A DNA stretch of 64,000 nucleotides from Intrasporangium flavum. Lineage in GTDB: Bacteria > Actinomycetota > Actinomycetes > Actinomycetales > Dermatophilaceae. Shown here one piece after another: positions 1-64,000 of the stretch; the first letter of the stretch is position 1; the number at the start of each line of letters is the position of its first letter. The stretch spans positions 1 to 64,000 of the forward strand of contig NZ_MLJO01000001.1 in NCBI RefSeq assembly GCF_001956915.1, written 5' to 3'. A program made the translations under genes and the position numbers. A model generated the notes under the pieces. The model did no database searches, was not told the DNA's origin, and saw only the letters and a program-made list of their open reading frames with translations.

Positions 1-355
1 GTGGGGACGAGGGCCGGGCGGGCGGGGCGTCCGTGAGGACGTGCGGGACTCGCATCGGCGCCCCCACGGTGCCGACGACCGTCGCGGCGTCGACGAGCAC
101 ACCGAGGGAGGTGGCGAGGAGCAGGACGTCGCGCCACCGTTTGCGGCCGGTGCCCGCGGCGGCCGCGACCGCGTAGGTCTGCTCGCGCGTCAGCGAACCG
201 TCGAGGCCGGCGAGCAGCGCCGCCTCCCCGGGCGTGACGCCCTCGACGACGGGAGCCCCTGGCAGCAGGCCGAACTGGACCTCACCGGGGCGGCGCACGT
301 ACGGGCGCAGCCACGCCGGCAGGCGAGGACGGTCGGGGACCGGGGAGGGGGACAT
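1..355 (-). CDS. ThiF-like adenylyltransferase, N-terminal part (runs off the window)
   Basis: The 118 visible codons begin at an ATG at 355, preceded by a good Shine-Dalgarno (GGAGGT), and stay open to the window edge. The N-terminus (LPAWLRPYVRRPGEVQFG, then a GLDGSLT turn) resembles the small domain that precedes the Rossmann adenylation domain in actinobacterial ThiF/MoeB-type proteins. The ATP-binding and catalytic parts lie outside the window. The call therefore rests on this N-terminal pattern and on the neighbourhood, which is inference. It could also be an unrelated hypothetical protein. A terminator-like hairpin (480-511) separates it from the DUF5679 gene upstream. Confidence 0.45.
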   Translation of the reverse strand, partial: MSPSPVPDRPRLPAWLRPYVRRPGEVQFGLLPGAPVVEGVTPGEAALLAGLDGSLTREQTYAVAAAAGTGRKRWRDVLLLATSLGVLVDAATVVGTVGAPMRVPHVLTDAPPARPSSP

Positions 356-479
356 CGGGACCTCCAGGGCGGCTCGGGCGGCGACGCCGAGGCCCGCGGG
401 CCGGGCGTCCGGCTCCGCTCAGGCTGGCAGCCGCGTGAAGGGCCGCGAGCGCGTCGTCCACAGGTCCCCGGACGCGCAC

Positions 480-511
480 GAGGGGCGGGACCCGTGCGGG
501 TCCCGCCCCTC
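480..511 (-). terminator. Intrinsic terminator-like hairpin after the DUF5679 gene
   Basis: A perfect 14-bp stem (GAGGGGCGGGACCC and its complement) with a 4-nt loop lies 34 bp beyond the stop of the minus-strand DUF5679 gene and 125 bp before the ThiF-like start. There is no U-tract, as is common in actinobacteria. Confidence 0.65.
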
Positions 512-545
512 GAAGTACGGCGTCAGCGACGCCGTCGCGACCTGG

Positions 546-707
546 TCAGGCCTTGCCCAGAATGCGGTTGAGGTTCGTGCCACAGACGGGGCACTGGCCC
601 TTGGCCATACGGCGACCGTTGTCGGAAACGACAACCTTGCCCTCGGCCTCGCGCTTCTCCTTGCACTTCACGCAGTAGAACTCGCCCTTGTAGGTCTCGT
701 CAGCCAT
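546..707 (-). CDS. DUF5679 zinc-ribbon protein
   Basis: This small basic protein of 53 residues has two CxxC knuckles (C12/C15 and C39/C42) that would bind one zinc ion in a ribbon fold. Sequence and length match the actinobacterial DUF5679 family, which has no assigned function. The ATG at 707 is preceded by AAGGAGA at good spacing, so I prefer it to an in-frame start nine codons upstream. The gene is monocistronic, with a hairpin after it. It is divergent from the metallopeptidase gene at 1204 across a repeat-rich intergenic region. Confidence 0.85.
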   Translation of the reverse strand: MADETYKGEFYCVKCKEKREAEGKVVVSDNGRRMAKGQCPVCGTNLNRILGKA

Positions 708-879
708 TGGTGTCTCCTTGTAGCTGGCGCCCATCCGACGGGCGCCTCGACTCCTGCAACCCTAGAGCACGCTGAGCACGAAATCATGCTCATCCCCCGC
801 GGGGCGCGCGCGTCGGGGATGAGGTACAAGCCGTGCTCGACGACGCCCGCGCCCCCCGCGGTGCCGCCCGGACCCCGTG

Positions 880-950
880 AGCACGGGCTGAGCACGCGCT
901 GAGCACGACGAGAGCACGGCGTGAGCACGACCCCAGCACGACGTCAGCAC
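880..950. repeat. Seven-copy 11-bp tandem AGCAC array
   Basis: AGCAC occurs at 880, 891, 902, 913, 924, 935 and 946, exactly every 11 bp; the loose unit is AGCACGRCGTG. Further AGCAC copies lie at 766, 775 and 997, and inverted GTGCT copies at 833, 1055, 1108 and 1162. The array sits in the 496-bp gap between the divergent DUF5679 and metallopeptidase genes. An 11-bp period is not a multiple of three and is close to one helical turn, so this looks like stacked protein-binding sites or a short tandem repeat, not coding sequence. The same gap holds an inverted repeat with 9-bp arms at 789-823. Confidence 0.85.
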
Positions 951-1044
951 CGGGCCCTCCCGGCCCCGTCCCGGCGCCCGAAACCCACGTCGACTGAGCA
1001 CTGCGTCACCCCCGTACCAGTGACCCGTGTGAAGAGAGTGATGA

Positions 1045-1119
1045 GTGGGGCGGAGTGCTCACTCGACGGGGTGAGGTGGGTGTGGGAGGTGTGACGTGTG
1101 GGGCGGAGTGCTCACTCGA
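1045..1119. repeat. Two 22-bp direct repeats containing GTGCTCAC
   Basis: The 22-bp sequence beginning GTGGGGCGGAGTGCTCAC occurs at 1045-1066 and again at 1098-1119, 53 bp apart. Both contain GTGCTCAC, the reverse complement of the GTGAGCAC found in the tandem array upstream. They lie 85 to 160 bp before the metallopeptidase start and may be operators, which is inference. Confidence 0.8.
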
Positions 1120-1191
1120 GGGGAGGTAGCCTGCGACGCGGCGCTACCGCGCGTCCGCAGCGTGCTCCCGCGCGCTGTCGGCGGGCTGGCC

Positions 1192-1197
1192 TAGCCT
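1192..1197 (+). promoter_or_regulatory. -10 box of a leaderless promoter for the metallopeptidase gene
   Basis: TAGCCT ends 6 nt before the ATG at 1204 and no Shine-Dalgarno is present. Transcription would start at or next to the start codon. Confidence 0.6.
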
Positions 1198-1203
1198 GCC
1201 CCT

Positions 1204-1755
1204 ATGGCAGTGGCGTCGCGCGAGGTGGTGCACACGGTGGTCGACGGTGTCGCCGTCGAGGTCCGCCGCAGCCCGCGCCGCCGTCGCACCGTCTCGGCCT
1301 ACCGGCAGGAGGGGCGGCTCGTCGTCCTCGTCCCGGCGCGGATGAGCCGCGCCGAGGAGGGGGAGTGGGTGCGCACCATGGTGGCGCGCGTCGCCGCGTC
1401 CGAGAAGCGCCGCCAGCGCAGCGACACCGACCTCCAGCGCCGGGCGCTCGAGCTGTCGCGCGAGCACCTCGGTGGCCGGGCCGTCCCCTCGAGCGTGCGC
1501 TGGGTCGGCAACCAGGCGAGCCGCTGGGGTTCGTGCACGCCGGCCGACGGCACGATCCGCCTGTCCGACAAGCTGCACGGGATGCCGTCGTGGGTCGTCG
1601 ACTACGTGCTCCTGCACGAGCTCGCGCACCTGCTCCAGCCCGGGCACGGCCCGCAGTTCTGGGCGCTGCTCCAGGGCTACCCGCGCCTCGAGAGGGCGCG
1701 CGGCTACCTCCAAGGTGTCTCGGCCGCGGCCGGACTCGACCTCAGCGACGACTGA
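1204..1755 (+). CDS. M48/YgjP-like zinc metallopeptidase (DUF45)
   Basis: The 183-residue cytosolic protein carries the gluzincin signature HELAH (H138, E139, H142) followed by PGH (about H148) as the probable third zinc ligand. It also has the SRWGSC motif typical of the YgjP/SprT-like group. There is no signal peptide. Length and layout match actinobacterial proteins annotated as M48-family metallopeptidases; the substrate is unknown. The ATG at 1204 is chosen because a TAGCCT -10 box lies 6 nt upstream, giving a leaderless message. It converges on the NUDIX gene, with 52 bp between the stop codons. Confidence 0.85.
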   Translation: MAVASREVVHTVVDGVAVEVRRSPRRRRTVSAYRQEGRLVVLVPARMSRAEEGEWVRTMVARVAASEKRRQRSDTDLQRRALELSREHLGGRAVPSSVRWVGNQASRWGSCTPADGTIRLSDKLHGMPSWVVDYVLLHELAHLLQPGHGPQFWALLQGYPRLERARGYLQGVSAAAGLDLSDD

Positions 1756-1807
1756 CCGGCGTCGTCGGCCCGGCCCTGCACAGGTGGTCCCGGCGCGGAC
1801 CGACGCG

Positions 1808-2425
1808 TCAGTGGCGCAGGGCGCGCAGCCCCGCTTCGACGAGCGGCCGCAGCTCGTCGCGGGTGCCCTCGGGCAGGTCGTCGACGGGCCACCAGCGCAC
1901 GTCGAGCGACTCCTCGCTGACGCGCGCCCTGGCACCGCGCGGCACCACGGCGGCGAAGCGCACGTCGAGGTGCTCCCGGCACGCGCCGAAGTCGCCGACG
2001 AGCTCGTGCCGGTCCAGCTGGACGATCCCGGGCAGGACGGTGAGCCCGTCGATGCCCGACTCCTCCGTGGCCTCCCGACGCGCCGCGTGCCACACCGAGG
2101 CGTCCCCGGCCTCGTAGTGCCCGCCGAGCTGGAACCAGGCCAGGGCCCGGCGGTGGTGCGTGAGGAGCGTCGAGGTGCCGTCGGCGTCGAGGACGACGAC
2201 GCTGCCGGTCAGGTGCGCGGGCGGCCCCTGCTTGCTCATGGCGTCGGGGTGGGCGGCGAGGTGGTCGAGGAACTCGGCGCGCAGGCGCTCCTGTGCAGCG
2301 TCGGGGGCCTGCCACGCCTCGAGCCGGGCACGGGCGTCGTCCCTGAGCCGCAGCCAGGCGTCCTCGACCGCGGCCGTGCCGTCCGCCTCCTGCTCGAGCG
2401 CCCTCCCGGTGCGTCGATCGGTCAC
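1808..2425 (-). CDS. NUDIX hydrolase
   Basis: This 205-residue protein has a Nudix box at residues 101-125 (GGHYEAGDAS, then REATEESGI). The REATEESGI part supplies the metal-binding glutamates for hydrolysis of a nucleoside diphosphate linked to another group. One extra residue between the GD and RE parts matches a variant frequent in actinobacterial GGH-type Nudix proteins. The first 70 residues are helical and lack a known domain. The GTG start overlaps the stop of the upstream zinc metalloprotease gene by 4 bp (GTGA), so the two are co-translated. The substrate cannot be deduced. Confidence 0.88.
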   Translation of the reverse strand: MTDRRTGRALEQEADGTAAVEDAWLRLRDDARARLEAWQAPDAAQERLRAEFLDHLAAHPDAMSKQGPPAHLTGSVVVLDADGTSTLLTHHRRALAWFQLGGHYEAGDASVWHAARREATEESGIDGLTVLPGIVQLDRHELVGDFGACREHLDVRFAAVVPRGARARVSEESLDVRWWPVDDLPEGTRDELRPLVEAGLRALRH

Positions 2426-4155
2426 CGCGACGGGCCGGGACCGTCGCCCGGCTCGCCCGGCTCTCCCGGCGCGTCGCCCGGCGCGTCGCCCCGGCGCTCG
2501 CGGTCGGCGTCCTCGAGGATCCCGCGCAGGACGGCGTCGAGGTCACCGAGCTCGCCGGCGCCGGTCGGCTCGCCCACGCCCGCGGCCGAGCCGCCACGGA
2601 CCCGCTCGACGTAGCCGATCGGGTCGTCGAGGTCTGCCGAGGTGGGGGCGAGGTCGGGGTGGGCCCACCGGCCGTCGCGCAGCTCGGCTCCGCCCGCGCT
2701 CTCGAGGGCGGCCCAGAGGTTCGCGGCGTCGCGCAGCCGCCGCGGACGCAGCTCGAGGCCCACGAGCCCGGCGAACGTCTTCTGCGCCGCACCGCCGACC
2801 CGCCGCCGGCGGATCGTCTCGGCGAGGGCGGCCGACTGCGGCAGGTGCCTCGAGGTGGCGCGGTCGGTCACGTGGTCGACCCAGCCCTCGGCGAGGGCGA
2901 GAAGCGTCTCGAGGCGCTCGAGCGCGGCCTGCTGGGCGGTGGTGGGCTGGGGCCGGAACAGGTTGCCCTGCAGGGCGGCCCGAAGGGCCTCGGGGTCGGA
3001 GGGGTCGATCGTCGAGAGCGCCGACTCGATGGCGTCGGTGTCGATGGTGATGTTGCGCGCGTAGTCGGACACGGCCGACAGCAGCTGCGGCCCGAGCCAC
3101 GGCACCTCGGCGAAGAGCCGGATGCGCGCGGCCTCGCGGACCGCGAGGTAGAGGCGCACCTGGGCGACGTCGATCTCGAGGGAGTCGGCGAGGGCCGCGA
3201 CGTTGCCCGGCAGGAGGGCGACGAGGCCGGGCTCGGTCAGGGGCAGACCGACCTCCGTGCCGCCGACGACCTCGGTGGCGAGGGTCCCGACGGCCTGGCC
3301 CAGCTGGGCCGAGAACATCTGCCGGCTGAGGTTGCCGAGCATCGGGGCCCACTGGTCGACCATGGCGCGCGGGTCGAAGCCAGCCGGCAGGTCCTCGGGC
3401 AGCGCGTCGCCGAACGCCTCGGGGCCGAGCTCGCCGACCTGCTTGCGCAGCGCGTCGGACGTGGCGGCGGTGACGCCGTCGGAGACCGGCTCGATGAGCT
3501 CGAACCAGCGCGGCATCGTCGCCTCGACCCACTCGGCCCGGCTCAGGCCGGTGGCCCGCCAGGCCGGGGTCGACAGGGTGGTCTGCTCGTCGAGCCACAG
3601 CGAGGCGACCGACACGGCGTCGACGACCGCGCGCGAGGCGGCGTCGTCGTGCACGTCGTTGCCCTCGGCCGCGCTCACGTGCTTGCGGGCCACGTCGGTG
3701 GCGAGGTCGCGCGAACCGGTGGGGGAGTCCTGGGCGGCCATGAAGCTGCCGAGCTGGGCGCGCATCGCGGCCTGCGTGGCGGGGTCGGTGAGGTCGACGC
3801 CCATGCTGCGCATCGCCTCGGCGAGCTCGGGGTTGCCCGCGGCCTCGCCGAGCACGTGCTCGAGCATCGCGCTGAGGTCGCCCGTGGGCATCTCACCGCC
3901 GGCGCCGGGCCGGCGCAGGGGCAGCCCGAACGGGCTGTCGGCGCCGAAGAGGGCCGACGGGTCCGACGGGACGGGCGGCATGTCGGGCACGGCAGGCTCG
4001 GTGGGGCCCGCGGGCTCGGTGGGCTCGGTGGGCTCGGAGGTCCCGGCGTCGGGAGCGCTGCCCTCGACGCGGCCGTGCCCGCCCTGCCCGCGCTGCTCGT
4101 CGCGCTGTTCGTCGCCCTGCTCGTCGTCCTTGCGGGGGCCCTGGTCGTCGGCCAT
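2422..4155 (-). CDS. Zinc-dependent metalloprotease-like protein (DUF2342 family)
   Basis: A 577-residue protein with a disordered acidic/Pro-Glu-Thr-rich N-terminus (about residues 1-65), then a helical domain and a C-terminal segment with LALAEGWVDHVTD. This is the pattern of the actinobacterial family annotated as zinc-dependent metalloprotease or DUF2342, in which the helix carries a modified HExxH-like motif. The present motif lacks a classic HExxH, so catalysis is uncertain. In-frame ATGs at 4164 and 4170 are alternatives to 4155; none has an ideal Shine-Dalgarno. It is first in a two-gene operon with the NUDIX gene and is divergent from moaE across a region with a strong palindrome. 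Confidence 0.75.
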   Translation of the reverse strand: MADDQGPRKDDEQGDEQRDEQRGQGGHGRVEGSAPDAGTSEPTEPTEPAGPTEPAVPDMPPVPSDPSALFGADSPFGLPLRRPGAGGEMPTGDLSAMLEHVLGEAAGNPELAEAMRSMGVDLTDPATQAAMRAQLGSFMAAQDSPTGSRDLATDVARKHVSAAEGNDVHDDAASRAVVDAVSVASLWLDEQTTLSTPAWRATGLSRAEWVEATMPRWFELIEPVSDGVTAATSDALRKQVGELGPEAFGDALPEDLPAGFDPRAMVDQWAPMLGNLSRQMFSAQLGQAVGTLATEVVGGTEVGLPLTEPGLVALLPGNVAALADSLEIDVAQVRLYLAVREAARIRLFAEVPWLGPQLLSAVSDYARNITIDTDAIESALSTIDPSDPEALRAALQGNLFRPQPTTAQQAALERLETLLALAEGWVDHVTDRATSRHLPQSAALAETIRRRRVGGAAQKTFAGLVGLELRPRRLRDAANLWAALESAGGAELRDGRWAHPDLAPTSADLDDPIGYVERVRGGSAAGVGEPTGAGELGDLDAVLRGILEDADRERRGDAPGDAPGEPGEPGDGPGPSR

Positions 4156-4180
4156 CCTGCTCATCCCCATCGCCGCTGTC

Positions 4181-4201
4181 GGTTGTCTCTCCAAGACAAC
4201 C
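4181..4201. promoter_or_regulatory. Perfect 8-bp inverted repeat in a divergent promoter region
   Basis: GGTTGTCT and AGACAACC are perfect complements separated by 5 nt (CTCCA). The repeat sits in the roughly 120-bp gap between the divergent zinc-protease and moaE genes. It could be a dimeric repressor site for either promoter, or a hairpin in the protease leader. Confidence 0.55.
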
Positions 4202-4265
4202 ACGGACGCGTCCGGTTGGTTCCCCGCCGTCGCGCACACCGGGCGCGTCCCACGGCCGGGCAGCA

Positions 4266-4271
4266 TACGAT
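4266..4271 (+). promoter_or_regulatory. -10 box of a leaderless promoter for moaE
   Basis: TACGAT is followed by 7 nt and then the GTG at 4279. An ATG at 4270 would overlap this box, which argues for GTG 4279 as the real start. Confidence 0.5.
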
Positions 4272-4278
4272 GGCCCGC

Positions 4279-4728
4279 GTGACGGTCACCCTTGCCGAGA
4301 TCCGCGAGGCACCCCTGTCGGTCGACGAGGTGCTCGCGAGCGTGTCCGACCCCCGCGCGGGGGGCACGTGCCTCTTCGTGGGGACCGTCCGCGACCACGA
4401 CGGTCCTGCCGACGCGTCCCCGGACGCCCCGGAGGCCAAGGGGGTCAGCCACCTCGACTACTCGGCGCACCCGCAGGCCACCGACGTCGCCCGCGAGCTG
4501 GCCGAGAAGCTCGCCTCCGACGGCCGGGTCGTGCGGATCGCCGTCGTCCACCGCGTCGGCCACCTCGAGGTCGGCGACGTCGCGGTCGTCGTCGGCGTCA
4601 GCGCCGAGCACCGCGGTGAGGCCTTCGAGGTGTGCCGCGCCCTCATCGACGAGTTCAAGGCGAACGTGCCCATCTGGAAGCACCAGCAGTTCACCGACGG
4701 CGCCGACGAGTGGGTCGGCCTGCCGTGA
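4279..4728 (+). CDS. moaE: Molybdopterin synthase catalytic subunit MoaE
   Basis: MoaE transfers sulfur from thiocarboxylated MoaD to precursor Z to make molybdopterin. The 149-residue protein shows family motifs: GTCLFVGTVRDHD near the start, LDYSAHP in the middle, and a basic active-site stretch ending with NVPIWKHQQFTDG, whose lysine is in the expected place. No moaD is adjacent. The GTG start is favoured by a -10 box 7 nt upstream. The stop overlaps the GTG of the next gene (GTGA), coupling it to the Lon-like PDZ protease, an association also common in related actinobacteria but functionally unexplained. Confidence 0.9.
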   Translation: MTVTLAEIREAPLSVDEVLASVSDPRAGGTCLFVGTVRDHDGPADASPDAPEAKGVSHLDYSAHPQATDVARELAEKLASDGRVVRIAVVHRVGHLEVGDVAVVVGVSAEHRGEAFEVCRALIDEFKANVPIWKHQQFTDGADEWVGLP

Positions 4729-5885
4729 GGACGATCAAGCGGGTGCCGGACGAGCAGCCCGGCACGTTCCCGGGCGCGCCGCCCGACGGCACGGGCGCGC
4801 ACGGCGCGGGCGCGAACCCCGGCGACGACGGCCGCCTCACGCGTGGCAACAAGGTCGTCCTCGGGCTGTTCTTCGCCTTCCTCGTCGCGATGGTCGTCGG
4901 CTCCCTCGTGCACCTGCCGTACGCCGTCATGAGCCCCGGCCCCACGCAGAACACGCTCGGTGTCTCGGCCGACGGCAAGAAGACCCCGATCATCTCGATC
5001 TCGGGTCTGCCCACCTACCCCACCGACGGTGCCCTGCGGTTCACGACGGTCCGCGTCGAGGGTGGTCCCGGCTACCCGGTCGACCTCTGGGACGTCCTGC
5101 GCGCGTGGATCGACCCGGCGCGCGACGTCTACCCGGTCGACGACGTCTTCGACCCGCAGGTCAGCGAGGAGCAGGTCGCCGAGGAGAACGCCGTCCAGAT
5201 GGCCGGCTCGCAGGAGGAGGCCACCGCGGTGGCACTGCGGGCGATCGGCAAGGACGTGCCCACGCACATCGCCATCGCGGAGCTGACCGAGCAGTCCAAG
5301 GCCAAGGACCTGCTCAAGCCCAAGGACCGCATCGTGCGCGTCGACGGCACCGCGATCACCTCGGCCGACGACGTCCGCACGGCGCTGCAGCAGCGTCGCC
5401 CCGGCGACACCGTCGAGCTGACGGTCGCGCGCGACGGCAAGGACGTCACCGTGTCGGTCCCGACCATCGCCGGCCAGGGCGGGCGCACGGCGCTCGGCGT
5501 CATCCTCAGCCTCGAGCACGACTTCCCGGCCACGGTCAAGATCGACGCCGGGTCGATCGGCGGCCCGTCGGCCGGACTGATGTTCAGCCTCGGCATCTAC
5601 GACAAGCTGACGCCGGGTCCGCTGGCGAACAACCACCAGATCGCCGGCACCGGCACCATCGACGACAACGGCGACGTCGGCCCGATCGGTGGCATCCGCC
5701 AGAAGCTCGCCGGGGCCCGGGCCGACGGCGCCACGTGGTTCCTCGCGCCGTCCGACAACTGCAACGAGGTCGTCGACCACGTGCCCGACGGCCTCCAGGT
5801 GGTCAAGGTGTCGACCTTCGACCAGGCCAAGACCGCCGTCGAGGCGATCGCCGCCGGGCGCACGGGCTCGCTGCCGCACTGCTGA
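4725..5885 (+). CDS. Membrane-anchored PDZ / Lon-like serine protease (YlbL family)
   Basis: This 386-residue protein has a Pro/Gly-rich cytosolic N-terminus, one transmembrane helix (about residues 45-65), a PDZ domain (about residues 190-260, KPKDRIVRVDG) and a C-terminal S16 Lon-type protease domain. The catalytic dyad is S282 in GGPSAGLMF and K327 in GGIRQKLAGA, 45 residues apart as in Lon. The protease domain should lie outside the membrane. The GTG start overlaps the moaE stop by 4 bp. It is the YlbL/SdrC-like group, thought to process envelope proteins; the substrate is not evident here. Confidence 0.9.
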   Translation: MRTIKRVPDEQPGTFPGAPPDGTGAHGAGANPGDDGRLTRGNKVVLGLFFAFLVAMVVGSLVHLPYAVMSPGPTQNTLGVSADGKKTPIISISGLPTYPTDGALRFTTVRVEGGPGYPVDLWDVLRAWIDPARDVYPVDDVFDPQVSEEQVAEENAVQMAGSQEEATAVALRAIGKDVPTHIAIAELTEQSKAKDLLKPKDRIVRVDGTAITSADDVRTALQQRRPGDTVELTVARDGKDVTVSVPTIAGQGGRTALGVILSLEHDFPATVKIDAGSIGGPSAGLMFSLGIYDKLTPGPLANNHQIAGTGTIDDNGDVGPIGGIRQKLAGARADGATWFLAPSDNCNEVVDHVPDGLQVVKVSTFDQAKTAVEAIAAGRTGSLPHC

Positions 5886-5942
5886 CGGCGCGCCGGTGCG
5901 GCGCGTCGGGACCGTTCGGCTCCGTGGGGTGTCGAGGGGCGG

Positions 5943-6473
5943 TCAGTCCGTCAGCGTGGCGCGCAGCGCCTCGACGAGACCGGGCGCGAGGTCGCGCCCG
6001 GTGGCCACGGCGTCGTCGGAGTCGTGCTCGCGCTGGCGCAGCAGGCAGATCGAGGAGCCGTCGCGCAGGACCGCGACGAGAAGGCGCACGTCCTTGCGGT
6101 CCGGGTGGGAGGCCAGCGCCTCGACGGCGTCGTCGGATCGGGTCGGCAGGTCGCGCTCGGCCTCCGGCGGCACGACCATCCGCTCGATGGCGAAGGCGCA
6201 GCCGTCGACCTCCTGCGGCCAGGCGATCCGGCCGAGCAGCGTCTCGAGCGAGCTCGTCTGCGGCAGGCCCTCCTGCTCGATCGCGGTCAGCGCACCCTCG
6301 GCGAAGTCGGCGGGCCCCATGCCCGCGCGCAGCTGGGGCTCGCGCTCGAGGAGGTCGGCGGTGCGCACGAGGGCGAAGAGGCGGGCCGGCTGGTCCCACC
6401 CGGACGCGGCGACGTGCCGCTCGGTGTCGAGGGCGGCGACGGAGAGGGGATCGATGACGGGCTGGGAGCTCAC
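5943..6473 (-). CDS. PPA1309 family protein
   Basis: A soluble acidic protein of 176 residues, matching in sequence and length the uncharacterised PPA1309 family of actinobacteria. Visible features include SGWDQPARLFALV near the N-terminus and a central GCAFAIERMVVPP strand. No catalytic motif is recognisable. The GTG start at 6473 is preceded, at 6 nt, by CAGCAT, a weak match to the leaderless -10 pattern. It converges on the PDZ protease gene and is divergent from the UPF0182 gene, an arrangement shared with related genomes. Confidence 0.8.
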   Translation of the reverse strand: MSSQPVIDPLSVAALDTERHVAASGWDQPARLFALVRTADLLEREPQLRAGMGPADFAEGALTAIEQEGLPQTSSLETLLGRIAWPQEVDGCAFAIERMVVPPEAERDLPTRSDDAVEALASHPDRKDVRLLVAVLRDGSSICLLRQREHDSDDAVATGRDLAPGLVEALRATLTD

Positions 6474-6658
6474 GCGTCCATGCTGCCGCATGAGGTCGCA
6501 CGCGCCACCTCCGGACCCGCCCGAGTCACGGTGCGGTATCGGCTCGGTGGACCGCACGGGTCGCCGGGTTATGGTTTGGCTGGCGGTCCCGGCCGCCCCG
6601 TCGGCGGAGCCGAACCCGCCGACCGCCCTGCCCGACCCAGCACCCGAGGCAACTCCAC

Positions 6659-9600
6659 GTGAGCGACAGCAACTTCGGTCCCCCTCCGCGCAACTTCGAC
6701 GACGACGACGCGGGCCCGCCACGGCGCCCCGAGGGTCCGACGCTGCCGCCGGCGCGCCGTCCGCTCGTCACGGCCCTCGTCGTGGCCGGCGCCCTCGTCG
6801 TCGTCCTCGCCATCGCGGCCCAGTTCTGGACCGAGGTGCTCTGGTACCAGTCGGTCTCGTTCTCCTCCGTCTTCACGACGCAGCTGGTGACCAAGGTCGT
6901 CCTCGGCGTCGTCGGCGGCCTGCTCACCGCGGCCGTCGTGTGGTCGAGCATCCACGTCGCCTACCGCACGCGGCCGATCTACGCGCCCTCGCCCGACACC
7001 CAGGCGATGGAGCACTACCGCCAGCTCGTCGAGCCGATGCGGCGCACCGCCACGGTCGCGGCCCCGCTCGCGATCGGGCTCTTCGCCGGCCTGTCCGCCG
7101 CGACCCAGTGGGACACGTTCCTGCTGTGGCGCAACGGAACTCCGTTCGGCACCACCGACCCCGAGTTCGGTCTCGACGTCGGCTTCTTCGTCTTCGACCT
7201 GCCGTGGATCAACTTCGTCATCGCCTTCCTCACGATGATCCTCGTCATCGGCTTCATCACCGCGGCCTTCACGCACTACCTCTACGGCGGCATCGTCGCG
7301 AGCCAGAAGATGCGCTCGACGCAGGCGGCCCGGGTGCACCTGTCGGTCATCGCGGCCGCCCTCGTGCTCGTGCGCGGCATCGCCTTCTGGGTCGACCGCT
7401 ACAACCTCGCCACGGCTCAGGGCACGAAGATCACCGGCATCCAGTACACCCAGGCGCACGCCGACATCCCGACCAAGGGGATCCTCGCCCTGGCCGCCGT
7501 CATGTGCGCGCTGATGTTCCTCACCGTCATCTGGACCCGGTCCTGGCGCCTGCCGGTCGTCGGCGTCGCGGTGCTGGCCGTCATCGTCGTGGCCGTCGGT
7601 GGCATCTACCCGGCGCTCATCCAGTCGCTCAAGGTCCGCCCGTCGGAGAAGTCGCTCGAGGTGCCGTACATCGCACGCAACATCGCGGCGACCCGGGCGG
7701 CCTACGGCTTCGACAAGATCGACGTCAAGTCCTACGACACCAAGACGGTGGCGCAGCCGAACGCCCTGCGCAGCGACGCTGCCACCGTTCCCGGCATCCG
7801 CCTCATCGACCCGAACATCGTCAGCCCGACGTTCAAGCAGCTCGAGGCGAGCAAGGGCTACTACCAGTTCGCCGACGTCCTCGACGTCGACCGGTACAAG
7901 ATCGACGGCAAGTCCCAGGACACCGTCATCGCGGCGCGCGAGCTCGACCTCAACGGCGTGCCCGACCAGCAGCGCAACTGGCTCAACGACCACACCGTCT
8001 ACACCCACGGCTACGGCGTCGTCGCGGCCAAGGGCAACACCCGCGACGACGACGGCGCCCCGACGTTCTTCGAGTCCCAGATCGGCACCCAGGGCGCCCT
8101 GGGCAAGTACGAGCCGCGGATCTACTTCGGCGAGTACTCGCCCGACTACTCGATCGTCGGCGGTGGCAAGAAGGAGTTCGACTACCCCGACCCCAAGGGC
8201 ACCGGACAGATCCAGTACGCCTACCAGGGCACCGGCGGCGTCCAGCTGGACGGGCTGCGCCGGCTCGCCTACGCCGTCAAGTACCGCGAGATCAACTTCC
8301 TGCTCTCCGACGCCGTCACCAACGACTCGCGCATCCTCGACTACCGCACGCCCCGCGAGCGCGTCCAGCGTGTCGCCCCGTGGCTGACGCTCGACGGCAA
8401 CGCCTACCCCGCGGTCGTCGACGGCCGGGTGCTGTGGATCCTCGACGGCTACACGACGTCGGCCAACTACCCGTACTCGCAGACCACGACCCTCGACGCC
8501 GCCACCGAGGACGCCGTGACGAGCACCCGCACCGCGGTCCGCGCCGTGCAGGGCGGGCAGGTCAACTACGTGCGCAACTCGGTCAAGGCCACCGTCGACG
8601 CCTACGACGGCTCGGTGACGCTCTACCAGTGGGACGAGCAGGATCCGATCCTCAAGGCCTGGATGTCGATCTTCCCGGGCACGGTCAAGCCGCTGTCCGA
8701 CATCAAGGGCTCGCTCATGGAGCACCTGCGCTACCCCGAGGACCTCTTCAAGGTCCAGCGGCAGCTGCTGCAGAAGTACCACGACAACGACGCCAACTCC
8801 TTCTACGGCGGCCAGAACTTCTGGCAGGTGCCGGAGGACCCGTCGCAGACCGAGTTCGTCCAGCCGCCGTACTACCTGTCGCTCGCCATGCCCGGTCAGT
8901 CGAGCCCGGCCTTCTCGCTGACCTCGACGTTCATGCCGACCGGTGACCGGAACGTCCTGTCGGGCTTCCTCGCCGTCGACGGCGACGCCGGGTCCGAGAC
9001 CGGCAAGAAGTCAGCCCAGTACGGCACGATGCGGCTGCTCGAGACCACCGGCGGCACCGTCAACGGCCCGGGCCAGGTGTACAACGCCATGCGCAGCTCG
9101 GCGGTGTCGTCCAAGGACCCGGAGCTGCCGACCACCCTCGCGCAGTACATCGGCACGACCAACTCCAACGGCAACTCGGTCATCTTCGGCAACCAGCTGA
9201 CCCTGCCGGTCGGCGGTGGCCTGCTCTACGTCCAGCCGATCTACTCGCAGGCCCGGGCACAGTCCGGTTCCTACCCACGCCTCGTCGCGGTGGCCGTCTC
9301 CTTCGGCAACAAGATCGCCTGGGCCGGCTCGCTCGACCTCGCCCTCAACGACCTCTTCGAGGGCCAGTCCGGTGCGTCGGCGGGCGACACCGGGACCAAC
9401 ACCCCGTCGACGCCGGGCACGGGCGGTACGCCGACCCCGACGCCCACCGGCACGTCGACGCCGGGCCCGACGACGTCGCAGCCGGCTCCGACGGGCACAC
9501 CCGACGCGGCCGCGCTGGCCCAGGCGATCAAGGACGCCCAGGCGGCCTACTCCGAGGGGGAGGCGGCGCTCAAGCGCGGCGACTTCGCCGCCTACGGTCA

Positions 9601-9679
9601 GGCGCAGGCGCGTCTGCAGCAGGCCCTGCAGCGGGCGGCGGACGCCGCTCCGCAGAGCAGCGCGACGAAGAGCCCCTGA
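6659..9679 (+). CDS. UPF0182 family integral membrane protein
   Basis: This 1006-residue protein has about seven hydrophobic helices in its first 330 residues, for example residues 35-57 and 185-205, then a large hydrophilic region that should face outside. That region carries family motifs such as YGVVAAKGN and GGVQLDGLRRLAYA. A Thr/Pro/Gly-rich linker (about residues 905-945) leads to an Ala/Gln-rich helical tail. Function is unknown across the family. The GTG start follows a TATGGT promoter-like box at 6570-6575, so the message probably has a leader of about 80 nt. A 13-bp hairpin follows the stop. Confidence 0.9.
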   Translation: MSDSNFGPPPRNFDDDDAGPPRRPEGPTLPPARRPLVTALVVAGALVVVLAIAAQFWTEVLWYQSVSFSSVFTTQLVTKVVLGVVGGLLTAAVVWSSIHVAYRTRPIYAPSPDTQAMEHYRQLVEPMRRTATVAAPLAIGLFAGLSAATQWDTFLLWRNGTPFGTTDPEFGLDVGFFVFDLPWINFVIAFLTMILVIGFITAAFTHYLYGGIVASQKMRSTQAARVHLSVIAAALVLVRGIAFWVDRYNLATAQGTKITGIQYTQAHADIPTKGILALAAVMCALMFLTVIWTRSWRLPVVGVAVLAVIVVAVGGIYPALIQSLKVRPSEKSLEVPYIARNIAATRAAYGFDKIDVKSYDTKTVAQPNALRSDAATVPGIRLIDPNIVSPTFKQLEASKGYYQFADVLDVDRYKIDGKSQDTVIAARELDLNGVPDQQRNWLNDHTVYTHGYGVVAAKGNTRDDDGAPTFFESQIGTQGALGKYEPRIYFGEYSPDYSIVGGGKKEFDYPDPKGTGQIQYAYQGTGGVQLDGLRRLAYAVKYREINFLLSDAVTNDSRILDYRTPRERVQRVAPWLTLDGNAYPAVVDGRVLWILDGYTTSANYPYSQTTTLDAATEDAVTSTRTAVRAVQGGQVNYVRNSVKATVDAYDGSVTLYQWDEQDPILKAWMSIFPGTVKPLSDIKGSLMEHLRYPEDLFKVQRQLLQKYHDNDANSFYGGQNFWQVPEDPSQTEFVQPPYYLSLAMPGQSSPAFSLTSTFMPTGDRNVLSGFLAVDGDAGSETGKKSAQYGTMRLLETTGGTVNGPGQVYNAMRSSAVSSKDPELPTTLAQYIGTTNSNGNSVIFGNQLTLPVGGGLLYVQPIYSQARAQSGSYPRLVAVAVSFGNKIAWAGSLDLALNDLFEGQSGASAGDTGTNTPSTPGTGGTPTPTPTGTSTPGPTTSQPAPTGTPDAAALAQAIKDAQAAYSEGEAALKRGDFAAYGQAQARLQQALQRAADAAPQSSATKSP

Positions 9680-9705
9680 GGCGCCGACCTCCGGTGCGAT
9701 ACCGC

Positions 9706-9736
9706 CGGGGCCGTTCCCGACTCGGGGACGGCCCCG
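9706..9736 (+). terminator. Terminator hairpin after the UPF0182 gene
   Basis: A 13-bp stem with one G-U pair (CGGGGCCGTTCCC against GGGACGGCCCCG) and a 5-nt loop begins 27 bp after the stop codon. Confidence 0.7.
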
Positions 9737-9791
9737 ACGCTCGTTCTCCCGGGCGTCCCGAGGGCGTCGCCGCCCGTTCACCCTCCGGCCC

Positions 9792-9797
9792 TAGCCT
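9792..9797 (+). promoter_or_regulatory. -10 box of a leaderless promoter for the double-HTH regulator
   Basis: TAGCCT is followed by 8 nt and the GTG at 9806; no Shine-Dalgarno is visible. Confidence 0.5.
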
Positions 9798-9805
9798 GCT
9801 GGCTC

Positions 9806-11278
9806 GTGCTGAGCTCACCAGGGTCGCTGCTCCGGGCCTGGCGCCGGGCGAGCGGACGCACCCAGGCTGAGCTCGCGCAACGCCTGGGCGTCACCTCGGC
9901 GGCCGTGAGCGCCTGGGAGACCGGTGTCCGAGGCATCCCCGTGCCGGCCCTCGAGCAGCTCGATGACGTGCTGGCGGCGGGCGGCTGCCTCGTCGGTCTC
10001 TGCCTCGCCCTCGGAACGATGCTGCTCGAGCCGCGGACCCGCTGGGGCCACGCCTTCCGCGAAGGCTCCGGCCCGGTGTGGGCGTGGGTCAGGCCGCGGT
10101 CGGCCGGGCGGGTGCGAGGGCTCGCGCGCCTGCGTGTCGTCGCCTTCGGCCTCGACCACGAGGTCGGGCCCGACGGGCTCTTCGTCGTGGCGCCTCGCCT
10201 CGACCCGAACTGGACGGTCAGCGTGCAGACGGAGACGCCCGTCTGGGTCGACTTCGGCCGCGGGGTGCCGCCGGACTGGTTGGGGGTGCCTCGCGTGTCA
10301 TCCGTCGGACTGCGCGACATCGTGCTGACCCACCCGAGCGACCCGATGCTCGACCTGCTGCTCGACAGCGTCCGCCGGCAGGCCGGGGGAGACACCGAGT
10401 CGCTCCGGAGGCGGTTGCGCGGGCTGGTCGAGGACGTTCGCTGGGACGCCCTGGAGGAGCAGTGGCGCAAGGGCACGGACCTCGTGCCACCGCAGGGGGG
10501 CGACGACGCCGCTCCGCCTCGTACCCCCGAGGGCCGCCGCGCCCTCCACCGGCGCCTGCGGGCGGCGCGGGGCATGTCGCAGGCGGACGCCGCAGCGGCG
10601 ACCACGCGTCTGCTGCAGTCGCGCGTCCGGCGTCCCCACCACGCCCGGGAGGTGCCGAGAGCCGTCTCGGCCATGCAGATCCACAACTACGAGACCGGTC
10701 GGCGTGGCCGGGTGCCCCACCTGCCGGCTCTGCTCGACCTCGCCTACGACGCGTTCGGGACCAGCTGCTTCGAACCGGTGCGAAGCACCGACCTTCGTCC
10801 GGGAGCGCTCGGGGTCGCCTTCCCCGACTTCTGGGTCGGGCCCGTGACGGTGACCGCTCGTCCCCTGCTGCGTGCAGGCGCGCCCGGCCCGATGACGCTG
10901 CGGTGGCGCGGTCGCCTCCGACAGGAGCAGCTGTGCTCGGCGCCGGTGACGCTCGGCTGTGTGCGCCTCGCCGAGGACGGCGATCTCATCGTGTCGCTGC
11001 CCCCGGGCTGGCGGCTCGACGCGTGGATGGGGCACGACCCGCGCGCGCGAGAGCTGGTCAGCGACTGGGTGCCGGTGAGCCCCGAGGCTGGTCGGGCGGC
11101 CGTCGAGCGGGTCCTGTCCAGCGTCTGCCGCGCCGTCGGGGTCGCGGAGGAGGACCTGAGGCGCGCCATCGCCGGGACCGCCGACGGGCAGGTCCGTCAT
11201 CCGGATGCCCCGGACCCGACGGCCGCGTGCACCTCAACACCCTCTTGCACGACCGACCGGTACGCCCCGACCCGTTAA
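9806..11278 (+). CDS. Regulator with two XRE-type helix-turn-helix domains
   Basis: A 490-residue protein with an N-terminal Cro/CI-type HTH (residues about 5-60: SGRTQAELAQRLGVTSAAVS, then WETG) and a second HTH-like segment (about residues 243-325: AARGMSQADAAAATTRLLQ, then MQIHNYETGRRGR). In the second domain about 25 basic residues are inserted between the positioning and recognition helices. Between and after them lie beta-rich regions with no recognised domain. It probably binds DNA at two sites or as a pseudo-dimer, which is inference. It lies directly upstream of the ABC/phosphoesterase genes (55-bp gap) and may control them. Start chosen from the -10 box at 9792. Confidence 0.75.
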   Translation: MLSSPGSLLRAWRRASGRTQAELAQRLGVTSAAVSAWETGVRGIPVPALEQLDDVLAAGGCLVGLCLALGTMLLEPRTRWGHAFREGSGPVWAWVRPRSAGRVRGLARLRVVAFGLDHEVGPDGLFVVAPRLDPNWTVSVQTETPVWVDFGRGVPPDWLGVPRVSSVGLRDIVLTHPSDPMLDLLLDSVRRQAGGDTESLRRRLRGLVEDVRWDALEEQWRKGTDLVPPQGGDDAAPPRTPEGRRALHRRLRAARGMSQADAAAATTRLLQSRVRRPHHAREVPRAVSAMQIHNYETGRRGRVPHLPALLDLAYDAFGTSCFEPVRSTDLRPGALGVAFPDFWVGPVTVTARPLLRAGAPGPMTLRWRGRLRQEQLCSAPVTLGCVRLAEDGDLIVSLPPGWRLDAWMGHDPRARELVSDWVPVSPEAGRAAVERVLSSVCRAVGVAEEDLRRAIAGTADGQVRHPDAPDPTAACTSTPSCTTDRYAPTR

Positions 11279-11322
11279 CCCGGAGTTCGTCCGCGCGCCC
11301 CGTCGATTCCGGCCCCGGTCCC

Positions 11323-11328
11323 TAGGTT
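11323..11328 (+). promoter_or_regulatory. -10 box of a leaderless promoter for the ABC operon
   Basis: TAGGTT is followed by 5 nt and a GTG at 11334. It gives the ABC genes their own promoter, separate from the upstream regulator. Confidence 0.45.
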
Positions 11329-11333
11329 CCTCG

Positions 11334-12308
11334 GTGTCCCATTCGTCCACCGACGGGATCGACATGCAGACGACGCCGGCCGTGAGGGCCCGCCAGCTGA
11401 CCAAGTCCTTCGACGACGTCGTCGCCCTGGACGGCGTCGACCTCGACGTCGCCGAGGGCGAGGTCCACGGGCTCGTCGGGCCGAACGGCGCGGGCAAGAC
11501 GACGCTGCTCGGGCTCCTGCTCGGTCTCGCGGTGCCCGACGCCGGCAGGCTCGAGATCCTCGGGGTGCCCGTCGCGCGGGCGCTGGCGGTGCCCGACGGC
11601 GTGGCCGGCTTCGTCGACGGTCCGGGGCTCTACCCGACGCTGACCGCACGCCAGAACCTCTCCGCCCTGGTCCGCCTCCACGGCGGCGGGGCGGCATCAC
11701 GGGCGGTGACCGACGCGCTCGATGAGGTCGGCCTCGACGCCGTCGCCGACGACCTGGTCCGCGGGTTCTCGCTCGGGATGCGCCAGCGGCTCGGGCTCGC
11801 CGCCGCGCTCCTGACCGGACCGCGTCTGCTCGTGCTCGACGAGCCAGCCAACGGCCTGGACCCGGCCGGCAAGAACCACGTGCACGGCGTCATCGCCCGG
11901 CTCGCCGACGCCGGTACCGCGGTCGTGCTGTCGAGCCACCGCATGGACGACGTCGCCGCGCTCTGCTCGGAGGTGACGCTCCTGGCCACCGGGCGGGTCG
12001 TGTTCACGGGTCCGGTCGACAAGCTGGCGCTCGAGAGTCGCGAGGCCGACTACCGGGTCGTGACCTCCGACCCCGGCAAGGCCGCGCGGATGGCCCTCGA
12101 GGTGCCGGGCCTGCGCACGCCGCCGGCGGACGAGCCAGCCGGCCGTCCGGCGAGCCGCGGACTCGTCGTGCGCGGCAGCGTCGCGTCGATGGACGAGCTC
12201 GTGGTGCGGCTCGTCGGCGCCGGGGTGGCGGTGCGCGAGCTGGCGCCCGTCGTGACGCCGCTCGAGTCCGCCTACCTCGCCCTGACCGCCACCGAGGAGT
12301 CCCGATGA
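11334..12308 (+). CDS. ABC transporter ATP-binding protein
   Basis: A 324-residue ATPase with Walker A GPNGAGKTT (about residues 49-57), an LSGGQ-like signature FSLGMRQRLGLA, Walker B LLVLDEP (about residue 165) and the switch histidine in VVLSSHRMDDV. The roughly 80-residue C-terminal extension is typical of DrrA/CcmA-like ABC-2 exporters. GTG 11334 is chosen because TAGGTT lies 5 nt before it; ATG 11364 (ten codons shorter) is an alternative. The stop overlaps the permease start (ATGA). With the permease it should move a substrate outward or drive an extracytoplasmic process; the substrate is unknown. Confidence 0.9.
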   Translation: MSHSSTDGIDMQTTPAVRARQLTKSFDDVVALDGVDLDVAEGEVHGLVGPNGAGKTTLLGLLLGLAVPDAGRLEILGVPVARALAVPDGVAGFVDGPGLYPTLTARQNLSALVRLHGGGAASRAVTDALDEVGLDAVADDLVRGFSLGMRQRLGLAAALLTGPRLLVLDEPANGLDPAGKNHVHGVIARLADAGTAVVLSSHRMDDVAALCSEVTLLATGRVVFTGPVDKLALESREADYRVVTSDPGKAARMALEVPGLRTPPADEPAGRPASRGLVVRGSVASMDELVVRLVGAGVAVRELAPVVTPLESAYLALTATEESR

Positions 12309-13687
12309 CCCCGACGATGGCTGTCCCCCGAGAGCAGGTACCGGCCCACGGCGCCTCGAGGCCCCGACCGGCGGCCCTCATCGAGACGTTCCGATTCGAG
12401 CTGCGGAAGACCCTGTCGCTGTGGAGGATCCGCCTCGTGCTGGTCGTGGCGCTCGTCGGCCCCGGCGTGCTCGTCGCTGTCATGGGCAACCAGACCTCGC
12501 TGCCCGCGGACACCGTGTTCGGGCGGTGGATGGGCACGAGCGGGTGGGCCGGGGCGCTTGTGGTCCTCGACGCCGCGTGCTCCTACGGCCTGCCGCTGCT
12601 CACCTCGCTGGTCGCCGGCGACGCGTTCGCGGCCGAGGACCGCATCGGCACGTGGCGCCACCTGCTCATGGCCGTCCGGTCGCCCCGGCGCATCTTCGCC
12701 GCCAAGGCGCTCGCCAGCCTGACGGTCATCTGGCTCGTCGTCCTGCTGCTCGCGGTCTCGAGCGTCGCCGGCGGCCTGCTCGGCATCGGCAACCACCCCC
12801 TGGTCGGCCTCGACGGATCGGTCCTCGAGCCGGCCGCGGCGGCGCGCGGCGTCGCGCTCGCCTGGCTCGTCGTTCTCGTACCGACGGCCGCCTTCGCGGC
12901 GCTGGGCCTGCTCGGTTCGGTCGTGCTCGGCCGGTCGCCGATGGGGCTGCTCGTGCCTGCGGTGGTCGCGTCCGTCATGGCCCTGGCCCAGCTGCTGCCG
13001 CTCCCCGTCGCGCTGCGGATGGCGCTGCCGACCCAGGCCTTCGTCGCCTGGCGCGGCCTGTTCACCGAGCCGCCGCAGACCGGCCCGCTCGTGCTCGGCC
13101 TCGTCGTCAGCCTCGCGTGGGCGGCGCTCGCCACCGCGGTGGCCCTCCGGCTCTTCCTGCGGCGCGACTTCACCGACCTCGCCCACGACGGGTCGGGCCG
13201 CCGGGCCACCCTCGCAACCGCCCCGCTCGTGGGCCTGACGGTCGTGACCGGCCTCGTCGTCGCCGTGGCGGCGCCCGGCGGGGGCACGGGCTCCGGCATC
13301 GAGCGTCCGAAGCTCGAGGCGTCGCTCGCCACGTCGTTCGCCCACCTCTACCGGCTCCAGACCGAGGAGCTGCACCGGGCAGCGGTCACCGAGGCGCAGC
13401 TGGCCACGACGGCCTCGTGCGACAAGGGCGGCAGCCGCCTCGAGGACACCGGACCCGGTGCGGACTGGCGCTGCGTCGTCACCTGGCACCTGCCCGGCGC
13501 GAGCGCCGTCGGCACCGCCGTCTACCAGCTCGACGTCACCGCCGACGGGCGGTACGTCGCCGACGGGGACGGACCCAAGGAGGTCAACGGCAGCTTCACC
13601 GTCCGCTCCTCCCGCGGCGACGCCCCCAACCCGCTGTGGCAGCTCGACGGCACCGTCGACCTGCTCGACCCCACCCCGAAGGGATGA
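12305..13687 (+). CDS. ABC-2 type permease with extracytoplasmic C-terminal domain
   Basis: The 460-residue partner of the preceding ATPase. After a 30-residue cytosolic N-terminus come about six hydrophobic segments between residues 40 and 290 and another near 310-325 (LVGLTVVTGLVVAVA). The last 130 residues are hydrophilic, contain two cysteines (TTASCDKGG and DWRCVVTW) and should lie outside the cell. This outer domain is unusual for plain ABC-2 permeases. The ATG overlaps the ATPase stop, and the phosphoesterase gene starts 7 bp after the stop, so all three genes form one transcription unit. Confidence 0.85.
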   Translation: MTPTMAVPREQVPAHGASRPRPAALIETFRFELRKTLSLWRIRLVLVVALVGPGVLVAVMGNQTSLPADTVFGRWMGTSGWAGALVVLDAACSYGLPLLTSLVAGDAFAAEDRIGTWRHLLMAVRSPRRIFAAKALASLTVIWLVVLLLAVSSVAGGLLGIGNHPLVGLDGSVLEPAAAARGVALAWLVVLVPTAAFAALGLLGSVVLGRSPMGLLVPAVVASVMALAQLLPLPVALRMALPTQAFVAWRGLFTEPPQTGPLVLGLVVSLAWAALATAVALRLFLRRDFTDLAHDGSGRRATLATAPLVGLTVVTGLVVAVAAPGGGTGSGIERPKLEASLATSFAHLYRLQTEELHRAAVTEAQLATTASCDKGGSRLEDTGPGADWRCVVTWHLPGASAVGTAVYQLDVTADGRYVADGDGPKEVNGSFTVRSSRGDAPNPLWQLDGTVDLLDPTPKG

Positions 13688-13694
13688 CCCACCC

Positions 13695-16508
13695 ATGCAC
13701 GTGACCAGACACAGACGCGAGCACGCCCAGCGCGGCGCCGCCTTCGCCCGAGGCCGTCGGGCCCGGATCGTCCTCGCCTCCACCGCCGCCCTCGTCGTGG
13801 CCGGCACCGCCGTCGAGGCCTACGCGAGCACCGTCGGGTTCGGCGACCAGCAGGTCGGCACCGAGTACGCCGCCGGGCTGCAGGTCTCCTCCAACCAGGT
13901 CGTCAAGCCGTACGGCGAGCGCCTCGTCACCGAGCTCGGCAAGTTCATGGGCTCGACGGTCAGCGCCGACGGCCGCTACCTCGCCGCGACGAGCAACGAC
14001 CGCTCGATCTCGGTGCAGGTCTTCGACCTGCGCACCTACAAGCTCATCTGGACCGTCGGCAGCGCCGCCGCGGCCGACCAGAAGGTGTCCGACAACAGCG
14101 TGGGGCAGGATGGCCCGACCTACTCCCCGGACGGGAAGTTCCTCTGGGTGCCGCAGGCCACCGGCCTGACGCGCTACCCGGTCAACGCCGACGGCACGCT
14201 CGGGGCCGGCACGAAGGTCGCCATCCCCGCGATCGACGGCGCCCAGGCGCTCACCGGCAAGGCCGCCTTCTCGCCCGACGGCTCCCGGCTCTACGTCGCC
14301 GTCAACGGCCAGAACCGCGTCGTCCTCATCGACCCGGTCGCCGGCACCGTCACGCGCAGCTGGACCACCGGCATCGCGCCGCGCCACCTCACCTTCGTCG
14401 GCGACAAGCTGTACGTCAGCAACGAGGGCGGGCGCTTCGCACAGTCGGGGGAGACGACCATCAACTCCTACGGCACGCAGGTGCCGGCCGACGGCAACCT
14501 CGGCACCGCCACGACCGGCACGCTCAGCGTCATCGACACGAGCACCCCTGGGGCCCAGGTCCGTTCGATCCCGGTGGGGCTGCACCCGACCGCGATGTAC
14601 GCGTCCGGCAAGGCGCTCTTCGTCACCAACACCGTCGACGACACGGTCTCGGTCGTGAACACCGACTCCGACAAGGTCGTCCAGACGATCAGCACCCAGC
14701 CGTGGAAGGGCTCGGAGGTCGGGTACCAGCCGAACGGCGTCACCCTGACGCCCGACGGGCGTCTGCTCGTGACCCTCGGACGCGCCAACGCCGTGGCGGT
14801 GTACCGCTACCACGGCGACCCGCAGGAGCCGGTCAACTTCATCGGCCTGCTGCCGACCGACTACTACCCCTCGGCGGTCGCCGGCGTCGGTGGCCAGGTC
14901 GTCGTGACGAACACGCGGGGGATCGATGCCCGCGGTCCGCTCATCACCTTCAAGCAGGGTCCCGGCACCGACCCGGCCACCGGCCACGGGACGCACGGCA
15001 CCACGGCATCGCTGACCCGCTTCACGCTGCCGAGCGACGACGCGATCGCCCGTGCCACCGGGGCGGTGTTCGCCCAGAACGGCTGGGGCCCGGGCGACAC
15101 CGACGTCAAGCAGGCCTCGGGCAACAAGCAGAAGGCCGTACCCGTGCCGAAGCGCATCGGCGACCCGTCGACGATCAAGCACGTGTTCGTCCTCGTCAAG
15201 GAGAACCGGACCTACGACCAGGTGTACGGCGACGACACCCGTGGCAACGGCGACGCCTCGCTCGCACAGTTCGGCGCGACCGTCACCCCGAACCAGCACG
15301 CCCTCGCCAGGCAGTTCGGCCTCTACGACAACACCTACGACGTCGGGACCAACTCGGCCGAGGGCCACAACTGGCTCATGCAGGGTGACAACCCCGAGTA
15401 CACGGAGTCGAGCGCCGGCGAGTACACGCGTAGCTACGACACGGAGGACGACGTGCTCGGCCACCAGCGTTCCGGGTTCCTCTGGACGGCGGCCACGGCC
15501 GCAGGCCGGAGCGCCCGCAACTTCGGTGAGTTCATGATGTGGGAGAACAAGCCCGCGGGCGCGACGTGGCAGAAGTACTACTGCGCCACGAAGAGCGTCG
15601 ACGCCGGGGGCGACCCCGCGCAGCTGGTCGACCCGACGCTGCGGCTCGACGTCCAGTCGCCGATCCCGTCGCTCAACGCGATCTCGAACCACGACTCGCC
15701 GATGTTCGACACGAACATCCCCGACATCTACCGCTTCCAGATCTGGAAGCAGGAGTTCGAGAAGAAGGGGCCGGCGAACCTCAACATGATGTGGCTCTCG
15801 AGCGACCACACCGGTGGCACACCGGACGCCCGCGCGCAGGTCGCGGACGGTGACCTCGCCGTGGGTCGGGTCGTCGACGAGATCTCGCACAGCCCGTACT
15901 GGAAGGACTCGGCGATCTTCGTCGTCGAGGACGACAGCCAGAACGGCGCCGACCACGTCGACGGCCACCGCGCCCCGATCCAGGTCATCAGCCCCTACGC
16001 GGCCCACGGCAAGGTCATCAGCACGTACTACTCACAGATCTCGATGATCCGCACGATCTCGCAGATCCTCGGGGCCCAGCCGCTCAACCAGAAGGTGGCC
16101 GCGGCGTCGCCGATGTTCGACGCCTTCCAGTCGACGCCCGACTACACCCCGTTCGACGCGGTGCCCAACCAGGTGCCTCTCACGGAGGGCGTCGCGTCGG
16201 CGCCGGCGTGCGGCGCCGACACCCTCGGGACCACGGGCGCGGCCGCTCGGGCGGTCGACGCCGAGGTGGCTGCCCAGACGGCCATCCCGGCGTCGCAGAA
16301 GCGGGTGGCCGCGCAGTGGGACGCCTGGCGCCAGTCGAAGAAGCTGGCCGGCAACGGTGCGGTCGCCGACTTCGCCAACCCCGAGCAGATGAACCGGTTC
16401 ACCTGGTACCAGGCGCACGGGTGGAAGACGCCCTACCCGGGCGACGCATCGGTGCTCGCGCCGTCGCAGGTGCCCGGCGCCGACCTGCCGCCGGCGGAGA
16501 ACGAGTGA
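13695..16508 (+). CDS. Secreted YncE-type beta-propeller / phosphoesterase fusion
   Basis: A 937-residue exported protein. A basic N-terminus and hydrophobic stretch (residues about 24-45, IVLASTAALVVAGTAVEAYA) act as signal peptide or anchor. Residues about 65-440 show repeated blade motifs of a YVTN/YncE propeller (SADGRYLAATSND, SPDGSRLYVAVNG). From about 495 on (KHVFVLVKENRTYDQVYGD, later EDDSQNGADHVDGHR) it is an alkaline-phosphatase-superfamily phosphoesterase related to phospholipase C-like enzymes, with metal-ligand Asp/His residues visible. The combination matches the described bifunctional YncE/alkaline phosphatase family; the substrate is unknown. It is the last gene of the ABC operon; a terminator follows. 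Confidence 0.88.
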   Translation: MHVTRHRREHAQRGAAFARGRRARIVLASTAALVVAGTAVEAYASTVGFGDQQVGTEYAAGLQVSSNQVVKPYGERLVTELGKFMGSTVSADGRYLAATSNDRSISVQVFDLRTYKLIWTVGSAAAADQKVSDNSVGQDGPTYSPDGKFLWVPQATGLTRYPVNADGTLGAGTKVAIPAIDGAQALTGKAAFSPDGSRLYVAVNGQNRVVLIDPVAGTVTRSWTTGIAPRHLTFVGDKLYVSNEGGRFAQSGETTINSYGTQVPADGNLGTATTGTLSVIDTSTPGAQVRSIPVGLHPTAMYASGKALFVTNTVDDTVSVVNTDSDKVVQTISTQPWKGSEVGYQPNGVTLTPDGRLLVTLGRANAVAVYRYHGDPQEPVNFIGLLPTDYYPSAVAGVGGQVVVTNTRGIDARGPLITFKQGPGTDPATGHGTHGTTASLTRFTLPSDDAIARATGAVFAQNGWGPGDTDVKQASGNKQKAVPVPKRIGDPSTIKHVFVLVKENRTYDQVYGDDTRGNGDASLAQFGATVTPNQHALARQFGLYDNTYDVGTNSAEGHNWLMQGDNPEYTESSAGEYTRSYDTEDDVLGHQRSGFLWTAATAAGRSARNFGEFMMWENKPAGATWQKYYCATKSVDAGGDPAQLVDPTLRLDVQSPIPSLNAISNHDSPMFDTNIPDIYRFQIWKQEFEKKGPANLNMMWLSSDHTGGTPDARAQVADGDLAVGRVVDEISHSPYWKDSAIFVVEDDSQNGADHVDGHRAPIQVISPYAAHGKVISTYYSQISMIRTISQILGAQPLNQKVAAASPMFDAFQSTPDYTPFDAVPNQVPLTEGVASAPACGADTLGTTGAAARAVDAEVAAQTAIPASQKRVAAQWDAWRQSKKLAGNGAVADFANPEQMNRFTWYQAHGWKTPYPGDASVLAPSQVPGADLPPAENE

Positions 16509-16537
16509 CCGGAGTCGCGAAAGCGGATCGAAACGCG

Positions 16538-16570
16538 CTGGGGCAGCATCGGATTCGGGTGCTGCCCCAG
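16538..16570 (+). terminator. Terminator after the ABC/phosphoesterase operon
   Basis: A perfect 11-bp stem (CTGGGGCAGCA and complement) with an 11-nt loop, 29 bp after the stop codon. Confidence 0.75.
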
Positions 16571-16641
16571 TTGCGTACGCCCGTGCGGTGGCATCCGCAC
16601 AGCCTTCGACGTCGGGGCCCAAGGGTGCCGGCAGGGCCGAT

Positions 16642-16671
16642 TTGGTCTTTCCCGGGGGAGTCGTCTAGGGT
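16642..16671 (+). promoter_or_regulatory. Sigma-70-type promoter of the initiator tRNA gene
   Basis: TTGGTC (16642-16647) and TAGGGT (16666-16671) are separated by 18 bp. Transcription would start near 16679, just before the tRNA. Confidence 0.55.
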
Positions 16672-16684
16672 TAAGACATACCGA

Positions 16685-16761
16685 CGCGGGGTGGAGCAGC
16701 TCGGTAGCTCGCCGGGCTCATAACCCGGAGGTCGCAGGTTCAAATCCTGCCCCCGCTACCA
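16685..16761 (+). tRNA. Initiator tRNA-Met (CAT)
   Basis: A 77-nt cloverleaf with encoded CCA end. The anticodon loop is CTCATAA. Two initiator marks are present: three consecutive G-C pairs at the bottom of the anticodon stem (GGG/CCC) and no Watson-Crick pair at the top of the acceptor stem (C1 opposite T72). The T-loop GGTTCAAATCC is canonical. No integrase or duplicated 3' end is seen nearby. Confidence 0.97.
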
Positions 16762-16776
16762 ATCGCGTCAGGCGAG

Positions 16777-16810
16777 ACGAAGGCCCGGACCAACAGGTCC
16801 GGGCCTTCGT
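16777..16810 (+). terminator. Terminator of the tRNA gene
   Basis: A 15-bp perfect stem (ACGAAGGCCCGGACC and complement) with a 4-nt loop starts 15 bp after the tRNA. It also faces the convergent MarR-type gene. Confidence 0.8.
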
Positions 16811-16837
16811 CGTTCTCCGCGCCTTCGTCGTTCTCCG
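16803..16837. repeat. 17-bp direct duplication beside the tRNA terminator
   Basis: GCCTTCGTCGTTCTCCG occurs at 16803-16819 and 16821-16837. The first copy includes the right arm of the terminator. It looks like a local slippage duplication. Confidence 0.8.
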
Positions 16838-16871
16838 GGCCGGTGTCCGGCCCGGCCCGGTCGCGGCCCGT

Positions 16872-17396
16872 TCAGTCCTGGGCGGAACGGGCCGCGGCGA
16901 TGACCGTCGTGAGCGAGCGGTGCAGCTCCTGCAGCTGCGACACGTCCATGCCGAGCCGGGCGATGACCTGCGGCGGCACGCCGAGAGCCTGCCGGCGCAG
17001 GTCGCGACCCTCGGTGGTCAGGGTCACGTGCAGGGCCCGGTCGTCGTGGGGGTGCGGGTCGCGGCGGACCAGCCCGGCTCCCTCGAGGCGGCGGACGAGC
17101 GGCGAGACGGTGGCCGGCTCGAGGCTGAGCAGGTCGCCGATCTCCTTGACCGTCAAGGGTGCCCGCTCCCACAGGGCGAGCATGACGAGGTACTGCGGGT
17201 GCGTCAGCCCGAGGGGCTCGAGGACGGGTCGGTAGAGGCCGATGACGTTGCGGGCGGCCACCGCGAGGGCGAAGCACACCTGCTGGTCGAGCCGCAGCAG
17301 GTCGTCGGGGGAGTGCGCCTCGGTGTCCGGGTCTGCTCCTCGGCCGGAGTCCGTCGTGTGCTCCTCGTGGGTCGCGTCGTGCTCGGGTGCCGTCAC
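16872..17396 (-). CDS. MarR/OhrR-family transcriptional regulator
   Basis: A 174-residue winged-helix regulator. After a 30-residue acidic, His-rich tail, LDQQVCFALAVAARN places a cysteine (C41) exactly where OhrR proteins keep their peroxide-sensing cysteine, followed by YRPVLEPLGLTHPQYLVML and the wing region VRRDPHPHDDRALHVTL. OhrR repressors are inactivated by oxidation of this cysteine, so a redox-responsive role is likely but inferred. No ohr peroxidase gene is adjacent. The GTG start has AGGAGG upstream. The divergent promoter region has two GTGCAC palindromes that are probable operators. Confidence 0.85.
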   Translation of the reverse strand: MTAPEHDATHEEHTTDSGRGADPDTEAHSPDDLLRLDQQVCFALAVAARNVIGLYRPVLEPLGLTHPQYLVMLALWERAPLTVKEIGDLLSLEPATVSPLVRRLEGAGLVRRDPHPHDDRALHVTLTTEGRDLRRQALGVPPQVIARLGMDVSQLQELHRSLTTVIAAARSAQD

Positions 17397-17433
17397 CGCG
17401 TCGCCTCCTGTCCTCGTGGCTGCTCCGACAGGA

Positions 17434-17463
17434 TAGTATGTGCACTAATCATCAGTGCACTAA
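17434..17463. promoter_or_regulatory. Divergent promoter with paired GTGCAC operator half-palindromes
   Basis: GTGCACTAA occurs at 17440-17448 and 17455-17463, 15 bp apart; each contains the self-complementary GTGCAC, and the second extends to AGTGCACT. A TAGTAT box (17434-17439) just before the first copy could be the -10 of the small-protein gene. AT-rich palindromes of this kind are typical MarR-family sites, so autoregulation by the adjacent regulator is likely. Confidence 0.6.
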
Positions 17464-17486
17464 CGATCTTTCCGAGGTGGTCCTCC

Positions 17487-17678
17487 ATGCCGCGATCCTC
17501 CCGCACCGGGCGCCTGTCCCTCGCCTACCGCGTCGGCTATGCCCTGCGGATGTTCGGGCTGTCGATCTTCGGGCCCGCGCAGCTCGGCGAGAGCAACGAC
17601 CCCAAGGAGCGGCTGCGCCGCGAACGGGCGGCGCGCCAGGCGGCGGCCGACTCCGCCCGCGAGGCTGCCCGCCACTGA
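17487..17678 (+). CDS. Small basic protein, function unknown
   Basis: A 63-residue protein with a hydrophobic/aromatic half (LAYRVGYALRMFGLSIFGPA) and a charged Ala/Arg-rich helical half. No known domain is recognised. The first half is too short and polar for a confident membrane helix but could be an amphipathic helix. The ATG has GAGGTGG upstream. It is divergent from the OhrR/MarR-like gene and shares its operator region, so it is the likely target of that regulator (inference). Confidence 0.65.
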   Translation: MPRSSRTGRLSLAYRVGYALRMFGLSIFGPAQLGESNDPKERLRRERAARQAAADSAREAARH

Positions 17679-17811
17679 CACGCGCCGGAGCGCGCGGGCG
17701 GGTTCCGCAAGAAAGGCGCGATCCTCCGACGCCGCCACCCCACGTCTGCCACAGTGCTCGCCTCGGGATTCATCCGTCCGGTTCGTCCGGCGCTCTTCGG
17801 AGGTGGGACCG

Positions 17812-18735
17812 ATGCATCAGCACGCACCCGGGCGATGCGTGACCCGGGGCCGGCCCGCGGGTCGCGCCGCCCGCTCCCTCACGGCCGCCGTGGCCGCCGT
17901 GGGCGCGGTCGTCGGCACCGCTCTCGCCGTGGCGCTGCCTGCAGCTCCGGCGGAGGCGGCCACCGCGCCACCGCGCGCCATGTACGTGTGGCAGTGGCAG
18001 GACCCGCAGGCGGTCGTGTCCGTGGCGACCCAGCGCGGCGTCGGCACCCTCTTCGTCGCGGTGCCGCCCGACCTCCCGACCTCACCGCAGCTGCCGGCCG
18101 TCCGGACGCTCGTCGCCGCGGCGACCGCGAGCGGGCTGCGCGTGGACGCCCTCGGCGGCGATCCCGGCTGGGTCGACCAGCCCACGTGGGCTCTGGACCA
18201 CTGGCTGCGCCCCACGCTCGCGACCGGCCTCTTCGCGGGCGTCCACGCCGACGTGGAGCCGTGGACCACCTCGGCCTGGACCAAGAGGCAGGCCACGACG
18301 GTCTCGCGCTACCTGACGCTGCTCGACTCGCTCGTCGCGGCAGCGGGCCCGCGGCCGGTCGAGGTCGACATCCCCTTCTGGTTCGACGGCATCGCCGCGG
18401 GCAAGCGCTCGACGCTCGATCGCGAGGTGTTGCGCCGGGTCGCCGGCGCCACCGTGATGGCTTATCGCAACACCGCGACGGGCAGCGACGGGACGATCGC
18501 CCTCGCGGCCACCGAGCTCGCGGTCGGCGCCTCGCTCGGCAAACCGGTCCGTGTCGGGCAGGAGACGATGTTCCTCGGCACCGACCCGGTCTCGGTCAAG
18601 CAGACCTTCTACGGCCAGACGCTGACCCGGATGGAGTCGCAGCTGGCGCTCGTCGACGCCGGGGCCGGGGCGTACGCGAGCTACGCCGGCATCGCCGTCC
18701 ACGACTACACGGCGTGGTCGGCGATGGCGCCCTGA
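17812..18735 (+). CDS. Secreted protein of unknown function, possible TIM-barrel fold
   Basis: A 307-residue protein with a Sec/Tat-like signal peptide (arginine-rich start, hydrophobic core about residues 24-45, cleavage after AEA near residue 50). The mature part has features of glycoside-hydrolase-like barrels: FAGVHADVEPWT, PVEVDIPFWFD and ATVMAYRN, with acidic residues at strand ends. I cannot assign a family or substrate. The ATG has GGAGGTGGGACCG upstream. The stop codon lies inside a strong hairpin that also ends the convergent PLP-enzyme gene. Confidence 0.7.
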   Translation: MHQHAPGRCVTRGRPAGRAARSLTAAVAAVGAVVGTALAVALPAAPAEAATAPPRAMYVWQWQDPQAVVSVATQRGVGTLFVAVPPDLPTSPQLPAVRTLVAAATASGLRVDALGGDPGWVDQPTWALDHWLRPTLATGLFAGVHADVEPWTTSAWTKRQATTVSRYLTLLDSLVAAAGPRPVEVDIPFWFDGIAAGKRSTLDREVLRRVAGATVMAYRNTATGSDGTIALAATELAVGASLGKPVRVGQETMFLGTDPVSVKQTFYGQTLTRMESQLALVDAGAGAYASYAGIAVHDYTAWSAMAP

Positions 18736-18762
18736 CGGGCGCCCTGACGCCCGTCAGGGCGC
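18727..18762. terminator. Bidirectional terminator between convergent genes
   Basis: A perfect 15-bp stem (GCGCCCTGACGGGCG and complement) with a 6-nt loop covers the stop of the secreted-protein gene and ends 15 bp before the stop of the PLP-enzyme gene on the other strand. Confidence 0.8.
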
Positions 18763-18777
18763 CCGGGCCAGCCGGCC

Positions 18778-20487
18778 TCAGGGGCGGCCGGTGACCAGGC
18801 TCGTCGCGGGCAGCTCGAACCAGCGCAGGTGGTCGAAGTCGACGTCGACGCTGCCGGCGTCGCACGTCACCGGCCGCGCGTCGGCCAGCACGCGGCGCGC
18901 GTCGGCGAGGTGCTGCTCGAGGGCCTCCTCGCCGAGCCGGTCCGCGTGACGCGGGTAGCGCAGCCCCTCCGGCCCGAACGAGACGTCGCGCAGGCGCAGC
19001 GGCGGTTCGACGGGGCCGTTGCCGTGGCGCCAGAGGCCGGTGGCGGGCTCGAAGGAGTAGTCGCCGAGGAGGCGCCATCCCTCGCGCGCCACGAGCCGGA
19101 CGGCCTCGATGACGTAGTCGGCCACGGCGTCGGAGATGAAGTAGTTGAAGTTGATGCGCACCCAGCCGGGCTTGATGCCCTCGCAGCCGCGACCGATCTC
19201 GCGCTCGAACTCCTGCGAGCGCTCGAGGTCGATGCCGAGCAGGTGGTGGCCGTACGGGCCGGCGCACGAGCACCCGCCGCGCGACTGGATGCCGAAGAGG
19301 TCGTTGAGCACCGCGACGACGAAGTTGTGGTGCAGGTAGGGCCCGCCCGGCGCCCGCACGACGAACGAGACGATCGACAGGCGCTCGGCGTCGAGGTTGC
19401 CGAGGATCTCGATGGCCGGCTCCTGGGTCCAGGCCTGCACGGCGCGCTCGAGGAAGGCGTCCTCGCGGGCACGGATGGTCTCGACGCCGACGGCCTCCTT
19501 GAGCCCGAAGACGAGCCCGGCGCGGATCGACTCGACGATGGCCGGGGTGCCGCCCTCCTCGCGGTGGGCGGGGTCGGTGAGGTAGTCGTGCGCGGTGGGG
19601 TTGACGTAGGCCACGGTGCCACCACCCGGCACGTCGGGGACGCGGTTGGTCAGCAGCTCGCGGCGCACGACGAGGACCCCCGGCGTGGCCGGCCCGCCGA
19701 TGAACTTGTGGGGGCTCAGGAAGATGGCGTCCTTGCGGGCGAGCTCGCCTGCGACCCCACGGCCACCGCGCCCGTACATCTCGATGTCGACGTAGGGGCC
19801 TGCTGCCGCGAAGTCCCAGAAGGCGAGGGCGCCGTGCTCGTGCAGGAGGGTCGAGATGGCGTCGGTGTCCGTGACGATCCCGGTGACGTTGCTCGCCGCC
19901 GAGAACGAGCCGATGCGCAGCGGCCGGTCGGCGTGCTCCTCGAGCCGGGCGCGCAGGACGGCGAGGTCGACGTGGCCGTCGAGGTCCTGGGGGATGACGA
20001 CGACGTCGGCGACGCACTCGCGCCACATGACCTCGTTGGAGTGGTGCTCGTAAGGCCCGATGAAGATGACCGGACGCTGGTCGGCAGGCACGAGATCGCT
20101 CGCGTGCCAACGGTCCTCGAAGTTCGAGGGCACCCGCAGGCCGAGGATGCCGACGAGCTTGTCGATGGCGCCGGTGCACCCCGAGCCGGCGAAGACGACG
20201 ACGGTCTCGTCGTCGCCGCCCACCGCGTCGCGGATGGTGCGCCGGGCGTCCTCGCGCAGCCGGGTGGTCTGCAGGCCGGTGCCCGAGCTCTCGGTGTGGG
20301 TGTTGGCGTAGCGGGGGAGCACCTCGTCGCGGATGAAGTCCTCGATGAACCCGAGCGCCCGGCCCGAGGCCGTGTAGTCGGCGTAGGTGACCCGCCGCGG
20401 GCCGTAGGGCCCGACCATGACCTGGTCGTCGCCGATGACGCTCGCGCGGATCGTCGCGAGCAGGTCGGGCTGCGGTGCGGTGCTCAT
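18778..20487 (-). CDS. PLP-dependent class V aminotransferase / cysteine desulfurase-like enzyme
   Basis: A 569-residue fold-type I PLP enzyme. The cofactor lysine is K261 in LSPHKFIGG; the PLP-phosphate region GSGCTGAIDK, ANTHTESSGT near the N-terminus and an FWDFAAAGPY strand fit class V. A cysteine pair in SRGGCSCAGPYG (C406, C408) sits where cysteine desulfurases carry the persulfide cysteine. It is longer than IscS/SufS (about 400 residues) by a C-terminal domain of about 130 residues. No suf or isc genes are adjacent. The ATG lies 6 nt after a TATGGT -10 box, with an iron-box-like sequence just upstream. Confidence 0.85.
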   Translation of the reverse strand: MSTAPQPDLLATIRASVIGDDQVMVGPYGPRRVTYADYTASGRALGFIEDFIRDEVLPRYANTHTESSGTGLQTTRLREDARRTIRDAVGGDDETVVVFAGSGCTGAIDKLVGILGLRVPSNFEDRWHASDLVPADQRPVIFIGPYEHHSNEVMWRECVADVVVIPQDLDGHVDLAVLRARLEEHADRPLRIGSFSAASNVTGIVTDTDAISTLLHEHGALAFWDFAAAGPYVDIEMYGRGGRGVAGELARKDAIFLSPHKFIGGPATPGVLVVRRELLTNRVPDVPGGGTVAYVNPTAHDYLTDPAHREEGGTPAIVESIRAGLVFGLKEAVGVETIRAREDAFLERAVQAWTQEPAIEILGNLDAERLSIVSFVVRAPGGPYLHHNFVVAVLNDLFGIQSRGGCSCAGPYGHHLLGIDLERSQEFEREIGRGCEGIKPGWVRINFNYFISDAVADYVIEAVRLVAREGWRLLGDYSFEPATGLWRHGNGPVEPPLRLRDVSFGPEGLRYPRHADRLGEEALEQHLADARRVLADARPVTCDAGSVDVDFDHLRWFELPATSLVTGRP

Positions 20488-20493
20488 GCCCCA

Positions 20494-20518
20494 ACCATAG
20501 CGCTAGGTGATGCTAATC
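20494..20518 (-). promoter_or_regulatory. Leaderless promoter with overlapping DtxR/IdeR-like iron box
   Basis: On the minus strand TATGGT (20499-20494) ends 6 nt before the ATG. Immediately upstream, TAGGTGATGCTAATC (20504-20518, plus-strand reading) matches 12 of 15 core positions of the DtxR/IdeR box TAGGTTAGGCTAACC. The position would block RNA polymerase. The regulator assignment is inferred from the sequence match only. Confidence 0.45.
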
Positions 20519-20564
20519 CGCACACCTATAACCATTAGTTAGGGACGTGGGAAGCCGGACAGCA

Positions 20565-20598
20565 CGACGCCCCGCCGGCCGGGGCCGGCGGGGCGTCG
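20565..20598 (-). terminator. Terminator of the LppU-like gene
   Basis: A perfect 15-bp GC-rich stem with a 4-nt loop lies 15 bp beyond the stop of the minus-strand gene ending at 20614. Confidence 0.75.
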
Positions 20599-20613
20599 CG
20601 GAGGAAGACGGCG

Positions 20614-21135
20614 TCAGCGCACCGCGCCGAGGCAGATGACGTTGCCGTTCGTCTCGCCCTCGCGGTACTCGAAGTACGTCGTCGTCGTGGCCTCGTACGG
20701 CGCGCACGTCTGGTCGGCGAGCGACTGCACGGTGTCCTTCTTGATGAAGACGACCTTGTACTCGGCCTTCGCGTCGCCGCAGTCGACCTTGGCGATCGAG
20801 TCGTCGTCGCCGCTCTTGACGCACTGGCCCACCGACAGGGAGTCGGCGACCGGCTGGTCGGCCAACATGTAGCCGAGGCCGAACTTCACGGCGAGCACGA
20901 CGACGACCGTGGCGATGGCCGAGAGGATCTTCTTGCGCTTGGAGCCGGCCTTCGGTGCCTCCGGGCCGGGGGTGGCGGGGGCGGCCGGGTCGGCCGGGGC
21001 GGCGGGCACGGTGGAGGCCCCGGGTGTCGCAGGCGTCGCAGGCGTCGCGGACGCGTCGGGCGTGGCAGGCATGCCGGACGCGTCGGGCGTCGCGGGCGCG
21101 TCGGGCGTCGCGTCGGAGGTGGGCTGCTCGGGCAT
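20614..21135 (-). CDS. LppU/SCO3897-like membrane protein with low-complexity cytosolic tail
   Basis: A 173-residue protein with about 65 N-terminal residues rich in Pro, Ala, Thr and Asp (repeats of ATPDAS and AAPADP), one transmembrane helix (residues about 70-90, ILSAIATVVVVLAVKFGLGY) and an outer domain with four cysteines (105, 119, 144, 168), probably two disulfides. The outer domain (SVGQCV ... VDCGDAKAEYKVV ... QTCAPYE ... NVICLG) matches the LppU-type proteins of actinobacteria; no function is established. The ATG has a strong Shine-Dalgarno (GAGGAGC). It is divergent from the M16 peptidase genes. Confidence 0.75.
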   Translation of the reverse strand: MPEQPTSDATPDAPATPDASGMPATPDASATPATPATPGASTVPAAPADPAAPATPGPEAPKAGSKRKKILSAIATVVVVLAVKFGLGYMLADQPVADSLSVGQCVKSGDDDSIAKVDCGDAKAEYKVVFIKKDTVQSLADQTCAPYEATTTTYFEYREGETNGNVICLGAVR

Positions 21136-21297
21136 GGTGAATCGCTCCTCATGGAGAAAGTTGGGACCCCTGGTGATGGCCGCAGTGCGGCCCCGACGGC
21201 GGCGCGCGCGGTCGGCCAGCAGATCATGGCGGGTCCACGGGGCCCGTGGTGCCCGATGAGGCCCCGGACCGGTAACGACTTCGCAAAAGTTGTCGCA

Positions 21298-21303
21298 TAG
21301 GGT
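21298..21303 (+). promoter_or_regulatory. -10 box of a leaderless promoter for the M16 peptidase operon
   Basis: TAGGGT is followed by 7 nt and the GTG at 21311. Confidence 0.6.
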
Positions 21304-21310
21304 CGAGCGC

Positions 21311-22615
21311 GTGACGTCGATCTCCTACCCGCTCGCGGAGCGCACGCTGGACAACGGCCTGCGCGTCATCGTCAGCGAGGACCACGCCGTGCCCAACGTC
21401 GCCGTCAACCTCTGGGTCGGCGTCGGTTCGCGCCACGAGGCCCCAGGCCGCACCGGTTTCGCCCACCTGTTCGAGCACCTGATGTTCCAGGGCAGCCGCA
21501 ACGTCGCGTCGGGAGAGCACTTCTCGGCGCTCATGGACGAGGGGGCACGCCTCAACGCGACGACGTGGTTCGACCGCACGAACTACTTCGAGACCGTCCC
21601 CACCGGCGCCCTCGACCTCGCCCTGTGGCTCGAGGCCGACCGCCACGGCTACCTCCTCGACGCCGTCAACCAGGAGAACCTCGACAACCAGCGCGACGTC
21701 GTCAAGGAGGAGAAGCGCCAGCGGTACGACAACGTGCCCTACGGCACCGCCCTCATCGACATCTACGCGACGGCGTTCCCGGGCGACCACCCCTACCACC
21801 ACCCGACGATCGGGTCGATGGAGGACCTCGACGCCGCGACCGTCGAGGACGTCCACGCCTTCTTCCGCGCCCACTACGGCCCGAACAACACCGTCCTGAC
21901 GCTCGTCGGCGACGTCACCCCCGAGGACGGGTTCGCCGCTGCGGAGCGCTACTTCGGCCACCTGCCGGCCATCGCGCTGACGGAGCGGCCGCGCCTGCCG
22001 CAGCTGGCCCCGCTCACGGCGCCGGTGCGCCTCGACCGCGTCGGCGACGTGCCCAACGACCGCCTGTACGTCGCCTTCCGCCTTCCCGTCGACACGACGC
22101 CCGAGTACCACGCGTGCCAGGTCGCGGTCGACGTGCTCGGCGGCCTGGCGAGCTCACGGCTCATCCGTCGCCTCGTGCGCCGCGACGAGACCGCGGTGGC
22201 CGTCGGGGGCTGGACCATGGGGCTCGTCGACGGCGTCGGGCTCGGGGCCTTCACCATCGACGTCGCCGAGGGCGCCGACGTCGAGGCGATCGAGGAGGTG
22301 CTCTGCGAGGAGCTCACCGCGCTCGCCGAGCACGGTCCTGACGCCGAGGAGATGGAGTCGGTCGTCGCCGACACCGAGCGCTCCTGGCTCAGCGCCCTCG
22401 CCAGCATCGAGGAGCGCGCCGACCACATCAGCCACCACGCCCTGCTCACCGGCGACCCGGGGTACGTCAACGCGTTCGTCGACCACGTGCGGGCCGTGAC
22501 GCCCGAGGACGTCCGGGCCGCCACGGCTGCCTGGCTGGCCCCGGAGTCGCGCGCCGTCGTGCGCTACCTCGCCGACCCCGCCGGTGCGGGCGACGAGGGG
22601 GAGGAGGCGGCATGA
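21311..22615 (+). CDS. M16-family zinc peptidase, catalytic subunit
   Basis: A 434-residue pitrilysin/mitochondrial-processing-peptidase-like protein. It has the inverted zinc motif HLFEH (H52, E55, H56) followed by the downstream glutamates of NQRDVVKEEKRQRYDN expected for the third ligand. No signal peptide is visible, so it is probably cytosolic. It corresponds to the active (beta-type) chain. Its partner is encoded directly downstream with a 4-bp ATGA overlap, suggesting a heterodimer that degrades peptides. The GTG start is supported by a TAGGGT box 7 nt upstream. Confidence 0.9.
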   Translation: MTSISYPLAERTLDNGLRVIVSEDHAVPNVAVNLWVGVGSRHEAPGRTGFAHLFEHLMFQGSRNVASGEHFSALMDEGARLNATTWFDRTNYFETVPTGALDLALWLEADRHGYLLDAVNQENLDNQRDVVKEEKRQRYDNVPYGTALIDIYATAFPGDHPYHHPTIGSMEDLDAATVEDVHAFFRAHYGPNNTVLTLVGDVTPEDGFAAAERYFGHLPAIALTERPRLPQLAPLTAPVRLDRVGDVPNDRLYVAFRLPVDTTPEYHACQVAVDVLGGLASSRLIRRLVRRDETAVAVGGWTMGLVDGVGLGAFTIDVAEGADVEAIEEVLCEELTALAEHGPDAEEMESVVADTERSWLSALASIEERADHISHHALLTGDPGYVNAFVDHVRAVTPEDVRAATAAWLAPESRAVVRYLADPAGAGDEGEEAA

Positions 22616-24024
22616 GCACCCCCGACGCCACTCCCGCGGTCGCGCGCCCGGCGGTCGCCCCGCCGCAGCCGTGGGCGTTCCCGGAGCCGGTGACCCACGA
22701 CCTGCCCAACGGCCTGCACCTCGTCACCTACGACGTGCCCGGCCAGTACGTGCTGTCGGTCCGGCTCGGCCTGCCCGTGTCGCTGCGCGACGAGTCGCGC
22801 GACCGTGAGGGCGTCGCGACGATCATGGCCCGCACCCTCGACGAGGGCACCGAGCAGCACACCGCCGACGAGTTCGCGCGCCTGCTCGAGCGCAAGGGCG
22901 TCGGGTTCGGCGCCGGCTTCTCCGAGGCGGGCCTCTCCGTCGACCTCGACGTCGTCAAGGGCAACCTCGAGCCCGCCCTCGACCTGCTGCGCCAGATCCT
23001 CACCGAGCCGGTGTTCCCCCAGGCCGAGGTGGCGCGGCAGGTGCGCACCCGGCTCGCGGAGATCGAGCAGGAGCGGTCGGTCGCGGCGCACCGGGCGATC
23101 CTCGAGTTCGTCCGCACGTTCTACGCCGCCGACGACCGTGCGTCCCGCCCCACCGGCGGCACCCGCGACACCGTCTCGGCGATCACCCGCGAGGACGTCG
23201 TCGCCTTCCACGCCGAGCACGTCGTCGCCGCCGGGGTGACGATGGTCGTGGCCGGCGACCTCGAGGGGCTCGACGTGCCCGCCCTCGTCGAGGCCTCGCT
23301 CGGCGGCTGGCAGCACGGGCCGCGCGATCGTGGCCGCCACCTCGACACCGCCGCCCGGCTGGCCGAGGACCGCTCCCGCGTCGTCTTCGTGTCGCGGCCC
23401 GGGTCGGTGCAGACCGAGCTCGTCGTCGGGGCCCCCGGGCCGGACCGGTCGGTGCAGGGCGGCTGGGCGCCGTTCCCGGTGCTCGGCTTCGTGCTCGGCG
23501 GGTCGCCGAACGCCCGCGTCGACGCCGTGCTCCGCGAGGAGAAGGGCTACACGTACGGCATCCGGTCCAGCTTCCGTCCACGACGCCGAGGCGGCCTGTT
23601 CCTCACGACCGGCTCGGTCCGCTCCGACTCCACCGAGGACGCCGTGCGCACGCTGCTCGAGATCCTCGGTGGCGGCTCGACCGGGTTCAGCGACAAGGAG
23701 ATCCGCTCCGGCGTCGACTTCATCTCGAAGACTGCGCCGGGTCGCTACGCGACGGCCGACACCATCGCCGACGAGGCCGTCGGCATGGCGCTCGACGGTC
23801 GCACAACTGCGTTCACGACCGAGAACCTCCGCGACCTCGCGACCGTCGACGCCACCCGCGTCGACGCCGCGTTCCGGCGCTTCGCCGCGGAGGCGGGGAT
23901 CACCGGCGAGGGGCTCGGCACCGGGTGGACGATCGTCCTCGTCGGCGACACCGACGCGCACCTCGAGGCGGTCCGCGGTCTCGGCCTCGGCGAGGTCACC
24001 GTGGTGCGCGACTCCGCCCGCTGA
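22612..24024 (+). CDS. M16-family peptidase, non-catalytic partner subunit
   Basis: A 470-residue M16 homologue that lacks HxxEH: the corresponding region reads MARTLDEGTEQHTADEF. It keeps the C-terminal-half substrate-binding signature EEKGYTYGIRSSF, whose R/Y pair is typical of the non-catalytic (alpha-type) chain. Together with the preceding gene it would form the closed chamber of an M16B-type heterodimer. The ATG overlaps the upstream stop, indicating equimolar translation. It ends 18 bp before the convergent GNAT gene. Confidence 0.88.
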   Translation: MSTPDATPAVARPAVAPPQPWAFPEPVTHDLPNGLHLVTYDVPGQYVLSVRLGLPVSLRDESRDREGVATIMARTLDEGTEQHTADEFARLLERKGVGFGAGFSEAGLSVDLDVVKGNLEPALDLLRQILTEPVFPQAEVARQVRTRLAEIEQERSVAAHRAILEFVRTFYAADDRASRPTGGTRDTVSAITREDVVAFHAEHVVAAGVTMVVAGDLEGLDVPALVEASLGGWQHGPRDRGRHLDTAARLAEDRSRVVFVSRPGSVQTELVVGAPGPDRSVQGGWAPFPVLGFVLGGSPNARVDAVLREEKGYTYGIRSSFRPRRRGGLFLTTGSVRSDSTEDAVRTLLEILGGGSTGFSDKEIRSGVDFISKTAPGRYATADTIADEAVGMALDGRTTAFTTENLRDLATVDATRVDAAFRRFAAEAGITGEGLGTGWTIVLVGDTDAHLEAVRGLGLGEVTVVRDSAR

Positions 24025-24042
24025 GGCGGCGTCCGTGCGGGG

Positions 24043-24576
24043 TCAGGCGAGCGGCTGCTCGAGGACGTAGTCGTCCTCGTACTGGCCGCCGACGAGGAAC
24101 CGTTTGGTGCCGACGTGCTCGAAGCCGCTCTTGGCGTAGAAGCGCTGGGCACGCTCGTTCTGCTGGTTGACGCCGAGCCAGACGCCGGCCGCGCCGGTGG
24201 AGCGGGCCCAGCCGATCGACTCGGCCATGAGGCGCGAGGCGGTGCCGCCGCCGTGGGAGGTGGGCAGGACGTAGATCTTGCTCAGCTCGACGGTGGGGCG
24301 GTGCCGGATCGCCGCCCGGACGTCGTCGTCGGCGGGCTCGCCGGCGACGAGCATCGCGTAGCCGACGGCCGTGCCGCCGTCCTCGGCGAGCAGCAGGTGG
24401 CGTGCCGGGTCGGCGAGGTAGCCGGCGAACCGCTCCGGTGAGAGCACGTCGGCGACGAAGGCCTCGACCCGCTCGCGCGACATGCTCGGGGGGCACGCGA
24501 GCCCGAACGTCTCGGCAGCGACGGCGGCCAGCGCCGGCACGTCGTCGGGCAGCGCTTGGCGTACGAGCAGGCCCAT
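24043..24576 (-). CDS. GNAT family N-acetyltransferase
   Basis: A 177-residue Gcn5-related acetyltransferase. The acetyl-CoA pyrophosphate loop is the segment IYVLPTSHGGGTASRLM, a good match to the V-x-P-x-x-x-G-x-G-x-[AG] motif A, and RAQRFYAKSGFEHVGTKRF is motif B. The acceptor substrate cannot be predicted. The ATG starts 3 bp after the hisN stop, so it is translated from the hisN message. Confidence 0.88.
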   Translation of the reverse strand: MGLLVRQALPDDVPALAAVAAETFGLACPPSMSRERVEAFVADVLSPERFAGYLADPARHLLLAEDGGTAVGYAMLVAGEPADDDVRAAIRHRPTVELSKIYVLPTSHGGGTASRLMAESIGWARSTGAAGVWLGVNQQNERAQRFYAKSGFEHVGTKRFLVGGQYEDDYVLEQPLA

Positions 24577-24579
24577 GGC

Positions 24580-25383
24580 TCAGGCGTTCTCGTGTCGGGA
24601 CGGCATGCCGATGCGCTCCAGGACGGTGTCGTGGAGCAGGCCGTTGGTGGCGAGCGCGTTGCCGCTCCAGCAGCCCGGGCGCCCGTCGAGACCGGTGAAG
24701 CGCCCGCCCGCCTCCTGCACGATGGCGACGAGGGCGGCCATGTCGTGCACCTCGAGCTCGGGCTCGGCGGCGATGTCGACCGCGCCCTCGGCGACGAGCA
24801 TGTAGGACCAGAAGTCGCCGTAGGCGCGGGTGCGCCAACAGTCGTCCATGAGGTCGAGGACGTCGTCGCGCCGCCCGCGCACCCGCCAGCCGGACAGCGA
24901 GGAGTAGGACAGCGACGCATCGCCGAGGCGCCCCACCTGGGAGACGCCGATGCGCTTGGCCGAGGCCAGCGAGCGGCCGGTCCAGGCCCCGCTGCCGACG
25001 GCGGCCCACCAGCGGCGCCCGAGGGCCGGTGCCGACACGACGCCGAGCACCGGCTCGTTGTCGACGACGAGGCCGATGAGGGTGGCCCACACCGGCACGC
25101 CGCGCACGAAGTTCTTCGTGCCGTCGATGGGGTCGATGATCCAGCGGCGCGGTCCGTGGCCGGTGGTCTCGAACTCCTCGCCCTGCACCGCGTCGCGGGG
25201 GCGGGTGCGCTTGAGCTGGGAGCGGACGAGCTCCTCGGCGGCCCGGTCGGCGTCGGTGACGGGGGTGAGGTCGGGCTTGCTCTCGACGACGAGGTCGGCG
25301 GCTCGGAAACGGGCCATCGTCACGCGCTCGACGGCGTCGGCGAGCACGTGGGCGAGGCGGAGGTCGTCGTCGTAGGAGGTCAC
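24580..25383 (-). CDS. hisN: Histidinol-phosphatase, inositol-monophosphatase type
   Basis: A 267-residue Mg-dependent phosphatase of the IMPase fold. Metal ligands are visible as GEE (E69/E70), DPIDGTKNF (D84, D87) and the C-terminal EVHDMAALVAIVQEAGG motif. Its sequence is closest to actinobacterial HisN, which removes phosphate from L-histidinol phosphate in histidine synthesis; a broader IMPase role is possible because no other his genes are nearby. The GTG start lies 6 nt after a TAGGTT -10 box. A GNAT gene follows in the same operon. Confidence 0.85.
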   Translation of the reverse strand: MTSYDDDLRLAHVLADAVERVTMARFRAADLVVESKPDLTPVTDADRAAEELVRSQLKRTRPRDAVQGEEFETTGHGPRRWIIDPIDGTKNFVRGVPVWATLIGLVVDNEPVLGVVSAPALGRRWWAAVGSGAWTGRSLASAKRIGVSQVGRLGDASLSYSSLSGWRVRGRRDDVLDLMDDCWRTRAYGDFWSYMLVAEGAVDIAAEPELEVHDMAALVAIVQEAGGRFTGLDGRPGCWSGNALATNGLLHDTVLERIGMPSRHENA

Positions 25384-25389
25384 CGGCTC

Positions 25390-25395
25390 AACCTA
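25390..25395 (-). promoter_or_regulatory. -10 box of a leaderless promoter for hisN
   Basis: On the minus strand TAGGTT is followed by 6 nt and the GTG at 25383. Confidence 0.6.
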
Positions 25396-25487
25396 GCCTG
25401 CGGTGGTGTCGTGCGGCGGCCAAGCCTGCTCCGGGGGGGTCGCGTCCGGACGCAGGGGTGGACCGGTCGTACGGGCACGACTGCGGC

Positions 25488-26519
25488 TCAGCGTTCCTCG
25501 CCCGAGCGGCTCGACAGGAGCCGGCGCAGGGACGCCAGCCGCGACGGGCCCGCCGGGCCCGCGTGCCCACCCGCCACCCACGCGTCGAGGGCGCACTCCT
25601 CCTCGTCGTGCGTGCAGCCGCGCGGGCACTCGGCCGTGCCCTCGGCGAGGTCGGGGAAGTGGTCGATGATCCGGTCCGGGTCGATGTGCGCGAGCCCGAA
25701 GGAGCGCACCCCCGGGGTGTCGATGACCCAGCCGTCGTCGCCCGGCAGGCGCAGGGCCACGGCGTTGGTCGAGGTGTGCCGCCCGCGGCCGGTCGTGTCG
25801 TTGACGTCGCCCGTGGCGCGCATCGCCGTGGGCACGAGCCCGTTGACGAGGGTGCTCTTGCCGACGCCGGAGTGGCCGACGAGCACCGAGACCCGGCCCG
25901 AGAGCCGCTCGCGCAGCTCCTCGAGCCCGGTGAAACCGTCGGCGGTCCGGGAGGTCACGACGTGCTCGACCTCGAGCGGCGCGTAGCTCGCCAGGAACGG
26001 CGCCGGGTCGACGAGGTCGGCCTTGGTCAGGGCCAGGAGCGGTTCGAGGTCGGCGTCGTAGGCCGCGACGAGGCAGCGGTCGACCATGCGGGGCCGCGGC
26101 TCGGGGTCGGCGAGCGCCGTGACGATGACGAGCTGGTCGGCGTTGGCCACGATGATGCGCTCGTAGGGGTCGGTGTCGTCGGCGGTGCGTCGCAGCACCG
26201 AGCGGCGCTCCTCGATGCGCACGATGCGGGCCAGCGCGTCGGGACCGCCGGCGAGGTCGCCGACGAGCGCGACGTCGTCACCGACGACGACGCGGGTGCG
26301 CCCGATGTCGCGGGCCTTCATCGCCGTGACGACGCGCTCGGGCTCCTTGCGGCCGAGCGCGCCCTTCGGCACGAGGCACGTGTAGCGGCCGCGGTCGATG
26401 CCGATGACCATCGCCACGACGGCGTCGGCGTGCGCCGGCCGCTCCTTGGTGCGGGGCCTCGAGCCCTTCCGGCTGGGACGGACGCGGACGTCGCCCTCGT
26501 CGAGGTCCCGCCAGCTCAT
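25488..26519 (-). CDS. rsgA: Ribosome small-subunit-dependent GTPase RsgA
   Basis: A 343-residue circularly permuted GTPase that acts in late maturation of the 30S subunit. The order of G motifs is characteristic: G4 LTKADL first, then G1 GHSGVGKST, then G3 [11 protein letters not shown] zinc knuckle near the C-terminus contains [12 protein letters not shown]. The basic N-terminus ([16 protein letters not shown]) precedes an OB-like domain. The ATG overlaps the stop of aroA (ATGA), a linkage conserved in actinobacteria. Confidence 0.93.
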
Positions 26520-27949
26520 CGGGGCAGCACCACGGGCGCCGTGCCGGCGAGCATGCCCTGCCACAGGCCGACGAAGTCGGGGAGCGTCTTGCGGGTCGTC
26601 TGGACGTCCTCGACGTGGACCCCGGGCACGCGTAGGCCGAGGATGGCGCCGGCCGTGGCCATGCGGTGGTCGTGGTAGGTGCGGAACCGCCCGCCGTGCA
26701 GCGTCGCGGGCGCGATGCGCAGGCCGTCGTCGGTCTCGGTGACGCGGCTGCCGAGCGCGCCGAGCTCGGCCGTCAGGGCGGCGAGGCGGTCGGTCTCGTG
26801 GCCGCGGATGTGCGCGACACCGCGGATCCACGTCGGGCTCGAGGCGAGCGCCGCGAGCGCGGCGACGGTCGGGGTCAGCTCGGCGGCGTCGTGCAGGTCG
26901 ATGTCGATGCCGGCCAGCTCGTCGCCGCCGCTCACGGTGAGCCCGGTGCGGTCGAGTCGGACGTCGGCGCCCATCGAGTCGAGGATCTCGCGGAGCATGT
27001 CGCCGGCCTGGGTCGTGTGCTGCGGCCAGCCGGGCACCCGGACCGTGCCGCCCGCGACGAGCGCGGCCGCGACGAACGGCCCGGCGTTGGACAGGTCCGG
27101 CTCGACCGACACGTCGAGCGCGTTGATCTCCGACGGCTCGACGCGCCACGTGTTGGGCTCGCTGTCGTCGACGATGGCCCCGGCGTCGCGGAGGGTCTCG
27201 ACGGTCATGAGGATGTGCGGCTCGCTCGGCACCGGCTTGCCGTCGTGGTGCACGGTGACGCCGTCGTCGTAGCGGGCCCCGGCGAGCAGGAGGCTCGAGA
27301 CGAACTGCGAGGACATCGAGGCGTCCATCGTGACGCTGCCGCCGGCGAGGCCGCCGCGGCCGTTGACGGTGATCGGCAGGTGCCCCTCGGCGTCGTCGAT
27401 GTCGGCGCCGAGCGCGCGCAGGGCGTCGACGACCGGGCCCATCGGGCGCACCCGCGCCTGCGGGTCGCCGTCGAGCAGCACGGGCCCGTCGGCGAGCACG
27501 GCGACGGCCGGCAGGAAGCGCATGACCGTGCCGGCGAGGCCGCAGTCGACGCGGCCGCCGCCGCGGAGGGTCTCGGGCGGCGTGACGAGCCAGTCGTCGA
27601 CGGCGCCGGGCGACGCGTCGCCCTCGGCGGGCACGTCGTCGATGCCGACGCCGAGGCTGCGCAGCGCGTCGGCCATGAGGAGCGTGTCGCGCGAGCGCAG
27701 CGGCGCCCGGAGGCGCGACCGGTCGCTCGCGAGGGCCGCGAGGACGAGGTAGCGGTTGGTCAGCGACTTGCTGCCGGGCAGCACGACCGTGGCGTCGAGC
27801 GGGCCCGACGCCGTCGGTGCCTCCCAGTCGCCGTCGGGGTCGGCCGTCAGGACGCCCGCGGCCGAGCCATGGTGCGGGCGGTGCGGGTCGTGCAGGTCGT
27901 GCGGGTGGGGCTGCAGGTGCTCTTCGGGGAGGGGATCGGCGGGACTCAA
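26516..27949 (-). CDS. aroA: 3-phosphoshikimate 1-carboxyvinyltransferase (EPSP synthase)
   Basis: A 477-residue EPSP synthase that joins PEP and shikimate-3-phosphate in the shikimate pathway. Motifs include [17 protein letters not shown] (substrate lysine), [13 protein letters not shown] (PEP binding), DASMSSQF and the C-terminal DHRMA. A stop codon lies three codons upstream of the TTG at 27949, and no ATG or GTG is available before the LPGSK core, so TTG is the likely start. The first 30 residues are unusually His-rich ([17 protein letters not shown]), unlike typical AroA. It is translationally coupled to the DoxX-like gene before it and rsgA after it. Confidence 0.93.
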
Positions 27950-27950
27950 G

Positions 27951-28490
27951 TCAGCTCACGACGTCCTGGGCTCGATGGGCGAGGAGGCGGGCCTCGCGCG
28001 CGGCGGTTGCCTTGGCGTGGCGTGCCTCGCGGCGGGTGGTCTTCGTGGCGTGCTGGGCGCGCCAGGCCAGACCGGGGCGGCCCTCGGTGTCGACGGCCGC
28101 GAGGAGCAGGCCGCCGAGGAGGCCGACGTTCTTGAGGAAGAGGCTGCGGCTGGCGGCCTTGCGGTCGGGATCGGTCTCCTCCCAGAAGGCGTGCTCGATG
28201 GCCGTCGTCGGCACGATCGAGGCGGCCAGCACGGTGGAGGCGAGGCGGGGGAGCCGGCCCGTGGCGAGGAGCAGGCCGCCACCGAGCAGGGCGGCGCCGT
28301 TGGCCCGGACGACGAGGTCGGGGTCCTTGGCCGCGCGGGCCACCTTGTCGGCGCCCGGCACCTGGTCCGGCACCTTCTCGAGCAGGTGCGCCGCCTGGTC
28401 GGTGCGCGCGGACGGGTTGCGCAGGGCGTCGACACCCGCGGCGATGAACACGGACGCGAGCAGGGGACGAGCGAGACGGCGGACGATCAT
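27951..28490 (-). CDS. DoxX family membrane protein
   Basis: A 179-residue protein with about four hydrophobic segments ([61 protein letters not shown]) and a basic Lys/Arg/Ala-rich C-terminal tail. Fold and length match DoxX-like proteins; their biochemical role is generally unclear. The ATG is preceded by GGAGGAGGAAGGTC. It is the first gene of the doxX-aroA-rsgA operon and is divergent from the SRAP gene. Confidence 0.82.
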
Positions 28491-28608
28491 GACCTTCCTC
28501 CTCCGGCCGGGCCGTGCGTGACGGGCCGCGGCCATCGTGGACCAGTGGGACCTACGGTAGCGACATACCCAAGGCGGCACGCCCGATGCCCGTGACGGTG
28601 GACGCACC

Positions 28609-28614
28609 TAGGCT
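28609..28614 (+). promoter_or_regulatory. -10 box of a leaderless promoter for the SRAP gene
   Basis: TAGGCT is followed by 7 nt and the ATG at 28622. The start is fixed independently because SRAP needs cysteine at position 2. Confidence 0.65.
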
Positions 28615-28621
28615 GGGCGCC

Positions 28622-29467
28622 ATGTGTGGGAGGTACGCCGCCAGCGCCCGGCCGGACGAGCTCGTCGAGGCCTTCGACGTCGACGAGGACCACACCGGCG
28701 ACCCCGCCCGCAGCATCCTGAAGAACCCGCAGAGCCCGCCGGCCGGCGAGCCCGACTGGAACATGGCGCCGTCCAAGCAGGCACCGGTCGTGCTGACGCG
28801 GGCACCGCGTCCGGTGGACGGCGAGCCCGACGCCGACGCCCCGACGCGGCAGCTTCGCCTGCTGACGTGGGGGCTGGTGCCCGCGTGGGCCAAGGACGTC
28901 AAGATGGGCCTGCGGATGACGAATGCGCGGGCCGAGTCGGTGCTCGGCAAGGGCGCCTTCGCCAAGGCCGCTTTGTCGCGGCGCTGCATCGTGCCGGCCG
29001 ACGGCTGGTACGAGTGGCAGGCCTCGCCCACCGCGGTCGACGCCAAGGGCAAGCCGCGCAAGCAGCCCTTCTTCATCCACCGCGCCGACCGCGAGAAGGT
29101 CGGCTTCGCCGGCCTCTACGAGTTCTGGCGCGACCGCGACCGGCCCGACGGCGACCCCGACGCGTGGCTCACGACGTTCACGATCATCACCACGGCCGCC
29201 GACCCCGGCATGGACCGCATCCACGACCGGCAGCCCCTCGTCCTCGAGCCCGACCAGTGGGAGCGCTGGCTCGACCCCGCCGAGAAGGACCCCGACTACG
29301 TGCAGGGCGTCCTCGACTTCGCGCGCCCCGGCCGGTTCGAGGCCTACCCGATCGGCCGCGGCGTCGGGGCGACGGCGAACAACGGCGCCCACCTGCTCGA
29401 CCCCGCGCCGCGCGAGGAGCTCGTCGGGGTGCTCGACCCGATGACCGGTGAGGTGATCGGGTCGTGA
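28622..29467 (+). CDS. SRAP / HMCES-type abasic-site protein (SOS response-associated peptidase)
   Basis: A 281-residue homologue of YedK/HMCES, which forms a covalent thiazolidine crosslink with abasic sites in single-stranded DNA and shields them. Catalytic residues are visible: C2 in MCGRY, the asparagine of MTNARAES, the glutamate in GWYEWQ and the histidine in DRIHDRQP. After methionine removal C2 becomes the nucleophile, so the ATG at 28622 is certain. The stop overlaps the next gene's GTG (GTGA). No LexA-type box was recognised by eye. Confidence 0.93.
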
Positions 29468-30129
29468 CCGGAGGGCTCGAGGCCACCGTCGGGGGAGTGC
29501 GGCCCCGTGTCCGCGAGATCGAGACGCCGCAGGGGCCCGCGCGCGTGCACGTGTGGCGTCCGGTCGGGGCGGGCTCGACCGTCGTCCTCGGGCACGGCGC
29601 CGGCGGGGGGCTGCGGGCGCTCGACCTCACCGTCGCCCGCGAGGTCCTCGTGGCGTCGGGGCGCGCGGTCGCGCTCGTCGAGCAGCCCTGGCTCGTCGCC
29701 GGCCGGAAGATCGCGGGGCGCCCGCCGACGCTCGACGAGGCGTGGGTCCCCGTCGTGGAGGCGCTCCTGTCCGGGCGGGGGAAGCTGCCGCGTCCGCTCG
29801 TCGTCGGCGGCCGGAGCGCCGGGGCCCGGGTCGCCTGCCGCACCGCGGCGACCCTGGGCGCCGACGCCGGCCTGCTGCTCAGCTTCCCCCTCCACCTGCC
29901 GGGCCGCCCCGACCGGCTCCGGGCCGACGAGCTCGCCCTCGCGCCCGACCCCACCTGGGTCGTGCAGGGCACCCGCGACAGCTTCGGCACGCCCGAGGAG
30001 GTGCGCCAGCACCTGCCGCCGGGGGCCACGCTCGTCGAGGTGCCCGGCGCGCACAGCTTCCCGACGGGGTCGCGGGCCCGGCTCGTCACCGAGCTCACCC
30101 GCATCGCGGGAATGCTCCCCGGCACCTGA
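29464..30129 (+). CDS. Alpha/beta hydrolase (KANL3/Tex30-like family)
   Basis: A 221-residue alpha/beta hydrolase. The oxyanion region is LGHGAGGG, the nucleophile elbow GGRSAGAR (serine), and the catalytic histidine lies in VPGAHSFP; an acidic residue (GTRDSF) completes the triad. This set resembles the KANL3/Tex30 or dienelactone-hydrolase-like group, with unknown substrate. The GTG overlaps the SRAP stop, so the two proteins are made from one message. The last codons carry a SigR-type promoter for the downstream sigma factor. Confidence 0.82.
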
Positions 30130-30134
30130 CCGTT
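30109..30134 (+). promoter_or_regulatory. SigR (SigH)-type promoter upstream of sigR
   Basis: GGAAT (30109-30113), an 18-nt spacer and GTT (30132-30134) match the established SigR/SigH consensus exactly. It lies within the 3' end of the hydrolase gene. Transcription should start about 30141, three nucleotides before an in-frame ATG at 30144. This implies autoregulation and a possible longer SigR isoform. Confidence 0.75.
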
Positions 30135-30240
30135 GCACCGGGCATGGTTCCCAGCCCCTGCGTCGCCCCAGAGCGCCCGTCCGGATCGCCCCACGAGGGG
30201 CTCCGCGCGGGCGCAACCGTGACGACCCGCCCGGCGCGGC

Positions 30241-30246
30241 TAGGCT
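30241..30246 (+). promoter_or_regulatory. -10 box of a second, housekeeping promoter for sigR
   Basis: TAGGCT is followed by 8 nt and the ATG at 30255, the start of the shorter SigR form. The GGGAGGCG between them could also act as a Shine-Dalgarno on longer transcripts. Confidence 0.55.
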
Positions 30247-30254
30247 GGGAGGCG

Positions 30255-31076
30255 ATGGCAAAGGACAAGCAGACCGACCCGACGGCCCCGCTGGGCCTCG
30301 TGGAGCCCGGCCCGGGTGCCCCTGTGGCGAACGGGGCCGACGTGATCGACGACGCGACCGACGACGCGATCGACGACGTGACCGGCGCCGTCACCGACGC
30401 CGAGGCCCAGGCCCGCGCGGACGCGTCCGTCGACGTCAAGGCCGAGACCTCCGAGCAGCGCCGCGCCCGCTTCGAGCGCGAGGCGATGCCACTGCTCGAC
30501 CAGCTCTACAGCGCCGCCCTGCGCACGACGCGCAACCCGAGCGACGCCGAGGACCTCGTCCAGGAGACCTTCGCCAAGGCGTACGCGGCCTTCCACCAGT
30601 ACCGCCCGGGCACGAACCTCAAGGCGTGGATGTACCGCATCCTCACCAACACCTACATCAACAGCTACCGCAAGAAGCAGCGCCAGCCGCTCGAGTCCGA
30701 CGCGTCCGACATCGAGGACTACCAGCTGGCCCGCGCCGAGTCCCACTCCTCGTCCGGGCTGCGCTCGGCCGAGGCCGAGGCGCTCGACCACCTGCCCGAC
30801 AGCGACGTCAAGCGGGCCCTGCAGGCGATCCCCGAGGAGTTCCGCCTCGCGGTGTACTTCGCCGACGTCGAGGGCTACTCCTACAAGGAGATCGCCGAGA
30901 TCATGGAGACGCCGATCGGCACCGTGATGAGCCGGCTGCACCGCGGGCGGCGCCAGCTGCGCGAGCTGCTCTCCGAGTACGCCGCCGGTCGGGGCTTCGC
31001 CCAGGCCGGCGCCTCCAGCGCGACGAGCGGGGCGGCCGGCAGCGGCCGTCCGGGCACGGAAGGAACCGGGTCATGA
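30255..31076 (+). CDS. sigR: ECF sigma factor SigR (thiol-oxidative stress)
   Basis: A 273-residue group IV sigma factor. Region 2 begins at [20 protein letters not shown] and includes [14 protein letters not shown] and [19 protein letters not shown]; region 4 is [20 protein letters not shown] with [15 protein letters not shown]. An acidic, low-complexity N-terminal stretch of about 75 residues ([12 protein letters not shown]) precedes region 2. SigR drives thioredoxin and mycothiol genes and is held by the anti-sigma factor encoded next (ATGA overlap). An in-frame ATG at 30144 would give a 310-residue form, expected from the SigR-type promoter at 30109. Confidence 0.92.
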
Positions 31077-31360
31077 GCCACCACGACACCACGGGTGGGG
31101 ACAGCGGGCGCACCGACTGCTCCGAGGCGCTGCTGCGGGTCTACGAGTACCTCGACGGCGAGCTCGGTCCGGAGGACTGCGCCAAGATCCAGGCCCATCT
31201 CGACGAGTGCGGGCCCTGCCTCAAGGAGTACGACCTCGACACGACGCTCAAGGCGCTCATCAAGCGCTCGTGCGGTCGCGAGGAGGCGCCCGACTCGCTG
31301 CGCACGACGATCATGTCGCGCATCTCGATGACGGTCATCACCGTCGAGCGCGGCCAGTAG
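31073..31360 (+). CDS. rsrA: Redox-sensing zinc anti-sigma factor RsrA
   Basis: A 95-residue ZAS-family anti-sigma factor. Its pattern of C16, C36, H42, C46 and C49 (AHLDECGPC) lines up with the C11, C31, H37, C41 and C44 of Streptomyces RsrA, including the zinc ligands and the trigger disulfide pair. Reduced, zinc-bound RsrA binds SigR; thiol oxidation releases it. The ATG overlaps the sigR stop and follows GGAAGGAACC. A strong terminator follows, so sigR-rsrA is the end of this transcript. Confidence 0.93.
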
Positions 31361-31397
31361 CAGGCCAGCAGCAGGTCCGGCACCGCCCGGGAACGAC

Positions 31398-31431
31398 AAA
31401 GGCCCGCCTCCCCTCGGGGAGGTGGGCCTTT
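31398..31431. terminator. Bidirectional terminator between rsrA and the bL37 gene
   Basis: A 15-bp stem with one G-U pair (AAAGGCCCGCCTCCC against its partner), a 4-nt loop and A/T ends that give short U-tracts on both strands. Confidence 0.85.
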
Positions 31432-31446
31432 CGACGTCTTCGTGGC

Positions 31447-31521
31447 TCAGGCGTTGGGCTTGCGGCCGTGGTTGGCGGCGTTGCCCTTGCGCGAGCGACG
31501 CTTGCGGGCGCGCTTGCTCAT
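31447..31521 (-). CDS. Small ribosome-associated protein bL37 (24 residues)
   Basis: A highly basic 24-residue peptide, MSKRARKRRSRKGNA followed by ANHGRKPNA. The NHGKRPNA-type ending is the hallmark of the actinobacterial small ribosomal protein bL37. The ATG has GAGGAG upstream at good spacing. Such genes are easily missed because of their length. It converges on rsrA, with a shared terminator between them. Confidence 0.85.
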   Translation of the reverse strand: MSKRARKRRSRKGNAANHGRKPNA

Positions 31522-31618
31522 CGGGGTCTCCTCGTGGATGCTTCTGGGGTGCTGCCCGGTACGGGCACGAGGCAGCAAGTCTCCCACACGCGTGACGCGG
31601 CGCCGAATCCGCAGGGGG

Positions 31619-31651
31619 TTGACGCGCACAAACGTAAAATCTTGGTATAGA
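31619..31651 (+). promoter_or_regulatory. Candidate promoter of the HD-domain operon leader
   Basis: TTGACG (31619-31624) and the extended -10 TGGTATAGA (31643-31651) lie in an AT-rich island. The 21-bp spacer is longer than usual, so only the extended -10 may matter. Transcription would start near 31659 and give an untranslated leader of about 145 nt before the small ORF. Confidence 0.45.
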
Positions 31652-31659
31652 TCCGGGCG

Positions 31660-31803
31660 CTACCGACCGGCTCTACTTCCGTGCGCCTTCACGCTGGTGC
31701 CACGATGAAGCAGAGGGAAACCTCTGTGTTCTTGTGCTACCGCGGCAACGTCCCTCCATGGCGCACGCATCCGGAACATCACCACCTGAAGGAGCCCCCC
31801 ACC
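31660..31803 (+). other. Structured untranslated leader of the HD-domain operon
   Basis: This stretch contains a 6-bp hairpin capped by a GAAA tetraloop (31711-31726, CAGAGG-GAAA-CCTCTG) followed by a T-rich run. No known riboswitch consensus (including cyclic-di-GMP types) is recognised by eye. It ends with an AAGGAG ribosome-binding site (31789-31794) for the 30-codon ORF. It may be an RNA element or a small-RNA gene; this is inference. Confidence 0.4.
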
Positions 31804-31896
31804 ATGTTCGCTGCCCTCCTGTCGGCCCTCGCCGCCACCAACGACTTCACGACCCGCGCGCTCATCTCGTTCGCCAACACGTGGACCTGGAGCTGA
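31804..31896 (+). CDS. 30-codon ORF, leader peptide or small protein
   Basis: The ORF encodes a hydrophobic N-terminal half (MFAALLSALAAT) and ends FANTWTWS. The ribosome-binding site AAGGAG lies 9 nt before the ATG, ideal spacing, which is the main reason to believe it. The two Trp codons near the end recall attenuator leader peptides, but no tryptophan gene follows. A 9-bp hairpin (31925-31957) lies between it and the HD gene. No homologue is recognised. Confidence 0.5.
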   Translation: MFAALLSALAATNDFTTRALISFANTWTWS

Positions 31897-31924
31897 GCGC
31901 AGACCCTCGCCACGTCCAACGGTT

Positions 31925-31957
31925 CGGTCCTGCCACTCGCCAGAAGTTGCGGGACCG
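31925..31957 (+). terminator. Attenuator-like hairpin between the small ORF and the HD gene
   Basis: A 9-bp stem with one G-U pair (CGGTCCTGC against GCGGGACCG) and a 15-nt loop lies 28 bp after the small ORF stop and 25 bp before the next start. It could partially terminate transcription or modulate translation. Confidence 0.4.
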
Positions 31958-31982
31958 ATCCGTCGTGTCGTACGCCTAACAC

Positions 31983-33287
31983 GTGACCAGCAGACCCGAG
32001 CCCGACTCCTCGTCGCGCCTCCTGCCGTACTACATCACCCTCGTCGTCACCCTGTCGCTCGCCGTCGGCCTCGTTGCGTGGGTCTTTGGGCGGCGGCCCG
32101 AAGCAGGTCCCCTCGTGCTCCTGGTCGCGATGGGCGTTCTGAGCTACGTCCTCCGTGAGCCGGACGTCACCTCACGGATCGGGTTCTCGTTCCTCTCGAT
32201 CATCCTGCTCGCCTCCGGGGCGATCCTCGGGCCCTTCGGTGCCTGGTTCGTCGGGCTGAGCTCACAGGCCATCGAGCGCCAGCAGATGGAGTGGTACAAG
32301 CGCCTGTTCAACGCGGCGATGACGAGCATCATCGGCTTGGTCGGGGCCACGGCCTACATCCTCTGCGGCGGGGCGTCCTCGCTCGAGCAGGTGACCGGCT
32401 TCTCCGACCTCGCGCTGCGGGTCGGGCTGCCCCTCATGGTGGCCGACGTCGTCCAGTGTCTCACCAACGCCTTTCTGGTGGCCGGCGCCGTCGCGCTGTC
32501 CCAGCCGGTCCCGTTCTGGGTCTTCGTCCGCCGGATCCTCGTCAGCTCGGGCGTCGCCTACATCGGCTACGGCATCATCGGCTTCCTTTTCGTCGTCCTC
32601 TGGTACCCGGCCGGCCTCGGGGCCTTCAGCGCCCTGCTCGTCATGGCGCCGCTGCTCGCCGCCAGGTGGGCCTTCGTGCAGTTCGGCGAGGAGCAGCGCT
32701 CCCACGAGCGTGTCGTCGAGACGCTCGTGACCTCGCTCGGCACCAAGGAGCCGCCCGCCGTCGAGCGGAGCGCCCGCGTGGCGCAGCTCGCCGAGTGGAC
32801 CGCAGAGGAGCTGGGGCTCGGGCCCCGCCAGATCGCGACGGTCACCTACGCCGCCACCCTCCACGAGATCGGCCACCTCGGCGTACCGACGCGCCTGCTG
32901 CGCCGGGCGCCAGGTGCGCTGACCGAGTCCGAGCGGCGCATCGTCGACCGGCACAGCGTCATGGGCGCGCGCATGATCGAGGGCATCGAGTTCCTCGAGG
33001 AGGCCCGTTCCGGTGTCCGCCACCAGCGTGAGCGGTTCGACGGGCGCGGGCTTCCCGACGGGCTCGCGGGCGCCGACATCCCTGTGGCGGCGCGCATCGT
33101 CGGCGTCGTCACGGCAGTCGAGGCCAGTCTGCCCGAGGACGTCGGAGGTGCCCCGCCGTCGGCCGAGCTCTACCGCATGCTCACGACCGACGCCGGCCGC
33201 TTCGACCCGGCCGTGGTCGACGCCGCGTGGGCCGCGCTCCACAAGCACGGCATGCCCACCGGGGCGGGGGCGGTGAGCGCGTCATGA
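31983..33287 (+). CDS. Membrane protein with C-terminal degenerate HD-GYP-like domain (first of a pair)
   Basis: A 434-residue protein. Residues about 12-235 contain seven or so hydrophobic helices (for example ITLVVTLSLAVGLVAWVF and IGYGIIGFLFVVLWYP). The cytosolic part (about residues 250-425) has HD-GYP layout, but LHEIGHLGVP replaces the usual HD with HE, DGRGLPDGL replaces GYP with GLP, and TAVEA replaces the DAYDA acidic motif. Cyclic-di-GMP hydrolysis is therefore doubtful; a sensory or binding role is possible. The GTG at 31983 has no obvious Shine-Dalgarno. Its stop overlaps the next start (ATGA). Confidence 0.8.
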   Translation: MTSRPEPDSSSRLLPYYITLVVTLSLAVGLVAWVFGRRPEAGPLVLLVAMGVLSYVLREPDVTSRIGFSFLSIILLASGAILGPFGAWFVGLSSQAIERQQMEWYKRLFNAAMTSIIGLVGATAYILCGGASSLEQVTGFSDLALRVGLPLMVADVVQCLTNAFLVAGAVALSQPVPFWVFVRRILVSSGVAYIGYGIIGFLFVVLWYPAGLGAFSALLVMAPLLAARWAFVQFGEEQRSHERVVETLVTSLGTKEPPAVERSARVAQLAEWTAEELGLGPRQIATVTYAATLHEIGHLGVPTRLLRRAPGALTESERRIVDRHSVMGARMIEGIEFLEEARSGVRHQRERFDGRGLPDGLAGADIPVAARIVGVVTAVEASLPEDVGGAPPSAELYRMLTTDAGRFDPAVVDAAWAALHKHGMPTGAGAVSAS

Positions 33288-34570
33288 GGCTGGCGCTCTA
33301 CCGCGACCCCGTGGCCCTCGTCGTCGGCCTGCTCGGCCTGGTCCTCAGCGTGGCCGTGGCCGTGGGCACGGGCGACTCGCCGGGCCTCGACGGGCAGGTG
33401 TCGTTGCTCGTCACCGCGGCGTTCGCCGTGACCATCGTGCTCGGGGAGTGGTTCCAGCTGTCCGCCCCGGGCTTCCGCGGATCGGCCCCGATCGCCACGG
33501 CCACCGCGCTCGCGTTCGCCTTCGCCGTCCAGGTCGGGCCCGTCGAGGTGGCCTTCTCGACGCCGTACGTGCTGGCGGTGACGTCGGTGTCCATGGCGCT
33601 CGGCGCGGGCGCGCGGGTGCTCGGCGGGCGGGAGGTCAGCCTCGTCGAGACGACCGGCCGCTTCATCGCCGTCGCCGTCGCGGCGCTGCTCTACCGCAAC
33701 GTGCACCTGGGGCAGAGTCCCGGCGGCCCGCCGCGCGACGACACCCTGGTGCCGTGGCAGCGAGCCATGTTCATGCTCGCTGTCTGCGTCGCCGCCCTCG
33801 TCGCCGACACCCTGTTCACCTCGGTCCTGCGGGCCACGGCCACGGCCGACCTGCGCCGCACCTTCGTCGACGAGGCGCGGTCCTCCTTCGCCCTCTCCGG
33901 CGCGGTCGCGGTCACCGGGGTCCTCGTGGCGCTCGCCCTGCCGACGCTCGGCGTCATGGCCCTGCCGCTGTTCATCCTGCCGCTCGTGCTCACCCTGTTC
34001 GCCTTCCGTCGCTACGTCAGCATCCGCGCCACCTACCTGCAGAGCATCCGCACGCTGTCGCGCCTCACCGACGCCGCCGGCTACACGCCCTCCGGGCACT
34101 CGGAGCGGGTGGCTGCCCTCTGCGTGCGCGTCGGGCGGCAGCTGGGCGTGTCCGAGCGCGACCTGCTCGACCTCGAGTACGCGGCCCTGCTGCACGACAT
34201 CGGCCAGGTGGCCCTCGTCGAGCCGATCCCGGGCGGGGCCACGGTGCTGGCCGCCCCCGCCGACCAGCGGCGGATCGCCGCCGACTCGGTGGCCATCGTG
34301 CGCGAGACCGGCGTCTTCGAGGGGGCGGCCCGCATCCTCGAGCACCAGACGACGCCCTACCGGCAGGTGCGCGAGCTCGGCGAGGAGATCCCGCTGACGA
34401 GCCGCATCCTCAAGGTCGTCAACGCCTACGAGGACCTCACGGCCGGGGCTCGGAGCGCCCGGGCCCGGGAGGCCGCGGTTGAGCGCATCTACCTCGGCCT
34501 GGGCTACGAGTACGACCCCCGCGTCGTCGACGCGCTGCTCGGCATCCTCGGCTCGACGCAGCAGGACTGA
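33284..34570 (+). CDS. Membrane protein with HD domain (second of a pair)
   Basis: A 428-residue partner with the same layout: hydrophobic helices to about residue 245 (LVVGLLGLVLSVAVAVG, VMALPLFILPLVLTLFAF), then an HD domain. Here the metal dyad is intact (GHSERVAAL ... LLHDIGQVAL), but the later part, ILEHQTTPYRQV and ILKVVNAYEDLTAG, lacks a GYP motif. It may hydrolyse another nucleotide or act as a regulatory partner of the first protein. The ATG overlaps the first gene's stop, so the two are made together. No GGDEF-domain gene is in the window. Confidence 0.82.
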   Translation: MRLALYRDPVALVVGLLGLVLSVAVAVGTGDSPGLDGQVSLLVTAAFAVTIVLGEWFQLSAPGFRGSAPIATATALAFAFAVQVGPVEVAFSTPYVLAVTSVSMALGAGARVLGGREVSLVETTGRFIAVAVAALLYRNVHLGQSPGGPPRDDTLVPWQRAMFMLAVCVAALVADTLFTSVLRATATADLRRTFVDEARSSFALSGAVAVTGVLVALALPTLGVMALPLFILPLVLTLFAFRRYVSIRATYLQSIRTLSRLTDAAGYTPSGHSERVAALCVRVGRQLGVSERDLLDLEYAALLHDIGQVALVEPIPGGATVLAAPADQRRIAADSVAIVRETGVFEGAARILEHQTTPYRQVRELGEEIPLTSRILKVVNAYEDLTAGARSARAREAAVERIYLGLGYEYDPRVVDALLGILGSTQQD

Positions 34571-34745
34571 GACCCCCGCCACACGTCGGCTGCGGCCCTT
34601 GGGTGGCGCGGCGGCCTGTGCCAGACTCTGCGGATCGGGCAACCCCCGGACGCGTACGACGACGTGCAGGCAAGACCCCCGCACCGCTCCACCCAGCGAG
34701 GGCAGCCCTGCCCTCCTTCCTCCCACGCGAACGAGGTGTTCCGTC

Positions 34746-35906
<1,161 letters not shown>

Positions 35907-35923
35907 CCCCGGCCGCTGCCGGG

Positions 35924-35969
35924 CCGAGCCTGACGTGTCCGTGCGACCGGACGCGTCAGGCCGGCTCGG
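35924..35969. terminator. Bidirectional terminator between malic enzyme and bioN
   Basis: A long interrupted stem: CCTGACG with complement (35929-35935 / 35954-35960), inner GTCCG pairing and an outer CCGAG/CTCGG extension. It overlaps the stop of the minus-strand bioN gene. Confidence 0.7.
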
Positions 35970-36600
35970 TGTCGGCGCGCTCGGCCACGTAGGGGTCGGT
36001 GAGGCCGCGGGCCGCGAGCGCCTCGCCCGTGGACCGGGCGAAGGCGACGACGTGCAGCGCCGTCGGCACGACGACCGCACGCGGGCTCCGTTCGAGCCCG
36101 CGCGCCCGAGCCGCGTCGCGCACCGAGGCGAACGACCCGGCCACCCACGGCACCGAGCGCACGACGACGGCGAGCGTCAGGGCCACGACCTCCGGGTCGA
36201 CGAGGCGGCGCAGCGGGCGCGCGCCCCGGACGACGCCGTCGAGCAGGTCGGTGACGGGCGTCGTGGCCGTGAGGACGCCGGCGGCGAGGTAGGCGTTGAC
36301 GATCCCCAGCACGACCCGGACGGCGTAGGCCGGTCCCTGCGCCCACCACTGGAAGGCGAGGAGCAGGACGAGCACCGGGGCGATCGCGCGCAGCGACCGG
36401 AGGACCCGTCGGAGGGGTAGGTGGGCCACGGCGGCCGTCACCACGACGAGGCCGAGGGTGACGAGCAGCGGCGTCAGGGACCGGGCCACCCACGGCACCA
36501 CGCCGACGGCCAGGACGCCGGCGAGCTTGAGCCACAAAGGTGCTCGGTGCACGGGCGAGCTGCCGGGGAGGTGCGCCGCGAAGAGGCCGGCGGCGTTCAC
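35956..36600 (-). CDS. bioN: Energy-coupling factor transmembrane protein BioN (EcfT)
   Basis: A 214-residue T-component with five hydrophobic helices and the conserved cytosolic motif around [12 protein letters not shown] (the ARG motif that couples to the ATPase). It links the BioM ATPase to the BioY substrate-binding subunit in biotin uptake. The GTG start overlaps the stop of bioM (GTGA). It is last in the bioY-bioM-bioN operon. Confidence 0.88.
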
Positions 36601-37322
36601 GAGCGGGACGCGAGGGCGCGGTAGTGGTCGACGGCCTCGGCCGGCGGTCCGTCGAAGACGACGCGTCCGGCGTCGACGACGAGGGTGCGGTCGGCGTCGA
36701 GGGCGAGCTCGAGGTCGTGCGTCGCGACGACGAGGACCTGCTCGAGGCCCGCCAGCAGGCGGCGCAGCAGCGCCGTGTTGCGCAGGTCGAGCAGCGTCGA
36801 CGGCTCGTCGAGGACGAGGACTGCGGGCTCGGTGGCCAGGACGACGGCGAGGGCCATGAGCTGCCGCTCGCCGCCGGACAGCTCGTGGACGCTCCGGTCG
36901 GCGAGGTGGGACAGGCCGAACCGGTCGAGCACCGCCTCGGCGGCGGACCGGCGCTCGGCGCGCGAGCGGTGCACGCGACGCAGCGACAGCTCGACGTCCT
37001 CGCGCCCCGTCGGCATGACGAGCTGGGACAGCGGGTCGGTGAAGGCGAAGGCGACGCGTCGGCGCACCCGGGCACCGTCGTGCCGGGTGTCGAGGCCGTC
37101 GACGGCGACGGCGCCGCTCGTGGGCAGGACGAGCCCGTTGAGCAGGCGCAGCAGCGTCGACTTGCCCGAGCCGTTGGCGCCCACGACGGTGACGCGTCGT
37201 TCGGCCAGCTCGAGGTCGACGGGGCCGAGGACGGTTCGTTCGCGTCGACCGGGGTCGCCCTCGACGGGCACGGTGACCGTCGCGCCGTCGAGCCGGATGC
37301 GGCCGGTGCCTCCCGCTGTCAC
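36597..37322 (-). CDS. bioM: Energy-coupling factor ATPase BioM
   Basis: A 241-residue ABC ATPase with Walker [12 protein letters not shown], signature [13 protein letters not shown], Walker [14 protein letters not shown] and switch VVATHDLEL. The Q-loop region ([14 protein letters not shown]) resembles ECF ATPases. It is placed between bioY and bioN with 4-bp overlaps on both sides, so the three subunits form a dedicated (group I) biotin ECF transporter. Confidence 0.9.
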
Positions 37323-37993
37323 GCCCGGTGAGGCCCGGGGCGTACGAGGACGTCCGGGAAGGCCCGGTGCACGGCCGCGGCCGCGACGGCGGCGACGAGC
37401 GCCTTGAGCAGGTCGCCGGGCAGGAAGGGCAGGTCGGCCGCGACGGCGGCGGACAGCGGCAGGTGGAGGTTGAGGACGAGCCCCGCGACGCCGAGCACGT
37501 GGATGACCGCGACGGAGGTGGCCACGGCGACGGTGGCGAGCAGCGGCACCCACCAGCGTCGGTCGGTGCGGCGCACGACGAGTGCCGCACCCGCGCCGGC
37601 GACGACGGCGGCTGCGAGGAAGGACACGAGGTAGCCGGCCGTCGGGCCGCTCAGGACCTGCAGGCCGGACTGGCCCTTGCTGAACACGGGGAAGCCGACG
37701 AAGCCGATCGCGAGGTACACGAGCACCGCGAGCGCCCCGCGCTTCGGGCCGAGGACGAGACCGGTGAGCAGCACGCCGAGCGTCTGCAGCGTGATCGGCA
37801 CGCCGAGGCCGCCGACGGGGATGCCCGGAACCACGGCCGTCGCGACGAGCAGCGCCGCGAAGACCGCGACGTGGGCGACCGAGCGGGCATCGACGCCGCG
37901 AGATGCACTCGAGCCGCCGGGGGAGGCGTCGCGGGTTTCAAGGGCTTCTCGAGCGGGTCGGGGGACGGCCTCGGTCCGGGTGTCGTCGGTCAC
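37319..37993 (-). CDS. bioY: Biotin transporter substrate-binding subunit BioY
   Basis: A 224-residue S-component with about six membrane helices and family motifs VPITLQTLGVLLTGLVLGP and SGPTAGYLVSF. It binds biotin at the membrane for the BioMN module. An in-frame GTG at 38002 lies inside the TAGGGT -10 box (38006-38001), whereas GTG 37993 sits 7 nt after the box, so 37993 is the more likely start of a leaderless message. The promoter is back-to-back with that of the oxidoreductase gene. No BirA site was recognised. Confidence 0.92.
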   Translation of the reverse strand: MTDDTRTEAVPRPAREALETRDASPGGSSASRGVDARSVAHVAVFAALLVATAVVPGIPVGGLGVPITLQTLGVLLTGLVLGPKRGALAVLVYLAIGFVGFPVFSKGQSGLQVLSGPTAGYLVSFLAAAVVAGAGAALVVRRTDRRWWVPLLATVAVATSVAVIHVLGVAGLVLNLHLPLSAAVAADLPFLPGDLLKALVAAVAAAAVHRAFPDVLVRPGPHRA

Positions 37994-38000
37994 GGCCCGC

Positions 38001-38006
38001 ACCCTA
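38001..38006 (-). promoter_or_regulatory. -10 box of a leaderless promoter for bioYMN
   Basis: On the minus strand TAGGGT precedes the GTG at 37993 by 7 nt. Only 27 bp separate it from the opposing -10 box at 38034. Confidence 0.6.
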
Positions 38007-38033
38007 CCGGGGCCGCGCCGACCGCCCGCTCAC

Positions 38034-38039
38034 TATGGT
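38034..38039 (+). promoter_or_regulatory. -10 box of a leaderless promoter for the oxidoreductase gene
   Basis: TATGGT is followed by 6 nt and the ATG at 38046. Confidence 0.6.
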
Positions 38040-38045
38040 GCTGGG

Positions 38046-39017
38046 ATGCTCGCTGCCTACGCCGCCAGTCAGTCCGCGTCCGACCCGCTCTCCGGCCTCG
38101 TCGTCGGCGAGCGCCCCGACCCCGAGGCGCGTCCCGGCTGGTCGGTCGTCCACCTGCGGGCCGCGGCCCTCAACCACCATGACGTGTGGTCGCTGCGCGG
38201 CGTGGGGCTGCCGGCCGACCGCCTGCCGATGGTCCTGGGCTGCGACGGTGCCGGCGTCGACGCGGACGGCCGCGAGGTCATCGTCCACGCGGTCGTGGCG
38301 TCGGAGGGCTGGCGCGGCGACGAGACGCTCGACCCGCGGCGCACGCTGCTGTCCGAGCTGCACGACGGGACGCTGGCCGAGAAGGTCGCGGTGCCGACCG
38401 CCAACCTCGTGCCCAAGCCGGAGGGCATGTCGTGGGAGACGGCCGCCTGCCTGTCCACGGCGTGGCTCACCGCCTACCGGATGCTCTTCACGAACTCCGG
38501 CGTGCGTCCCGGGGGCACCGTCCTCGTGCAGGGCGCCGGCGGCGGGGTGGCCACGGCCCTGGTCCAGCTCGGCGCGGCGGCCGGCTACCGGATGTGGGTC
38601 ACCTCGCGCGACGAGGCCCGCGGCGCCAAGGCACTCGACATCGGCGCCGACCGGGTCTTCACCTCCGGCGAGCGGCTGCCCGAGCGCGTCGACGCGGTCA
38701 TGGAGACCGTGGGCGCGGCGACCTGGTCGCACTCGGTCAACTCGCTCAACCCCGGCGGCACCATCGTCATCTCCGGTGCGACGTCCGGTGACGCTCCGGC
38801 CAAGGCCGAGCTGACGAAGATCTTCTTCAAGCAGCTGCGCGTCGTCGGGTCGACGATGGGCACGCGCGAGGAGCTCGCGCGCCTGGCCCAGCTCGTCGTC
38901 ACGGCCGGCATCGAGCCGGTCGTCGACTCGGTGCTGCCCCTGGCCCGGGCCCGCGACGGCTTCGCCCGCATGGTCGACGGCGACGTCTTCGGCAAGGTCG
39001 TCTTCACCGTCGGCTGA
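38046..39017 (+). CDS. MDR-type zinc-binding dehydrogenase / quinone oxidoreductase
   Basis: A 323-residue medium-chain dehydrogenase/reductase. It has the GroES-like N-terminal domain (AAALNHHDVWSLRGVGLP, LGCDGAGV) and a Rossmann domain with VLVQGAGGGVATALVQLGAA for NADPH. The catalytic zinc cysteine of alcohol dehydrogenases is absent, pointing to the quinone-oxidoreductase/enoyl-reductase-like branch. The substrate is unknown. It is divergent from bioY with adjacent leaderless promoters and converges on fbiB. Confidence 0.88.
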   Translation: MLAAYAASQSASDPLSGLVVGERPDPEARPGWSVVHLRAAALNHHDVWSLRGVGLPADRLPMVLGCDGAGVDADGREVIVHAVVASEGWRGDETLDPRRTLLSELHDGTLAEKVAVPTANLVPKPEGMSWETAACLSTAWLTAYRMLFTNSGVRPGGTVLVQGAGGGVATALVQLGAAAGYRMWVTSRDEARGAKALDIGADRVFTSGERLPERVDAVMETVGAATWSHSVNSLNPGGTIVISGATSGDAPAKAELTKIFFKQLRVVGSTMGTREELARLAQLVVTAGIEPVVDSVLPLARARDGFARMVDGDVFGKVVFTVG

Positions 39018-39050
39018 CCCGCGTCCTGCGGGCGGCGGCGCCCGGCGGCC

Positions 39051-40127
39051 TCAGCGGACCTCGGCCGCCGACACGTGGACGAGGACCGAGAGCCCGTCGG
39101 CCGCCGGGACGTCGGCCTCGCCGTGCAGCCCCTCGGCCCACAGGGCCACCTCGAGCCGGGCGACCGCCCGGCCGAGGTCGTGCGCGGAGTCGGCGCCGAG
39201 CGCCACCGTGAGCGGGCCGATGTCGGCCGTGCCCGACTCCACGGCGTGCAGGGCGGCGCGCACCGCCCGCGCCACCGCGTCGACGCGGGTGTCGGCACCG
39301 GCGGGGGCGATCCCGACGGCGAGCGCGTCCTCGCTCCCGGGCTCGACGCCGAGGGCTGCCCGGACGGCCTCGACGCGGCCGTAGCCGAACCAGTCGCCGG
39401 GGCCGGTGCGCACGAGGTCGCGCCCGCGCGGGTGCGAGGTCAGCGGCTCCTCGACGAGCGCGTCGACGAGCCCGCGCACCAGGGCCACCGGCACGGCGCT
39501 GACCTTGCCCTTGGCGAGGTCGGCGGCCGCGGCCACCTCGTCGGCGACGCACCGCGTCGTGACCTCCAGAGGCTTGCCGTCGGCGTCGACCCCGCCGCGG
39601 AGGTCGTCGAGCGCCCGGACGCCGTGCGCGCCGAGGGCGAAGTCGACCTGGCCGACGCGCCACGGCCGGCCGGCGGTGTCGGACAGCACGACGCCGAGGC
39701 GGACGCCGTGCCTGGCCACGAGCGCCTCGTGCAGGTCGGCGCATATGCCGTCGGGGTCGTGCGGCAGCAGCAGCCAGCCGCCACGGTCGCCGGTGTTCGA
39801 GCCGTCGACGCCGGCCGCGGCCATGATCGGCCCCGCCTTGGCCCGCACGACGCGCGTGACCCGGTCGCCGAGGGAGCGCTCGGCCACGACGTACTCGGTC
39901 TCGGCGTGGACGACGCGGTCCTTGTCGGGGTCGTGCGTGACGAGGCCGAGCGACTTGCTCGCGATCTTGCTCGAGACGACGACGACGTCGCCGTCCTGCA
40001 GGCTCAGGCCGGCGTGCTCGAGACCGCCCGCGACGACGTCGGCGAGGTCGTCGCCCTCACGCACCTCGGGGATGCCGGTGAGCGGCAGGACGCTGACCGC
40101 CCCGGGCGGGAGGACCGGTGCCGTCAC
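39051..40127 (-). CDS. fbiB: Coenzyme F420-0:L-glutamate ligase (FbiB/CofE type, no nitroreductase domain)
   Basis: A 358-residue ligase that adds glutamates to F420-0. The CofE domain (about residues 1-250) shows LPLTGIPEVREGDDLAD, VVVVSSKIASKSLG, GVDGSNTGDRGGWLLLP and VLSDTAGRPWRVGQ. Mycobacterial FbiB is about 450 residues with a C-terminal FMN nitroreductase domain. Here only about 110 unrelated-looking residues follow (from GRDLVRTGPGDWFGYGR), so that domain is missing. The GTG overlaps the fbiA stop (GTGA). The final dehydro-F420 reduction would need another protein. Confidence 0.88.
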   Translation of the reverse strand: MTAPVLPPGAVSVLPLTGIPEVREGDDLADVVAGGLEHAGLSLQDGDVVVVSSKIASKSLGLVTHDPDKDRVVHAETEYVVAERSLGDRVTRVVRAKAGPIMAAAGVDGSNTGDRGGWLLLPHDPDGICADLHEALVARHGVRLGVVLSDTAGRPWRVGQVDFALGAHGVRALDDLRGGVDADGKPLEVTTRCVADEVAAAADLAKGKVSAVPVALVRGLVDALVEEPLTSHPRGRDLVRTGPGDWFGYGRVEAVRAALGVEPGSEDALAVGIAPAGADTRVDAVARAVRAALHAVESGTADIGPLTVALGADSAHDLGRAVARLEVALWAEGLHGEADVPAADGLSVLVHVSAAEVR

Positions 40128-41116
40128 GCGGGTGTCCTCGTGGCGCGCAGCCGCAGTCCGAGGTCGAGCGCCGCACCGGCGAGGTCGGCCGCGGCGTCGG
40201 GCGAGCTCATGAGCAGCGGGCGGCGCACCACCTCCAGGCCCCGAGGGGGCGGCATCGGGTCGTCCTCGGAGACGAGCCAGCCGTCGAGGAAGTCGGCGTA
40301 GAGGCCGGCGACGCCGGCGCTCGACTCCTCGACGCCGATGGTGCGCAGGCACACGTCGGCGTGGCCGCGCACGGGCCGGCCGCCGACGAGGGGGGAGACC
40401 CCGACGACGGGCGCGCGGCTGCCGCGGAGGGCGTCGCGCACGCCGGGGACGCCGAGGACGATGCCGATCGAGACGACGGGGTTGCTCGGCGGGAGCAGGA
40501 CGACGTCGGCGTCGCGGATCGCGTCGAGGACCCCGGGGGCGGGTGCCGCGGCGTCGAGGCCGGCGACGACGAAGCGCTCGGCCGGCAGCTCGGCGCGGTG
40601 GCGCACCCACCACTCCTGGAAGTGGATGGCCTGCGGGCGGCCGCCGTCGTCGACCACGACGTGCGTCTCGACGGGGGTGTCGGTCATCGGCAGGAGGCGC
40701 ACCCCCTGCTCGGGCAGGCCCCACCGGGCGGCCAGCCGGTCGACGACCGCCGACAGGGGCAGGCCCTGGCCGAGCAGCTGCGACCGGAACACGTGGGTGC
40801 CGAAGTCCTTGTCGCCCAAGGTGAACCACTGCGGCGTCGCGCCCAGCGCGGCGAGCTCGTCGGCCACGTGGTGCGACTCGTCGGCCCGGCCCCAGCCCTG
40901 CCCCTCGTGGACGGACCCGCCGAGCGTGTAGAGCAGGGTGTCGAGGTCGGGACAGACCCGCAGGCCGAACAGGGTGATGTCGTCACCGGTGTTGCCGATG
41001 ACGGTCAGCTCGACCGGCTCGTCGCCGACGACGGACGCGGGGGAGTGGACGTGGCGGAGCAGGCCGCGGAGGAACCGGGCGCCGCCGACGCCTCCGGCGA
41101 GGGCAGTGATGCGCAT
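40124..41116 (-). CDS. fbiA: 2-phospho-L-lactate / phosphoenolpyruvate transferase FbiA (CofD)
   Basis: A 330-residue CofD-family transferase that joins the 7,8-didemethyl-8-hydroxy-5-deazariboflavin moiety to an activated phospho-three-carbon unit in F420 synthesis. It starts with the hallmark ITALAGGVGGARFLRGL; NTGDDITLFGLRVCPDLDT and LPPSNPVVSIG are further family motifs. The ATG is preceded by AGAGGA. It is the first gene of the fbiA-fbiB pair and is divergent from whiB. Confidence 0.93.
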   Translation of the reverse strand: MRITALAGGVGGARFLRGLLRHVHSPASVVGDEPVELTVIGNTGDDITLFGLRVCPDLDTLLYTLGGSVHEGQGWGRADESHHVADELAALGATPQWFTLGDKDFGTHVFRSQLLGQGLPLSAVVDRLAARWGLPEQGVRLLPMTDTPVETHVVVDDGGRPQAIHFQEWWVRHRAELPAERFVVAGLDAAAPAPGVLDAIRDADVVLLPPSNPVVSIGIVLGVPGVRDALRGSRAPVVGVSPLVGGRPVRGHADVCLRTIGVEESSAGVAGLYADFLDGWLVSEDDPMPPPRGLEVVRRPLLMSSPDAAADLAGAALDLGLRLRATRTPA

Positions 41117-41224
41117 GGACCGATCCTCTCAGCAGCGTCCGGACGCCTCGGAAGATGGGTCGGCCGCTTGTCTACCACAGGCGGGCAGGCGCCTCACCGA
41201 GTTCGAGCAAATATCACTAACGGG

Positions 41225-41257
41225 CTTGACGTAGGGCATATGACACGCATGTAATTT
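41225..41257 (+). promoter_or_regulatory. AT-rich promoter region upstream of whiB
   Basis: An AT-rich island (about 41205-41275) contrasts with its GC-rich surroundings. It holds TTGACG (41225-41230), the palindrome CATATG and TAATTT (41252-41257). Spacing between the boxes is 21 bp, so the exact promoter is uncertain; a leader of over 100 nt before whiB is likely. Confidence 0.4.
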
Positions 41258-41387
41258 CATTGTTGTATTCGTCGGGGTCGGTACCGAGGCCAACGGACCC
41301 ACGTGGGGTGGGTCCAGTGCCAGGGGAACGGTGCCGCCGGGTACAGCGAGTGCTGACACACAAGAGAGTCAGGGTCGAGGAGGGGTC

Positions 41388-41654
41388 ATGCACGAGCTGA
41401 TGGTGGTTATGTCGGACGTCGGTACGGAGGAGGGTGAGCTCTCCTGGCAGGAGCGCTCGCTCTGCGCCCAGACCGACCCGGAGGCGTTCTTCCCGGAGAA
41501 GGGCGGCTCCACCCGAGAGGCCAAGAAGGTCTGCGTCGGGTGCGAGGTGCGAGCCGAGTGCCTGGAGTACGCCCTCGCGAACGACGAGCGCTTCGGTATC
41601 TGGGGCGGTCTGTCCGAGCGGGAGCGCCGCAAGCTGAAGAAGCGCGCGGTCTGA
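41388..41654 (+). CDS. whiB: WhiB-family iron-sulfur transcription factor (WhiB2/WhmD type)
   Basis: An 88-residue Wbl protein. Four cysteines (C26, C49, C52, C58) bind a [4Fe-4S] cluster; the turn FGIWGGLSERERR and basic tail KLKKRAV contact sigma factor and DNA. The sequence (CAQTDPEAFFPEKGGSTREA) is closest to the WhiB/WhmD subgroup, which controls septation and sporulation-type division in actinobacteria. The ATG is preceded by GAGGAGGGGTC. Its place beside a cell-envelope glycosyltransferase operon is conserved in related genomes. Confidence 0.93.
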   Translation: MHELMVVMSDVGTEEGELSWQERSLCAQTDPEAFFPEKGGSTREAKKVCVGCEVRAECLEYALANDERFGIWGGLSERERRKLKKRAV

Positions 41655-41691
41655 CCGTGGTCGTAGGGCCCGGACCCCAGCAGGTGTCCGG

Positions 41692-44600
41692 GTGAACGTG
41701 ACCGCTGTGCCAGACGAGCTCGCCGAGGACCGCAGTGCCCCCCGGGGCGCCGCGCCCGGGTCGATGTCCGCTCCCTCCACCGGACCCCGACCCAGCGCGC
41801 AGGTCGACGCGATCGTCGTCGTGCACAACGGTGCGACGTGGCTGGCGCAGTGTCTGGACGGGATCGCCACCCAGACACTGCCGCCCGCCCGTCTTCTCGT
41901 CGTCGACGTCGCGAGCAGCGACACGTCGGCGGCGATCGCGCAGGCGCACGCGCGAGTGCGCCAGGTCGTGCCCGTCGACGTCCTGCGCCTGCCCGCGCGC
42001 GTCCCGCTCGGGCGCGCCGTCGAGGCCGGCATGGAGCGCCTCGGTGCCACGGGCACCGGCGCCGCCCGGCACGACTGGGTCTGGGTGCTGCACGACGACA
42101 CCGTGCCCGAGGCGACCGCGCTCGCCCGCCTGCTCCAGGAAGGCCTGCGCTCGCCGTCGGTCGGCATCGCCGGCCCCAAGCTCGTCGCGTGGGAGGACCC
42201 TCGGCGCCTCGTCGAGCTCGGCATCCAGATCACCCGTACCGGCCGCCGGCTGGGCCGCCCCGCCCGCGGTGAGGCCGACCAGGGCCAGTACGACCACCGC
42301 ACCGACGTCCTCGCCGTGAGCACGGCCGGGATGCTCGTGCGCCGTTCCGTGTGGGACGACCTCGGCGGGTTCGACCCGGCCTTCACCGAGTACGGGGCCG
42401 ACCTCGACCTCGGCTGGCGGGCCCAGCTCGCCGGCCACCGCGTCGTCGTCGTGCCCGGTGCCGTCGTGCGCGACGCGTCGGCCGGCGTCGACGGCGCCCG
42501 TCCCGGGGGCCCGCGCCCCCGCGAGGTCGAGCGGCGCTCGCGGCGTGCCGCCCGGCAGGTGACCCTCGCCCGCTGCACCCCGCTCGTCGCCCCGTTCCTC
42601 GCGGGCTGGCTGGCCCTGTCGAGCGTCCTCGCGGCCCTCGGGCTCCTCGTGGCCAAGCGGCCGCGGCTCGCGTGGCGCGAGCTGTCCGACGTGGCCGCCC
42701 TGTGGCACCCCGCCGCGACGACCGCCGCGCGGTGGCGCGGCCGGTCGACCAAGCGCCTGCGCCGCGACCACCTCGCGACGCTGTTCGTCCCGCCGTCCGT
42801 GGCCGCGCGCACCACCCTGGACCACTTCCAGGACGCCGTCGCCCCCGAGCGGGCCGCCCGCCGCGAGGCCGCGCCCACCACCGAGACCGGACCGACGGCC
42901 GAGGACACCGACTCGCTGGCCAACCTGCCGGCCTCGATCGGGCGGCGCGTGCTGACGCACCCGGGCTTCCTGGCCGTCGTCGCCGTCCTCGTCGCGAGCG
43001 CCGTGGCCTGGCGCGACACGATCCGCGCCGGCGGGCTCTCGCCGTCGCACACCGGCCTGGCCGGCGGCGAGCTGCGTCCCGTCGCCACGGGCTCCGACGG
43101 CCTGTGGCACGCCTTCCTCGACGCCTGGCACGGTTCCGGCCTCGGCACCGGCGTCGACGCGGGTCCGCACCTCGCCGTGCTCTCGGGCCTGACCTGGCTC
43201 GCCGAGCGCCTCCCCGGTGTCGCCGAGGGCCGCTCGAGCGCCGGCCTGACGATCGCCTGGCTGCTCGTGCTGGCCCCGGCCCTCGCGACGTGGTCGGCCT
43301 ACCTCGCCGCCCGCGTCGTCACCACCTCGCGCGTGGCCCGGGGCGTCGCCGCGCTCGCCTGGGGCTCCTCGGGGGTCCTGGTCGCGGCCACCGCGCAGGG
43401 ACGCGTGTCGCTGGCCGTCGCCCACGTGCTGCTGCCCTTCGTCCTGGCCGGCTTCGCCCTCGCGGCGCGCCGCGACGGCACCTTCACGGCGACCTTCGCC
43501 ACGGCCCTGGCCACGGCCCTGGCCGGTGCGTTCGTGCCGCCGTTGCTCGCCGTGTCGACGGTGGCCGCCCTCCTGCTGCTCGTCCTCGGCCCGGGGCTGC
43601 GCCGGGCGCGCGCCCTCGTCCTGCTCGTCGTGCCCACCGCCCTGCTGGGACCGTGGGTGCTGCGCCTCGTCGACGACTGGCGCCTGCTGCTGTCCGGGCC
43701 AGGCCTCGTGGCCACGGGCTCCGACGCCGGGCCGTGGGGTCCCGTCGCGCTGGTCCTGGGCCAGCCGGGCGCCTCGTCGTGGACGGCGTGGCTCGCGGCT
43801 CCGCTCGTCGTCCTGGGGCTCCTCGGGCCCGGGGTCCGCGCCCGTTCCCGGGCCGAGTCCGTGGGCCTGGCGGTCGGAGCGGTGCTCGCCGTCGTCGGAC
43901 TCGTCGCGGCCGTCGGTGGCTCGCGCGTGGTGCTCGGCTCGGCCGAGACCGGCGTCGGCACCTCCGCGGCCGCCCACCTCTGGGCCGGCACCGGCCTGCA
44001 GCTCTGGCTCGCCGGGGTGCTCGTGGGGCTGCTCGCCGGCAGCCGTCCCGTCCTCGCGCACCTGCGCGGGGGCGTCGGGCGCCTGCGCCTGGCCGGCGCG
44101 GTCGCGGCCGTCGTGCTCGTCACCGGGTCCGTCCTCGCCGGGGCGGGCGTCTGGGCCGTCCGCGGGGCCGGCCACACGCTCTCCGTCGGCCAGGCCACGC
44201 TGCCGGCGGTGGCCGTCGACCAGGCCACCGGCCCGCTCGGCAACCGCCTCCTGCTGCTGCGGCCCTCCGACGACGTCGTCGACTTCGTCCTCGCGGGCCA
44301 GGAGCCCGGCGAGCTGCTGCGCGACCTCGACCGGCGCCCCGACGCCGACGACACCCCCCTCGTGTCCGCGGTCGCGGCCATCGTCGGGGGCCGCGCCGCC
44401 GACTCCCTCGAGGCCTCGTCGCTCGCCCGCCTCGGCATCGGCTTCGTGCAGGTGACCGGCGGCGCCGAGAGCCCCCTCGCCCGACGACTCGACGCCGCCG
44501 AGGGGCTGAGCCGGCTCGGCAGCGGGGAGCACGGCGTGCTCTGGAAGGTCCGACCCCTCGCCGCCGCGTCGGGCGCCGAGGACACCACGGCGCCGTCGAG

Positions 44601-44949
44601 GGCACGCCTCGTCGACCGCTCCGGTGGCCTGCTCGCGGTCGTCCCCACCGTCGGCCCGCACGGCGCCGTCGACACCACGCTCCCGGCCGCGTCGGGCCCC
44701 CGTCGGCTCGTGCTCGCGGAGCCCGCCGAGTGGGCCCGGCACGCCGTCGTCACCTACGACGGCGCCCCCCTGAGCCCGGTGTCCGGGGCCACCCAACCCA
44801 CCTACGACCTCCCGGCGGGGGCCGGCGCGCTGCGCGTCGACCTCGCTGCCGCACAGCCGTGGTGGCGCATCGGCCAGGCGGCGCTGCTCGCGTTCGTCGT
44901 GTTCATGGCGCTGCCGTTCGGCAACCGTCGCTCGAGGAGGCGCGCATGA
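41692..44949 (+). CDS. Very large GT2-family glycosyltransferase with multiple membrane segments
   Basis: A 1085-residue protein. Residues about 35-260 form a GT-A domain (VDAIVVVHNGATWLAQCLDG, LLVVDVASSD, LHDDTVPE as the acidic sugar-nucleotide site, GGFDPAFTEYGADLDLGWRA). After a helix near 295-320, the region from about 425 to 850 holds about ten membrane helices, followed by a large hydrophilic segment and a last helix near the C-terminus (QAALLAFVVFMALPFG). It probably builds or exports an envelope polysaccharide; the acceptor is unknown. The GTG start lies 37 bp after whiB. The stop overlaps the DUF5719 gene (ATGA). Confidence 0.88.
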   Translation: MNVTAVPDELAEDRSAPRGAAPGSMSAPSTGPRPSAQVDAIVVVHNGATWLAQCLDGIATQTLPPARLLVVDVASSDTSAAIAQAHARVRQVVPVDVLRLPARVPLGRAVEAGMERLGATGTGAARHDWVWVLHDDTVPEATALARLLQEGLRSPSVGIAGPKLVAWEDPRRLVELGIQITRTGRRLGRPARGEADQGQYDHRTDVLAVSTAGMLVRRSVWDDLGGFDPAFTEYGADLDLGWRAQLAGHRVVVVPGAVVRDASAGVDGARPGGPRPREVERRSRRAARQVTLARCTPLVAPFLAGWLALSSVLAALGLLVAKRPRLAWRELSDVAALWHPAATTAARWRGRSTKRLRRDHLATLFVPPSVAARTTLDHFQDAVAPERAARREAAPTTETGPTAEDTDSLANLPASIGRRVLTHPGFLAVVAVLVASAVAWRDTIRAGGLSPSHTGLAGGELRPVATGSDGLWHAFLDAWHGSGLGTGVDAGPHLAVLSGLTWLAERLPGVAEGRSSAGLTIAWLLVLAPALATWSAYLAARVVTTSRVARGVAALAWGSSGVLVAATAQGRVSLAVAHVLLPFVLAGFALAARRDGTFTATFATALATALAGAFVPPLLAVSTVAALLLLVLGPGLRRARALVLLVVPTALLGPWVLRLVDDWRLLLSGPGLVATGSDAGPWGPVALVLGQPGASSWTAWLAAPLVVLGLLGPGVRARSRAESVGLAVGAVLAVVGLVAAVGGSRVVLGSAETGVGTSAAAHLWAGTGLQLWLAGVLVGLLAGSRPVLAHLRGGVGRLRLAGAVAAVVLVTGSVLAGAGVWAVRGAGHTLSVGQATLPAVAVDQATGPLGNRLLLLRPSDDVVDFVLAGQEPGELLRDLDRRPDADDTPLVSAVAAIVGGRAADSLEASSLARLGIGFVQVTGGAESPLARRLDAAEGLSRLGSGEHGVLWKVRPLAAASGAEDTTAPSRARLVDRSGGLLAVVPTVGPHGAVDTTLPAASGPRRLVLAEPAEWARHAVVTYDGAPLSPVSGATQPTYDLPAGAGALRVDLAAAQPWWRIGQAALLAFVVFMALPFGNRRSRRRA

Positions 44950-46406
44950 GCCGGGCCGCCGGCATCGTCCGGGCCGCCGCCGTGGCCGTCGTCGCGGCCG
45001 GGGTGGCCGTCGGGGCCACCCACGTCAGCGGCTCGCTGCAGCTCGCGTCGCCCGGCGAGCGCGCCGGGCTGCCCGAGACCTCCAGCGTCCTCGTCGACGA
45101 CGCCACGCTCGTCTGCCCGGGCCAGCAGCGGCTGGGCGGTGTCGGCCTGCGCGACGTCGAGGGCCAGGTCACCGTCGCCGCTGCCGCGCCCGACGCCGGG
45201 ACCGTCGCCGGCAGCCCGAGCGGGGGTGCGCTGTCGCTGCTCAGCGGCAGCGACGCGTCGGGGCTCGCCCAGGGCGACGCCGCCGGCTCGCTCGTCAGCT
45301 CGACGACGACGTCCGCCGAGGCCGTGTTCGCCCGCGGCACCAAGGGACTCGCGCCCGGCCTCGTCGCCACGCAGGTGTGGAAGCACACCGGCGACGACGA
45401 CCGCGGCCTCGCCGTCACCCCGTGCCAGGTGCCCTCCTCCGACGTCTGGCTCGTCGGTGGTGGCTCCGGCGCCTCACGCACCGAGCGCGTCGTCGTCACC
45501 AACCCGGGCGCCAACGCCGTCACCGTCACCACCGAGGTGCTCGGCCGGCAGGGTCGGGTCGCCGGCACCGACGACCGCAGCATCTCGGTCGCGCCGCGCT
45601 CACGCGTCGTCGTGTCCCTCGACGCCGTCGCCCCCGACGAGGCGGGGCCCGTCGTGCACGTCTCCGCCACCGGCGGCGTCGTGTCGGCCGTCCTCGACGA
45701 GCAGTGGATCGACGGCGCCACCGCGCGCGGCATCGAGGACGCCACGCGCGCCGCGACGCCCGGCACCGACCTCGTCGTGCCCGGCATCGACGCGTCGGGA
45801 TCGGTCTGGGCCCGCCTGGCCAACCCGGGCACCACCGAGGCGCTGGCGCAGGTGCGCCTGCTCACCGATGCGGGCCCCGTCCAGCCCGACGCGCTGCGGG
45901 CCGTTCGGGTGCCCGCGGGGTCGACCGTCGACGTCGCCATCCCGCGGACCACCGGCGCGTTCGGCCTCGGCGTCCGCTCCGACCACGCGCTCGTCGGGGC
46001 CGCCTGGACCGAGCGTCGCGCCACGACCGGCGACCAGATGGGCGACTTCGCCTGGACCGCGGCCGCCCCACGGATCACCGGCGTCGGCGGCGTGCTGCTG
46101 CCCGGCCTCGGTGGCACGACCAAGCGACTGCTGCTGACCTCGGGCGAGGCCGCCTCGCGGGTGCAGGTGCGCATCGGCACCGGCGACGCCACACGCTCCA
46201 CGACCGTCGACGTCCCCGCCGGCTCCACGGTCGCCACCGACCTCGGTGACGCCGACAGCGTCTGGGTCGTGCCGACCAGCGGCGACGTGCGTGGTGCCGT
46301 GTCGGTCGTGGGCAGCGACGGCGGCGTGCCGACGTTCTCGATCGCGGCGGTGCTGTCCGCGCCGGTGCGTGCCCTCTCGGTCCCGGTGCGCCAGGTCCGC
46401 AACTGA
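44946..46406 (+). CDS. DUF5719 family secreted/membrane-anchored protein
   Basis: A 486-residue protein with an N-terminal hydrophobic anchor (residues about 6-25, IVRAAAVAVVAAGVAVGAT) and an extracellular part of repeated beta-sandwich-like blocks (RVVVTNPGANAVTVTTEVLG, SVWARLANPGTTEALAQVRL). Two cysteines (VCPGQQ, VTPCQ) may pair. The pattern matches DUF5719, always found beside this large GT2 enzyme in actinobacteria. A partner role in glycan assembly or attachment is inferred. It is the last gene of the operon; a hairpin overlaps the stop. Confidence 0.82.
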   Translation: MSRAAGIVRAAAVAVVAAGVAVGATHVSGSLQLASPGERAGLPETSSVLVDDATLVCPGQQRLGGVGLRDVEGQVTVAAAAPDAGTVAGSPSGGALSLLSGSDASGLAQGDAAGSLVSSTTTSAEAVFARGTKGLAPGLVATQVWKHTGDDDRGLAVTPCQVPSSDVWLVGGGSGASRTERVVVTNPGANAVTVTTEVLGRQGRVAGTDDRSISVAPRSRVVVSLDAVAPDEAGPVVHVSATGGVVSAVLDEQWIDGATARGIEDATRAATPGTDLVVPGIDASGSVWARLANPGTTEALAQVRLLTDAGPVQPDALRAVRVPAGSTVDVAIPRTTGAFGLGVRSDHALVGAAWTERRATTGDQMGDFAWTAAAPRITGVGGVLLPGLGGTTKRLLLTSGEAASRVQVRIGTGDATRSTTVDVPAGSTVATDLGDADSVWVVPTSGDVRGAVSVVGSDGGVPTFSIAAVLSAPVRALSVPVRQVRN

Positions 46407-46447
46407 CGCGCGCCCCCGCCCGTCCGCGGGCGGGCGCGTGGCGTCAG
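46403..46447. terminator. Bidirectional terminator between DUF5719 and the metallopeptidase-like gene
   Basis: An outer perfect 7-bp stem (CTGACGC / GCGTCAG) encloses an imperfect GC-rich inner stem capped by TCCG. It covers the DUF5719 stop codon and ends 9 bp before the stop of the opposite gene. Confidence 0.6.
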
Positions 46448-46456
46448 TCGCCGAGA

Positions 46457-46906
46457 TCAGTCGCCGAAACCCGGGTCCAGCTCCTCCGGGGCGACCCCGA
46501 GCAGCCCGGCGACCTGCTCGGTGACGATGTCGGCGACGAGCGCGGCGACGTCACGGCGGTCCGACACGCGGGTCTCGACGGGCCGGCGGTACACGACGAT
46601 CCGCGCCGGCCGGGCGCCGGTGGCCGGGTAGAGCCGCCCGAGCGGCACCTCGCGGTGGTCCCAGGCGGCAGGACCGCGGGGGACGTCCTCGACCGCGAAC
46701 TCCACTGCGGGGAAAGCGCGCCCGCACGTGGCCTCGAGCCGGGCGGCCGCGTCGAGCACGAAGTCGTCGAACTCGTCGCGGCGCGACACCATCGCGGGCA
46801 CCGGCGGCCAGGCGAGGGGGCCGCGGCGGCCGCGCCCGTGCCGGTCCCGGCGACGGGGCACGGGCTGCGAGGTCGTGCTGCCGGTGGTGCTGCCCGTGGT
46901 GCTCAC
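46457..46906 (-). CDS. Metallopeptidase-family protein (DUF1025-like) with degenerate zinc motif
   Basis: A 149-residue protein with a Thr/Ser- and Arg-rich N-terminus, then a small zincin-like domain (FDDFVLDAAARLEAT, ARIVVYRRPVE). Where family members carry HExxH, this one reads VADIVTEQVAGLLG, so zinc catalysis is unlikely. This degeneration is common in actinobacterial members. The GTG start lies 6 nt after a TACAGT -10 box. It is divergent from the DUF3499 gene. Confidence 0.75.
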   Translation of the reverse strand: MSTTGSTTGSTTSQPVPRRRDRHGRGRRGPLAWPPVPAMVSRRDEFDDFVLDAAARLEATCGRAFPAVEFAVEDVPRGPAAWDHREVPLGRLYPATGARPARIVVYRRPVETRVSDRRDVAALVADIVTEQVAGLLGVAPEELDPGFGD

Positions 46907-46912
46907 GGCTCC

Positions 46913-46918
46913 ACTGTA
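46913..46918 (-). promoter_or_regulatory. -10 box of a leaderless promoter for the metallopeptidase-like gene
   Basis: On the minus strand TACAGT is followed by 6 nt and the GTG at 46906. Confidence 0.55.
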
Positions 46919-46996
46919 GATCGGGCCGCCACGCCGTCAGGGCAGGACGTCGTCGTGTCCACGGCGTGGTGATTCGTCCTTGCCCGACCGGGCGAC

Positions 46997-47002
46997 TAAA
47001 GT
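46997..47002 (+). promoter_or_regulatory. -10 box of a leaderless promoter for the DUF3499 gene
   Basis: TAAAGT is followed by 8 nt and the GTG at 47011. Confidence 0.5.
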
Positions 47003-47010
47003 CCCCGGAC

Positions 47011-47400
47011 GTGGGTCTGACACGTGGTTGCTCGAAGACGGGGTGCGCGCGCCCTGCCGTGGCCACCCTGACCTATGCCTACGCCGACCGAGCCGTCGTC
47101 GTCGGTCCGCTCGCGACGTACGCCGAGCCGCACACCTACGACCTCTGCCTCGAGCACGCCGAGCGCATGACGGCCCCCCGCGGCTGGGACGTCGTCCGCG
47201 TCGGCGGCGAGTTCCCCGAGCCGCAGCTCGCCGGTGACGACCTGCTCGCGCTCGCCGACGCCGTCCGCGAGGCCGCCCGCCCGCGCCAGCCCCGCCCCGG
47301 CGAGCGCAGCGACCCGCGCGGCCAGGCAGCCGCCGAGGCCCAGGCCGGCGTCGTCGAGTCCGGCCGCCGCGGACACCTCCGCATCCTGCGCGACACCTGA
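47011..47400 (+). CDS. DUF3499 family protein
   Basis: A 129-residue soluble protein with the diagnostic DUF3499 features: GCSKTGCARPAVATLTY at the N-terminus (probable metal-binding cysteines) and GPLATYAEPHTYDLCLEHAE, followed by LTAPRGW-like MTAPRGWDVVRV. The C-terminal 40 residues are Ala/Arg/Gln-rich and disordered. Function is unknown, but the position next to phosphomannomutase is conserved in actinobacteria. The GTG start is supported by the TAAAGT box upstream. Confidence 0.88.
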   Translation: MGLTRGCSKTGCARPAVATLTYAYADRAVVVGPLATYAEPHTYDLCLEHAERMTAPRGWDVVRVGGEFPEPQLAGDDLLALADAVREAARPRQPRPGERSDPRGQAAAEAQAGVVESGRRGHLRILRDT

Positions 47401-47404
47401 CCAC

Positions 47405-47410
47405 TAGGGT
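47405..47410 (+). promoter_or_regulatory. -10 box of a leaderless promoter for manB
   Basis: TAGGGT is followed by 7 nt and the GTG at 47418. It lies within the 17-bp gap after the DUF3499 stop. Confidence 0.6.
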
Positions 47411-47417
47411 GGGGCCC

Positions 47418-48893
47418 GTGCCTCAACTCGTCGACTTCGTCAAGGCCTACGACGTCCGGGGGATCGTCCCCGACCAGCTCTCGCCCGACGTGGCCCGCGC
47501 CATCGGCGCCGCGTTCGCCGAGGTCGTGGCCATCCCCGACGGCAGCCCCGCGGTCGTCATCGGACACGACATGCGCCCCAGCTCGCCCGAGCTGTCGCAG
47601 GCCTTCGCGGCGGGGGTCACCTCGCGCGGCGTCGACGTCGTGCACATCGGGCTGTGCTCGACCGACGGCCTCTACTACGCCAGCGGCGCGCTCGACCTGC
47701 CCGGCGCGATGTTCACCGCGAGCCACAACCCGGCCCAGTACAACGGCATCAAGCTGTGCCGATCGGCCGCGCGCCCGGTCGGGCAGGACTCCGGCCTGGC
47801 CGAGATCCGCGACCTCGCGCAGTGGCTCCTCGACGGCGGCACCGGCCTCGCCGAGCCGGTCGGCGGCCCGGGCAGCGTCACCACGCGCGACCTGCTCGGC
47901 GACTACGCCGGCTTCCTCCGCTCGCTCGTCGACCTCTCCGGCTCCCGCCCGCTCAAGGTCGTCGTCGATGCCGGCAACGGCATGGGCGGGCACACCGTCC
48001 CCGCCGTCCTCGGCACCGGCGCCGGGCTGCCCGAGCTGCCGCTCGAGGTCGTCCCGATGTACTTCGAGCTCGACGGCACCTTCCCGAACCACGAGGCCAA
48101 CCCCCTCGACCCGGCCAACCTCGTCGACCTGCAGGCCGCGGTCCGCGAGCACGGCGCCGACATCGGCCTGGCCTTCGACGGCGACGCCGACCGCTGCTTC
48201 GTCGTCGACGCCGACGGCGAGCCCGTGTCGCCGAGCGCCATCACCGGCCTCGTCGCCGTCCGCGAGATCGCCCGCGCCCGCGACGGCGGCGACCGCGACG
48301 TGTCGATCGTGCACAACGTCATCTCCAGCGCCGCGGTCCGCGAGGTCGTCTCCGAGCAGGGCGCCAACCCGGTGCGCACCCGCGTCGGCCACTCCTTCAT
48401 CAAGGCCGAGATGGCCCGCGCCGGAGCGGTCTTCGGCGGCGAGCACTCGGCCCACTACTACTTCCGCGACTTCTGGTTCGCCGACACCGGAATGCTCGCC
48501 GCGATGCACGTGCTCGCCGCGCTGGGGGAGCAGGACACCCCGCTGTCGCAGCTGTGCAGCGAGTACGAGCGCTATGTCGCCTCCGGCGAGATCAACTCGA
48601 CCGTTGAGGACCAGGCCGCCGTCGTCGAGCAGGTCCGCGCCTGGGCGCAGGTGCGCGGTGCCGGCACCGACGAGCTCGACGGCCTGACGGTGAGCTGCCC
48701 CGAGGGCGCCGAGCCGATGTGGTGGTTCAACGTGCGCGCCTCGAACACCGAGCCGCTGCTGCGGCTCAACGTCGAGGCCGCCGACCGTGAGACCATGGAG
48801 CGCGTCCGCGACGAGATGCTCGCCGTCATCCGTTCGGGCGACGGTGTCGCGGACGCCGCGACGGACCCGACCGACGCAGGAGACGCATCGTGA
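47418..48893 (+). CDS. manB: Phosphomannomutase / phosphoglucomutase
   Basis: A 491-residue alpha-D-phosphohexomutase that interconverts mannose 6- and 1-phosphate on the way to GDP-mannose. The phosphoserine is S102 in TASHNP, the Mg ligands are D254/D256/D258 in DGDADR, the sugar loop is GGEHSAHYYF and the phosphate loop RASNTEPLLRLN. GDP-mannose feeds envelope mannosylation, fitting the neighbouring glycosyltransferase. The stop overlaps the Trm112-like start (GTGA). Confidence 0.93.
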   Translation: MPQLVDFVKAYDVRGIVPDQLSPDVARAIGAAFAEVVAIPDGSPAVVIGHDMRPSSPELSQAFAAGVTSRGVDVVHIGLCSTDGLYYASGALDLPGAMFTASHNPAQYNGIKLCRSAARPVGQDSGLAEIRDLAQWLLDGGTGLAEPVGGPGSVTTRDLLGDYAGFLRSLVDLSGSRPLKVVVDAGNGMGGHTVPAVLGTGAGLPELPLEVVPMYFELDGTFPNHEANPLDPANLVDLQAAVREHGADIGLAFDGDADRCFVVDADGEPVSPSAITGLVAVREIARARDGGDRDVSIVHNVISSAAVREVVSEQGANPVRTRVGHSFIKAEMARAGAVFGGEHSAHYYFRDFWFADTGMLAAMHVLAALGEQDTPLSQLCSEYERYVASGEINSTVEDQAAVVEQVRAWAQVRGAGTDELDGLTVSCPEGAEPMWWFNVRASNTEPLLRLNVEAADRETMERVRDEMLAVIRSGDGVADAATDPTDAGDAS

Positions 48894-49093
48894 GCACCCA
48901 GCCGACCATCGAGCCGTGGCTGCGCGGCATCCTCCGCTGCCCCAAGTGCAAGGGCGAGCTGACCGACGCCACGCACGACTCCGGTTCGGGTGAGATCCCC
49001 GAGCTGCGTTGCGCCACAGACGGTCTCGCGTTCCCGGTGGAGTCCGGGGTGCCCGTCCTGCTCGTCGACCTCGCCCGGCACGTCGAGGGCTGA
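48890..49093 (+). CDS. Trm112-family zinc-ribbon protein
   Basis: A 67-residue protein with CPKC (residues 17-20), a later cysteine in LRCATDG, and the family ending AFPVESGVPVLL. Trm112-like proteins act as small activating partners of methyltransferases in eukaryotes and archaea; the bacterial role is unclear. It is co-translated with manB through a GTGA overlap and precedes the SIS gene by 13 bp. The order manB, Trm112-like, SIS protein is conserved in actinobacteria. Confidence 0.88.
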   Translation: MSTQPTIEPWLRGILRCPKCKGELTDATHDSGSGEIPELRCATDGLAFPVESGVPVLLVDLARHVEG

Positions 49094-49106
49094 CACGGTC
49101 TCCGCC

Positions 49107-50243
49107 GTGTTCGACGAGACGCGCCTCGACGACGAGGGATCGCTCGCGTCCCTCGACCGCAGCGACACGCTGCTCGCCCTGGCCTCCGCCGGGGCCCAGG
49201 TGCGGCGCTCGCTCGCCGCGGCGTCCGACGCCGGGCTCGAACGGCTCCGTGGCCTCGACCCCCGGGGCATCGTCGTGGCCGCCGCCGGGGGCTCGGCCGC
49301 CGTAGCCGACGTCTTCGAGGCGCTGGCGTGCGCGGGCGCCTCGTTGCCCGTCCAGAGCTGCTCTGCCGGACCGCTGCCGGGGTGGGTGGGCTCGCTCGAC
49401 CTCGTCATCGCGGTGTCGCAGTCGGGCCGCGCCGCGGGCACGCTCGCGCTGGCCGCCGAGGCCCAGCGGCGGGGCGCGTCGCTGCTGACCATCGGAGCCG
49501 CCGACTCGCCGCTCGCAGAGATCAGCGCCCGGGCCCGCGGCGTCCACGTGCCGATCCCGGTGTCCGGCTCGTCGTCGCGCACCTCGATGTGGGCCCAGGC
49601 CACGCCGGCACTCCTCGCCGCCGACGCGCTCGGCATCGCGGCCGTCGGCCCCGACACCCTCGAGTCCCTCGCCGACGTCCTCGACCGGTGCGCCACGGAT
49701 GCCCGGCCGGCCTCGGAGTCGTTCGTCAACCCGGCCAAGGTGCTGGCCACCGAGGTCGCCGAGTCGGCGCCGATCGTGCTGGGGGAGGGGCCCTTCGGCG
49801 GTGTCGCGGCCCGGCGGGCGGCCTCGATGTTCGGGCGCACCGGCCGGGTGCCGGTGGCGCACGGGGCCCTGCCCGACGCCGCGAGCCAGATCGTCGCCTG
49901 CTTCGACGGACCGCTCGCCGGGGGCGGGGCCGAGGGCGGCGGCGACGACATCTTCGCCGACCCCTTCCTCGACGGCCCGACGCGCCCGCCGCTGCGGCTC
50001 ATCATGCTGCGCGACACGAGCGAGGGCGCCGACGAGCGGCTGACCTCGACGATCGTGTCCGTGGCCGAGGACGTCGGCGTGCGCGTCTCCCTCGTCGACG
50101 CCCCCGCGACCGACCCGCTCCTGCGCTTCGCCCACCACGTCGCCCTCACCGACTTCGCGGCCACCTACCTGGCGCTGGGGCAGGGGTTCGACCCCGCGAC
50201 CTCGCCCCACGTCGAGCTGCTGCGCGGGGCGCGCGGTCGCTGA
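49107..50243 (+). CDS. SIS-domain sugar-phosphate isomerase-like protein
   Basis: A 378-residue protein with two SIS-type halves. The first contains IVVAAAGGSAAVADVFEAL and LVIAVSQSGRAAGTLALAAE (phosphosugar-binding Ser/Thr loop); the second contains APIVLGEGPFGGVAARRAA and LRLIMLRDT. The layout resembles bifunctional phosphoglucose/phosphomannose isomerases. Its place after phosphomannomutase suggests a role in mannose-phosphate supply, but the catalytic His/Glu pair was not firmly identified. GTG 49107 is the closest start to the upstream stop. Confidence 0.8.
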   Translation: MFDETRLDDEGSLASLDRSDTLLALASAGAQVRRSLAAASDAGLERLRGLDPRGIVVAAAGGSAAVADVFEALACAGASLPVQSCSAGPLPGWVGSLDLVIAVSQSGRAAGTLALAAEAQRRGASLLTIGAADSPLAEISARARGVHVPIPVSGSSSRTSMWAQATPALLAADALGIAAVGPDTLESLADVLDRCATDARPASESFVNPAKVLATEVAESAPIVLGEGPFGGVAARRAASMFGRTGRVPVAHGALPDAASQIVACFDGPLAGGGAEGGGDDIFADPFLDGPTRPPLRLIMLRDTSEGADERLTSTIVSVAEDVGVRVSLVDAPATDPLLRFAHHVALTDFAATYLALGQGFDPATSPHVELLRGARGR

Positions 50244-50315
50244 GCCCCGCGTCCGCCGCCCGAGCGCGGGGCCGGACGGGAGGGGTGCTTCCGCCTGCGC
50301 CGGCCCGGGCGTCCG

Positions 50316-50321
50316 TAGGCT
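50316..50321 (+). promoter_or_regulatory. -10 box of a leaderless promoter for mtr
   Basis: TAGGCT is followed by 6 nt and the GTG at 50328. Confidence 0.6.
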
Positions 50322-50327
50322 GCGGGC

Positions 50328-51713
50328 GTGGCCCACTACGACCTCGCGATCATCGGCTCCGGCAGCGGCAACTCGCTCGTCACACCCGACTTCGCCGACA
50401 AGCGCGTCGCCGTCATCGAGGGCGGGACCTTCGGCGGCACGTGCATCAACGTCGGGTGCATCCCGACGAAGATGTTCGTCTACGCCGCCGAGGTGGCCGA
50501 CGCGGTGCGCGGCGCCGCCCGCTACGGCGTCGACGCGACGCTCGACGGCGTGCGCTGGCGCGACGTGCGCGACCGCGTCTTCGGACGGATCGACCCGATC
50601 TCCGAAGGGGGTCTGCGCTACCGCCGGGAGGGGCCCAACACGGCCGCCGTGCTCGGTCACGCACGGTTCACCGGCGAGCGCGAGCTGACCGTCGAGCTGA
50701 CCGGTGGAGGCGTCGAGGTGGTGACGGCCGACCAGGTCGTCGTCGCGGCCGGCGCGCGTCCCGTGGTGCCCGACGTCGTCACCGACTCCGGCGTGCCGTT
50801 CCACACCTCCGACACGGTGATGCGCATCGACGAGCTGCCGCGCAGGATGGTCGTCATCGGTGGCGGGTTCATTGCCGCCGAGATGGCCCACGTGTTCTCG
50901 GCGTTCGGCGTTCACGTCACGGTGCTGGCCCGCAGCTCGCAGCTGCTGCGCCACCTCGACACCGAGATCTCCCAGCGGTTCACCGACCTCGCGCGCGAGC
51001 AGTGGGACGTGCGCACCGGCGTCGAGGTCGCCTCCCTCGAGCAGGTCGACGGTGGCGCGGTCCGCGTCCACCTCACCGGTGGGGCGTGCGTCGAGGGCGA
51101 CCTGCTGCTCGTGGCCACGGGGCGGCGGCCCAACACCGACGACCTCGGCGCCGACGCCGTCGGGCTGCGCCTGCACGAGGACGGTCGGGTCGTCGTCGAC
51201 CAGTACGGCCGCACCAGCCTGCCCGGGGTCTGGGCGCTCGGTGACGTCAGCTCGCCGTGGCAGCTCAAGCACGTCGCGAACGCCGAGGCGCGAGCCGTCG
51301 CGCACAACCTCGTGCACCCGGACCGCCTGTGGCGGCTCCCGCACGCGCACGTGCCCTCCGGCGTCTTCAGCCACCCTCAGGTGGCCACGGTGGGTCTGAG
51401 CGAGCAGGCCTGCGTCGACGCGGGGGTCGAGCACGTCACGTTCGTGCAGGCCTACGGCGACACCGCCTACGGCTGGGCGATGGAGGACGCCTCGAGCGTC
51501 TGCAAGCTCGTCGCCGACCCGCGCTCCGGCCGGCTGCTCGGCGCGCACCTGCTGGGGCCGCACGCGACGAGCCTCGTGCAGCCGCTCGTGCAGGCCATGT
51601 CGACCGGCGCCCACGTCCACGACGTCGCCCGCGGGCAGTACTGGATCCACCCGGCGCTGGCCGAGGTCGTCGAGAACGCCCTGCTCGGGCTCGAGGTCGA
51701 CGCGCCCGCCTGA
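50328..51713 (+). CDS. mtr: Mycothione reductase
   Basis: A 461-residue flavoprotein disulfide reductase that uses NADPH to reduce oxidised mycothiol. It has the FAD motif LAIIGSGSGNS, the redox pair C39/C44 in GGTCINVGCIPTK, the NADPH motif VVIGGGFIAAEMAHVF, GDVSSPWQLKHVAN and the C-terminal catalytic HP...E region (YWIHPALAEVVENAL). The GSGSGNS start and lack of a lipoyl-dehydrogenase context favour mycothione reductase over Lpd. It fits with the SigR/RsrA system elsewhere in the window. No SigR promoter was seen here; the GTG is served by a leaderless -10 box. Confidence 0.92.
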   Translation: MAHYDLAIIGSGSGNSLVTPDFADKRVAVIEGGTFGGTCINVGCIPTKMFVYAAEVADAVRGAARYGVDATLDGVRWRDVRDRVFGRIDPISEGGLRYRREGPNTAAVLGHARFTGERELTVELTGGGVEVVTADQVVVAAGARPVVPDVVTDSGVPFHTSDTVMRIDELPRRMVVIGGGFIAAEMAHVFSAFGVHVTVLARSSQLLRHLDTEISQRFTDLAREQWDVRTGVEVASLEQVDGGAVRVHLTGGACVEGDLLLVATGRRPNTDDLGADAVGLRLHEDGRVVVDQYGRTSLPGVWALGDVSSPWQLKHVANAEARAVAHNLVHPDRLWRLPHAHVPSGVFSHPQVATVGLSEQACVDAGVEHVTFVQAYGDTAYGWAMEDASSVCKLVADPRSGRLLGAHLLGPHATSLVQPLVQAMSTGAHVHDVARGQYWIHPALAEVVENALLGLEVDAPA

Positions 51714-51785
51714 GGCCACCCGTCGCCGCGTGCCCGGCCGCCCACGCGTCGGGACCCGACCCTGAGAGAACGCTGGGACGGGCCC

Positions 51786-51791
51786 TAGGCT
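51786..51791 (+). promoter_or_regulatory. -10 box of a leaderless promoter for the DUF808 gene
   Basis: TAGGCT is followed by 6 nt and the ATG at 51798. Confidence 0.6.
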
Positions 51792-51797
51792 GTGCGC

Positions 51798-52739
51798 ATG
51801 GCAGGTGGACTCGTAGCGCTCCTCGACGACGTCGCGGCCCTCGTCAAGCTCGCGGCGGCCTCGGTCGACGACGTCGGCGCGGCCGCGACCAAGGCCAGCA
51901 TCAAGGCGACCGGCGTGGTCGTCGACGACACCGCAGTGACCCCGCGCTACGTGCAGGGCCTCGAGCCGGAGCGCGAGCTGCCGATCATCCGCAAGATCGC
52001 CCTCGGCTCGCTGCGCAACAAGCTGCTCATCATCCTGCCCGTCATCATGGTGCTCAGCCAGTACCTGCCGGTGCTGCTGACGCCGATCCTCATGGTCGGT
52101 GGCGCCTACCTCGCCTACGAGGGCGCCGAGAAGGTGTGGGAGCTCGTCTCGGGCCACCACGAGGAGGAGGCCGAGGGCGGCGAGGTCGACGAGAATGCTG
52201 TCGTCTCCGGGGCGATCCGCACCGACTTCATCCTGTCGGCCGAGATCATGGTCATCGCGCTGAACGAGGTCGACACCGAGCCGTTCCTCTCGCGCCTCAT
52301 CATCCTCGTCATCGTCGCCCTGCTCATCACGGCGCTCGTCTACGGCGTCGTCGGGCTCATCGTCAAGATGGACGACGTCGGCCTCGCCCTCGCCCAGCGC
52401 GAGTCCGGCGCCTCTCAGCGCGTAGGCCGGGCGCTCGTCCGGGGCATGCCGAAGCTGCTGTCGGTGCTCTCGACGGTCGGCATCGCCGCGATGCTCTGGG
52501 TCGGTGGCCACATCCTGCTCGTCGGCGTCGACGAGCTCGGCTGGCACTGGCTCTACGGGCAGGTGCACCACCTCGAGGAGGCCGTCGGGGGAGTGGCCGG
52601 CATCGGCGGGGTCTTCGCCTGGCTCGTCAACACGCTCGCCTCGGCGCTCATCGGCCTCGTCGTCGGTGCCGTGATCGTGGCCGTCCTGCACGTCCTGCCC
52701 CGACGCCGCACGGCCGACAAGGCCCCGTCCTCGCACTGA
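51798..52739 (+). CDS. DUF808 family inner membrane protein
   Basis: A 313-residue protein matching the YedI/DUF808 family. The N-terminus GGLVALLDDVAALVKLAAAS is diagnostic. About five membrane helices follow (LLIILPVIMVLSQYLPVLL, LIILVIVALLITALVYGVVG and others), with GGAYLAYEGAEKVWE between them. Function is unknown. It is monocistronic: leaderless promoter before, and the strongest hairpin of the window after it. Confidence 0.88.
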   Translation: MAGGLVALLDDVAALVKLAAASVDDVGAAATKASIKATGVVVDDTAVTPRYVQGLEPERELPIIRKIALGSLRNKLLIILPVIMVLSQYLPVLLTPILMVGGAYLAYEGAEKVWELVSGHHEEEAEGGEVDENAVVSGAIRTDFILSAEIMVIALNEVDTEPFLSRLIILVIVALLITALVYGVVGLIVKMDDVGLALAQRESGASQRVGRALVRGMPKLLSVLSTVGIAAMLWVGGHILLVGVDELGWHWLYGQVHHLEEAVGGVAGIGGVFAWLVNTLASALIGLVVGAVIVAVLHVLPRRRTADKAPSSH

Positions 52740-52750
52740 AGGCGCACGGG

Positions 52751-52792
52751 TCGAGGTGATCCGCGACCGCAGGCGGTCGCCGATCACCTCGA
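52751..52792 (+). terminator. Very strong terminator hairpin after the DUF808 gene
   Basis: Eleven perfect pairs (TCGAGGTGATC with complement), one C-C mismatch and seven more pairs, with a 4-nt loop, 11 bp after the stop. Confidence 0.85.
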
Positions 52793-52824
52793 ACGGCGGG
52801 GGCGGGGAAGGTTCGACAGCGGCA

Positions 52825-52854
52825 TTGGGGCTGCGGGGCCCTCCTCGGTAGACT
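52825..52854 (+). promoter_or_regulatory. Promoter of ahcY
   Basis: TTGGGG (52825-52830) and TAGACT (52849-52854) are separated by 18 bp. Transcription would start near 52862, leaving a leader of about 85 nt before the ahcY ATG. No SAH-riboswitch consensus is recognised in this leader. Confidence 0.6.
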
Positions 52855-52946
52855 GGTCAACCGCCGGCGTGGGTGATGACCCGCGAACGATGGCCCAGAG
52901 GGGCGCGCCGGGTCTGCACACCGACCACCAGAGGAAGCGATCACCC

Positions 52947-54383
52947 ATGTCCTTCGACTACAAGGTTGCCGACCTGAGCCTCGCCGAGGCGGGCCGCCAC
53001 CAGCTGCGCCTGGCCGAGCACGAGATGCCCGGCCTCATGGCCATCCGCGCCGAGTACGCCGACGCCCAGCCGCTCAAGGGCGCCCGCATCGCCGGGTCCC
53101 TGCACATGACCGTCCAGACGGCCGTGCTCATCGAGACCCTCACCGCGCTCGGCGCCGAGGTCCGCTGGGCCAGCTGCAACATCTACTCCACCCAGGACGA
53201 GGCCGCCGCGGCCGTCGTCGTCGGCCCGAACGGCTCGGCCGACGACCTGCAGGGCGTCCCGGTCTTCGCCTGGAAGGGCGAGACCCTCCCCGAGTACTGG
53301 TGGTGCACCGACCAGATCCTCACCTGGCCCGGCGGCGAGGGCCCGAACATGATCCTCGACGACGGCGGCGACGCCACGATGCTCGTGCACAAGGGCCTCG
53401 AGTGGGAGAAGGCCGGCCAGGTGCCGCCGACCACCGAGGAGGACTCCGAGGAGTTCGGCGTCTTCAAGGAGCTCGTGCGCCAGACGATGGCGCTCGACCC
53501 GCAGAAGTGGACCACGGTCGCCGCCGGCATCAAGGGCGTCACCGAGGAGACCACGACCGGCGTCCACCGCCTCTACCAGCTGGCCGAGGCCGGCGAGCTG
53601 CTCTTCCCGGCCATCAACGTCAACGACGCGGTGACCAAGAGCAAGTTCGACAACACCTACGGCTGCCGCCACTCGCTCATCGACGGCCTCAACCGCGCCA
53701 CCGACGTCCTCATCGGCGGCAAGGTGGCGGTCGTGGCCGGCTACGGCGACGTGGGCAAGGGCTGCGCCGAGTCGCTGCGCGGGCAGGGCGCCCGCGTCAT
53801 CGTCACGGAGATCGACCCGATCTGCGCGCTGCAGGCCGCGATGGAGGGCTTCCAGGTCGCCCGCATGGAGGACGTCGTCGAGACCGCCGACATCTTCATC
53901 ACGACGACCGGCTGCTACGACGTCATCACCGCCGAGCACATGACGAAGATGAAGAACAAGGCGATCGTGGCCAACATCGGCCACTTCGACAACGAGATCG
54001 ACATGGCGGGCCTGGCCCGGGTGCCCGGCGTGACCAAGACGCAGATCAAGCCGCAGGTGCACGAGTGGACCTTCGACGGCGGCAGCTCGATCATCGTGCT
54101 GTCCGAGGGTCGCCTCATGAACCTCGGCAACGCCACCGGTCACCCGAGCTTCGTCATGAGCAACAGCTTCAGCAACCAGACGATCGCCCAGATCGAGCTC
54201 TTCACGAAGACCGCCGAGTACGACAAGCAGGTCTACACCCTGCCCAAGCACCTCGACGAGAAGGTCGCGCGTCTGCACCTCGACGCCCTCGGCGTCCAGC
54301 TCACCGAGCTGACCAAGGGCCAGGCCGAGTACCTCGGCGTCGACGTCGCCGGTCCGTACAAGCCGGAGCACTACCGCTACTGA
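52947..54383 (+). CDS. ahcY: S-adenosylhomocysteinase
   Basis: A 478-residue NAD-dependent enzyme that splits S-adenosylhomocysteine into adenosine and homocysteine in the methyl cycle. Motifs: [40 protein letters not shown] (catalytic lysine), [30 protein letters not shown] (NAD-binding), and the C-terminal KPEHYRY that reaches into the neighbouring subunit. The length, including an insert near residues 145-185, suits the bacterial type. AGGAAG precedes the ATG. A terminator follows. Confidence 0.97.
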
Positions 54384-54415
54384 CGCCCGACGCGTCCCGA
54401 CGCGTCAGCGACCGT

Positions 54416-54447
54416 GTGCCGCTCGCCCCACCCGGGGCGGGCGGCAC
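54416..54447. terminator. Bidirectional terminator between ahcY and the membrane-protein gene
   Basis: A 14-bp stem with one G-U pair and a 4-nt ACCC loop, 32 bp after the ahcY stop and 7 bp before the opposite stop codon. Confidence 0.8.
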
Positions 54448-54454
54448 CCGTGCG

Positions 54455-55960
54455 TCAGGAGCCGGACGTCGTCGGGGCCTCGAGCAGGACGAACTCGCTG
54501 TCCTTGGCCGCGACCCGCCAGCCGGTCTGCTTCTGCAGCGCCTCGGAGGCCGACGACGACGTCGACACCAGGGCCCACCGGCAGCCGGTGTGCGTCAGGT
54601 AGGCGGTCCAGCCCGGGCTCGCGGCCGAGAACGCGACGTACTCGCGCACGTGGTCGAGGCTGTACACCTCGACGCGCCCGTCGATCGCCGGCCGCACGTT
54701 CGGGTGGCGCCAGATGAGCCAGCCGCCGATGCCGTAGTCGTTGCACACGACGGTGCCGGCCGGCAGCTTGTCGAGGGCCGGGTCGAGACCGGTGGCGCCC
54801 CAGCCCGGCACGACCGCCCGCGCCGCGACGACGACCGCCGCCACGGCGAGCCCGAGCGCGGTCAGCCCGAGCGTGAACCCGACCTCGCGCCGCTCGAGCG
54901 GCTCGGGCCGCGTGGGCAGCAGGCCCTGGAGCGTCACGGCCGCGACCGGGGCGACGACGGCGGCCCCGACGGCGACGGTGCGCGCGTAGAGCAGTGCGAG
55001 CCCGGTGCCGACGACGAGGAGGAGGACGTCGGTCCAGGACACCTTGGTGCGCGAGCGCGACCACACGAGCACGACGACGGCGACCATCCCGACGAAGAAC
55101 GCGAAGCCGGGCTGCTTGATCGAGGGGGCCATCCACTCCTGGATGTACTGCGTCGTCTCGTTGACGGCGAACGGCGACAGGAGCAGCTCGGGCCCGGTGG
55201 GCGTCAGGGCAGCGACGGCGAGCGAGGCGAGCGGCACGAGGGCCAGGCGTCCCCACTGGCGGCGGGTGACGCGTCGGTCGAGGGCGAGGCCGAGCAGCGC
55301 GACGACCCCGACGAGCACCCCCATGAACCACATGCCGTGCGAGCAGGCCCACACCCACGTCAGCGGCACGAGCCACCAGCGGGCTCGGCGGTCCTCCCAC
55401 GTGCGCAGCCACGCTCCCGTGGTGACGACGGTGAGCGCGAAGGTGACCAGGTGCGGGCGCAGCGACAGGCTCTGGCTCATCGCGGCCAGCGACACCGCGG
55501 TGACCGCGGCCGACACGAGCAGCGAGCCGCGCCTCCGGGTGACGCGCCACAGCGCGAGCCCGATGCCGGCCACGCCGAGCGGCAGCAGCCAGGCGACCCC
55601 GGGCAGCCCGAACAGCTGCTGCAGCCCGCTCATGAGCAGCTCGGGGAGCCACTCGTGCAGGCGCCACGGCTGCGTCGACATGGTGCTCCACGGGTCGGGC
55701 CCGTTGAAGACCCACGTCTGCCGGAGCCGGTCGCCGGCGGCGAGGTGCCAGAACGTGTCGGGGTCCGACACCGGCCGGGCGACCTGGACGACGGCGGCGA
55801 GCACGACGAGACCGGGCAGCAGCTGGCGCACGCGGTAGGGCAGCGGCGGCCGTCGCGTTGCTGCGTCTCCCGACGCCCGGTCATCGCCCGACGCGTCGGA
55901 CGCGGCAGTGTCCTCCGGGGCGGTGGCGCGGGTCGTGTCGCTCGTCACGGCCCCGATCAT
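54455..55960 (-). CDS. Polytopic membrane protein, possible glycosyltransferase-like fold
   Basis: A 501-residue protein with a disordered Asp/Ala-rich N-terminus of about 35 residues, about ten hydrophobic helices (residues 45-400), and a C-terminal soluble domain with VVCNDYGIGGWLIWRHPN and PAIDGRVEVYSLDHVREYV. The segment DPDTFWHLAAGDRLRQTW after the first helix, followed by PQPWRLHEWLPE-like WSTMSTQPWRLHEWL, resembles polytopic PMT/GT-C-like proteins, but no donor site is certain. ATG 55960 is used; GTG 55948 is possible. It is divergent from the lipoprotein gene. Confidence 0.7.
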   Translation of the reverse strand: MIGAVTSDTTRATAPEDTAASDASGDDRASGDAATRRPPLPYRVRQLLPGLVVLAAVVQVARPVSDPDTFWHLAAGDRLRQTWVFNGPDPWSTMSTQPWRLHEWLPELLMSGLQQLFGLPGVAWLLPLGVAGIGLALWRVTRRRGSLLVSAAVTAVSLAAMSQSLSLRPHLVTFALTVVTTGAWLRTWEDRRARWWLVPLTWVWACSHGMWFMGVLVGVVALLGLALDRRVTRRQWGRLALVPLASLAVAALTPTGPELLLSPFAVNETTQYIQEWMAPSIKQPGFAFFVGMVAVVVLVWSRSRTKVSWTDVLLLVVGTGLALLYARTVAVGAAVVAPVAAVTLQGLLPTRPEPLERREVGFTLGLTALGLAVAAVVVAARAVVPGWGATGLDPALDKLPAGTVVCNDYGIGGWLIWRHPNVRPAIDGRVEVYSLDHVREYVAFSAASPGWTAYLTHTGCRWALVSTSSSASEALQKQTGWRVAAKDSEFVLLEAPTTSGS

Positions 55961-56084
55961 CCCCGCTCGACGCGTCCGGCAGGGTCGTTTTGGCCCGATC
56001 GGTTCCCGGCACGGCGGCCTCGGCCCGGCACCCACGTGCGAGGATCTGAGGGCAACTCACTCCGTCTGCCAGCAGGGACCCTCC

Positions 56085-56615
56085 ATGAAGAAGCTCACGA
56101 CACTCGCGCTCGCCCTCGCCCTCTCCGTGTCGCTCGCGGCCTGCAACAAGTCCACCGGCACCACGGCGACCTCCTCGAGCACCGCGCCCACCGCGTCGAC
56201 GTCGTCCTCGACGCCGTCGGACACGACCTCGGGCAGCGCCACGGGCGACTCGACCACCGCGGCGACGCCGGTCGCGGTCGACCAGTCGACGCCGGAGGCC
56301 GCGATGACCTCCTGGCTCGGCTCCATGGTCGCCGGCGACGGCAAGACCGTCTGCGAGCTCATGGCCACCGGCGGCAAGACGATCTCGAGCATCCCGGGCG
56401 CGGCCGCCGCGTGCGGCAAGACGATCACCCCGATGCTCGACCAGCTCAAGGAGCTCGCCGGCGCCTTCCAGGGCCTGAAGATCACCGGCGCCACCGTCAA
56501 CGGCAACAAGGCCACCTTCGAGAGCGTCACGACCGAGCCGGCGCTCGCCGCCGACGTCGTCTCCAACTTCAAGGCCGTCCGCATCGGCGGGAAGTGGTAC
56601 GTCACCCAGGGCTGA
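56085..56615 (+). CDS. Lipoprotein with DUF4878-like domain
   Basis: A 176-residue exported lipoprotein: signal peptide KLTTLALALALSVSLA with lipobox LAAC (C20), a Ser/Thr-rich linker of about 45 residues, then a small alpha+beta domain (AAMTSWLGSMVAGDGKTVCE ... FKAVRIGGKWYVTQG) like DUF4878/NTF2-type proteins. Two cysteines in the domain may form a disulfide. Function is unknown. It stands alone before mtrA, with a terminator after it. Confidence 0.8.
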   Translation: MKKLTTLALALALSVSLAACNKSTGTTATSSSTAPTASTSSSTPSDTTSGSATGDSTTAATPVAVDQSTPEAAMTSWLGSMVAGDGKTVCELMATGGKTISSIPGAAAACGKTITPMLDQLKELAGAFQGLKITGATVNGNKATFESVTTEPALAADVVSNFKAVRIGGKWYVTQG

Positions 56616-56649
56616 CGCCGGCGGTGCCCACGGCACCGACGCCACCAGG

Positions 56650-56678
56650 ACGGCCGGTCCCCGCGCGGTACCGGCCGT
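56650..56678 (+). terminator. Terminator after the lipoprotein gene
   Basis: A 9-bp perfect stem (ACGGCCGGT with complement) plus two inner pairs, followed by a T-rich TTCTGCCTGCCTGT stretch. Confidence 0.65.
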
Positions 56679-56752
56679 TCTGCCTGCCTGTGTGATGATG
56701 TGCCAAGGACTACGGGACGCCGGACACCGCCGTCCCGGGAATGGAGTGTGTC

Positions 56753-57430
56753 GTGAAGGGTCGGGTACTGGTCGTCGACGACGACCTCGCACTCGCCGAG
56801 ATGCTCGGGATCGTGCTGCGCAACGAAGGGCTCGAGGTCTCGCACGTGGCCGACGGCGCCGAGGCGGTCGCGGCCTTCCGTGAGTCGCGTCCCGACCTCG
56901 TCCTGCTCGACGTCATGCTGCCCGGGCTCGACGGCATGGAGGTGTGCCGGCGGATCCGCTCCGAGAGCGGCGTGCCGATCGTCATGCTGACGGCCCGCAC
57001 CGACACCGTCGACGTCGTCGTGGGCCTCGAGTCCGGCGCCGACGACTACGTCGTCAAGCCGTTCAAGCCCCAGGAGCTCATCGCCCGGGTCCGCGCCCGG
57101 CTGCGTCGCGGCGACGAGCCGGCACCGGAGAAGCTCGCCATCGGCGACCTCGAGATCGACGTCGCCGGCCACTCGGTCAAGCGCGACGGCCGGCCGCTGT
57201 CGCTGACGCCGCTCGAGTTCGACCTGCTCGTCGCCCTCGCCCGCAAGCCGTGGCAGGTCTTCACCCGCGAGGTCCTCCTCGAGCAGGTGTGGGGCTACCG
57301 CCACGCCGGCGACACGCGCCTCGTCAACGTCCACGTGCAGCGGCTGCGCTCGAAGATCGAGCACGACCCCGAGCGCCCCGAGATCGTCGTCACGGTCCGC
57401 GGCGTCGGGTACAAGGCGGGTCCGGCATAG
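56753..57430 (+). CDS. mtrA: Response regulator MtrA
   Basis: A 225-residue OmpR-family regulator. The receiver has the acidic pocket DDD (9-11), phospho-acceptor D53 in LVLLDVMLPG and the lysine in VVKPFKPQEL; the winged helix contains SLTPLEFDLLVALARKPWQV and RLVNVHVQRLRSKIE. MtrA governs cell-wall hydrolase, osmotic and division genes in actinobacteria. GTG 56753 is chosen over ATG 56741 because GGAG lies at proper distance and the product starts MKGRVLVVDDD as in known MtrA. It precedes mtrB by 2 bp. Confidence 0.95.
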   Translation: MKGRVLVVDDDLALAEMLGIVLRNEGLEVSHVADGAEAVAAFRESRPDLVLLDVMLPGLDGMEVCRRIRSESGVPIVMLTARTDTVDVVVGLESGADDYVVKPFKPQELIARVRARLRRGDEPAPEKLAIGDLEIDVAGHSVKRDGRPLSLTPLEFDLLVALARKPWQVFTREVLLEQVWGYRHAGDTRLVNVHVQRLRSKIEHDPERPEIVVTVRGVGYKAGPA

Positions 57431-57432
57431 CC

Positions 57433-59193
57433 ATGCCCACGGGGTCGGGCCGCACGTCGCGCGCCACTGGCGTCGCCGGTCTCGCCGGTCTCGGTGGCCG
57501 AGCCGGCTCCGCCCTGCGCCGGGCCGGGTCTCGCCTCGTGCACCTGTGGCGGTCCTCGCTCGGGTTCCGCGTCGTCATGGTGACGATGCTGCTCGGGATC
57601 CTCGTGCTCACGGCCGTCGGCACCTACCTCTACGGCTCGATCGCCCAGGGGCTCGTCGACAGCCGGCAGCGGATCGCCGCCGACGACAGCCTGCGCGATG
57701 CCATCGACGCCCAGAAGAAGTTCGACTCGACCGACCAGAACGGCTCCGACGCCGCGCTGACCCAGTTCGCGACGACCCTCGTCAACCAGTACCGCCGCGA
57801 CGCCGGCAACGAGAAGCGCTACGTCGTGCTCTCGCGCCTCGACAACACGACCGGGCGCATCGTCTTCGGTCCCGTCGAGAGCGGCGCGGTCGGGGCCCGG
57901 TTCATCCCGGAGGAGCTGCGCCACCAGGTCGCGACCCAGCCCGACCGCCAGCACCTGCAGGTCGCGACGATCGAGGAGGGCAGCGACTCGATCTCGGCGG
58001 TCATCGTCGGCCAGCGGATCGCCACCGGGGTGGCCGGCGACTACGGCCTGTACTTCATCTACCCGATGCACCGCGAGCGCGAGATCATCTCGTTCATCGG
58101 CCAGACGTTCCTCGTCGGCGGTGCCATCCTCGTGCTCCTCATCGGGGCCATCGCCTTCGTCGTCACCCGCCTCGTCGCCGACCCGGTGCGCCGGGCCGCC
58201 CTCGTGGCGGAGCGCTTCGCCGAGGGCAACCTCAACGAGCGGATGCGCTCCAAGGGCGAGGACGACCTCGCCCGCCTCGGCAACTCCTTCAACGCCATGG
58301 CGGCCTCGCTCCAGCAGCAGATCGCCCAGCTGGAGAACCTCTCCCGGGTCCAGCAGAGGTTCGTCTCCGACGTCTCGCACGAGCTGCGCACGCCGCTGAC
58401 GACGATCCGCATGGCCGGCGACCTCATCCACGACTCCCGGGCCCGCTTCGACCCGACCGTCGCCCGCTCGGCCGAGCTGCTGCACAAGGAGCTCGACCGG
58501 TTCGAGTCGCTGCTGACCGACCTGCTCGAGATCTCCCGGTTCGACGCCGGGGCCGCGGTGCTCGAGGTCGAGTCCACCGACCTGCGTGCGTCGGTCGAGC
58601 GAGCCGTCGACGCCCACCGGGCGCTCGCCGCGAGCCGCGGCACCGAGCTCGTGCTGCGCATGCCGTCGCGACCGGTGCTGGCCGACATGGACTCCCGCCG
58701 CATCGAACGGATCCTGCGCAACCTCGTGTCCAACGCGGTCGAGCACGGCGAGGGCCGGCCCGTCGAGGTGACGATCGGCGAGAACGACTCGGCGGTGGCC
58801 GTCACGGTCCGCGACCACGGCGTCGGCCTGCGTCCCGGTGAGGCGGCGCTCGTCTTCACGCGGTTCTGGCGGGCCGACCCGGCCCGCGCCCGCACCACGG
58901 GCGGCACCGGCCTGGGCCTGGCCATCGCCCTCGAGGACGCCCGCCTGCACGCCGGTCGCCTCGAGGCGTGGGGCGCGCTGGGGGAGGGGTCCTGCTTCCG
59001 GCTCACCCTGCCGCGCATGGCCGACGCGACGATCACGAGCTCGCCGCTGCCGCTGAGCCCGCTCGCGGCCGAGGCGGCCCGCGCGCGCCGCCAGGGTGCG
59101 GCCCTCGGCGAGGCCACCCGCAGCGACGGCACCGGCGGGAGCGACGAGGACACCCTGCGCCTGCGGCGCATCGCCGTGGAGCGTTCCCCGTGA
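57433..59193 (+). CDS. mtrB: Sensor histidine kinase MtrB
   Basis: A 586-residue kinase with two transmembrane helices (about residues 45-68 and 225-248) around an extracellular sensor domain, a HAMP domain (RLVADPVRRAALVAERFAEG), the dimerisation/phosphoacceptor helix with H316 in DVSHELRTPLTT, and an HATPase_c domain (NLVSNAVEHGEG, GVGLRPGEAALVF, GGTGLGLAIA). The roughly 45-residue tail is disordered. It phosphorylates MtrA, encoded directly upstream. The lpqB start overlaps its stop (GTGA). Confidence 0.95.
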   Translation: MPTGSGRTSRATGVAGLAGLGGRAGSALRRAGSRLVHLWRSSLGFRVVMVTMLLGILVLTAVGTYLYGSIAQGLVDSRQRIAADDSLRDAIDAQKKFDSTDQNGSDAALTQFATTLVNQYRRDAGNEKRYVVLSRLDNTTGRIVFGPVESGAVGARFIPEELRHQVATQPDRQHLQVATIEEGSDSISAVIVGQRIATGVAGDYGLYFIYPMHREREIISFIGQTFLVGGAILVLLIGAIAFVVTRLVADPVRRAALVAERFAEGNLNERMRSKGEDDLARLGNSFNAMAASLQQQIAQLENLSRVQQRFVSDVSHELRTPLTTIRMAGDLIHDSRARFDPTVARSAELLHKELDRFESLLTDLLEISRFDAGAAVLEVESTDLRASVERAVDAHRALAASRGTELVLRMPSRPVLADMDSRRIERILRNLVSNAVEHGEGRPVEVTIGENDSAVAVTVRDHGVGLRPGEAALVFTRFWRADPARARTTGGTGLGLAIALEDARLHAGRLEAWGALGEGSCFRLTLPRMADATITSSPLPLSPLAAEAARARRQGAALGEATRSDGTGGSDEDTLRLRRIAVERSP

Positions 59194-61022
59194 CCGAGGC
59201 CCGACGCCGCGGCCCGCACCGCCGGGTGCCCCGCGCGGTGCTCGCCGTCGTCGCGGTGGCGGCCTCGCTCGTGCTCACGGCCTGCGGCGGGCTGCCCGGT
59301 ACCGGTCCGGTCGTCGAGGGCCGCGCGCTCGGCGACAGCGCCGTGGAGCCCGTCCGCGTCGCGGCCGTCGGACCCGCCGACGGCGCGAGCCCGCAGGCCG
59401 TCATCAGCGGCTTCCTGCGCGCCGGCGAGGACAGCGACGAGACCCACCAGACCGGCAAGCTCTACCTCGCGCCGCAGTCGGTCGACCTCTGGCACCCGGG
59501 GACCGGGGACGTCGTCGTCTACGACGGCGACCTGTCCTTCCGCCGCATCGACGAGGACACCCTCGAGGTGTCGACCGACGAGGTCGCCCGGCTCTCGCCC
59601 GACGGGCGCTACGAGGAGCAGGAGCAGGGCACCCGCGCCAAGATGGTCCTCGGCCTGACGAAGGTCGGCGGGGAGTGGCGCATCGAGCTGCCCTCCCGCG
59701 GCTTCGGCCTCTGGCTCGACACCGACCAGTTCGAGCGCACGTACACCAACCAGCTCGTCTACTACGTGACGAAGACCGGCCGCGACCTCGTGCCCGACTC
59801 GCGGTGGTTCCCCATCGGCACCCGCCTGCCGACGACCCTGGCCCGCGCACAGCTCTCGCCGGTTCCGGCCTACCTCGCCGGCGCGGTCTTCTCGGCCGTG
59901 CCGTCCGGCACCACCCTCGGGGTGAACGCGGTGCCCGTCGAGAACGGGCAGGCGCAGGTGATCCTCAGCAACCAGGCGCTGTCCGCCGACCCCGACGGCC
60001 GCGCCGCGATGTGGGCGCAGATGACCGAGACGCTGCGCCAGGTCTCGGCCGTCTCGTCGGTGTCGCTCGCGGTGGCCGCCACGACGCTCGAGCTGCCCGG
60101 GGGGCTGACCTCCGTCGAGGCCGCCGTCGACCTCGGCTTCGACACCGTCAACCGGCCCCCGCAGGACACCGCGCTGCTGCGCTCCGGCGACGCGATCTAC
60201 CGGATCGACCCCACGTACGTGCCCGACACGAGCAACGGCGGCCGCCGACCCGACCTCAAGCCGCGCGACGGCGACGTCGCCCGGGTGCCCGACACGTGGA
60301 CCGGTCTGGCCCTCTCGGTCGACGGCAAGCAGGTGGCCGCGGTGTCCACCGGCCGGGCCGAGCTGTCGATCTGGAGCGCCACGGCCGAGACCCGCTTCTT
60401 CGCCCCCTTCGCGACGTCGCTGACCCGGCCGAGCTACGACGCCGGCGGCTACCTGTGGCTCGGGGGGCAGGACCGCGACGGCGCGTCCCACGTCTACGTC
60501 CTCGACTCCGTGTCGAAGGACCCTGCGGCCAAGCCCCGCGCCGTCAGCGCACCGTGGCTGGCCGGCCGCCGGGTCGTCGCCGTCAGCGTGTCGGCCGACG
60601 CGGCCCGGGCCCTCGTCATCAGCACCGACCGGTTCGGTCGCGACCAGCAGCTCGGGCTGACCGGCATCGTCCGGTCGAGCAACGGCGAGCCGCTCTCCCT
60701 GACCCGGCCCGAGCGCGAGGCCCAGTCGCTGACCCAGCTGCAGGACGTCACGTGGCTCGGCCCGGCGTCCTACGCGGTGCTCGGCGCCGAGGGGGTCAAG
60801 GGCCGGATCCGCCCGTGGACCGGAACGCTCGGGGCCGGGATCGACGGCCGCCGCCACTCCGCCGCCGCCCTCGGTGAGGTGGCCGGTGCCGTGCGGATCA
60901 CGACGGTCGGGGGGCCCCGCGGGCTCGTCATCGTCACCTCCGACGACCGCGTGTGGGTCCGCGCCGGGTCCACGTGGCGGCGGATCGAGAACGGCAGCGA
61001 CGTCCTCGTCCCCGGCGGCTGA
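59190..61022 (+). CDS. lpqB: Lipoprotein LpqB, MtrB partner
   Basis: A 610-residue exported lipoprotein with lipobox LTAC (C32), a GerMN-like region (QAVISGFLRAGED ... ALSADPDGRAAMWAQ) and a C-terminal beta-propeller-like half (LALSVDGKQVAAVSTGRAEL ... DDRVWVRAGSTWRRIENGSD). LpqB is known to bind MtrB's sensor domain and modulate MtrA phosphorylation. The GTG overlaps the mtrB stop, giving the conserved mtrA-mtrB-lpqB operon. Confidence 0.94.
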   Translation: MTEARRRGPHRRVPRAVLAVVAVAASLVLTACGGLPGTGPVVEGRALGDSAVEPVRVAAVGPADGASPQAVISGFLRAGEDSDETHQTGKLYLAPQSVDLWHPGTGDVVVYDGDLSFRRIDEDTLEVSTDEVARLSPDGRYEEQEQGTRAKMVLGLTKVGGEWRIELPSRGFGLWLDTDQFERTYTNQLVYYVTKTGRDLVPDSRWFPIGTRLPTTLARAQLSPVPAYLAGAVFSAVPSGTTLGVNAVPVENGQAQVILSNQALSADPDGRAAMWAQMTETLRQVSAVSSVSLAVAATTLELPGGLTSVEAAVDLGFDTVNRPPQDTALLRSGDAIYRIDPTYVPDTSNGGRRPDLKPRDGDVARVPDTWTGLALSVDGKQVAAVSTGRAELSIWSATAETRFFAPFATSLTRPSYDAGGYLWLGGQDRDGASHVYVLDSVSKDPAAKPRAVSAPWLAGRRVVAVSVSADAARALVISTDRFGRDQQLGLTGIVRSSNGEPLSLTRPEREAQSLTQLQDVTWLGPASYAVLGAEGVKGRIRPWTGTLGAGIDGRRHSAAALGEVAGAVRITTVGGPRGLVIVTSDDRVWVRAGSTWRRIENGSDVLVPGG

Positions 61023-61199
61023 CCTGCGGCTGATCCCCGACTGACCTGCGACTGGCCTCCGGGTGCGGGCGGGGGCGCCTGCCGTGGCGGCGGTCGGCCC
61101 GACGTGGCCCGTCCACACCTCCCGCGCGGCCGGGTCTCCCGTCCACAGCCGGCCCGGGGCGCGGCGCGCCCGACGCGGGCGGCGCGGTGTCATGGGGCG

Positions 61200-62030
61200 G
61201 TGCCCGTCCCGTCCGAGGTGGCCGGACGCGTCCGGGCGCTCGCGGCCGGGCTGCTCCTGCCGCTCGCCGACCTCGTCCTGCCCGTCGAGTGCGCCGGGTG
61301 CGGCCGCCCGGGACGCCCCTGGTGCCGACGCTGCGCCGGGGCGCTGACGGGCCTGGCCTTCGGGAGCGCGCCCGGGCGTGACGTGGTCGACCGCACGTGG
61401 CCGGGAGCCCGGGTCGTGCCGCCGCGTGCACCTGCCTCGCTGCCGCCGGTGTGGGCGTGGGGGCCCTACGAGGGGCCCCTGCGTCGGGCCGTGCCGGGAT
61501 GGAAGGACCACGGGCGCCGCGACGTCGAGGCGGTCCTCGCGCCACTGCTGACGGCCGCGCTGGGAGCGGCGGTGCGGGGGTCCGGGTGGCCCGCCGGACC
61601 GGTGCTCGTCGTGCCGGTGCCGTCCTCGCGACGCGCCGAGCGACGCCGCGGCGACACGCCGCTCGTCGGGCTCACGACCCGCGCGCTCGGCGTGTCGCCG
61701 CCCATCTCGGCCGACGGCGCCCTCATCGCCACGCGGCTGGCGACGGCCCTCGCCCCGGCCCGTCGCACCAAGGACCAGGCCGGCCTCGACCGCACGGAGA
61801 GGCGCCGCAACCTCGAGGGTTCCATGATGGTGAATCCTTTGTGGCACAGGGTGGTCCGTGGTCGGCGGTGCATCGTCGTCGACGACGTCCTGACCACCGG
61901 AGCCACCCTGGCCGAGGCCGCCCGAGCCCTGCGAGAGGCCGGCGCGGCGGACGTCGTGGGCGCCACCGTTGCCGCCACCCCGGCACCGGCGACACGCGCG
62001 GAACGAGGCCCACGGGGCCCGCGACTGTGA
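61200..62030 (+). CDS. ComF-family phosphoribosyltransferase-like protein
   Basis: A 276-residue ComF protein. A zinc ribbon near the N-terminus reads CAGCGRPGRPWCRRCAGAL; the PRPP-binding loop is CIVVDDVLTTGATLAEA near the C-terminus, preceded by KDQAGLDRTERRRNL. Bacterial ComF/GntX homologues are linked to DNA uptake; no other competence genes are visible here. GTG 61200 is the start giving the usual length; the upstream frame is open, so a longer form cannot be excluded. Conserved position between lpqB and hpf. Confidence 0.87.
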   Translation: MPVPSEVAGRVRALAAGLLLPLADLVLPVECAGCGRPGRPWCRRCAGALTGLAFGSAPGRDVVDRTWPGARVVPPRAPASLPPVWAWGPYEGPLRRAVPGWKDHGRRDVEAVLAPLLTAALGAAVRGSGWPAGPVLVVPVPSSRRAERRRGDTPLVGLTTRALGVSPPISADGALIATRLATALAPARRTKDQAGLDRTERRRNLEGSMMVNPLWHRVVRGRRCIVVDDVLTTGATLAEAARALREAGAADVVGATVAATPAPATRAERGPRGPRL

Positions 62031-62278
62031 TGTTCGACCAGACACCGGGGTCTGCTTCCACCCGCGTCGCAGCCGAAGTAGGGTCGGTTCATGGAACCCC
62101 GTCCTCCGGGGTGCGGCATCCGGGTATGACCAGTGGGTCAGTGCTCCGGCGCCGGACCGGAGGCGTGATCGAGCGGAAGGGGTGGTGCCGACCCGACAGT
62201 GGGCCGGCCCCCGCGTGGCCCGGCCCGTACCGCATGTCTGCGCCGCACGAAGAAGCCGTGCGCGATCAAGGAGGAACC

Positions 62279-62914
62279 GTGGAGATCGTCGTCACTGGGC
62301 GTCACGTCCAGATCCCCGACCGATTCCGTCAGCAGCTGGACGAGCGACTGGCCAAGGTGCCCGCGCTCGCCCCGAAGGTGCACCGCATCGATGTCGTCGT
62401 CACCCACGAGCGGGTCGCCCGAGGGTCCGAGAAGGTCGAGATCACGTGCCGGGCCAAGGGCCCCGTCATCCGTGCCGAGGCCTGTCTCGACGACAAGTAC
62501 GCCGCGCTCGACGCGGCCGTCGACAAGCTCATGGATCGGTTGCGGCGCCTGCACGACAAGCGGAAGGTGAGCCGGGGACGCCGGGTCCCCGAGTCGGTGG
62601 CACAGGCGACGGCACGCATCGACGCCGCGGGCGAGCCCGCCGCGCTCGACACGGCCCCCGACGACGGACGCATCGACGACCTCGACCGGTTCGGCGCGCT
62701 CGGCAACAGCCCGATCGAGGTGCGCGAGAAGGTCCACACCGCCGCGCCGATGTCCCTCGAGGACGCCGTCAACCAGATGGAGCTCGTCGGCCACGACTTC
62801 TTCCTCTTCCACGACGCCGACACCGACCGCCCGAGCGTCGTCTACCGGCGCCGCGGCTGGAGCTACGGCGTCCTGCACCTGGAGACCGACCAGGAGGTCG
62901 CGGCGGCCGGCTGA
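62279..62914 (+). CDS. hpf: Ribosome hibernation promoting factor, long form
   Basis: A 211-residue long HPF that dimerises 70S ribosomes into 100S particles in stationary phase. The N-terminal domain (VEIVVTGRHVQIPDRFRQQL ... LDAAVDKLMDRLRRLHDKRK) binds the 30S decoding region; a linker leads to the C-terminal dimerisation domain (SPIEVREKVHTAAPMSLEDA, MELVGHDFFLFHDADT). GTG 62279 has an excellent AAGGAGGAACC site. The 248-bp upstream gap contains a TAGGGT box near 62081. A terminator follows. Confidence 0.94.
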   Translation: MEIVVTGRHVQIPDRFRQQLDERLAKVPALAPKVHRIDVVVTHERVARGSEKVEITCRAKGPVIRAEACLDDKYAALDAAVDKLMDRLRRLHDKRKVSRGRRVPESVAQATARIDAAGEPAALDTAPDDGRIDDLDRFGALGNSPIEVREKVHTAAPMSLEDAVNQMELVGHDFFLFHDADTDRPSVVYRRRGWSYGVLHLETDQEVAAAG

Positions 62915-62936
62915 GGCCCGACTGCACCCGTGGCAC

Positions 62937-62970
62937 CGGGGCGCCGTCCGCACGAGCGGGCGGCGCCCCG
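62937..62970 (+). terminator. Terminator after hpf
   Basis: A 15-bp stem with one G-U pair (CGGGGCGCCGTCCGC and partner) and an ACGA loop, 23 bp after the stop. Confidence 0.8.
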
Positions 62971-63083
62971 TCGCGTGTCCGGCGCGGGTCCGGCACCAGT
63001 CCGTCGCGGGTCCGGTCCGCCCGGCCACGCGACTCGTGCGCGCGGCGTCGTGCGTTGTCGCCGTGCTTTGACAGGATGGGCAG

Positions 63084-63767
63084 GTGAACCCGCCGCCGGA
63101 CGTGATCCGTGTCCTCATCGTCGACGACCACGCGCTCTACCGCCGCGGGCTGCAGACCGTCCTGGAGACCGAGGACGGCATCCAGGTCGTCGGGGAGGCC
63201 GCCGACGGCGTCGAGGCCGTCAGCGTCGCCGAGGAGAAGGCGCCCGACGTCATCGTCATGGACGTCAGCATGCCCAAGCGCGGCGGCATCGAGGCCTGCC
63301 GTGCGATCAAGGCACGGATGCCCTCGGCGCGCATCCTCATGCTGACGAGCTCGGACGAGGAGGCCAACCTCTTCGAGGCGGTCCGGGCCGGCGCCAACGG
63401 CTACCTGCTCAAGGACGTGCCGCCCGAGGAGGTGGCCGACGGCATCCGCCGGCTGCACGACGGGCAGTCGCTCGTCTCGCCGATGATGGCCGCCAAGCTG
63501 CTCAGCGAGTTCAAGCAGATCAGCGAGCGCGACGTCCCCGCCGCCCCGACACCCGGTCTCGAGCTGCCCCGCCTCACCGACCGCGAGCTGCAGATCCTCA
63601 CCCGGGTGGCCAAGGGCAAGCTCAACCGCGAGATCGCCAGCGACCTGTTCATCTCGGAGAACACGGTGCGCAACCACATCCGCAACATCCTCGACAAGCT
63701 GCAGATGCACTCGCGGATGGAGGCGGCGATGTACGCCGTGCGCCAGCGGCTCATCGACCCCGACTGA
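63084..63767 (+). CDS. NarL/LuxR-family response regulator
   Basis: A 227-residue regulator. The receiver domain has VDDH, phospho-acceptor D60 in VIVMDVSMPKRGG, and the switch lysine in GYLLKDVPPEEV; the C-terminal LuxR HTH is LTDRELQILTRVAKGKLNRE followed by SENTVRNHIRNILDKL. No histidine kinase gene is adjacent, so it is an orphan in this window. GTG 63084 lies 6 nt after CAGGAT, a weak leaderless -10 match. The target genes are unknown. Confidence 0.9.
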   Translation: MNPPPDVIRVLIVDDHALYRRGLQTVLETEDGIQVVGEAADGVEAVSVAEEKAPDVIVMDVSMPKRGGIEACRAIKARMPSARILMLTSSDEEANLFEAVRAGANGYLLKDVPPEEVADGIRRLHDGQSLVSPMMAAKLLSEFKQISERDVPAAPTPGLELPRLTDRELQILTRVAKGKLNREIASDLFISENTVRNHIRNILDKLQMHSRMEAAMYAVRQRLIDPD

Positions 63768-63809
63768 CGACCCGACCCCGACTGATCTCGATCCCGACGA
63801 GGACCTTCC

Positions 63810-64000
63810 GTGACCGCTGCCCCGCGCCGGCTGACGCGCGCCCAGGCCCGACGCGTCGCCATCGCCGCGCAGGGCTTCCTCGACCCGCGCCCCGAGCCGT
63901 TCGCCGCGACGATGCGCCACGTCCAGCGCGTCATCGACCGCGTCGGCGTCATCCAGATCGACAGCGTCAACGTGCTCGCGCGCAGCCAGTACCTCCCGCT
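63810..64000 (+). CDS. YcaQ-type winged-helix DNA glycosylase, N-terminal part
   Basis: The 63 visible codons start at a GTG preceded by GACGAGGA and run to the window edge. The N-terminus ([17 protein letters not shown] ... [20 protein letters not shown]) is the conserved start of the YcaQ/AlkX family, winged-helix proteins that unhook DNA interstrand crosslinks. QIDSVNV is the family's recognisable block. The catalytic QxD motif and the rest are outside the window. It lies 42 bp after the response-regulator gene. Confidence 0.82.

Follow-up and report, generated by a model that had tools for sequence, protein, structure and literature searches.

Organisation of the locus

The stretch of Intrasporangium flavum DNA analysed here, hereafter the window, comprises 64,000 nucleotides from a genome of 4.2 Mb in 58 contigs, and contains a 30-codon open reading frame (ORF) directly ahead of two genes for HD-domain proteins, HD1 and HD2 (Table 1). 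The ribosome-binding site stands nine bases before the ATG of this ORF, whose TGG codons at 31882 and 31888 are its fourth-last and second-last sense codons. HD1 starts at a GTG codon and carries the domain PF13487 (HD_5, E=2e-30); among the relatives found, the closest named ones are from Terrabacter tumescens (74%) and T. aerolatus (70%), which NCBI taxonomy places in the Intrasporangiaceae. A preliminary description of this region, made from the letters alone, had listed a GAAA-capped hairpin, a small ORF, its ribosome-binding site, two terminal Trp codons and a hairpin ahead of the HD gene, all of which are present in the sequence as described. On the opposite strand lies a small gene encoding MSKRARKRR..., which we take to be a ribosomal bL37/AURKAIP1-like protein and which lies, divergently oriented, within 1500 bases in 71 of 81 order-level loci, compared with 0 of 53 others.

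Table 1. Features of the peptide–HD1–HD2 locus, in coordinates of the window.
Feature	Coordinates	Strand	Description
Divergent small gene (MSKRARKRR...)	31447..31521	-	Customary upstream neighbour in close relatives
Conserved promoter/operator-like block	31634..31652	+	GTAAAATCTTGGTATAGAT; upstream of peptide gene; 18-base core TAAAATCTTGGTATAGAT at 31635-31652
GAAA-capped hairpin	31711..31726	+	CAGAGG-GAAA-CCTCTG; start of leader core; GAGGGAAACCTC invariant in 10/10 leaders
5' leader core	31713..31778	+	Hyperconserved in Terrabacter-type genomes
Ribosome-binding site	31789..31794	+	AAGGAG; invariant in ten aligned leaders
Peptide gene	31804..31896	+	30 aa, MFAALLSALAATNDFTTRALISFANTWTWS, ending NTWTWS; member of the Trp-tailed micropeptide family
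Terminator-like hairpin	31925..31957	+	9 bp including one G-U; between peptide gene and HD1
HD1 (HdgA-like)	31983..33287	+	ECF-S-like membrane domain (predicted) joined to an HD-GYP-type domain whose catalytic motif is degenerate; proposed receptor
HD2 (HdgB-like)	33293..34570	+	Second HD protein of the pair; HD_5, E=4.7e-13; start inferred (longest ORF starts at 33227)

A family of Trp-tailed micropeptides precedes HD1 relatives

HD1 relatives were present in 62 of 97 related genomes. Directly upstream of HD1, most of the loci that we read carry a short ORF that is preceded by a ribosome-binding site and ends in a Trp motif. The N-termini of these micropeptides are very different from one another, and their tails take forms such as ...LANTWSWGS, ...FADTWTWDL, ...SIWGWGG, ...VIGWNPGPGGK and ...VVSWED. 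The counts cover 134 HD1 loci, neither a random sample nor independent of one another: they were collected from the strongest matches downwards, and the window and several congeners are among them. In 105 of these loci the upstream ORF has a Trp within its last five residues, against 2/86, 4/91 and 9/76 in three sets of windows placed elsewhere in the same loci, largely in coding sequence. With the same ORF limits, W.W or WW stands at the tail in 84 of the 134 loci and in 1, 0 and 2 cases in the three control sets. Under slightly different ORF limits, W.W or WW occurs within the last 14 residues at 79/134 loci, versus 1/134 reverse complements and 1.1% of dinucleotide shuffles, and any Trp in that stretch at 119/134, versus 26/134 and 25% respectively.

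The Trp criterion behind these counts was set after the first relatives had been viewed, and part of the loci were read only later. Five loci whose upstream sequence was too short (L025, L057, L184, L087 and L090) and eight same-genome repeats were excluded beforehand, and ten loci that we call Streptomyces-like on the basis of genome size alone and five HD-only loci were counted apart. An automatic procedure picked a peptide ORF at 125 of the 134 loci; the hand-curated list of peptides used below also has 125 members and is not identical to that pick. The suggestion in the preliminary description that the ORF encodes a real small peptide is strongly supported, and applies far more widely than to a single locus.

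The family extends beyond the close relatives of the window. Using the N-terminal membrane domain alone (alignment A3) as query and keeping matches at E ≤1e-6, we obtained matches in 40 of 297 genomes at the level of the order, 115 of 394 at that of the class and 51 of 296 at that of the phylum. At class level a form of 20-21 residues is common (e.g. MKKIVSAIEQFLQSNANWRWD and MKKITAAVERMLSAEAAWSWR), and there are also 28-mers ending GWSWW, the 13-mer MFKMLLEPGVSWR and the 10-mer MQINSNWKWA. Beyond the class, micro-ORFs that end or nearly end in Trp, such as MKTKIIVLLSSLAALILGGGAGWRW, were seen in 7 of 15 loci, a count made without a control set. Three loci (L125, L126 and L129) carry two consecutive small ORFs before HD1, encoding MGKLRSV(L/I)EQFLSAGSTAKWE and MREENWKWG.

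No W.W ORF was found at the ten Streptomyces-like loci that have the receptor (L145-L154), where any Trp in the last 14 residues is as frequent as in reverse complements (2/10 in both), nor at the five loci whose HD proteins have no sensor domain. At most of the ten Streptomyces-like loci, a recurrent motif near TCACCCGAAnGTGCTAATC can be seen by eye between the upstream gene and hdgA. Searches with Pfam and NCBIfam profiles gave nothing above the cut-off for the window peptide and six relatives. Codon-level selection on the ORF is weak in the Terrabacter group and does not belong to our principal lines of evidence. The pooled pN/pS is 0.61, and pN is the smaller value in 62 of 66 pairs; for ten ORFs of equal length the ratio is 0.79 in frame, and the two remaining frames give 0.86 and 1.21.

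The peptide follows the sensor domain rather than the output

Among the weak A3 matches were six larger proteins in which GGDEF and EAL motifs occur (L115-L120), and ORFs such as MKKWNLLNNSTVVRATASASTIVAVAVIVGAGFKWT precede four of them. When the membrane domain of these GGDEF-EAL-type proteins was itself used as query, matches were found in 80 of 345 class genomes. We assembled 36 such loci from the best-scoring 30 of that search and the six from the A3 matches (GGDEF seen in 36/36, EAL by a loose triplet only in 35/36), and a Trp lies within the last five residues of the upstream ORF in 17, against 1/36 reverse complements, 10% of shuffles and 0/33 control windows. Eight of the loci have two tandem Trp-tailed ORFs, an arrangement seen in 0.6% of shuffles. 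The ORF is missing from the other 19 loci: all 17 positives fall among the 19 loci nearest the query, and the more distant 17 have none. In one branch, therefore, the same kind of peptide stands beside the same kind of membrane domain joined to a different output, and the peptide follows the sensor domain, not the output. Upstream of four GGDEF-EAL-type genes (L225, L227, L228 and L230) we also noted a candidate small ORF with a shared CPxGFAKW...GRTL, in which the Trp is not at the very end.

Precursor architecture

Within 12 of the 125 hand-curated peptides, the Trp-containing core is repeated exactly. Repeats were picked as identical amino-acid strings, and what is observed is the synonymous drift between the copies: five precursors (L013, L019, L023, L040 and L094) have copies differing by at least two synonymous codons, the differences amounting to 5 of 10 codons for TWWWHPRPVA (L023) and 5 of 9 for SRFWWYHSA (L040), with fewer in L013, L019, L043 and L094. 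The copies in L014, L037, L098 and L099 are identical in DNA and so may be recent duplications. Across four species of one genus (g32), both copies have changed together, reading RGWGWGG, RGWTWTG, RGWEWRG and RGWDWKG. A further locus, L186 (5216-5891), contains three tandem precursor genes with unrelated N-termini and the common core GPQSAWSW. By a heuristic hydrophobicity-plus-AxA rule, 17 of the 125 precursors have Sec-like signals and 22 have no hydrophobic stretch (membrane helices, by comparison, were taken from the structural model). The distance from the last Trp to the stop codon ranges from 0 to 12 residues.

These properties bear on whether the ORF might encode a small membrane or membrane-bound subunit, one that remains attached to HD1 and permanently occupies its pocket instead of acting as a released signal. 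Such a subunit would suit the many versions that begin with a hydrophobic or amphipathic helix and end at the Trp motif, among them MKTKIIVLLSSLAALILGGGAGWRW and the 28-mers ending GWSWW, and also the linkage to the sensor domain. We nevertheless consider it unlikely, given the 12 precursors with repeated cores, the three tandem precursors of L186, the 17 Sec-like precursors and the 22 peptides that have no hydrophobic stretch at all.

Transcription units

The intergenic sequence between the peptide gene and HD1 folds more stably than expected at the window (z -3.49) and at many of 66 order-level loci (mean z -2.38, 26/66 below -3), compared with a mean z of -0.44 and 4/43 below -3 in other families. 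A -10-like box of the leaderless type, 4-9 bases before an in-frame HD1 start, is present at 22 of 125 loci, the window not being among them, versus 2.7% of shuffles. Because of these hairpins and leaderless -10 boxes, the peptide gene is probably a short transcription unit of its own.

Peptide-mediated attenuation was another of the three options left open in the preliminary description. In a regulatory leader the ribosome would stall at the Trp codons (attenuation), or the nascent Trp tail would arrest it, so that the HD gene is controlled in cis. The layout at the window, with a short ORF, terminal Trp codons and a hairpin ahead of the HD gene, resembles Trp/TnaC-type leader peptides, and arrest peptides likewise combine a variable N-terminus with a conserved C-terminus. 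Among the 125 peptides, however, the last Trp keeps no fixed position relative to the stop, as sensor codons or an arrest motif would, and the genes directly downstream are not trp genes, both being genes for HD-domain proteins. Attenuation is further disfavoured by the duplicated cores, the Sec-like signals and the -10 boxes before HD1, and the leader idea in general by the three tandem genes of L186 and by the scarcity of strong hairpins in other families. We therefore regard control in cis by this ORF as improbable, and the locus as not mainly a leader.

The sensor domain and its HD output

In the structural model of the window HD1 (pLDDT 89.8), six helices of membrane type are followed by a seventh, long one that leads into an HD-GYP fold, which aligns with that of DvhD (9rbz_A) at Z 21.0 over 193 residues (rmsd 3.7). 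When the N-terminal domain was modelled alone (pLDDT 90.1), the top 21 structural matches were all chains of ECF S-components, at Z 10.5-14.4, with the next match at 7.4; the best of them, 4m5b, aligned over 183 residues at Z 14.4 (rmsd 3.3), values to be read with the aligner's caveat that Z up to 14 also occurs among unclear helical models. Sequence identity to these chains is 9-17%, and Foldseek E-values for the domain are weak (best 6.7e-3). By prediction, then, the membrane domain of HD1 has the fold of an ECF S-component. S-components, such as NikM/CbiM, FolT, RibU and ThiT, take ligands from outside and work with EcfT and an ATPase module, whereas the domain considered here is fused to signalling domains, either HD or GGDEF-EAL.

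In place of the HD and HHExxDGxGYP catalytic motifs, the window HD1 has HE and HQRERFDGRGLP, and the same degeneration (HE, HQxERFDG) is found in the Humibacillus/Intrasporangium/Terrabacter loci that form the window clade. About two thirds of HD1 reads keep the motifs (LHD in 62/91, HH..GYP in 60/91, among reads of more than 400 residues that include some genomes twice and one protein without the sensor domain). Of 14 long loci, 11 have a relative of HD2 adjoining HD1, and one of these is Streptomyces-like (L195).

A tandem of this kind has been described in Streptomyces venezuelae, where HdgA (6TM-HD-GYP) and HdgB (6TM-degenerate-HD-GYP) are encoded by adjacent genes, very likely in one operon; both proteins are reported to be membrane-bound and expressed and to have no developmental phenotype, and the authors of that report think that activating signals were missing (PMC6205966). 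The window resembles this system in having two such genes in tandem, and differs from it in that no W.W small ORF was found at the ten Streptomyces-like loci and in that HD1 of the window clade is itself degenerate. Orthology of HD1/HD2 to HdgA/HdgB rests on layout and on the one Streptomyces-like long locus.

The region upstream of the peptide gene

The AT-rich promoter of the preliminary description has to be modified. Its TTGACG (31619) and TATAGAT (31646) elements are separated by 21 bp, a wider spacing than a standard sigma-70 promoter allows; what is conserved is a promoter/operator-like block that overlaps the second element. The 18-base core of this block is exact in 5 of 11 close relatives and changed by one base in the other 6, and a degenerate pattern allowing ≤2 mismatches matches once in the source genome, against 0 in the control. 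In several relatives (e.g. L011, L013 and L017), a varied, direct-repeat-like TCAAGA-N5-TCAAGA lies upstream of the peptide gene and is perhaps a regulator site.

Downstream of the block, the 5' leader of Terrabacter-type genomes contains a core in which 55 of 66 bases are invariant across ten aligned rows (the window with L063, L064, L068-L073 and L078), compared with 17 of 59 in the preceding part of the leader and 38 of 93 in the ORF that follows. RNA from 31650-31982 folds better than shuffled sequences (z -2.70, with 1 in 100 shuffles as good). Covariation analysis of aligned leaders, which the preliminary description had proposed as a check, lent no support to a leader structure, since one of 32 pairs had changed on both sides and no useful covariation was present. 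Its remark that no known RNA class fits agrees with our scans: at gathering score, Rfam 15 matched within the window only a tRNA elsewhere, and a permissive scan of the leader region gave as its sole match a lncRNA at E=3.2. A known RNA family was accordingly rejected for the leader. A riboswitch regulon was rejected too, because the genome holds the leader core only once. No exact match to the core was found in one viral-contig scan.

The CCCTCC of the leader and the GGAG within the ribosome-binding site are complementary and, judged from this pairing, CCCTCC could mask the site that serves the peptide gene. The ligand-binding RNA of the preliminary description accordingly keeps some standing for the Terrabacter-type clade alone, in which the 5' leader might be an RNA switch that masks the ribosome-binding site and adds to the peptide rather than replacing it. 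Beside the complementarity, the 55 invariant core bases speak for such a switch; the lack of covariation, the single genomic copy and the absence of the core, by eye, from two Humibacillus leaders (L065 and L067) speak against it, and on balance we find it possible but doubtful.

Discussion

We propose that the small ORF encodes a signal peptide and that the neighbouring HD protein is its membrane receptor, controlling c-di-GMP enzymes, a reading to which we assign a probability of about 0.6. It is based on the repetition of cores within precursors, on the precursors that stand in tandem, on the Sec-like signals and on the association with a membrane fold of a ligand-binding type that is found with two outputs. 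The peptide would be exported, via Sec where a signal sequence is present, and the tail with the Trp motif, in one or several copies per precursor, would be the active part. This tail may then bind an outward-facing pocket in the S-component-like domain of the HdgA-like HD1, and binding would alter the cytoplasmic HD-GYP domain and with it c-di-GMP turnover. At related loci a GGDEF-EAL-type protein would be driven by such a sensor domain, which there has a Trp-tailed peptide of its own. Since the HD-GYP catalytic motif has been lost in the window clade, output there would probably run via nucleotide binding or the partner HD2. The analysis itself shows the ORF family, its association with a sensor domain that carries either of two outputs, the core repeats, the signal-like sequences and the predicted fold, whereas expression, export, processing, binding and the effect on c-di-GMP are what we infer.

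The strongest points against a peptide ligand are the hydrophilic versions, for which no exporter is known, the absence of the ORF from Streptomyces-like loci and from distant GGDEF-EAL loci, and the weak codon signal in the Terrabacter group. The DNA-identical repeats of four precursors, the scarcity of strong hairpins in other families and the weak Foldseek E-values also count against it. A modified natural product or bacteriocin, with HD1 and HD2 serving immunity or control, would account for W.W cores and multi-core precursors, which resemble those of RiPPs; the recurrent partners, however, are HD1 and HD2 (as judged from neighbour labels covering five query proteins only), and we consider a product of this kind very improbable.

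Among known peptide systems, the proposed ligand and receptor are most readily compared with the double-tryptophan pheromones of streptococci, ComS/XIP and their receptor ComR. The ComS precursor is very short and its C-terminal Trp motif is active. The two systems are alike in these respects and in the adjacency of the receptor gene, and differ in that the streptococcal receptor is a cytosolic Rgg-type regulator, whereas here it would sit in the membrane and combine an S-component-like domain with an output of the cyclic-dinucleotide type. Rgg/ComRS-type systems have an Rgg regulator next to the peptide gene; the adjacent gene at the window encodes an HD protein.

We advance more tentatively, at slightly under an even chance, the broader proposal of a peptide signalling class that spans the phylum Actinomycetota, in which micro-genes of 9-76 codons carry species-specific cores and the Trp tail serves as ligand for receptor domains of the ECF-S-like kind, themselves fused to enzymes of c-di-GMP metabolism (HD-GYP or GGDEF-EAL). 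A search of open-access papers found no description of this peptide family. Genes of 9-30 codons that recur across a phylum form a class missing from the protein-family libraries that we tried (Pfam and NCBIfam).

If the proposal is correct, the peptide would supply the input signal of HdgA-type proteins, whose ligand would be encoded next door in most of the lineages sampled, including ones in which the catalytic motif is intact. It would define a pathway from peptide to c-di-GMP with neither a two-component nor an Rgg intermediate, and a new control of a major second messenger, through a ligand that could be synthesised and tested directly.
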